Shown here: in pieces, positions 1 through 24,057 of the stretch | Position numbering within the stretch: the first letter of the stretch is position 1 | Layout: each line of letters opens with the position of its first letter | IMG/VR virus record: IMGVR_UViG_3300002223_000433 | Span: 1 to 24,057 of that record | Source: a virus | Strand: one strand, 5' to 3' | DNA length: 24,057 bases | Program-made: the position numbers and the translations under genes | The notes under the pieces: generated by a model | The model's input: the letters and a program-made list of their open reading frames with translations, nothing else | Database searches by the model: none | What the model was told of the DNA's origin: nothing

Positions 1-1083
1 TTCCGTCCCGTCCAACTGGTGATACGTGACCGTGACCGTGCCCGCCGGTGTCGCCGTCAGGGTCCCATCCGCCGCCACTACGGCCCGCCAGCCGGGCGTC
101 AACCCGCCGCCCAGCTTCGACAAGCTAATGTTGGCCGACGCACTGATATCCTCGTTGACAATGGCCCCGTTCGTGATCTCGGCACTGTCAATCGCTGTAC
201 CCAGCGTGGATACAACGGTAACCGCAGCGCCTTCAGCGTAAGTCGTGGGCGTGACCGTGATCCCGGCCCCCTCCGTCACGGACGCCACATAGTTACCCGT
301 GGTATCCGTGCTCAGCGCCACGGCGTTTGGCTGGATGGTAACGACACCTGTGTTGACCACCTTCACGTCCCCACTCAGCACCGTGGCATCCCAGATGTTG
401 GCGGCATTGGAAATGAGCACTTCCCCAGACGCTCCCTGCGCCAGCTTCGAGAGCGCGATGGCCGCGCTGGCGCTGATCGAGGCGTTAACGATTTTCCCGG
501 CGGCAATGGACCAGAACCCCTTGTTGAAACTCAGGTCGCCGGTCACGGGCACCGAAATCCACCGTTCATCCCCACTTTCCGGTGTCTGATCCCAATACGC
601 GATGTAGTTATCCGCCGCACCAAAGAACTCCGTGGGTTCTACACCGGAACCCAACCCTCCGCCTCCCAAGAGCAATGTACCGACATTCCACCGCAGCTTT
701 GACGCACCAACTTCATAGAGACTGGCACTCTGAATGCTGCTGCCAGCGATGTACGGCTGTTTCCCGCTGGACCCCAGGTTCCGCCACTTCACGGCCTGCC
801 CGTCCACCACCACTGCCCCGGTCACGGTGCTGATACCCAACAGCGATGCCAGCACATACTCGTCAAACGCCTGCTGGTCCCCACCCACCCAGCCCGTGAA
901 GGCGTCCGTCTCCAGCGTGGCAGCGTAGATGACCGCCCCCTGCGTCCCGTCATGGACGTGGCGGGAGGCAGACAGGATGACTGGTGCCTTCCAGTTGATC
1001 TGATCTTCCCGAATACGCGGCTGTCCCCACGAGGGCCAGACGAGAACCGCCCACAAGACGAACCACAACCCATTAGATTTCAT
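1..1083 (-). CDS. Fibre-like virion protein with predicted signal peptide (3' end beyond window)
   Basis: Open from ATG at 1083 through base 1 (361 codons) with no stop, so the C-terminus lies outside the window. The start overlaps the upstream gene's stop by 11 nt. Residues 1-20 form an export-like signal (MKSN, then the hydrophobic LWFVLWAVLVWPSWG, then QP). The body is Gly/Ala/Thr/Val-rich and beta-type. Two copies of a motif common in tail fibres are visible: ISASAAIALSKL near residues 201-213 and ISASANISLSKL near 311-323, the second preceded by EITNGAIVNED. That motif and the position at the distal end of the late operon suggest a receptor-binding fibre or other surface protein. A signal peptide is unusual for a fibre; the hydrophobic N-terminus could instead be a membrane or particle anchor. 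The reading frame is firm and the function is inferred. Confidence 0.72.
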   Translation of the reverse strand, partial: MKSNGLWFVLWAVLVWPSWGQPRIREDQINWKAPVILSASRHVHDGTQGAVIYAATLETDAFTGWVGGDQQAFDEYVLASLLGISTVTGAVVVDGQAVKWRNLGSSGKQPYIAGSSIQSASLYEVGASKLRWNVGTLLLGGGGLGSGVEPTEFFGAADNYIAYWDQTPESGDERWISVPVTGDLSFNKGFWSIAAGKIVNASISASAAIALSKLAQGASGEVLISNAANIWDATVLSGDVKVVNTGVVTIQPNAVALSTDTTGNYVASVTEGAGITVTPTTYAEGAAVTVVSTLGTAIDSAEITNGAIVNEDISASANISLSKLGGGLTPGWRAVVAADGTLTATPAGTVTVTYHQLDGTE

Positions 1084-1558
1084 AAATGAACTCCATTTCA
1101 TCGCCCGCCAGGATCTGCGCGGAGTAAGCTTCCACGAGTACCACATTGTGCCCGGCACTCAGCGTCCACAGGTTCCGGGCCGCCGACATGCTCAGCCCGT
1201 TCCGCATATGCTGCTGCGGCACGCCCCGCGCCGTTTCCCCCAAGTCGTAGGTGTTCTGGCCCGTGGTGGCGACAAAGAACTTACTCCGGGTAATGGGTGT
1301 GCTGTCGGACCCGCTCCATTTCTCTGTGCTCCGGTAGGTCCAGGTTGCGCCAACCAGTTCATAGACATCCTGATCCTCTGCGCCACAGGCATTCGCGGCA
1401 TCCACGTAATGAGCGGAAGGAATCCCATCGGTGGATTCCTCCTCCAACAGGACGGCCAAGGCGGTGTTGATTCCGACCGCCCGGAGTGTCAACCCGGTGG
1501 CCGGCAACCCCCGGCCATCCACCGCATGGACCCCGAAGACCGCCGGGACATTCGGCAT
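1073..1558 (-). CDS. Hypothetical phage structural protein, 161 aa
   Basis: Its ATG shares one base with the TGA of the 1303-aa gene upstream (TGATG), and its TAA overlaps the start of the fibre-like gene by 11 nt, so it is coupled on both sides. No signal peptide or membrane segment is seen. The N-terminal half resembles a small beta-sandwich carrying a YVDAANACGAEDQDVYEL stretch. The C-terminal part (about residues 108-161) reads RGVPQQHMRNGLSMSAARNLWTLSAG and then alternating hydrophobic strands ending in EMEFIYEI. I do not recognise a family. Its place between the ejection-type gene and the fibre gene suggests a virion or tail-tip accessory protein, but that is only context. Confidence 0.7.
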   Translation of the reverse strand: MPNVPAVFGVHAVDGRGLPATGLTLRAVGINTALAVLLEEESTDGIPSAHYVDAANACGAEDQDVYELVGATWTYRSTEKWSGSDSTPITRSKFFVATTGQNTYDLGETARGVPQQHMRNGLSMSAARNLWTLSAGHNVVLVEAYSAQILAGDEMEFIYEI

Positions 1559-4500
1559 CAGGGCGCCGCCTGACGAATATCATCAAACTCACGCTGTATC
1601 TCAGTATCGTTTCGGTCCCGCAACCGTTGGATATTCTCATCATATGTGGCACGCCGTGAATCGTCGGCTGGCAGTGCATTCTTGCGTCGGTTCTCTCCGG
1701 GAATGAGCGACCGCAGTATCTCGCGACGGGCACCCTGGGCTTGCCGCAACGCATCGCGCCGTAACTTGGCGTCATTAAAGCGTTGTGTCCGGCCTACCAG
1801 GATACCCAAGGCCCGGTCACTGATAGACTGTTTTCCCACATCACGCACCGGATCGTATTCACCAGACCGGTAGAACTTCTCCACCTCGTTGAGTAACCGG
1901 ATGTTCTGTAAGAGACGACGAGCGGTGAATCCCAGCCCCACGGGTCCCCAGGGGGTAGACATCGGACGTTCCAGCTCACCCAATTCCTGGGCACCAGTCG
2001 TCAGGTTCAGATACCTCCCGTCGTCACTCAGCCAACCACTCCCCAACTCAATAGGCAGCTTGACGTTGGGTCCCAGCACACCTTTGACGAACTCACCCAG
2101 ACTGACCGCTGGATCAACGAGTTGCGTCTGCGGTGCCCAGGAGCCAAGTAGAAGGTATTCCGTTTCACCGCCCGTCATCTTACCAGTCACGGGATCACGT
2201 CTCAGTGGTGCATGACGCACCGGCACCCCCAAGTTCTCCTGCACCCAATCCGGTACAAACGCTTCCGGTGGACTGTTAATGGGTTTCCCGGCCATGTACA
2301 TCTTGAAGACCTGGTTGCCGATGTTCTGGCGGCCCGGTGACTCCAGCACGGACTTCATTTGCAGCCAGAGGTTCTTCCGGGTCCAGACTAGAAAGGGTGT
2401 GACACCATACCGACGCATCGCGTTTTCTGCCGTGCCGACATCCAGATAATCGAACAGGTACTTATTGACGGACGCCACAGCATCCTCATGACTCATACCG
2501 CCCACGCGCCGCCAAAGGTAATGCGCCACGCGGGCGTTGTCCTCCAATGTCTGCCCCAGCGCCCGACCTGCTTCCTGCGCTGGGTTTTGAGAACCGATGG
2601 TTTTTGAGACAAGGGCCCGGCTCCCCGTCAAGATACTCCGCTCTTCCGCTCGCAGGGCACTTGCCTCTTCAGCCCGCCTGAACCCACTGGCAAGGATTTC
2701 TTGGATGTTCCCCACCAAGTCCTCATGTTTACCCAAGTTCACGCCATCCAGCACCACGTCCTGGCCCGTAGTCCACTTTGACTTGGGAAACAGGCGGTTC
2801 GTCCAAGCGTCATACCACGGAGATGCTTCCCCGAACTTGATCCGTAGATCATGGCCCAGCGGCGTAAGATCATCCTGAAGACGTGACGCCCACCGGTAGA
2901 ACTTCATACCCATAATCGGGTCCAAGCCGGCCAGATAATTGTTGAGCATGTTCCCCGCGGCGTTCCGGACGTGGTACTGCGGGAACACATTCAAGGTCCA
3001 GCCCTTCCACCAGGTCGTATAATCCATGATGGCCTTGGCGAACTCGCCCATCTGGGGATGGAAAATCTTGCCGTAGGTGTCCTCCAGTGCATCGGCCACA
3101 TCTGTCTTGTAGAGCTGTGCGAACAATCGCCGGTCCGCACCCTTCAGTTTGTCGGGGTCCAGAGCACGAAAGCCTTCCGTACCCGGTGGCACCCTCTTGG
3201 AATCCACGCCGAACGTCTTCACGACACCCTGTACGAAGTTGTCACGGCCCAGCAGCTCCGTGCTCGCACCCAGCCGCTCAGCCAGTTGATACGACGGCGA
3301 CTCCCGAAAGAACTCCGCAAACGCTCGCCCATACGGATTGAGCTCATGGCTCGCATCCCGCATCACCACGTTGATCTCCGGGATGCTCATGCCTTGCCAC
3401 GCATCCCGCGCCTTCTGAAACTGTGACCGGACTCGCGTTTCCTTGGCTGCCAGACCGGCCACAAAGTCCGGCAAATTGTATTTCTTCAGGAACGTTTTGG
3501 CCTCATCAGACATCAGACGTGGCGCATACTTCAGGTCAATCAGATCGCTCAGCGGCAGGCCGTTGAACGCCTGCGGTGCCCTGGCCGCGATATCGTTCGC
3601 CACATTCTCAACGAGCTGCCGTGTGCTGGTTTTCTGTGTCCCTACCACGGCACGCCCGCCGCCGAACTCCGGGCGCTTCTGCACGCTGATCTGCGAGACA
3701 TACGGCGTGCCCAGGTCCGCTTCGGCCCGATAGGACACGTCATAGACACGCTGGATTTCATCGGCGACGGCATTCAACTTGGTACTGCCCGTACTGAGCC
3801 GGCCCGGTTCTTCAGTCAACGGGACAAGCCGCTGAACGCCTGCGCCGATCTTCGCCGTTTCCTCCTGCGCGATGGTGCGCATGGTACCAATTTCGGCAGC
3901 CACGTTGTCGAGGAACTTATCAGATGCCTTCACACGAGTACGAAGCCGAGTCTGAAGTGCTCCCTTCGCACGCTGGAGTCCTTTCTGCACATCCGCCACG
4001 GCAGCCAGATACTGACTCGGTTCACTGATACCCGCTTCCACGCGCTCCACATTCGTGAGCGAGGCCCGCGCCTGATTGAGTTTCAACTGCGCACGACCAC
4101 GAATACCACCGGTTGCTGTACGCACCCCCTGTTCCAGTGACACAATGCGTGTATTCAGCGTTTCCTTTGCGGAAGCCATCAGACCTGGATTCATGACCGT
4201 GCGTTCATGTGGCAAACCAGATACCAAGTCAGTACCACCACCTGCCTGTACCGCCGACTTCACTTCCGCAAACGGCTGGAAGCCCTCCTTAACTATCTGG
4301 ACACGCCCCACATCACGCTTCAGTTGCGGCGTTTCCTTCAGCTTCGCGATGGCCTGCCGGAACTCCGGTGTGTTGACACGGCCCCCCATTTCTTCCAGCA
4401 CTGCGGCGACCGCACCCTTGTCCGGTTGTGCCCGCGTCCCGTCCGCCCGTTCCGGCATCCGGTTCCGCGCCGTGAACACGGCTTGCTTCACGCGGTCCCG

Positions 4501-5469
4501 ATCCGCCTTCGCGGCGTCAGCCAACACGGTACTCGTCTGATCTGGTGCCGCCTGCGCACGCCGCAGCAAGTCCTGCTGCTGCGCAAGTACTCCCTCACGA
4601 GTTTGCGCCCGCTCCACGTTGTAGGCTGCCCCATAGGTCTCCTGCAACGCAGGCGTCTTTTGCGCTTCCTCGATCCGCATACCCACGCCGGACCGCAAGC
4701 GGGTCAACACCGTGTCCAGGGACTCGCCCGTCTCGTTGGCAATGCGCTTGGCCTCCATGTTCAGCGTCCGCTCGACACGCGGAACATTGAACAAGGCAGC
4801 CTCCAAGGGATCACGTGCTCGCGCAAAGCCACGTCTGGCAATCCCCTTCAACTCACGGACATTGATGTCTTCCACCAATAAGCGACCAAGTTTCCCCGCT
4901 CGTGGACTGGCCTTGGCAATGGCTTGTCCTGCCGCGGTGAATCCCGCCTTCAGACCAGCAGCGGCAGGCCCCACCACGGCCTTCGTGCCAGGGAGCACCT
5001 TCCCCGCCACCGCCACGCCCTTGACCCCGGCTGTTACATACAACAGCGGGTCCGTCAAGAGTTGCCCCATCGTTGTGGTGGCCGCCTTGGCGATGTCGCC
5101 GCCCAGGGTGAAGGAACGGGGCACCAGTCCCTCCTTCTCCGCCTGTGTCTGGAGTGCGTAGAAGTCGGTTTCTTCCGGGCGGGTTTCACCGCGCAACGCC
5201 GCAGCCATTCCCTCACGCCCCCTGCCCAACAGGCCAGAGATCACCACATCCTGTGGGCGTCCCAGCATTTCGGCATACGGGAGTCGTCCCAGCGCAAACT
5301 GCCGCTGCGCGTAGGTGGGTTCCGGTGGCGGTTCCGCGCCAGCCGTGGCCGAGCGGATGTCGGCGCCGGCAGCCTGAAGCATGGCTTGCCGTTCTGCAAA
5401 TGAAGAGCCAGAAGATTGTGTTCCGCCCGCCCCCTGGAGCGCAGCCTGCCGTTCTGCAAATGTAGGCAT
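1558..5469 (-). CDS. Very large internal-virion / DNA-ejection-type protein, 1303 aa
   Basis: This is the longest gene in the window. ATG at 5469 follows an AGGTGA SD with about 7 nt spacing, 6 nt after the upstream stop. The N-terminus carries repeated [FY]A[EQ]RQ motifs at residues 4, 24 and 53; the first two belong to a 20-residue tandem repeat. A Gly/Ala/Val-rich stretch near 120-180 could interact with membranes. Long helical, Arg/Glu/Ala-rich segments suggest coiled coils around 280-560. Near 820-850 is a block with WWKGWTLNVFPQYHVRNAAG, and near 1020-1045 one with PFLVWTRKNLWLQ. Similar 'NxxxHxRNxxGN' and 'PFxxWxRKN' blocks occur, to my recollection, in very large phage virion or polyvalent proteins. 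Length, position after the nozzle and neighbours fit an ejected internal protein like T7 gp16 by role, not by visible homology. No lysozyme-type catalytic motif was found. Confidence 0.68.
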   Translation of the reverse strand: MPTFAERQAALQGAGGTQSSGSSFAERQAMLQAAGADIRSATAGAEPPPEPTYAQRQFALGRLPYAEMLGRPQDVVISGLLGRGREGMAAALRGETRPEETDFYALQTQAEKEGLVPRSFTLGGDIAKAATTTMGQLLTDPLLYVTAGVKGVAVAGKVLPGTKAVVGPAAAGLKAGFTAAGQAIAKASPRAGKLGRLLVEDINVRELKGIARRGFARARDPLEAALFNVPRVERTLNMEAKRIANETGESLDTVLTRLRSGVGMRIEEAQKTPALQETYGAAYNVERAQTREGVLAQQQDLLRRAQAAPDQTSTVLADAAKADRDRVKQAVFTARNRMPERADGTRAQPDKGAVAAVLEEMGGRVNTPEFRQAIAKLKETPQLKRDVGRVQIVKEGFQPFAEVKSAVQAGGGTDLVSGLPHERTVMNPGLMASAKETLNTRIVSLEQGVRTATGGIRGRAQLKLNQARASLTNVERVEAGISEPSQYLAAVADVQKGLQRAKGALQTRLRTRVKASDKFLDNVAAEIGTMRTIAQEETAKIGAGVQRLVPLTEEPGRLSTGSTKLNAVADEIQRVYDVSYRAEADLGTPYVSQISVQKRPEFGGGRAVVGTQKTSTRQLVENVANDIAARAPQAFNGLPLSDLIDLKYAPRLMSDEAKTFLKKYNLPDFVAGLAAKETRVRSQFQKARDAWQGMSIPEINVVMRDASHELNPYGRAFAEFFRESPSYQLAERLGASTELLGRDNFVQGVVKTFGVDSKRVPPGTEGFRALDPDKLKGADRRLFAQLYKTDVADALEDTYGKIFHPQMGEFAKAIMDYTTWWKGWTLNVFPQYHVRNAAGNMLNNYLAGLDPIMGMKFYRWASRLQDDLTPLGHDLRIKFGEASPWYDAWTNRLFPKSKWTTGQDVVLDGVNLGKHEDLVGNIQEILASGFRRAEEASALRAEERSILTGSRALVSKTIGSQNPAQEAGRALGQTLEDNARVAHYLWRRVGGMSHEDAVASVNKYLFDYLDVGTAENAMRRYGVTPFLVWTRKNLWLQMKSVLESPGRQNIGNQVFKMYMAGKPINSPPEAFVPDWVQENLGVPVRHAPLRRDPVTGKMTGGETEYLLLGSWAPQTQLVDPAVSLGEFVKGVLGPNVKLPIELGSGWLSDDGRYLNLTTGAQELGELERPMSTPWGPVGLGFTARRLLQNIRLLNEVEKFYRSGEYDPVRDVGKQSISDRALGILVGRTQRFNDAKLRRDALRQAQGARREILRSLIPGENRRKNALPADDSRRATYDENIQRLRDRNDTEIQREFDDIRQAAP
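5373..5462 (-). repeat. 60-bp-period tandem repeat encoding FAERQ motifs
   Basis: Two near-identical 30-base blocks, 5373-5402 and 5433-5462, lie exactly 60 bases apart. They share the 13-base run CCGTTCTGCAAAT and most of their flanks. On the minus strand each encodes FAERQAxLQxAG at the start of the 1303-aa protein, so the repeat unit is 20 residues. A third, diverged protein-level copy (YAQRQFALG) lies 29 residues further on. Confidence 0.85.
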
Positions 5470-5475
5470 GCCCTA

Positions 5476-6951
5476 TCACCTGTTAGGTAGTCCGCTCTGT
5501 CCGGGGGCATTTAGAAAACGACCCAAGCCCGTGCCAAGAGCTGTATTCCGTTTCCTGATTTCCTCTGCAACCAGCCGCCTGATTTCACCTCTATACGGAT
5601 CGGGTAATCCTTCAGCCTGGCGCTGAATATCCAGAAGCTCGACATAGGAAGTCCCTGAATCACGGATGCGCTGCATCAAGCCAGGTTCACGGCGTTGCGA
5701 TACAATGGTCTCGCCTGTTGAAGCGCCTGTCAGAGCATCCAGCTTCTCCCCTTCACCAGGACCAAACTGCGCAATCAGCGCGTCTGGAACGGGCTGTCCA
5801 GATCGCACAAGATCAGCAGCCCGTTGGAACGCGGGCGTCTCTGTGCCCCCGCCCGGCGACGGCGTGCCCGTGCCTGGTGTGGCGGCAGGATTCAACGCGC
5901 CGCTGATGGTCTTCACCAATTCGAGCACATCGAGCGGTTTCTCACCGGTGTATCCCGCCTGCTGAACCACATCCACACCTATCCGCAGCATCTCCGCATT
6001 GAACCTGCGTTCGGCAAGGTCCGTCTTATCTTGATTACCCTCGGTTACGCCTTCCTGCATCGCTCGCAGCGCGTCCGCAGCCGCCAGAGACTTCTGGGCA
6101 ATCTCCGCTACCAGTGCCACCGGATTACCACCACTCTTGATGGCATCCTTTGCCAACAGAGAAGACGCCGAAAGTTGACGACGCCCCTCCTGGATGTCGA
6201 AACGCTGTTGTACATTTGCTGATTCGCCAATCTGGAAGTTGAGCCGTTGCCGTTCAAGTGCTTGACCCTCTGTCTTGAAGTCAGCCGCCGAACGCGCGGC
6301 CTCCTGCAACCGGCCAATAGACTCAGGATTCAACAGTGTTCCCAGACGTTGCTGGACTCCAGGAGACCCCAGGAGCTCTGCATCTCCAACATCGCCAAGT
6401 CGCCCCAAGAGACCAGAGATAAGATTCTGCTGTTCCTTCTGTACCCGCTGCCCGGCCAGGGCCTCAGCCAGCACGCCCGTGCGCCCCATAAGCCCAGGCA
6501 CATTCACGGATAACTGGTCCGCCCAACCTGATGGCAACCCGGCTTCAGGTGGCTTCCATTCCACATCCGGTCCAGCCACGCCTACACCTTGCAGCAGGGA
6601 CCGATCTTGCTGAGGGTTCCCCGACAGAAACGGGGCTATCGCCGTCGCCTGTTGAAACGGTTGTGTAAATTGCGCGTTCTGAAGATTGAGCGCCTGCGTC
6701 TGTTCCTCAAAGCCGGCCGTGCGAGTGGCCTGTTCACGCTGCAACCGCATGGCCGTCTCGTATTCCGCCGGACTGGCGTATCCTGCGGCCTTGACTTTGT
6801 ATTGATAGTCCTGTTCCCGGTCCCGCTGGGCGCGCTGTTCAGCCATCTTTTCCTGAAACAGCAGTTGCACCACGGGCGCGATCCGCTGACTGAAAGACGC
6901 CAACCCTGACGGCTGATCGGGCACATACTGTCCGTTGATGATGGCGGCCAT
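5476..6951 (-). CDS. Predicted internal-virion / ejection-complex protein, 491 aa, coiled-coil
   Basis: ATG at 6951 lies one base after the upstream stop. There is no signal peptide. The N-terminus (residues 1-15) reads MAAIINGQYVPDQPS, and residues 30-75 are strongly charged and Gln-rich (EKMAEQRAQRDREQ). Most of the rest is predicted helical with Gln/Ala/Leu heptad-like stretches (about 165-310). A Pro/Gly/Thr linker near 355-372 separates it from a helical tail. Gln-rich helical proteins placed just after the tail nozzle and before a giant protein are typical of podovirus ejection complexes (T7 gp14, gp15 and gp16 by analogy). The role is inferred from composition and position; no motif identifies the family. 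Confidence 0.68.
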   Translation of the reverse strand: MAAIINGQYVPDQPSGLASFSQRIAPVVQLLFQEKMAEQRAQRDREQDYQYKVKAAGYASPAEYETAMRLQREQATRTAGFEEQTQALNLQNAQFTQPFQQATAIAPFLSGNPQQDRSLLQGVGVAGPDVEWKPPEAGLPSGWADQLSVNVPGLMGRTGVLAEALAGQRVQKEQQNLISGLLGRLGDVGDAELLGSPGVQQRLGTLLNPESIGRLQEAARSAADFKTEGQALERQRLNFQIGESANVQQRFDIQEGRRQLSASSLLAKDAIKSGGNPVALVAEIAQKSLAAADALRAMQEGVTEGNQDKTDLAERRFNAEMLRIGVDVVQQAGYTGEKPLDVLELVKTISGALNPAATPGTGTPSPGGGTETPAFQRAADLVRSGQPVPDALIAQFGPGEGEKLDALTGASTGETIVSQRREPGLMQRIRDSGTSYVELLDIQRQAEGLPDPYRGEIRRLVAEEIRKRNTALGTGLGRFLNAPGQSGLPNR

Positions 6952-6952
6952 G

Positions 6953-7630
6953 TCAGTACCCGCCTTGTGTCAAGAGCGCATAGAGTTGGCTCGGTGTCAT
7001 GGAATAATCGTTCGGGACGGTCGGTGTCGGCGAACCGCCCCCGGTCTTACCACTCAGCCCCATAAGCAATCCCAGTTGCCCCAATGTCCCGCCAAACTGG
7101 CTCAACCCGCTCGGGCCTTGATCCACGGTTCCGCCACCGATGACCTGTGTTTTGCTGGTCGCCCCCTGGCTAAAGAGTCCTTGCTGCATCGGCGACAGCA
7201 CGTTGCCGTAGAGATTCATCGCATTCCGGAACCGGTTCTGCGCTTCATCCGCCAAGAGTTGTGCCCGCAATCCGGACAGCGCACCGACCCGTCCGAAGTC
7301 CACTTGACTCCGCAAAGACTGCCCAAACCCTGACGCGCTCTGTCCCTGAGAGGCCAACCGATCCTCCAGGCGACGCCCAGATTCCCCATATTGGCTCTCT
7401 ATTCCACGAGACTGCTGCCCATACAGGGCCATGAACTCCGGGTTGGAGAGACCGGGCAACAGGTTGGGATCAGACAGCGCACGGCTGTACAGATCCTCCC
7501 CGCGCTGGAGCTGGCGCTGGATGAACGGGCTTTGGCTGATCGTCTCAAAGCTCTGTTCGCGGCGACCGCCAAACGCACCCAACAGGCCACCGCCGATCGC
7601 TAATCCTAGAGAACCAAGACCGAAGCCCAT
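6953..7630 (-). CDS. Glycine-zipper virion protein, 225 aa, possible membrane-inserting ejection protein
   Basis: ATG at 7630 shares one base with the upstream stop (TGATG). Residues 1-22 are a glycine zipper (MGFGLGSLGLAIGGGLLGAFGG), a pattern that can insert into or pack within membranes. The middle (about 25-150) is helical and rich in Gln, Arg and Ser (FIQRQLQRGEDLYSRAL). A second Gly-rich block follows (about 165-200, SQFGGTLGQLGLLMGLSG), and the C-terminus ends MTPSQLYALLTQGGY. In size and composition it resembles the smallest of the three ejection proteins of short-tailed phages, the one thought to reach the host outer membrane first. That match is by character only. No catalytic motif is visible. 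Confidence 0.68.
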   Translation of the reverse strand: MGFGLGSLGLAIGGGLLGAFGGRREQSFETISQSPFIQRQLQRGEDLYSRALSDPNLLPGLSNPEFMALYGQQSRGIESQYGESGRRLEDRLASQGQSASGFGQSLRSQVDFGRVGALSGLRAQLLADEAQNRFRNAMNLYGNVLSPMQQGLFSQGATSKTQVIGGGTVDQGPSGLSQFGGTLGQLGLLMGLSGKTGGGSPTPTVPNDYSMTPSQLYALLTQGGY

Positions 7631-8004
7631 CAGTTTGCCTCCCCCATCTCCGCTGTTTCCGCCTGGATTCCCGCTGTCCGCCAGTTCTCATGTGTGAGGC
7701 CGAAAGGGATACGGACTCGTTGCGCCGGGGCGCTCAGCCCAATCGTGACCTGGACACCCGCCGTACCAAACCCCAGCACGATCTGCGTGCGGTTGTTGCT
7801 CACGACCCACCACGTGGTCGCAGATCCAGCCGACTCGAACGAAGCGATCCGCGGCGCGAACCCCATGCCATGCACGAACGTATATTGCGCGGTGCTGGGC
7901 ACCGTGAAGGTGTGGAACATCCCCGATCCCCACGTCGCGTTCTGCTGCGACGCGGCGCTGCCAATCAAGGGCCGGTTCCGGTTCGTGGGGCTGGTGGCTC
8001 TCAT
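7630..8004 (-). CDS. Small beta-rich tail tip / fibre-accessory protein, 124 aa
   Basis: An in-frame upstream start at 8100 would run nearly 100 nt into the preceding gene and give a Cys-rich leader, so I chose ATG at 8004, which forms TGATG with the preceding stop. The protein begins MRATSPTNRNRPLIG. It has the strand-and-turn pattern FHTFTVPSTAQYTFVHGMGF, followed by PRIASFE, TTWWVVSNNRTQIVLGFG and VQVTIGL. Short 'HGLGxxP' blocks of this kind are, from memory, common in C-terminal domains of phage fibre or tip proteins. It directly follows a fibre-type gene and may be its separately encoded tip or a trimeric partner. The reading frame is firm; the function is a guess. Confidence 0.65.
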   Translation of the reverse strand: MRATSPTNRNRPLIGSAASQQNATWGSGMFHTFTVPSTAQYTFVHGMGFAPRIASFESAGSATTWWVVSNNRTQIVLGFGTAGVQVTIGLSAPAQRVRIPFGLTHENWRTAGIQAETAEMGEAN

Positions 8005-8759
8005 CAGGCAGCCCTCATATCCATCAGCGCCCAGAAGAACGCCAAGGTGCTCCCGGCATTCTCCATCGCCGCAGGACCTACATCTTTCACGGGATACCAC
8101 AACTGCGTGGCACTCGTCACATTGACATCAATAATCACCTTGAACTTGTCTGTGGCAAAGGCCCCGGAGCTATGCCTGTACGGTACTGGCAATCCCGTGG
8201 GGTTTGGGTTTTCACCGCCCTGAAGTGGCGCATAATCCACCGGATGAATGAGTGGATAATAGCTCACTGTCGGCCAGGTCGTATGGCCCTTGGTTCCTTC
8301 AGTCGGGATCACCTCAATGATGGCACGCTTGGCATTGTTGCCAACACTCCCGTCAGACGATACAGTCATCACATTCCACGTGGGTGTCACCGTCTTTATC
8401 CCGCAATCAATTATGGGAACCAAGCCCTTGTTCCCAGCCACCACCACCTTCTCGCGGTCAACGCTTGCCGCCGCCATCTTGGCCAGCGTGACCGCCAGGT
8501 CGCCCAACTTCGCCGTTATGACAGCACCGCCAGCCAACTCAGCCGCCGTTACTGCCAGCAAAGCGATCTTGGCCGTTGTGATGGCCCGGTCCGTCACGTC
8601 ACCGGTGTCTACCCCCGTGTCCAAGGCATCGCTGATCGCATCGAACAGGTCACGGAAGTAGGTCGCATCAGCCGGAAACTCACCCTCGTCTCCGTTCTGC
8701 ACGTTCGTGAGGAACGCCGAGAGTGCCGAAGCGACTGTGGCATCTTCCTTGAAGGCCAT
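8004..8759 (-). CDS. Decapeptide-repeat fibre-like protein, 251 aa
   Basis: ATG at 8759 lies 3 nt after the nozzle stop, with AGGA about 8-10 nt upstream. Residues 59-108 are an almost perfect 10-residue repeat: AITTAKIALL, AVTAAELAGG, AVITAKLGDL, AVTLAKMAAA, then the diverged SVDREKVVVA. Such A[IV]T[TL]AK[IL] arrays are typical of shafts in trimeric phage fibres and appendages. Residues 110-245 form a beta-rich globular domain ending FFWALMDMRAA. The upstream N-terminal helix (1-45) could attach to the nozzle or tail. Its place next to the nozzle supports a role as tail fibre, spike or adaptor. Its stop overlaps the next ATG by one base. Confidence 0.72.
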   Translation of the reverse strand: MAFKEDATVASALSAFLTNVQNGDEGEFPADATYFRDLFDAISDALDTGVDTGDVTDRAITTAKIALLAVTAAELAGGAVITAKLGDLAVTLAKMAAASVDREKVVVAGNKGLVPIIDCGIKTVTPTWNVMTVSSDGSVGNNAKRAIIEVIPTEGTKGHTTWPTVSYYPLIHPVDYAPLQGGENPNPTGLPVPYRHSSGAFATDKFKVIIDVNVTSATQLWYPVKDVGPAAMENAGSTLAFFWALMDMRAA

Positions 8760-8762
8760 GAT

Positions 8763-11042
8763 CTACCGTCCTGACGGGACCAACTGTCCCAGCAATACCA
8801 GCTCGTGAAACTTCAGCACACTCACCGGACTACTCACCCGCGAAGTGACCGAGAACCCCCACCACAACCGCTCGCCCTGGAGTTCCATCGGCGTCTCTTT
8901 GTCCGTAATCTGCAAGCCGGACCGGCTGCTCCAATAGGGCCGGGCTGCCAGTTGTTCAGCCGTCTCACCAGTCGGATCGCGCCACCAGAAGTAGCCGCCC
9001 CAGCTCCACGGGGACGTCGTGGCCGGCACGGTCCAGGCCCAGGCGAACCCCTTGACTTCGGCTCCCAGGGTGATCGTCACATCCCGCGAGCAGACGAGCA
9101 CGGCCTGGAACTTGCGGATGATCTTCCGGATCAACGGCATCCCGAAGTCCAGGTATCCAGACCGCCATTCGAATGTCGTGGAGTAGATGTCGTCCACGTC
9201 ACCGCCGGACAGGTGAATGAAGTAGCTCACCTCATCAGGAGTCCAGACCGGGGATTGTATTGCCCAATATCCAGCCGGGTGCCAATCAAGGTCCCGGTTC
9301 TGCGGAGGGCCAACGATGGTGGTAATCCGTTCCTGCTGGCGATTGTCCGCCCACAGGTACTGGTCCCCCTCCGTCCGGCTGTCCAGATAGGCCGTCGCGA
9401 CGCGCGGCAGGTTATCCCAAGGCAACCAGCGGTCCGTGCGCGTGTTGTAGACCAGCGCCGTGCCCCGCGCATCCGGGAACGTCAGCACGTAGTAGTCCCC
9501 CTCGTGCGTCCCAACCGCGTCCATACGTTCCGTCAGCGTGAGGTTGTCCAGGAGGTTCGTCACGTCGTTCCGCATCAGCACGGCGTACCGCGTGCCGACC
9601 TGATACGCGACAACGCCCGCATGCGAGAGCCAGAACCAGGTGCCATTGACTTGCGCCAGACTGCGGGGAGCCTGACAGCCGTACTGGTTGGAAATCTCCA
9701 CCGATTCCGCGCCGGCCTGAAGGTTGTCAAACTGGAAGGTCGCCATGAAATAGGAATGGTTGTGGGCCAGCACCACCACACCGTCCTCGGAAGACGCCCC
9801 AGCAATGAGTTCATCCCCGTCATCGCTCGCTCCGAAATCCCACTGGTTCTCCTCCGGGAAGTATTCGGGAAAGGCGGGCACCGCCCAGAACGCCGTCTTC
9901 TTCCGGCGCGTCCCGGTCACACCACCCAACCAGTCCACAGCGTTGAGCATGAACAGCATGTTCTTGTGCGTGAACAGGGCCTTCGCCCCCGACGGCGGGC
10001 GTCCATGTCCCCGTGCCAGGATGCGCGTCGAGGCCCCGTCGCCGAAGTCCCCGTTGTGCAGCGCGTCTTTATCCAGCAGAACTGTGCCGGTCAGTGCATC
10101 GTTCACTTTCGAATGATTCGGAGGAGCGGTCCCGTCATACGCCAGCAAGTCCAGTCCTGCCACCACAAGCCGGTACTGCCCATCCGAGGCCAGCCGGTAC
10201 ACACTGCGTGTAATCAGGATATCAACCCCGGCTGGATCGTATTTGTAGAAGGTCTGATCAAACAGGGCCGTGCTGCCATAGACAGCTCCCGTGTTATCCA
10301 CGGCGGGCAACGTAAGGTCTACCGTGTCCGCAACATCGTGCGTAGCCGGACTGAAGGGGTCCGTAGGATCAGAGACGATACTGAGTCCTCTGTTCGTATC
10401 GGTACGTACAAAGACCACCACATAATATGGGCCTTCAGCATCGTCCACGGCAGGTGGCCCCACGGCACCATCCGCCGCGCTATACGTCTCTTGGGGGATC
10501 GGCAGCCCGGAAGCCAGCACCACACCGCCAGCCGTCGTATCCCCAGCCGTCGGCGTCTTGCCGCTGTAGTGAAAGAGCAGATCGTTGACTGTGCTCGTGT
10601 AACCCGTATAGAACACTACGTCATTGATCTGGGCCTTGTGAATCATCGCCCCATCCGTATACTGCATCGGGCCATCGTCATTCGTCACCGCGTCAAAGAC
10701 CTTCGTGGTCCCGTTATACTTCCGCAGATCACCGGCCCCGGAATCCGAACACCAGGCCAGCGTTTGCGTGGTCCCATCCCGCTTGTAGAAGCGATGAACA
10801 TTCACGGGTTTCCCCGGCAAGTTCACCGCTGCGGCATCATCGTTCGTGTTCAGTTTGAAGTAGCCGAGCCGACGCCGGAGAACCCCCTGCTCATCCGCCA
10901 TGAGGTTCCGGGCATACACAGCCTCCTGCAACGCCAGCGCCATCGGGTTGGCGTTCGACCGCACGCCCACAAACCCGCGGATCGGCGGCAACGCCCGGAC
11001 TGGCACATCAGCCACGCTGGGCAACTGCTGCGCGTCAGGCAT
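8763..11042 (-). CDS. Tail nozzle protein (T7 gp12 / tail-tubular-protein-B-like), 759 aa
   Basis: A TTG directly upstream (11045) could add one residue. I prefer ATG at 11042, with GGAG 7 nt upstream, overlapping the upstream stop by 8 nt. The N-terminus shows the usual nozzle layout: RALPPIRGFVGVRSNANPMAL, then NLMADEQGVLRRRLGYFKLN, meaning a conserved 'gene product N-x-D ... G ... RxGY' opening. Repeated beta blocks follow, compatible with propeller blades. A diagnostic middle section includes KALFTHKNMLFML, FPEYFPEENQWDFG, DDGDELIAGASSEDGVVVLA and NQYGCQAPRSLAQVNGTWFWL. The C-terminal part is Trp-rich (WWRDP, RLWWGFSV). Length is close to T7 gp12 (794 aa). The protein would close the short tail and open during DNA release. 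The assignment rests on pattern and gene order. Confidence 0.75.
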   Translation of the reverse strand: MPDAQQLPSVADVPVRALPPIRGFVGVRSNANPMALALQEAVYARNLMADEQGVLRRRLGYFKLNTNDDAAAVNLPGKPVNVHRFYKRDGTTQTLAWCSDSGAGDLRKYNGTTKVFDAVTNDDGPMQYTDGAMIHKAQINDVVFYTGYTSTVNDLLFHYSGKTPTAGDTTAGGVVLASGLPIPQETYSAADGAVGPPAVDDAEGPYYVVVFVRTDTNRGLSIVSDPTDPFSPATHDVADTVDLTLPAVDNTGAVYGSTALFDQTFYKYDPAGVDILITRSVYRLASDGQYRLVVAGLDLLAYDGTAPPNHSKVNDALTGTVLLDKDALHNGDFGDGASTRILARGHGRPPSGAKALFTHKNMLFMLNAVDWLGGVTGTRRKKTAFWAVPAFPEYFPEENQWDFGASDDGDELIAGASSEDGVVVLAHNHSYFMATFQFDNLQAGAESVEISNQYGCQAPRSLAQVNGTWFWLSHAGVVAYQVGTRYAVLMRNDVTNLLDNLTLTERMDAVGTHEGDYYVLTFPDARGTALVYNTRTDRWLPWDNLPRVATAYLDSRTEGDQYLWADNRQQERITTIVGPPQNRDLDWHPAGYWAIQSPVWTPDEVSYFIHLSGGDVDDIYSTTFEWRSGYLDFGMPLIRKIIRKFQAVLVCSRDVTITLGAEVKGFAWAWTVPATTSPWSWGGYFWWRDPTGETAEQLAARPYWSSRSGLQITDKETPMELQGERLWWGFSVTSRVSSPVSVLKFHELVLLGQLVPSGR

Positions 11043-11244
11043 CAACCAACTCCAGGTTCACGCCCGTAACGGACACCGCTTCCAGGTTCACACCCGTCAC
11101 GGCAACGAGTTCAAGATCCACGCCAGTCGGCGCCACTTCCTGGTAATGGGTAAACAGACCATCCGTCCCCACCACGACGCGCTGTGCCGTCGGACCGATG
11201 ATCTTCACGCCTTCCGGATGAGCGACCGCCACATGCGCATTCAT
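11035..11244 (-). CDS. Decapeptide-repeat mini-protein, 69 aa
   Basis: ATG at 11244 overlaps the preceding stop in an ATGA, and the stop overlaps the nozzle start by 8 nt, so it is embedded in the operon. Residues 1-38 contain short strands (VAVAHPEGVKIIG, RVVVGTDGLF). Residues 39-68 are three copies of a 10-residue unit: PTGVDLELVA, VTGVNLEAVS, VTGVNLELVD. The protein ends one residue later. The alternation of V/L with G, N/D and E resembles a minimal beta-solenoid or pentapeptide-repeat register. Location between adaptor 2 and nozzle suggests a neck or tail component. No family is recognised. Small size and repeats make expression less certain than for its neighbours, but the overlaps on both sides argue that it is real. 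Confidence 0.68.
   Translation of the reverse strand: MNAHVAVAHPEGVKIIGPTAQRVVVGTDGLFTHYQEVAPTGVDLELVAVTGVNLEAVSVTGVNLELVDA
11049..11138 (-). repeat. Three 30-bp tandem repeats encoding TGVxLE decapeptides
   Basis: TCCAGGTTCA occurs at 11051 and 11081, with a diverged copy (TCAAGATCCA) at 11111, giving an exact 30-base period. The units encode the C-terminal decapeptide array of the 69-aa protein. Synonymous changes between units, especially in the third, suggest the array is kept at the protein level. Confidence 0.85.
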
Positions 11245-11921
11245 GGTTTCGTGTACAAAGGCAGGGCCACCTTGCGGCCCTGCGGCCAGTATTCCCGTTC
11301 CCGTTCCATCGCCTTATTGAGTCCGGCAATCCAGCGGTTCTCCAGAATGGCCGCCCGGTCAGGATTTCCCACAGTGTCCACAATCCGCCATGCCACGTAA
11401 TCCCCCACCAGGCGGTGGTATCGGTCTGGCCCGACCAGCACAGACGTCAGGCTCGCAAAGTCATCCGGCTGCAACGTCAGCAAGAGCCAGATCGTCTTAT
11501 CGTCCTCCTGGGACGCTGGCCACAACTGGAGTTCCAGGTTCCGCACATAGAGCCATTGGCGTGGGTAGGTGCTGAGTGGGGGATCATTCCGGTTAATGGT
11601 TGCCCGTGTCACACTCTCTTCGGGTTCTCCCGGGTAGGTCCCCAGGATCAACCGCCCATCAAACTCCACCTGCCAGATGTGCAGGATCGTCCGATTCCAC
11701 GGGTCATTGAGTCCATACCGTTGCTGGTTGGCCACACTCCCACCACTCACGGCATACCACGCAATGGGAAGCCTGGTCCACGCCACCAGTTCCCGCTGGC
11801 CCTCATTCGCCCATTCGCGCAGCCGGGCTTCCGGCACCTTGGCATACAGCCGTTCCAGGTTTTCCACCTGGGCGGTGCGGATCGCATCCGTCAGCACATC
11901 ATTGAGCGTCCAGACGGCCAT
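11241..11921 (-). CDS. Head-tail adaptor / tail-tubular-A-like protein 2, 226 aa
   Basis: The ATG shares one base with the stop of the preceding adaptor-like gene (TGATG). The N-terminal helix region (about 27-50) reads KVPEARLREWANEGQRELVAW, followed by a beta-rich middle with an NDPWNRTILHIWQVEFDGR stretch and WLYVRNLELQLWP. The C-terminal helices contain YHRLVGDYVAWRIVD and end with a basic tail (REREYWPQG). An N-terminal helix hairpin, central beta part and C-terminal helices, at 200-230 residues, is the layout of podovirus adaptor proteins that sit between portal and nozzle (T7 gp11 type). It lies between capsid genes and nozzle, as expected. Which adaptor ring it forms cannot be told. 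Confidence 0.65.
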   Translation of the reverse strand: MAVWTLNDVLTDAIRTAQVENLERLYAKVPEARLREWANEGQRELVAWTRLPIAWYAVSGGSVANQQRYGLNDPWNRTILHIWQVEFDGRLILGTYPGEPEESVTRATINRNDPPLSTYPRQWLYVRNLELQLWPASQEDDKTIWLLLTLQPDDFASLTSVLVGPDRYHRLVGDYVAWRIVDTVGNPDRAAILENRWIAGLNKAMEREREYWPQGRKVALPLYTKP

Positions 11922-12607
11922 CAGACCCAGCTCCGTGACTCGACCCCGATGAGTGCGAGCATCCGGCCTTCTTCCGCCGCGCCACTCGCATCCTCATGGT
12001 CAAACTGCTTACAGCGCCCGATACATTCCCGGATGAGCGCGTCATCCAGGGCTAGTGGCCACTCCATAGGGAGACTGTCATCCAGTCCCGTCAGCGTCGG
12101 GGGCAGCTTAAGGTACGGTATCCTGATCCGCAGTTCCGCCACCGTCGGTTCTGGAAGAATCTCAATGGCCACCCGGTTCGGGTTCACACCCCAGACAATA
12201 GTGTTGGCAATGTTTCCGCCGTCTTCCAGACTCGCCAAGAGATTTTGCAGGAGGTAAAACGGGCGACTGGTAGTGGCGGTCCGGTCAGCCAAAACCCCGA
12301 TCTCACCACGCATGGCAAGACTGATCGGCGTTAGAGGGTACCCGTCCAAGGTCGCTCCCGGCAAGGCGCGTCCAAAGTCAGCGGGCAGCGGGTACACGGA
12401 TCGGCTCACTTCCGTCAGCAGTGCGTTCACGCTGTCATCCGTGTACCGCAGAAACTCACCAAGCGCCGACGGTTCCGGATGTTTGAGGATCAGCCAGAGT
12501 CGCGCCTGGTTGAGCACCTCCAGGATAATGGCGTCCGTGAACCGGGTCGTGTCGTTCCGTCGCCCCAGCCCCGTCCTTATCCGGTTCGCGGCCCCCTGAC
12601 TGGTCAT
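11921..12607 (-). CDS. Head-tail adaptor / connector-like protein 1, 228 aa
   Basis: ATG at 12607 lies 3 nt after the upstream stop. Residues 20-45 (RFTDAIILEVLNQARLWLI) resemble the first helices of head-tail connector proteins. A beta-rich middle follows with VSRSVYPLPADFGRA, typical of the 'Y.LP.DF..' signature seen in tail-tubular-A-like proteins, then VEILPEP-like strands. The C-terminal helices contain LDDALIRECIGRCKQFDHED, followed by EEGRMLALIG. Size and place (after the capsid, before the nozzle) fit an adaptor ring below the portal. It and the next gene share an overall layout and nearly identical length, so they may form successive rings or be ancient paralogues. Confidence 0.68.
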   Translation of the reverse strand: MTSQGAANRIRTGLGRRNDTTRFTDAIILEVLNQARLWLILKHPEPSALGEFLRYTDDSVNALLTEVSRSVYPLPADFGRALPGATLDGYPLTPISLAMRGEIGVLADRTATTSRPFYLLQNLLASLEDGGNIANTIVWGVNPNRVAIEILPEPTVAELRIRIPYLKLPPTLTGLDDSLPMEWPLALDDALIRECIGRCKQFDHEDASGAAEEGRMLALIGVESRSWV

Positions 12608-12610
12608 CGC

Positions 12611-12916
12611 CTACTCTTTCGGTGTCAGCATCGGCAGCCCGCACTGCTCCACCGCAGACCACAACAGGGCTTTCCGGCTTTCTCCGCTCTGGACATGCAC
12701 GCTCTTGTGCGTCCCCGTGATCTCCATTTCCGCGACCGTACCACTGGCTTTCGAGGTAAACACCGCCGACCCGCCACAGTAAGATTCCAGCGCCTCTTGG
12801 AGCGAGCGGATACGCGACACGGGCCTTGTCACCACATCCTCCGTAATCTGTTCCCGTTCGACAGCCATCGGTTGCACTCCCTTCGGTCGGTTCAGCGATC
12901 CCTTGGGTCTACCCAT
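12611..12916 (-). CDS. Small head protein, 101 aa (function unknown)
   Basis: ATG at 12916 follows AGGTGA with about 6 nt spacing, downstream of the post-capsid hairpin. The N-terminus is basic and unstructured (MGRPKGSLNRPKG). Residues 30-65 (VSRIRSLQEALESYCGGSAV) begin with a helix, and the rest looks like a compact alpha/beta fold ending with LLWSAVEQCGLPMLTPKE. An in-frame Met at residue 17 is an alternative start. Position between major capsid and adaptor suggests a head-completion, decoration or adaptor-stabilising role, but no motif identifies it. Confidence 0.66.
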   Translation of the reverse strand: MGRPKGSLNRPKGVQPMAVEREQITEDVVTRPVSRIRSLQEALESYCGGSAVFTSKASGTVAEMEITGTHKSVHVQSGESRKALLWSAVEQCGLPMLTPKE

Positions 12917-12935
12917 CTTCCATCACCTAGATCAA

Positions 12936-12960
12936 GGGGAGGGGGACTGTTCCCCTCCCC
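12936..12960 (-). terminator. Strong GC hairpin between major capsid and downstream genes
   Basis: A perfect 9-bp inverted repeat (GGGGAGGGG at 12936-12944 against CCCCTCCCC at 12952-12960, 7-nt loop) fills most of the 56-nt gap after the capsid stop. On the minus strand it is followed by TTGATCTAGG, not a clear T-run. It may be a partial terminator or an mRNA 3' stabiliser keeping capsid message more abundant than the genes below. A clean rho-independent terminator is not supported. Confidence 0.6.
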
Positions 12961-12972
12961 CTGTCTTCCTCG

Positions 12973-14349
12973 TTACGCTTCAGGCAGGAGTGCCCCGAAG
13001 GCCGTCTGGTTCGTGATGCGGTGCTGCCGCCAAGGGTACGGGCAAATTGTGGTGATATCCCCCTTGGCCCACGCGAACTTCGCACTTTCCGCCCGGATAT
13101 CCGCTGCCGCCGTGTCAAAAGCCGCGGTCGCCACATCGGCATAGGAATCCCAGAGAATCGTGCCCGCAGCACTCATCTCCCAGTAGAACTCGTCGAACCG
13201 TCGCACGATCTCGAAGTCCGGGGCATGCAGTATCCAGATTTCACCGCTCGGCACCCGCGGGTTCGGGAAAACAACGATCTCCCCGCCCTCGTAGTTGCCG
13301 ACCCGGACGGAATCCTTCGCCTGCGGACCCAGCGTGTAGACACTGCCCTTGATGTCGCCCCGCAAGGTGTCGAAGAACACTTCCATGAGCGCATCATGCA
13401 GGTCATCCGGACACATCACACACACGTCACCGTGCCCGCCAAACTGGCGGATGCTCCGGATAGGCGGGCGCAACACCCGTGTGAAGTAGTGTTTGCCCAA
13501 CCCACCGCTGCCGCTGATCGTGTACGGCGTGCTCCAGGTCCGCCCGGCAAACCACTTGCCCGTGGTCGTCCGGCTACTCACATTCAGGTAGCTCGCACTC
13601 GTATCAAACACGAGCGGGATACCCTGCGGCCCCGTACTGCTTGATCCGTGCGGACGGATCTTGATGGTGTAGTCCGTGATGGCCGCCGCCGCACTCGCGT
13701 CAGCGAACGTGACCGTGGGCGGGTCCACCGTCCAATCCACGGACTGCAACTCCGTGCCCAGAATCTCCATCGTGCCGTCGGCATCGTCGTCAATATCCCA
13801 CAACGTGCCTTCGCGCTGGATGAAGTTCCAGATTTTGTCCTTGCGGATGGAGAAGACCGCCGTGGAACCAGCGGCTTTATTCGCCCATCCCATCACGGCA
13901 TCGCCGTTCGAGACGTAGGACTCCTGGATACCATCCGACAGCATCCGCCGGAGGTCCTTCATCTGGTCCATCTGCGCCGAAGCCCAGCCGCTGAGTTCTC
14001 CCCGAGGCGGTTGCATATCCCGCGTGGTCCACCGGGCAATGCCATCAATGGTGAACCAGCCGCCTTGCAACGCCTGTTCGAGACCCTTCGTGGCTTTCGG
14101 CGCCGTCGTGTCACTGCTGGGGTACATCCGCAACCCCGCCGCGCTCGACCGTTTGATCATCATCTCCCAACCCAGACCGCCCACCCGGTCCCGCACATCA
14201 AACTTGCCGCTGATGTAGCGGGTCAGGGGTTGCTCGTCATGAAGCTGGTCTTGCATGTCATGCCACAGTTCGACGCGCTTGAGGAGATTTTCAAACGCAG
14301 TGCGCACGCGGCCTTGATTGACGACGAGACTGACTTCTGGTGCAGCCAT
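12973..14349 (-). CDS. Major capsid protein, HK97-like, 458 aa
   Basis: It follows the scaffold gene after 19 nt, with AAAGGATG as SD about 10 nt before the ATG. The N-terminal region contains a long helix (RVRTAFENLLKRVELWHDM). The middle includes AVMGWANKA and a PPIRSIRQFGGHGDVCVMCPDDLHDALMEV block, which reads like the 'fixed read-out, then helix' of the P-domain (VMCPDDLHDALMEVF, about 315-330). Residues 345-400 hold VRVGNYEGGEIVVFPNPRVPSG and WILHAPDFEIVRRF, a typical capsid C-terminal beta region. Position after portal and scaffold is canonical. There is no sign of a prohead protease in the window, consistent with assembly on a separate scaffold and no cleavage. Confidence 0.85.
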   Translation of the reverse strand: MAAPEVSLVVNQGRVRTAFENLLKRVELWHDMQDQLHDEQPLTRYISGKFDVRDRVGGLGWEMMIKRSSAAGLRMYPSSDTTAPKATKGLEQALQGGWFTIDGIARWTTRDMQPPRGELSGWASAQMDQMKDLRRMLSDGIQESYVSNGDAVMGWANKAAGSTAVFSIRKDKIWNFIQREGTLWDIDDDADGTMEILGTELQSVDWTVDPPTVTFADASAAAAITDYTIKIRPHGSSSTGPQGIPLVFDTSASYLNVSSRTTTGKWFAGRTWSTPYTISGSGGLGKHYFTRVLRPPIRSIRQFGGHGDVCVMCPDDLHDALMEVFFDTLRGDIKGSVYTLGPQAKDSVRVGNYEGGEIVVFPNPRVPSGEIWILHAPDFEIVRRFDEFYWEMSAAGTILWDSYADVATAAFDTAAADIRAESAKFAWAKGDITTICPYPWRQHRITNQTAFGALLPEA

Positions 14350-14368
14350 CAGACATCATCCTTTCGGT

Positions 14369-15418
14369 TTAGGCTACCCGTCCCAATCCCGTCCGCGCAT
14401 CAGCCTGGGCCAGCCGGTTCAATTCCTCAACCAGGGCCTGGCCGTCTATCGTCTGACGCGGCGGGGGCGTGAACGGGGGCGGGGTCGCTCCCGCTTCCAC
14501 CGGTGCAAGCGAGCCACCGGGCTTCGGTGTTGTCGCCCACTGCTGGGCGACCTCAATCAGCATCCGGCGCAGAGCCGGGTCTTTGGTCCCTTGGAGATAG
14601 CTTTTCAGCGCCGGAGCAAGAAATACCGGATCGGCATGTTCCAACAAGCGCGGATACTGGTCACGCCGGTGATCCACAGACTCTTCGACCAACTGGTCAA
14701 TGAGTTGATCCAAGGGCCGCGAGGGTTCTTGGGCATGACGGGCATCCACGTGACGAATCACGTAGTCCTGATCCGCCTCCGGATGGGCCGCTAAGCGGCT
14801 GGCCAGATGCTGGTGTAACGCCGTCAGCTGCCGCTGCTGTTCCGTCTGGAGCAAGGCTTGACGGACAGGAGCGACCTGTTCTTCCACGAGTTGCAACACC
14901 CGGTCCGCATTCCTGCGCTCCGACCGTGCCTCGATCCAGGCGGCATAATCCTGCTGCCATTGCGCCATACGCCGTTCATCTTGGGCGTCTTCCCAAGACA
15001 ACACGGGCGCCGGCCCTGGCTCAGCAGTCTGCACGGCCGCCGGCGCTGGGGATGGTGCCGGCTGCGACATCACGCGGCGCATTTCTTCCAGGCGTTGCTG
15101 GGTCTGTTCCAGCTTGACGTTGGCCTGGTAGGCCGCTTCGCGTTCCTGACGCCGTTCCGCCGCCGCCGCACGGATTTCGTCACGCACGCTCTCCAGCTTG
15201 CGGACTTCCTCCTCGTTGTACGGAGACACGAACCTCCCATCCGGTCCCTGCGGCGGAGTTTTCGGTATCGGAGGCGCCTCTCCTGGTGCGGTCTCCACTA
15301 CCGGCGGTGTCAGCTCCGCCACCAAAGATGCCGTCAAATCCGGCGCCGTGGTCTCCACCACCTGCGCCGCGGTCACGGCGGTCCCTGGGGCCTCCAAGGT
15401 CACACGTTCTTCAGCCAT
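14369..15418 (-). CDS. Scaffolding protein, 349 aa
   Basis: ATG at 15418 shares one base with the portal stop (TAATG). The protein is Ala/Glu/Gln/Pro-rich. The N-terminal 65 residues are acidic and disordered (TPPVVETAPGEAPPIPKTPP). Coiled-coil segments follow at about 70-125 (EEEVRKLESVRDEIRAAAAERR) and 150-215. There is a Pro-rich linker near 117-137, and a helical C-terminal part with a short basic or amphipathic end (about 320-349, QALVEELNRLAQADARTG) that could bind the capsid protein. Disordered N-terminus, coiled coils and a location between portal and major capsid are the hallmarks of podovirus scaffolds, which line the procapsid and leave before DNA packaging. Confidence 0.78.
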   Translation of the reverse strand: MAEERVTLEAPGTAVTAAQVVETTAPDLTASLVAELTPPVVETAPGEAPPIPKTPPQGPDGRFVSPYNEEEVRKLESVRDEIRAAAAERRQEREAAYQANVKLEQTQQRLEEMRRVMSQPAPSPAPAAVQTAEPGPAPVLSWEDAQDERRMAQWQQDYAAWIEARSERRNADRVLQLVEEQVAPVRQALLQTEQQRQLTALHQHLASRLAAHPEADQDYVIRHVDARHAQEPSRPLDQLIDQLVEESVDHRRDQYPRLLEHADPVFLAPALKSYLQGTKDPALRRMLIEVAQQWATTPKPGGSLAPVEAGATPPPFTPPPRQTIDGQALVEELNRLAQADARTGLGRVA

Positions 15419-17499
15419 TACGAACCACCTTTCCCCGCGCGGGCCTCCACCCGTGCGGACTGCGAACCCTGATTTGTCTCTCCAGACGCCCCCTCCGGGG
15501 CGGGTTCTGCGTTGGGGATGTGCGCAAACGCTTCTAAGGCGGCCTGACGCGCCTGTTCCTGTTCCATCGCGATCAGGGTTTGGGTATCCGCGATGTGCCG
15601 TGCCAACGGCAGTTGTTGCGGCGGTGGCAACAACCGATATTCGGCGCTGTTTGCCGCCGAGAGATGAATGGGAAGCTCGATATAGGGGTTTTCCAACCCT
15701 GGTGAGATGGGAACTGGCATTCCACGCAGAAGTAGGATGTTTTCCTCTTCCGCCTTCCGACGGAACGTCCGCAACGGATCGAAGGTGTTCCGTGGCGACA
15801 GGTATTCAATGAACTCCGAAGCGCTCTGCTGGTGCATCGGGTCATCCTTGTTAAACAACCCCACGTTGGCCATTTGTCCGAGCAGTTGCAGCTTGCCCTG
15901 AAGGGTCAATGGGAAGATGCTATCCAGAATCACCCGGACCCTCGCCGAGCGCGGCAGCGTCTGGCTGGAAATCGCATGCGCCCGCATAGCGCTTTCCGCG
16001 CCGCCGGCGCGGAGATACCGTTCCGTCGTGTAATGGGCGTGAGCCAGATTAAGGAGATGACTGGCCAGCCGTTCATGGCACGTCTTGAACCGGTGGACAA
16101 AGGGCACGAGCTTGTTTTCATCCGCCTGCTGGAGGGCCATCACGCCCCGCGCCGAGTCCACACGCTGCGGTTCGATCCCAAGAGAAGGTTCCGTCACCCC
16201 ACCCGTAATGCGGAGGTCTTCCAGTGACTGGAGCAGTTCCGCGTCCGCATAGCCAGGCCACGAGGGGGGAGTAATCATCTGGACGGGACCGGATGAGGTA
16301 TTGGAACTGGGGTGATATTGAAAGGCCCCCATCCGCCGCGGGGAACAGAGGTCCGCTTCGTTGATCCCCGTCATCGTCGAGGGATAGAGGATCTTGGCCC
16401 ACGCCGTCAGGGCGCGAAAGCGCGCCCGATCATTGAGGATTTGGTTATACTGCACCTGGGGCGAGATCATATCGGAGACGCGGCCACGCCCGAAAAAGCG
16501 GCCATGCACCACCTGGTCCCGCAGTTCGCTGAAGGGGTACTCAAACGGCTGGTCGTCTGGTTGCGGTTCCGCCGGGATATACGCCTGGGGCTGCTGCGGT
16601 TCCAAGAGTAACTGCCCATTGGCAATTCGGATGACGCCGCCCGTGGGCATCGTCTCCCCCACAATGTGTTCCGGAGCGTGGAAAGGCTTGATCCAGCGGT
16701 GCAGGATCGCGAGACGGGTTTCCTTTTCTGGCGTCACCGTTTCACCGCGCAGTTCATCCAGAATACGCAGTTCCGGCGGCTGCTGGGCCTCCCCGTGTCG
16801 AATCACAAAATCGGGGTAGCGTTGACGCACCATCGCGATGGGATGGTAGGTGAGAATGTCAAAATAGGGCATCTCGTCGAGTTCGTCATACCCGGGACAC
16901 GGAAAAAGTTCAAAGGCCGTATAGACCTTGACGCCCAAAGCCCCTTCCCAGAATGTCGGACCGCCCGGTGCCATCTCCCCGGTGTCTGTAATCAGGGGCA
17001 GTTGGATAGCCTTCCCGCCCTGGGGATTCCAGAAGTCGTGATAGAGCGCGGTGCCCGTGGCAAAGGTCCAGCGTTTGAGCTTCTGCGAGAGTTCCTGAAT
17101 GCGGAGCATCTGCCAGGCGTGTTGAATCGCAATACTCGCGTTCTCCACCTCTTCCCGATCCAGCCGGTCAGCGGTTTGCGGCGTGATTTCCAGTTGGAGG
17201 TTCCCCACGGACGTTTTGGCTTCCGCCACTTCGAGCACAACCCGGATGTGGTTGACCATGAAGAAGTCTTCGCCTTCACCGGGTTCATAGCGATGGACCT
17301 GCCCATTCGTGATTTTGATGTCCTGTTCCCCCCGGACAAACCGGATGTTCCGTTCCCATTCCGAGGCCAGGGTGTTGCGCCCGTGAATGTTCTCGACCCA
17401 GGACCGTTCCATCCAGTCCACGATCCGCCGATGCTCCGGCGGCATCTGACTCACGCTGAGGGCTTGAGGCCGACTATCTATATAAGTATCACTGGCCAT
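15418..17499 (-). CDS. Portal protein, 693 aa
   Basis: ATG at 17499 overlaps the upstream stop by 11 nt. The N-terminal helix and Trp/Arg-rich segment (RIVDWMERSWVENIHGRNTLASEW, about 25-48) and NIRFVRGEQ open the clip/stem core, followed by FFMVNHIRVVLEVAEAKTSVG, the conserved portal wing start. Later come LKRWTFATGTALYHDFWNP, PFSELRDQVVHGRFFGRG and a loop-and-helix block VQYNQILNDRARFRALTAWAK typical of portals. The C-terminal region (about 600-693) is Gln/Ala-rich helix followed by a disordered tail, perhaps a barrel. Length is within the range of podovirus portals such as P22 gp1 (725 aa). It would form the dodecameric vertex for packaging and tail attachment. Confidence 0.9.
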   Translation of the reverse strand: MASDTYIDSRPQALSVSQMPPEHRRIVDWMERSWVENIHGRNTLASEWERNIRFVRGEQDIKITNGQVHRYEPGEGEDFFMVNHIRVVLEVAEAKTSVGNLQLEITPQTADRLDREEVENASIAIQHAWQMLRIQELSQKLKRWTFATGTALYHDFWNPQGGKAIQLPLITDTGEMAPGGPTFWEGALGVKVYTAFELFPCPGYDELDEMPYFDILTYHPIAMVRQRYPDFVIRHGEAQQPPELRILDELRGETVTPEKETRLAILHRWIKPFHAPEHIVGETMPTGGVIRIANGQLLLEPQQPQAYIPAEPQPDDQPFEYPFSELRDQVVHGRFFGRGRVSDMISPQVQYNQILNDRARFRALTAWAKILYPSTMTGINEADLCSPRRMGAFQYHPSSNTSSGPVQMITPPSWPGYADAELLQSLEDLRITGGVTEPSLGIEPQRVDSARGVMALQQADENKLVPFVHRFKTCHERLASHLLNLAHAHYTTERYLRAGGAESAMRAHAISSQTLPRSARVRVILDSIFPLTLQGKLQLLGQMANVGLFNKDDPMHQQSASEFIEYLSPRNTFDPLRTFRRKAEEENILLLRGMPVPISPGLENPYIELPIHLSAANSAEYRLLPPPQQLPLARHIADTQTLIAMEQEQARQAALEAFAHIPNAEPAPEGASGETNQGSQSARVEARAGKGGS

Positions 17500-17857
17500 G
17501 ATGATGTGTCCCTGTTAACACCGAGAGGGCAAAGGGTTGCTCCTCTTCTGCGACCATTTCTCCCGGCCGGAAACTCTGGGTGTTGGCCGAGGCTACCGAT
17601 CCCGTCGGGACAGCCGGTGGTTCCGGCAACAACCGGTTGATGGTATACCGGGCGAGCCGCACGGCTTCCGACTCCTCCCGTTGGAACTGCTGCAACTGGA
17701 TCACGGCCAGTTGCGCCGTCACCCGATCTAGTGAGCGCGCCTGCCGCACCATCAACCGGTCCATCCTGCGGGTCCAGGCTCGCAACCAGTGATCCGCAGC
17801 GACCAGCAGCGCCATCACCAGCAACACGCCACCTCCGGCACCGATCAGTAGCCCCAT
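17489..17857 (-). CDS. Single-TM coiled-coil membrane protein, 122 aa
   Basis: I use ATG at 17857 (GGTGA about 7 nt upstream). It overlaps the TerL end by 13 nt, and the longer frame back to 17986 lies wholly in TerL. Residues 2-22 form one hydrophobic segment (GLLIGAGGGVLLVMALLVAA), followed by a very basic stretch (HWLRAWTRRMDRLMVRQARS), then a coiled-coil-like helix to about 75 and a Pro/Ser-rich tail ending THHHGQ. By the positive-inside rule the C-terminal part is likely cytoplasmic. A lysis role (holin or spanin) is conceivable because lysis genes can sit near terminase, but a spanin would normally put its coil in the periplasm. The function is open. Confidence 0.62.
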   Translation of the reverse strand: MGLLIGAGGGVLLVMALLVAADHWLRAWTRRMDRLMVRQARSLDRVTAQLAVIQLQQFQREESEAVRLARYTINRLLPEPPAVPTGSVASANTQSFRPGEMVAEEEQPFALSVLTGTHHHGQ

Positions 17858-19521
17858 CGCCCATTCACCAAGCCAATCCCGGTACCTGTCCGCAGTGTGG
17901 GTTCCACCGGACGGGCCGGACGGAAACGCGTGCGATCCTGGTAATTCACAATCCGGGGTGCCGTCGTCTGGGCGGGCACCTTCCATTTCCGGCTTTCGAG
18001 AGCGCCATAGCAGAAACAGTCCATACTATCGTTGTCGTGGTCCGACACCCGTTCCGACATCGCCATTTCCGCCCGGCCCGTATGGCACCACGTACTGATC
18101 TGCCGCACCCAATTCGGACAGCGTTCCTTGACCACGCGCAGACGGACCTGGCCATTGGCGCTGATGGCGAGACGGTCATAACACGCCTCAATGCCATCGC
18201 GTTTCGCCTTACTGGCTAACACCCCGGACATCGGGTAACGCAACTCATTCCCAATCGTGACGAGTTCCAGCAGAGACTGCGCGTCATGTTCATACACCCG
18301 ATAGCCCTTGCGCGCTGAGGGGGGGGTCCCCTGTTCCTTGTCCTTCATGGCCAAGACGTGTTCCCGGAAGGGCCGCTGCGATTGCGCGTACTCGTCATAG
18401 ATGTACAGCACGTTGTCCGGGGAGAGGGTCATCCACAGGGTCGTGAAGGGGGCCTTACAGCCAAAGTCCGTGATCGTGTAGAAGGGCCAGGTGTGTAAGG
18501 TCTCCCAGGGGACGTCCGCTTCGGCCACCAGATGCAGGGCGGGATCAAACTGTGGGAACACCAGTCCTTCCAGCGATACAAACTCCCCGCCGTAGTTCTG
18601 GCGGAACATCGAGGCCGGCAGAATCCGCCGGGCGTGTTCGATGAACTCGACCGTCACCCCCACCCGGGTCCCATTCGTCCGGGCCACGAAGGGGTAGCCC
18701 TGTTCATCCGCTTCCGCTTCCATCCAGGTTTCCCCACAGCGGCAGACTTGCCGGGGTGGCGGTTGGGTGGGTGTTGGACAGATCCAGCCCGGTTCCGGAT
18801 GGAGTCCATCGTCCAACCGAAGTTCTGTCTGACAGGCATAACAGATCGCCCGGTCCAGGTTATCCGAGGTGGGCAGTGGACCCACCACCGCCGCATCCAG
18901 CGCCGGGTCTTCCTTGGCCTGGCAGAAGAGTTCATAGGCCCAGTTGTACCCCTTCGGTGTGAAGGGCAGGAGGATTTGCCCGTTCCAGTCCATGATCCGT
19001 TGCAGGAGGACACTGCGGACCACATCGTGGGGAATCAAGCCGGCTTCCGCGACGATGACCAGATCGGCGCTGAACCCTTCCAGGTGCCGGGGCGTCTGCG
19101 CGGAGCGGACCTTACAGGTGGCCCCCATCCGGCCTTTCTGATGCGAAGGGAGGAGGCATTCCATCCGGCCCTGGCTCGGCATATAGACATCTTTTGGCCA
19201 GCGGATGGCGTCGCCGTCCTGGTTCACGAGAATCCGGCGATAGGATTCTGTGACATAGAGGTATTCGTACGTGCCCTGTTCCGCCACCGGCGGGACGATG
19301 GCGACGTAGCTCCCGTCATACCACAGGACGGGCACCGCATACCGGCCCGCCCATTCGGACTTGCCGCCGCGGTTCCCGCTGGTCACAAAGACCAGGCGCT
19401 TGCCTTCTGCCGCGGCGGTCGCGGCGCGCTGACCCCGATGCGGGACAAAGCGAGCCCGTCGCCAGAGCACTTCGCGTGTCCCTGGCACTTCCGGCAAGCG
19501 ATAGCGCCCATAGGCCCGCAT
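17845..19521 (-). CDS. terL: Terminase large subunit, 558 aa (DNA-packaging ATPase/nuclease)
   Basis: ATG at 19521 lies 2 nt after the upstream stop. The ATPase domain has Walker A SGNRGGKS (48-55) and Walker B LVIVAEAG (154-161) with catalytic Glu159; the usual Asp before that Glu is Ala158. A motif III-like LLPFTPKG (185-191) follows. A Cys cluster C227/C230, C248 and C260/C262 sits between ATPase and nuclease domains and looks like a zinc-binding insertion. The RNase H-like nuclease domain carries Asp352 (ITDFG), Asp376 (IYDEY) and a final acidic patch DHDNDSMD (494-501). It would cut concatemers and drive DNA into the portal, which is encoded two genes downstream. Start, frame and family are solid. 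Confidence 0.94.
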   Translation of the reverse strand: MRAYGRYRLPEVPGTREVLWRRARFVPHRGQRAATAAAEGKRLVFVTSGNRGGKSEWAGRYAVPVLWYDGSYVAIVPPVAEQGTYEYLYVTESYRRILVNQDGDAIRWPKDVYMPSQGRMECLLPSHQKGRMGATCKVRSAQTPRHLEGFSADLVIVAEAGLIPHDVVRSVLLQRIMDWNGQILLPFTPKGYNWAYELFCQAKEDPALDAAVVGPLPTSDNLDRAICYACQTELRLDDGLHPEPGWICPTPTQPPPRQVCRCGETWMEAEADEQGYPFVARTNGTRVGVTVEFIEHARRILPASMFRQNYGGEFVSLEGLVFPQFDPALHLVAEADVPWETLHTWPFYTITDFGCKAPFTTLWMTLSPDNVLYIYDEYAQSQRPFREHVLAMKDKEQGTPPSARKGYRVYEHDAQSLLELVTIGNELRYPMSGVLASKAKRDGIEACYDRLAISANGQVRLRVVKERCPNWVRQISTWCHTGRAEMAMSERVSDHDNDSMDCFCYGALESRKWKVPAQTTAPRIVNYQDRTRFRPARPVEPTLRTGTGIGLVNGRWGY

Positions 19522-19523
19522 TG

Positions 19524-20390
19524 TCAGTCCGATGCGGCCAGGAAGTAGTACCCGTCCACAAAGACCTGAAACGAACTGAACAACTGACCCGGGAAGGAGG
19601 GCGGCCAGATGAGACAGAGCGCGTCGCCGTTCGTGTCACTATCCGTGGGCCGGCCCGGTGAATCGTCGCCCAGCAAACGTAATCCCGGCAGGAGCGGCAG
19701 TTCCTGCGCACCCGCCATCGGGCGCCGGTTCAGGATCGTACTGAAGTCCTTCGTGTACGCTTGCCAGTAGACGGCGGTGGCCGTCGAGGCAGCCTGCAAC
19801 CCGGAGGGCAGGAACCCATACTTCAGCAGATCGGCATTGGTCTTAATGCCGAGCGTCGCGATGGTCGAGGTGCTATCCCAGCTGTATTCCGGACTCGCAC
19901 CCGTCAGCTCCCTGACGATCCGCAACCTAAACGTATTCCAGGTCGTCGCAGGCGTCGCCGTGGTGCCCACCGCCTTGGCGACCGCTGCCTCTGTGTTGGC
20001 CAGAACCAACCGTATCGCTGGAGTGCCCGCCGCGACCGTGCTGGTGCCCAAGAGTGTCGGCGTCGGCGTGCCAGCGGCATCCGTCAGGAGAATGCGTACC
20101 TGGGTCACAAAAGCGACCTGGCCGGCATCCGGACCCCAGGCATACACCCGGGTCGCATCCTTGAGATTGGCTGCCAGTTCAAACGTCGCGCCGCGTGTGA
20201 GCGGCGCCGTAAACGCATACGTCCCTGAGAGCCGGTTGGACGTATTGAGGTCCACACTGGTTTGCGCCCATGCGCCGCCCGTCAATCCGGTCAACAGGAG
20301 AGCCGCGAGCAGGACGATACGGTACAGCCCCTTCTTCCCCTTGCCCTTCCCCTTCCCTTTGCCCTTCTGCTTCATCGGTCCACGACACAT
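19524..20390 (-). CDS. Predicted secreted protein with Lys-Gly tract, 288 aa
   Basis: I chose ATG at 20390 because GGGAGGTG ends about 7 nt upstream; an earlier in-frame ATG (20423) and a later one (20375) fit less well. Residues 9-20 are an alternating KGKGKGKGKGKK tract. It is followed by a textbook signal peptide h-region (LYRIVLLAALLLTGLTGG, about 22-39) and AWA-Q, a likely signal peptidase I site after residue 42. The mature part is Thr/Ala/Gly/Val-rich and beta-like, with GTYAFTAPLTRGATFELAA and TPAIRLVLAN stretches, and ends SSFQVFVDGYYFLAASD. No catalytic or lipobox motif is seen. A secreted protein between the terminase genes is not part of a standard cluster. It could be a cargo (moron-like) gene or a surface-displayed virion protein. 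Confidence 0.75.
   Translation of the reverse strand: MCRGPMKQKGKGKGKGKGKKGLYRIVLLAALLLTGLTGGAWAQTSVDLNTSNRLSGTYAFTAPLTRGATFELAANLKDATRVYAWGPDAGQVAFVTQVRILLTDAAGTPTPTLLGTSTVAAGTPAIRLVLANTEAAVAKAVGTTATPATTWNTFRLRIVRELTGASPEYSWDSTSTIATLGIKTNADLLKYGFLPSGLQAASTATAVYWQAYTKDFSTILNRRPMAGAQELPLLPGLRLLGDDSPGRPTDSDTNGDALCLIWPPSFPGQLFSSFQVFVDGYYFLAASD
20329..20370 (-). repeat. Low-complexity (AAGGGC)n-like tract encoding Lys-Gly repeat
   Basis: On the plus strand the tract reads as repeated CCCTTC, CCCTTG and CCCTTT units of 6 bases. On the minus strand each unit is a Lys-Gly codon pair (AAGGGC, AAAGGG, AAGGGG). The tract encodes the basic n-region of the predicted secreted protein. Hexamer slippage could change its length without breaking the frame. 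Confidence 0.8.
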
Positions 20391-20406
20391 AGTGCTACAC
20401 CTCCCG

Positions 20407-20443
20407 CCCCCTCTGGGGGACACTGAATACCCGCCGGAGCGGG
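20407..20443 (-). other. Two small GC hairpins in the leader of the secreted-protein gene
   Basis: The 56-nt gap before the secreted-protein gene holds two perfect 5-bp hairpins: CCCGC/GCGGG (20430-20443, 4-nt loop) and CCCCC/GGGGG (20407-20419, 3-nt loop). The second lies just before the SD sequence GGGAGGTG. There is no T-run, so a rho-independent terminator is not supported. They could modulate translation or processing. Confidence 0.5.
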
Positions 20444-20446
20444 GAC

Positions 20447-20593
20447 TTACCGTTCGTGCTTTGTGGCCTGGTCAATAATCCACTTCTGGATGTGCGCTTT
20501 TCGGCACGAGGTCGGTTTCTTCGAATAGCGTTTCCCGGTGAGGGAGTTCACCACCTGACACCCCTTGCCGTGCTGCACGACTTTGGTGGGCAT
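20447..20593 (-). CDS. Small basic protein, 48 aa
   Basis: The ORF extends back to 20656 inside the HTH gene, but ATG at 20593, 13 nt after that gene's stop, is the better start; a weak AGAAAG lies upstream. The protein MPTKVVQHGKGCQVVN... is very basic with two Cys (12 and 30) and reads VVNSLTGKRYSKKPTSCRKAHIQKWII. Tiny phage proteins with a 'VN..TGK.YSK..T..KA..Q...I' pattern are, from memory, common near terminase or head genes, but I cannot name a function. It may bind DNA. Small size lowers confidence. Confidence 0.58.
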   Translation of the reverse strand: MPTKVVQHGKGCQVVNSLTGKRYSKKPTSCRKAHIQKWIIDQATKHER

Positions 20594-20606
20594 GAGCCGC
20601 TTCTTT

Positions 20607-21161
20607 CTAGGCTTGGGCGACCTCCACGACGCGCAAGCGCTCCCGTTCGATGTCATCCTGGAGCGACTGGGTGGGCGTCATGGACTGGCCTTTTTGCAGG
20701 CAGAGGAGATCCGGGATGAAGTTGGACACGCACGCCGGGGACCGGATACTCCAAAAGGCGAGGATCCGAGCGCGATAGCGGGCGTGTTGACAGTAGAACG
20801 CTAAATGGAACACCGGATTCTGTTGCAACCACTGGCGCAGTGTGGCGGGCATAATGCCCATGCTGATCGCCACGGTGGGGATATCCGAAATGGCGGGTTC
20901 CACCACGGTGACAGCACCACGGCGGCGGAACTCTTCGCGGGTAAAGGTCGCGAGCAGTTGCGTCAGGAACGCCGATTGATCTGGGCGGTTCTGTTGCTGG
21001 AAGTAGGTGGGCCACCACTGATCCCGGCCACTTTCTTCTGTGGCGGAGAATTGGTCGAGGAGTTGCTGGAGTGCCGGGGTGATCTCCGGCGGTTCATGGA
21101 CGAACTGCTGGAACTGTGGGGTGCCCCAGACGACTTCTGGTCTTGCGAACTTTCCGGCCAC
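20607..21161 (-). CDS. HTH protein, candidate terminase small subunit, 184 aa
   Basis: The start is GTG at 21161; GGAGG and a second GGAG lie about 10 and 5 nt upstream, right after a nested hairpin. Residues 93-117 (DIPTVAISMGIMPATLRQWLQQNPVF) have helix-turn-helix spacing ('A...G....TLRQWL'). They are followed by HLAFYCQHARYRARILAFW, a helix placed as in small terminases, where it drives oligomer formation. The N-terminal 60 residues are Gln/Pro-rich. As the HTH gene closest upstream of TerL in the operon it is the best TerS candidate, although two genes separate them. It could instead be a transcription regulator of the late operon. The TAG at 20607 ends it. Confidence 0.6.
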   Translation of the reverse strand: MAGKFARPEVVWGTPQFQQFVHEPPEITPALQQLLDQFSATEESGRDQWWPTYFQQQNRPDQSAFLTQLLATFTREEFRRRGAVTVVEPAISDIPTVAISMGIMPATLRQWLQQNPVFHLAFYCQHARYRARILAFWSIRSPACVSNFIPDLLCLQKGQSMTPTQSLQDDIERERLRVVEVAQA

Positions 21162-21174
21162 CGGTGCTCCGCCT

Positions 21175-21223
21175 CCAGAGATGTACCCGTTGGGACACCT
21201 GTCCCGTGCGGTACAGTCTCTGG
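21175..21223 (-). promoter_or_regulatory. Nested hairpin at predicted 5' end of the TerS transcript
   Basis: An outer imperfect stem pairs 21210-21223 with 21175-21187 (CCAGAGACTGTACC against GGTACATCTCTGG; one bulged base). It encloses an inner perfect stem, GGGACA/TGTCCC (21192-21205) with a GG loop. The two stems give one long cruciform-like hairpin. It begins about one base from the predicted transcription start (near 21224) and ends in the GG that starts the SD GGAGG. A role in mRNA protection, RNase III processing or translation control is inferred; it could also be a protein operator on DNA. Confidence 0.65.
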
Positions 21224-21230
21224 TGCGGAG

Positions 21231-21259
21231 ACGTTACACCTGGTTTTTCAGAATGTCAA
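21231..21259 (-). promoter_or_regulatory. Sigma70-like promoter for the TerS-to-tail operon
   Basis: On the minus strand TTGACA (21259-21254) is separated by 17 bases from TAACGT (21236-21231). The -35 is a perfect consensus and overlaps the TGA of the upstream zinc-ribbon gene. The -10 keeps the TA...T frame only. The predicted start is near 21224, giving a leader of about 63 nt to GTG 21161. Confidence 0.58.
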
Positions 21260-21630
21260 GCTGGGGGGGTGTTCAGTAATGTGACCAGTGCGGGGGGATG
21301 CAGTAAGGTGGCTCGCACCTTCTCGGCGTACTGATTCAGCAATACCTCTTCAAACGGTGTGCCAGGTGGGTCAAAGGTTTCCACGGGTGTCGCCCCCGCT
21401 TCGAGCTCCAGAAAACGGGCATACCCCGCGGCAACCTCCTGGGTTTGCCTGTCAGGCCAGACCCCCAGACTCACGCCGTGCGGACCATGGGGGCAGTAGT
21501 ATTCCGGTTCCTCTCCATCCCATCCTGGGGAGGGGTTCGTGCAGACGAGTCCCTGTTGGCCGCACACGGGGCAAAAGAGGACCGTGCGCTTCCAGGTGAC
21601 GAGTTCCTGATCGTGCCACTGGAGGCTCAT
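21256..21630 (-). CDS. Zinc-ribbon protein, 124 aa
   Basis: I use ATG at 21630, which forms an ATGA overlap with the previous stop; the long in-frame extension to 21948 lies inside the neighbouring gene and is rejected. Residues 20-51 carry CPVCGQQGLVC, then YYCPHGPHG (C20, C23, C30, C46, H48, H51), a plausible zinc ribbon or treble clef. The C-terminal half is helical (VAAGYARFLELEAGATP, NQYAEKVRATLLHPP). The ligand pattern could bind zinc and nucleic acid or protein; no specific family is recognised. It is in the early part of the leftward operon, before the TerS promoter. Confidence 0.66.
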   Translation of the reverse strand: MSLQWHDQELVTWKRTVLFCPVCGQQGLVCTNPSPGWDGEEPEYYCPHGPHGVSLGVWPDRQTQEVAAGYARFLELEAGATPVETFDPPGTPFEEVLLNQYAEKVRATLLHPPALVTLLNTPPA

Positions 21631-21980
21631 GGCTGGTCTCCCAGCACCTTGTTGGCGCGTTTCAGCCAGGCCGTGATGAGGGGTCCATGCTCCCCACCGG
21701 GTCTGAAGTAACTGACCGCATCCCGCAGTAGTTGTTCCAGCGTTTGTTCGCGCACGTCCTGTGCCGTGACGGGGTGCGCTTGGGCTGCCGGCTGCGGTTC
21801 CAGCTCGGCGAGCAGGGCATCGGCGGCCCACACCGCTTGCCTGGCAGCTTTCCTGCCATCCGTCTCCATTGTCGGGGTTGTGCTCCGTGCCTGGTGATAA
21901 CACACCGGCCACAGGGCCAGCGCGGCCTGGAACCGGCGGGCACTCCATTCCTGTGGCGTGAGTCGGTATTCATCGTTCAT
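21627..21980 (-). CDS. Hypothetical helical protein, 117 aa
   Basis: I use ATG at 21980, overlapping the preceding HTH gene by 11 nt; an earlier start (22019) adds a basic leader and overlaps that gene by 50 nt. It begins MNDEYRLTPQEWSARRFQAALALWPVCY and is predicted largely helical. An acidic, Pro/Ala-rich linker (about 60-75, ELEPQPAAQAHP) precedes the C-terminal helices (EQTLEQLLRDAVSYF, LITAWLKRANKVL). No motif points to a function. Its stop overlaps the zinc-ribbon gene by 4 nt, so the two are probably made together. Confidence 0.64.
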   Translation of the reverse strand: MNDEYRLTPQEWSARRFQAALALWPVCYHQARSTTPTMETDGRKAARQAVWAADALLAELEPQPAAQAHPVTAQDVREQTLEQLLRDAVSYFRPGGEHGPLITAWLKRANKVLGDQP

Positions 21981-22170
21981 CCCTGGTCCCCTTTCGCTCC
22001 TGCATCCACGCTTCGACATCCTTCCGCCGGTAGCGCACCGCAGAGTTCTTGCCCATCCCCAGTTTCAGCCAGGTGGGTCCCTGCCTGTGATACCGCAGCC
22101 ATTTCAAGCCATGGACGGTCATGTTCAGGTAGTCGGCGACTTCCTTCGTGGTCATCAGCGGTTCCGGCAT
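21970..22170 (-). CDS. Excisionase-type (MerR-like/HTH_17) DNA-binding protein, 66 aa
   Basis: It starts at ATG 22170, or at 22155 (residue 6), which would fit a message with a short leader and a weak GGAA. The sequence MTTKEVADYLNMTVHGLKWLRYHRQG matches the winged-helix excisionase pattern (helix 1, 'EVA.YL..', helix 2 recognising DNA), and GPTWLKLG then VRYRRKDVEAWMQERK forms the wing and last helix. Proteins of this size act as excisionases or small repressors. No integrase is visible here, so a regulatory role at the divergent promoter next to it is the more economical guess. It is the first gene of the leftward operon. Confidence 0.8.
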   Translation of the reverse strand: MPEPLMTTKEVADYLNMTVHGLKWLRYHRQGPTWLKLGMGKNSAVRYRRKDVEAWMQERKGTRDER

Positions 22171-22181
22171 GGTTCAGACAG

Positions 22182-22209
22182 ATTATCACGAATTGACAGA
22201 GCAAGTCAA
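22182..22209 (-). promoter_or_regulatory. Leftward sigma70-like promoter
   Basis: TTGACT (22209-22204), 16-bp spacer, GATAAT (22187-22182) on the minus strand. The predicted start, about 7 bases past the -10, is near 22175, only about 5 nt before ATG 22170. No SD precedes that ATG, so the message may be translated leaderless, or from the inner ATG at 22155 with a leader of about 20 nt. Confidence 0.58.
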
Positions 22210-22221
22210 GTATGGTATGGT
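22193..22221 (+). promoter_or_regulatory. Rightward sigma70-like promoter (consensus -35, 17-bp spacer)
   Basis: TTGACA (22193-22198), exactly 17 bp, TATGGT (22216-22221). The predicted start near 22228 lies about 4 nt before ATG 22232, and no SD is present upstream of that ATG. The element overlaps the leftward promoter on the other strand, so the two may compete for polymerase. Confidence 0.66.
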
Positions 22222-22231
22222 GTTTGTCGCC

Positions 22232-22327
22232 ATGAAGGAGTGGAAAGAAGGCTTTCTAACTGGGGCGCTGACGGTAGGCATCACGGCCTTCGCCACCTAT
22301 TTCATCGTGCTCTGGATCACATCATGA
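22232..22327 (+). CDS. Single-TM micropeptide, 31 aa
   Basis: It begins at ATG 22232 right after the rightward promoter and ends in an ATGA overlap with the next gene. The sequence starts MKEWKEG, then one hydrophobic helix of about 20 residues (FLTGALTVGITAFATYFIVL, about 8-27), then WITS. The charged N-terminus and single helix fit a small membrane protein, possibly holin-like or a membrane regulator, but nothing specific. Its reality is supported by the tight overlap and by the promoter. Length makes it easy to miss. Confidence 0.6.
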   Translation: MKEWKEGFLTGALTVGITAFATYFIVLWITS

Positions 22328-22533
22328 GTCTCATCGCCCTCTCGACTCCCCAGGATTTCGTCCTTTTCAGCCGCGGTGTCGAGGTCGGCTGTGCCATGCT
22401 GTTGCATCTCAGTGTGCAGGCGTTTCGCCAGCAGTATCGTCTCGACGCTGATCTTCAGGCTGGGAAACTGGTGCTGCACCTCTGGCGGCAAGGGGAACCC
22501 CCCGCACGCTTTGCCACCTTCCAGGAGGACTGA
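22324..22533 (+). CDS. Hypothetical protein, 69 aa
   Basis: ATG at 22324 forms the ATGA overlap with the micropeptide gene; the longer frame upstream crosses the promoter and antisense genes and is rejected. The protein MSLIALSTPQDFVLFSRGVEV... contains a mixed hydrophobic helix (VGCAMLLHLSVQAFRQQY) and a C-terminal strand-like segment (KLVLHLWRQGEPP), ending FQED. No family is recognised. Confidence 0.58.
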   Translation: MSLIALSTPQDFVLFSRGVEVGCAMLLHLSVQAFRQQYRLDADLQAGKLVLHLWRQGEPPARFATFQED

Positions 22534-22536
22534 CCC

Positions 22537-22926
22537 ATGCACTGGCTCCGTACTCAGCTCTGCCGCTTCCATTGCTGGTTCCAGGGACCCCATGATCCGC
22601 GTTGGCCCCAGAACGAGGAAGACTTCACCACGTGTCGCTGTTGCGGGACCAGGCTCCCCTTGTCTCTAGAGCACCACCAGTTCCGCCAAGAACAGGAGTT
22701 GCGCCTCACGCAAGAGGCCGCGGACGAGGCGGAAGCCGACCGCGCCTGGGCCGGCAACCTGTACTGTGGCCCGCGTCCCGTGCCGCGGTATCGGCAGGAG
22801 AGAGACGACCTGGCGGCTCTCCGCGCTCAGTCACACATGGCGAGGCAGCAAGACCTGTGGTTACTCGCCTATCCTGCCCCGCGGTTTCCCTCCTGGGCGC
22901 CGTGGCAGATCGAGGGGCTCGGATGA
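22537..22926 (+). CDS. Cys-rich zinc-finger-like protein, 129 aa
   Basis: ATG at 22537 follows AGGAGG with about 8 nt spacing, the best SD of this operon, and lies 3 nt after the upstream stop. The N-terminal part (C9, H12, C13 and later C33, C35, C36 in TCRCCG) has the ligands for a zinc knuckle. The middle is an Ala/Glu/Arg-rich helix (RQEQELRLTQEAADEAEADRA), and the C-terminus is Trp/Pro-rich (RFPSWAPWQIEG). Its function is unknown. The ending overlaps the next gene in ATGA. Confidence 0.62.
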   Translation: MHWLRTQLCRFHCWFQGPHDPRWPQNEEDFTTCRCCGTRLPLSLEHHQFRQEQELRLTQEAADEAEADRAWAGNLYCGPRPVPRYRQERDDLAALRAQSHMARQQDLWLLAYPAPRFPSWAPWQIEGLG

Positions 22927-23150
22927 CCCGCAGCGGACTCTTGCGCGTGCAGCACCCCCGGCGGCCCGCGGATCTGCGGGACATCGCGCTCTGCCATCTC
23001 TGTGCGGAGTCGGTGATCGCCATCCAGCTCGCCACACTCGGTGATGATGCGTACTTCGGCATGAAGGTCCGTCCCACCTTGTTCCATTGGCGTGACGCCT
23101 GCGACCGACTCGGTGTGCTCTTCCCCTGGGCACCAGAGGTGCTCAACTGA
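22923..23150 (+). CDS. CxxC micro-protein, 75 aa
   Basis: ATG at 22923 overlaps the previous stop (ATGA) with GAGGGG just upstream; a longer frame from 22602 overlaps the neighbouring gene in another frame and is rejected. It contains one CHLC pair (24-27) after a helix (PADLRDIAL), then VIAIQLATLGDDAYFG and LFHWRDACDRLGVLFPW. A single CxxC might be a half-knuckle that completes zinc binding on dimerisation. The function is unknown. Its stop lies 2 nt before the HTH gene. Confidence 0.57.
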   Translation: MTRSGLLRVQHPRRPADLRDIALCHLCAESVIAIQLATLGDDAYFGMKVRPTLFHWRDACDRLGVLFPWAPEVLN

Positions 23151-23152
23151 CC

Positions 23153-23491
23153 ATGCGGTACGAATGGGTGTCTCTCGGCCAGGCAGCGTCCCTCACCGGA
23201 GTCCCTGTGCGGAGACTCCGGACACTCGCCTTGCGTGGCAAAGTGCCGGTCTCGTGGCCGACTGGACGCCAGATACGGTTCTCCTATCCGTGGCTCTTGG
23301 CCTATCTCGACTTCCGCTATGCCGATCGCCGGGCCTGTCTGCTGGCCGCCGCCCATCGTCCACCCGCTCCCGTCCTGCCGTCACTCGCGCTCACAGAGGG
23401 CCCCCCCTGGGCCCCTCTGTGCCCAGCCGACACCGCTAAAATGTTAGTCATTTGGAGACGCACGCCGCGCAGATCGATGGTGCTCGGATGA
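23153..23491 (+). CDS. Excisionase-type HTH protein with extended tail, 112 aa
   Basis: ATG at 23153 lies 2 nt after the upstream stop. Residues 5-52 (WVSLGQAASLTGVPVRRLRTLALRGKVPVSW, then TGRQIRFSYPWLLAYL) follow the MerR/excisionase winged-helix pattern, with helix 2 around VPVRRLRTLALRG and the wing around GRQIRFSY. The C-terminal 50 residues are Pro/Ala/Arg-rich and probably disordered. Part of the tail is encoded across a strong GC hairpin at 23392-23421. It overlaps the next gene by ATGA. It and the 66-aa HTH protein on the opposite strand are the two DNA-binding candidates for the switch region. Confidence 0.7.
   Translation: MRYEWVSLGQAASLTGVPVRRLRTLALRGKVPVSWPTGRQIRFSYPWLLAYLDFRYADRRACLLAAAHRPPAPVLPSLALTEGPPWAPLCPADTAKMLVIWRRTPRRSMVLG
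23392..23421 (+). other. Strong GC hairpin inside the HTH gene
   Basis: CACAGAGGG (23392-23400) pairs perfectly with CCCTCTGTG (23413-23421). The 12-base loop itself contains CCC...GGG that can extend the stem past one bulged C. No T-run follows, so a rho-independent terminator is not supported. It could act as an RNase site or attenuator within the operon. Confidence 0.55.
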
Positions 23492-23760
23492 CGGGGTTCC
23501 ACTTCTCCGGTCGGGCGGTCTCGGCCCGGTCCCGACAGCGCCTCGTGCAGGGGAACCCGGTCCCCTGTTGGTACGATGGGGTCTGGCACTTCGCGTTCCC
23601 AGGGCGAGAACCGGAGGGCGAGCTCCCGCCCTGTCCCGCGCTCCAGATCATGGACACCGCACGGGACCGTCCCTTTCCGCCCATGACGTGGGCGAGTTTT
23701 ACCTTAGAACGCATCGAGTCCCTTCAAGCCCGCCTCCAGATGCAGAAACACCGCCCATGA
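23488..23760 (+). CDS. Hypothetical protein, 90 aa
   Basis: ATG at 23488 forms ATGA with the HTH stop; a TTG 36 nt earlier could extend it but overlaps more. It reads MTGFHFSGRAVSARSRQRLVQGNPVPCWYDGVWHFAFPG, a compact basic and aromatic start, then a Pro-rich stretch (EGELPPCPAL), then a helical end (ERIESLQARLQMQKH). No family is recognised. Overlaps on both sides support its being real. Confidence 0.55.
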   Translation: MTGFHFSGRAVSARSRQRLVQGNPVPCWYDGVWHFAFPGREPEGELPPCPALQIMDTARDRPFPPMTWASFTLERIESLQARLQMQKHRP

Positions 23761-23933
23761 CCCCGCCCGTCTTTCTGCCCCTGTGCAGCCTGTGTGGGGC
23801 CGTGTGTGGCGTCAAGGGGAAACCGTATCACTGGCACTCTGCACCTTCTCCGATCTCCGTGCTCGGACTCCCCACTTGCCAGATTGTTGTGCTCTGTTCT
23901 GACTGCCTCAAGACATTCGCTGCCCTCAACTGA
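23757..23933 (+). CDS. Two-CxxC zinc-ribbon micro-protein, 58 aa
   Basis: ATG at 23757 overlaps the previous stop (ATGA). It has C10-x2-C13 (CSLC), then C17, H25/H27, C41, and C47-x2-C50 (CSDC), which is the ligand spacing of a small zinc ribbon. The rest is short loops and a C-terminal helix (LKTFAALN). Such mini-ribbons bind nucleic acid or proteins, but no specific role can be read. It is the last gene of the rightward operon and ends 8 nt inside a converging ORF. Confidence 0.63.
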   Translation: MTPPVFLPLCSLCGAVCGVKGKPYHWHSAPSPISVLGLPTCQIVVLCSDCLKTFAALN

Positions 23934-24057
23934 CCGGCGGCCACGCCTCCAGTACCTGCTCGATCAGCACCAACCGTCTCTCCACCGTCTCCCGGACTCC
24001 ACTCCCCGCCGCGGTACTCCGTTCCTGTTCCAACAACACCTTCACCACCCGTGCCTG
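23926..24057 (-). CDS. C-terminal end of a minus-strand ORF (start beyond window)
   Basis: The minus strand is open from base 24057 to a TGA at 23926 (43 residues). It reads QARVVKVLLEQERSTAAG, then VRETVERRLVLIEQVLEAWPPVS, an amphipathic helix with natural amino-acid balance. The plus strand is also open here, but its reading is a low-complexity Ser/Thr/Pro string. It would converge on and overlap the zinc-ribbon gene by 8 nt. It is too short to assign a function. Confidence 0.45.
   Translation of the reverse strand, partial: QARVVKVLLEQERSTAAGSGVRETVERRLVLIEQVLEAWPPVS

Follow-up and report, generated by a model that had tools for sequence, protein, structure and literature searches.

Divergent control regions with overlapping promoters and short leaders are already documented in other phages and in plasmids. 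In phage PY54 the divergent cI and cro mRNAs have both been mapped by RACE as leaderless (PMC4488713), and the Pc/Pr conjugation switch of plasmid pLS20 (PMC4207663), in which the sigma-A promoters diverge and overlap and are flanked on one side by a regulator gene, has been shown experimentally to be a switch, with DNA looping and a tri-functional regulator. In the EcoRV restriction-modification system (PMC5333194), likewise, the RNA polymerase sites of the divergent promoters overlap, and a small regulator, the C protein, is present. In the symmetric bidirectional promoters described by the Grainger group (PMC10268837), divergent transcription proceeds from shared promoter DNA, with starts 7-25 bp apart and reciprocal -10 elements.

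Here we describe a divergence gap in 24,057 bases of viral DNA (hereafter the window, meaning the whole stretch that was analysed), which resembles each of these systems in part. As in the PY54 cI/cro region, divergent promoters lie among regulator genes in an intergenic region of small size (116 bp in PY54), whereas PY54 has transcription starts exactly at the AUG, CI and Cro repressors and a characterised operator, and the window has predicted leaders of 3-6 nt, an HTH_17 protein and a small peptide. The overlap of the promoters and the regulator gene on one side recall pLS20, in which, unlike in the window, both genes have ribosome-binding sites. The EcoRV system differs in the family and function of its regulator, and the leaderless C transcript that has been reported belongs to AhdI and not to the EcoRV divergent layout. 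Membership in the symmetric bidirectional class was rejected on spacing, since the predicted starts in the window are ~53 bp apart (against 7-25 bp) and it is the -35 regions that overlap.

Organization of the window

The window is an IMG/VR virus record with a G+C content of ~61% and is probably a fragment. Its leftward strand encodes the terminase large subunit, the portal protein and further structural and tail-fibre genes, and its rightward strand carries small genes of no assigned function as far as the window end. The two sets part at a gap of 61 bp (22171-22231; 44% G+C). Gene packing is dense throughout, with just seven gaps of at least 15 bp in the gene list made for the window.

The first leftward gene (21970-22170, minus strand) encodes a 66-aa DNA-binding protein of the HTH_17 (excisionase/MerR-like) type, which matches Pfam HTH_17 at E=3.3e-9 and PHROG 66 at E=2.8e-7 and scores 37.3 bits against the HTH_17 profile, above the curated cut-off of 27. 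The second (21627-21980, minus strand) and third (21256-21630, minus strand; 124 aa) have no assigned function; the second starts at an ATG at about 21980. On the other side of the gap, the first rightward gene (22232-22327, plus strand) encodes a peptide of 31 aa that includes a hydrophobic stretch (MKEWKEGFLTGALTVGITAFATYFIVLWITS), and the codon-usage log-odds of this short frame are positive, i.e., coding-like, in its own frame only. The second rightward gene (22324-22533, plus strand; 69 aa) begins within an ATGA overlap with the first and is probably translated by coupling to it, an arrangement that has a parallel in mycobacteria, where leaderless small ORFs are coupled to the gene that follows (PMC4633059). 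A second HTH_17/MerR-like protein, with a profile match below the curated cut-off, is encoded by the fifth rightward gene (23153-23491, plus strand).

The promoter pair

Two sigma-70-type promoter sequences share the gap. The rightward one (22193-22221, plus strand) reads TTGACA-17-TATGGT, with its -35 hexamer at 22193-22198 and its -10 hexamer at 22216-22221, ahead of the ATG at 22232; it is of the extended -10 kind (TGG TATGGT), with the TG one base ahead of the -10. The leftward one (22182-22209, minus strand) reads TTGACT-16-GATAAT, with its -35 at 22209-22204 and its -10 at 22187-22182, ahead of the ATG at 22170. Each matches the consensus at 10 of 12 positions, both -10 hexamers departing from it (TATGGT on the plus strand, and GATAAT, a 5/6 match, on the minus strand), and the spacings of 17 and 16 nt fall within the 16-18 nt looked for in promoters of this type.

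Sequences of this quality are rare in the window. A scan of both strands over its whole length found only these two sites at 10/12, one per strand, and of the 11 sites that reach at least 9/12 the only non-coding ones are the gap pair and a third at 21259-21231. Random 61-mers were also simulated, 60,000 at the base composition of the window and 60,000 at that of the AT-richer spacer itself. At the composition of the window the plus-strand match arose in 0.04% and the minus-strand match in 0.05% of the sequences, and both together in 1 of 60,000; at that of the spacer the corresponding values were 0.5%, 0.7% and 3 of 60,000. When each -10 was also required to end 8-13 nt from its gene, none of the 120,000 sequences had both matches. 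Origin of the promoter pair by chance is thus very unlikely, and the sequences, coordinates and spacings of the pair are as the first-pass annotation gave them.

A pair of matches need not mean a pair of promoters, and one could suppose that a single promoter is real and that the second pair of hexamers arose incidentally, e.g., from a -35-like operator palindrome. The interleaved -35 elements do form a palindrome, TTGAC-N7-GTCAA (22193-22209), and two unrelated T4-like contigs, L021 and L022, show the same arrangement at a promoter that appears to act in one direction. Against this, the minus-strand site also has a 5/6 -10 hexamer with the correct spacing and distance to an ATG, the pair is rare by chance, and the first gene of the left module would otherwise be without a visible promoter; we consider a lone promoter distinctly improbable.

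Leaders and start codons

The distance from the end of the -10 to the first ATG is 10 nt on the right and 11 nt on the left. Transcription normally starts 7-8 nt past the -10, which would place the rightward start at C22228 or G22229, for a leader of 3-4 nt (or at G22226, for one of 6 nt), and the leftward start at G22175 or A22174, for a leader of 4-5 nt. A strictly leaderless mRNA would here need a start 11-12 nt past the -10, which is unusual. It had been suggested that both promoters may make leaderless mRNAs, and what survives of this is the prediction of very short leaders (~3-6 nt); given the 10-11 nt between -10 and ATG, strict leaderlessness is not predicted. Since leaders of this length would leave no AUG at the 5' terminus, the mRNAs are more accurately called "near-leaderless".

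No Shine-Dalgarno (SD) sequence serves either of the first ATGs. Our SD scan shows no pairing upstream of 22170, and upstream of 22232 only weak pairing, inside the -10 region and outside the predicted transcript. Most of the later genes do have SD sites, as had been noted from the sequence, with pairing energies (in kcal/mol) of -10.3 at 22537, -7.2 at 22923, -7.1 at the fifth rightward gene (23153), -7.3 at the third leftward gene (21630) and -9.3 at 21161, against a background median of -2.7 kcal/mol. The second rightward gene (22324) departs from this generalization in that it, too, lacks an SD. The second leftward gene was scored by the scan from a longer ORF start, 22019, and not from 21980; a purine-rich, SD-like AAAGGGG can be read in the sequence upstream of this gene. 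With the two -10 elements 10-11 nt from the ATGs, the mRNAs would carry only ~3-6 nt ahead of the start codon, with no SD, and so would be expected to undergo translation of the leaderless type. When folded as RNA, neither 5' region looked unusual (z scores of 0.49 and -1.15).

The case for a near-leaderless message on the left depends on where the left gene begins. An alternative in-frame ATG at 22155 would mean a leader of 20 nt, and a weak GGA lies six nt upstream of it, but the pairing energy there (-3.5 kcal/mol) is close to the background median. The N-termini of HTH_17 homologues (MAPLLTT, MEKLMT and MSQLLT) match the MPEPLMTT that is read from 22170; in the homologues checked the initial methionine sits several residues ahead of the conserved L(L/M)T, as it would with a start at 22170. 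These N-termini favour 22170 over 22155, and initiation at the downstream ATG, with an mRNA that is not leaderless, appears unlikely.

Relatives and the promoter core in other phages

Where contigs from other samples overlap the window, they match it at 100% identity over their aligned lengths, and the spacer is contained in only one of them, where it too is identical; being identical, these contigs carry no information on selection. No diverged relatives were found among viral contigs with the terminase, HTH and portal proteins and three further structural-module proteins as queries, the scans returning only the identical contigs from other samples and one weak HTH match (L004). No relative was found in bacterial genomes scanned with the HTH and terminase proteins, and tblastn of the structural proteins against annotated phages gave distant matches only (~18% for the portal, 23-32% for the terminase) or none.

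A DNA scan with the core of the spacer detected a near-identical promoter in the T4-like contigs L021 (2106-2134) and L022 (2594-2622). These two contigs have no blastn similarity to the window, and the shared promoter core was therefore judged to be convergence. In both, the sequence reads TTGACA-N6-GTCAAGTATGGTATGGT and there is no divergent gene alongside. A looser scan for TTGAC-N12-GTATGGTATGGT found matches in 49 viral contigs, the majority of them being one conserved coding sequence of a single phage family; with most of the matches coding, the count alone is no evidence for a promoter. The remaining matches fall into eight promoter-like groups, a grouping made after the list had been seen, all of which have the full TTGACA. 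By sequence comparison there is thus mild support for the view that the plus-strand site represents a working promoter type. In L036 (695-723) and L049 (2092-2120), TTGACA-17-TATGGT is followed after 6 nt by the ATG of an 81-codon frame, which is possibly a strictly leaderless gene in unrelated phages.

Promoter overlap and regulation

The -35 boxes of the two promoters interleave and their predicted starts lie ~53 bp apart, from which, given the known footprint of RNA polymerase, we infer that two polymerases could not sit on both promoters at once. The suggestion that simultaneous firing is unlikely is in this respect a sound deduction from the geometry of the promoters. That the gap holds a divergent, overlapping pair of promoters whose predicted leaders are very short is well supported by the sequence statistics, by the gene starts and by an analogous conserved case in Microbacterium phages (see below).

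The explanation that we favour, and hold to be probably correct, is that the gap is a tailed-phage divergent control node with interleaved promoters, near-leaderless mRNAs, competition between directions and feedback by the HTH_17 protein. Two host sigma-70-type promoters would be interleaved through their overlapping -35 regions, the leftward one reading through the small gene for the HTH_17 regulator in the direction of the terminase, portal and remaining structural genes, and the rightward one through the 31-aa peptide gene into the run of small genes. The first cistrons on both sides would be translated in leaderless fashion, subject to the tolerance of the host for leaderless mRNA, and the ATGA overlap would hand ribosomes from the 31-aa ORF to the second rightward gene. 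Because only one polymerase at a time would occupy the node, the two directions would compete, and the HTH_17 protein most likely binds the gap and biases the direction, i.e., acts by autoregulation. If true, this would be a very compact case in which divergent promoters overlap and give nearly leaderless messages, placed at the junction of a small-gene module and a structural module.

A simpler possibility is that these are plain constitutive, divergent early promoters, whose overlap and short leaders result from genome compaction and have no regulatory meaning. The dense gene packing of the window is consistent with it, and leaderless starts, which certain hosts use commonly, have been described in mobile DNA as well (PMC9031893, PMC4633059). 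The presence of a DNA-binding protein as the first gene on one side, both in the window and in the Microbacterium phages, speaks instead for feedback, and we regard compaction by itself as a possible, if somewhat doubtful, account of the gap.

The first-pass annotation had gone further and proposed that the site may be a bistable switch with the adjacent HTH proteins as regulators. In such a switch, as with CI and Cro in lambda, the overlapping promoters and the HTH proteins would fix the phage in one of two states. Competition enforced by the geometry is compatible with this idea, as are the HTH_17 gene next to the gap and the other HTH gene, which belongs to the opposing module, and in plasmid pLS20 overlapping divergent promoters do belong to a real switch (PMC4207663). 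Bistability does not follow from competition alone, however. Neither a CI/Cro-like HTH_3 repressor nor a tyrosine integrase (Phage_integrase) was matched in the window or in two overlapping contigs, all of which are fragments. In place of the antagonistic HTH repressors that flank the promoters of a CI-Cro arrangement, an HTH gene adjoins the gap on one side only; of the two HTH proteins that had been put forward as adjacent regulators, the HTH_17 protein is indeed a neighbour of the gap and the other is the product of the fifth rightward gene. Nor was an operator array detected, there being no direct repeats in 22100-22300 and no exact central symmetry other than the -35 palindrome. TTGAC-N7-GTCAA may possibly be an operator, and the -35 elements alone account for the palindrome. 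With no HTH_3 repressor, integrase or operator series found and a single regulator adjacent, the switch lacks support, and we think it quite unlikely. A 12-nt imperfect inverted repeat (22145-22156/22181-22192) was judged weak and set aside.

A comparable node in Microbacterium phages

Seven Microbacterium phage records (L015, L018 and L070-L074) have a divergent gap headed by a distant homologue (31-39% identity) of the HTH_17 protein; the records are closely related to one another and hence are not independent cases. The gap is 30 bp where both starts are annotated; in CandC and OneinaGillian one gene is annotated with a different start, but the DNA is conserved. TGN-TATNNT elements resembling -10s, read by eye, lie exactly 6 nt ahead of both ATGs in 7 of the 7 records. 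In Fregley the module opposite the HTH_17 gene leads to the terminase and portal genes.

The node of these Gillianvirus/Squashvirus phages (gp13/gp14 in Fregley) is like that of the window in that a short divergent gap close to the terminase-portal module is headed on one side by an HTH_17 gene. It is unlike the window in that its extended -10 elements stand back to back, without clear -35 elements and with strictly leaderless spacing, and in that the HTH_17 gene heads the non-structural side, whereas in the window it heads the structural side. By analogy, and with promoters that are predicted there as well, the Microbacterium node lends support to leaderless control in both directions at this position in the genome and suggests that the layout recurs there. 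OneinaGillian has been described as lytic (PMC9224216), which counts against the switch proposed for the window, and the analogy would accordingly weaken a lysogeny-switch reading. A more general proposal, which we offer as speculative and unlikely as it stands, is that phages recurrently use a node in which an HTH_17 gene borders a very short divergent gap close to the terminase module, both mRNAs have no leader or almost none, and competition between polymerases would choose between the small-gene and structural directions, acting as a timing device in lytic phages too. The core of the gap in OneinaGillian (L074), GATAGCATGCTATC, is a perfect palindrome.

Flanking sequences and the third non-coding site

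The third non-coding site in the window, TTGACA-17-TAACGT (21231-21259, minus strand; 9/12), precedes a 184-aa gene that lies ahead of the terminase and portal genes and has a leader of ~60 nt with a strong SD. It is likely to be a separate promoter of the structural module. At the left end of the window, the overlapping contig L009 carries a 1057-aa tail-fibre-like frame on the minus strand, which starts near window position 552 and exits through the left end; the window is therefore coding from position 1 to ~552. Past the right end, L002 (1-1037) adds ~0.9 kb without a convincing gene, GTG/TGT-rich at its far end. Near the gene-side border of this stretch is TTGACA-18-TACCCT, which opens with CTTGACATTC, as does the site at 21259.
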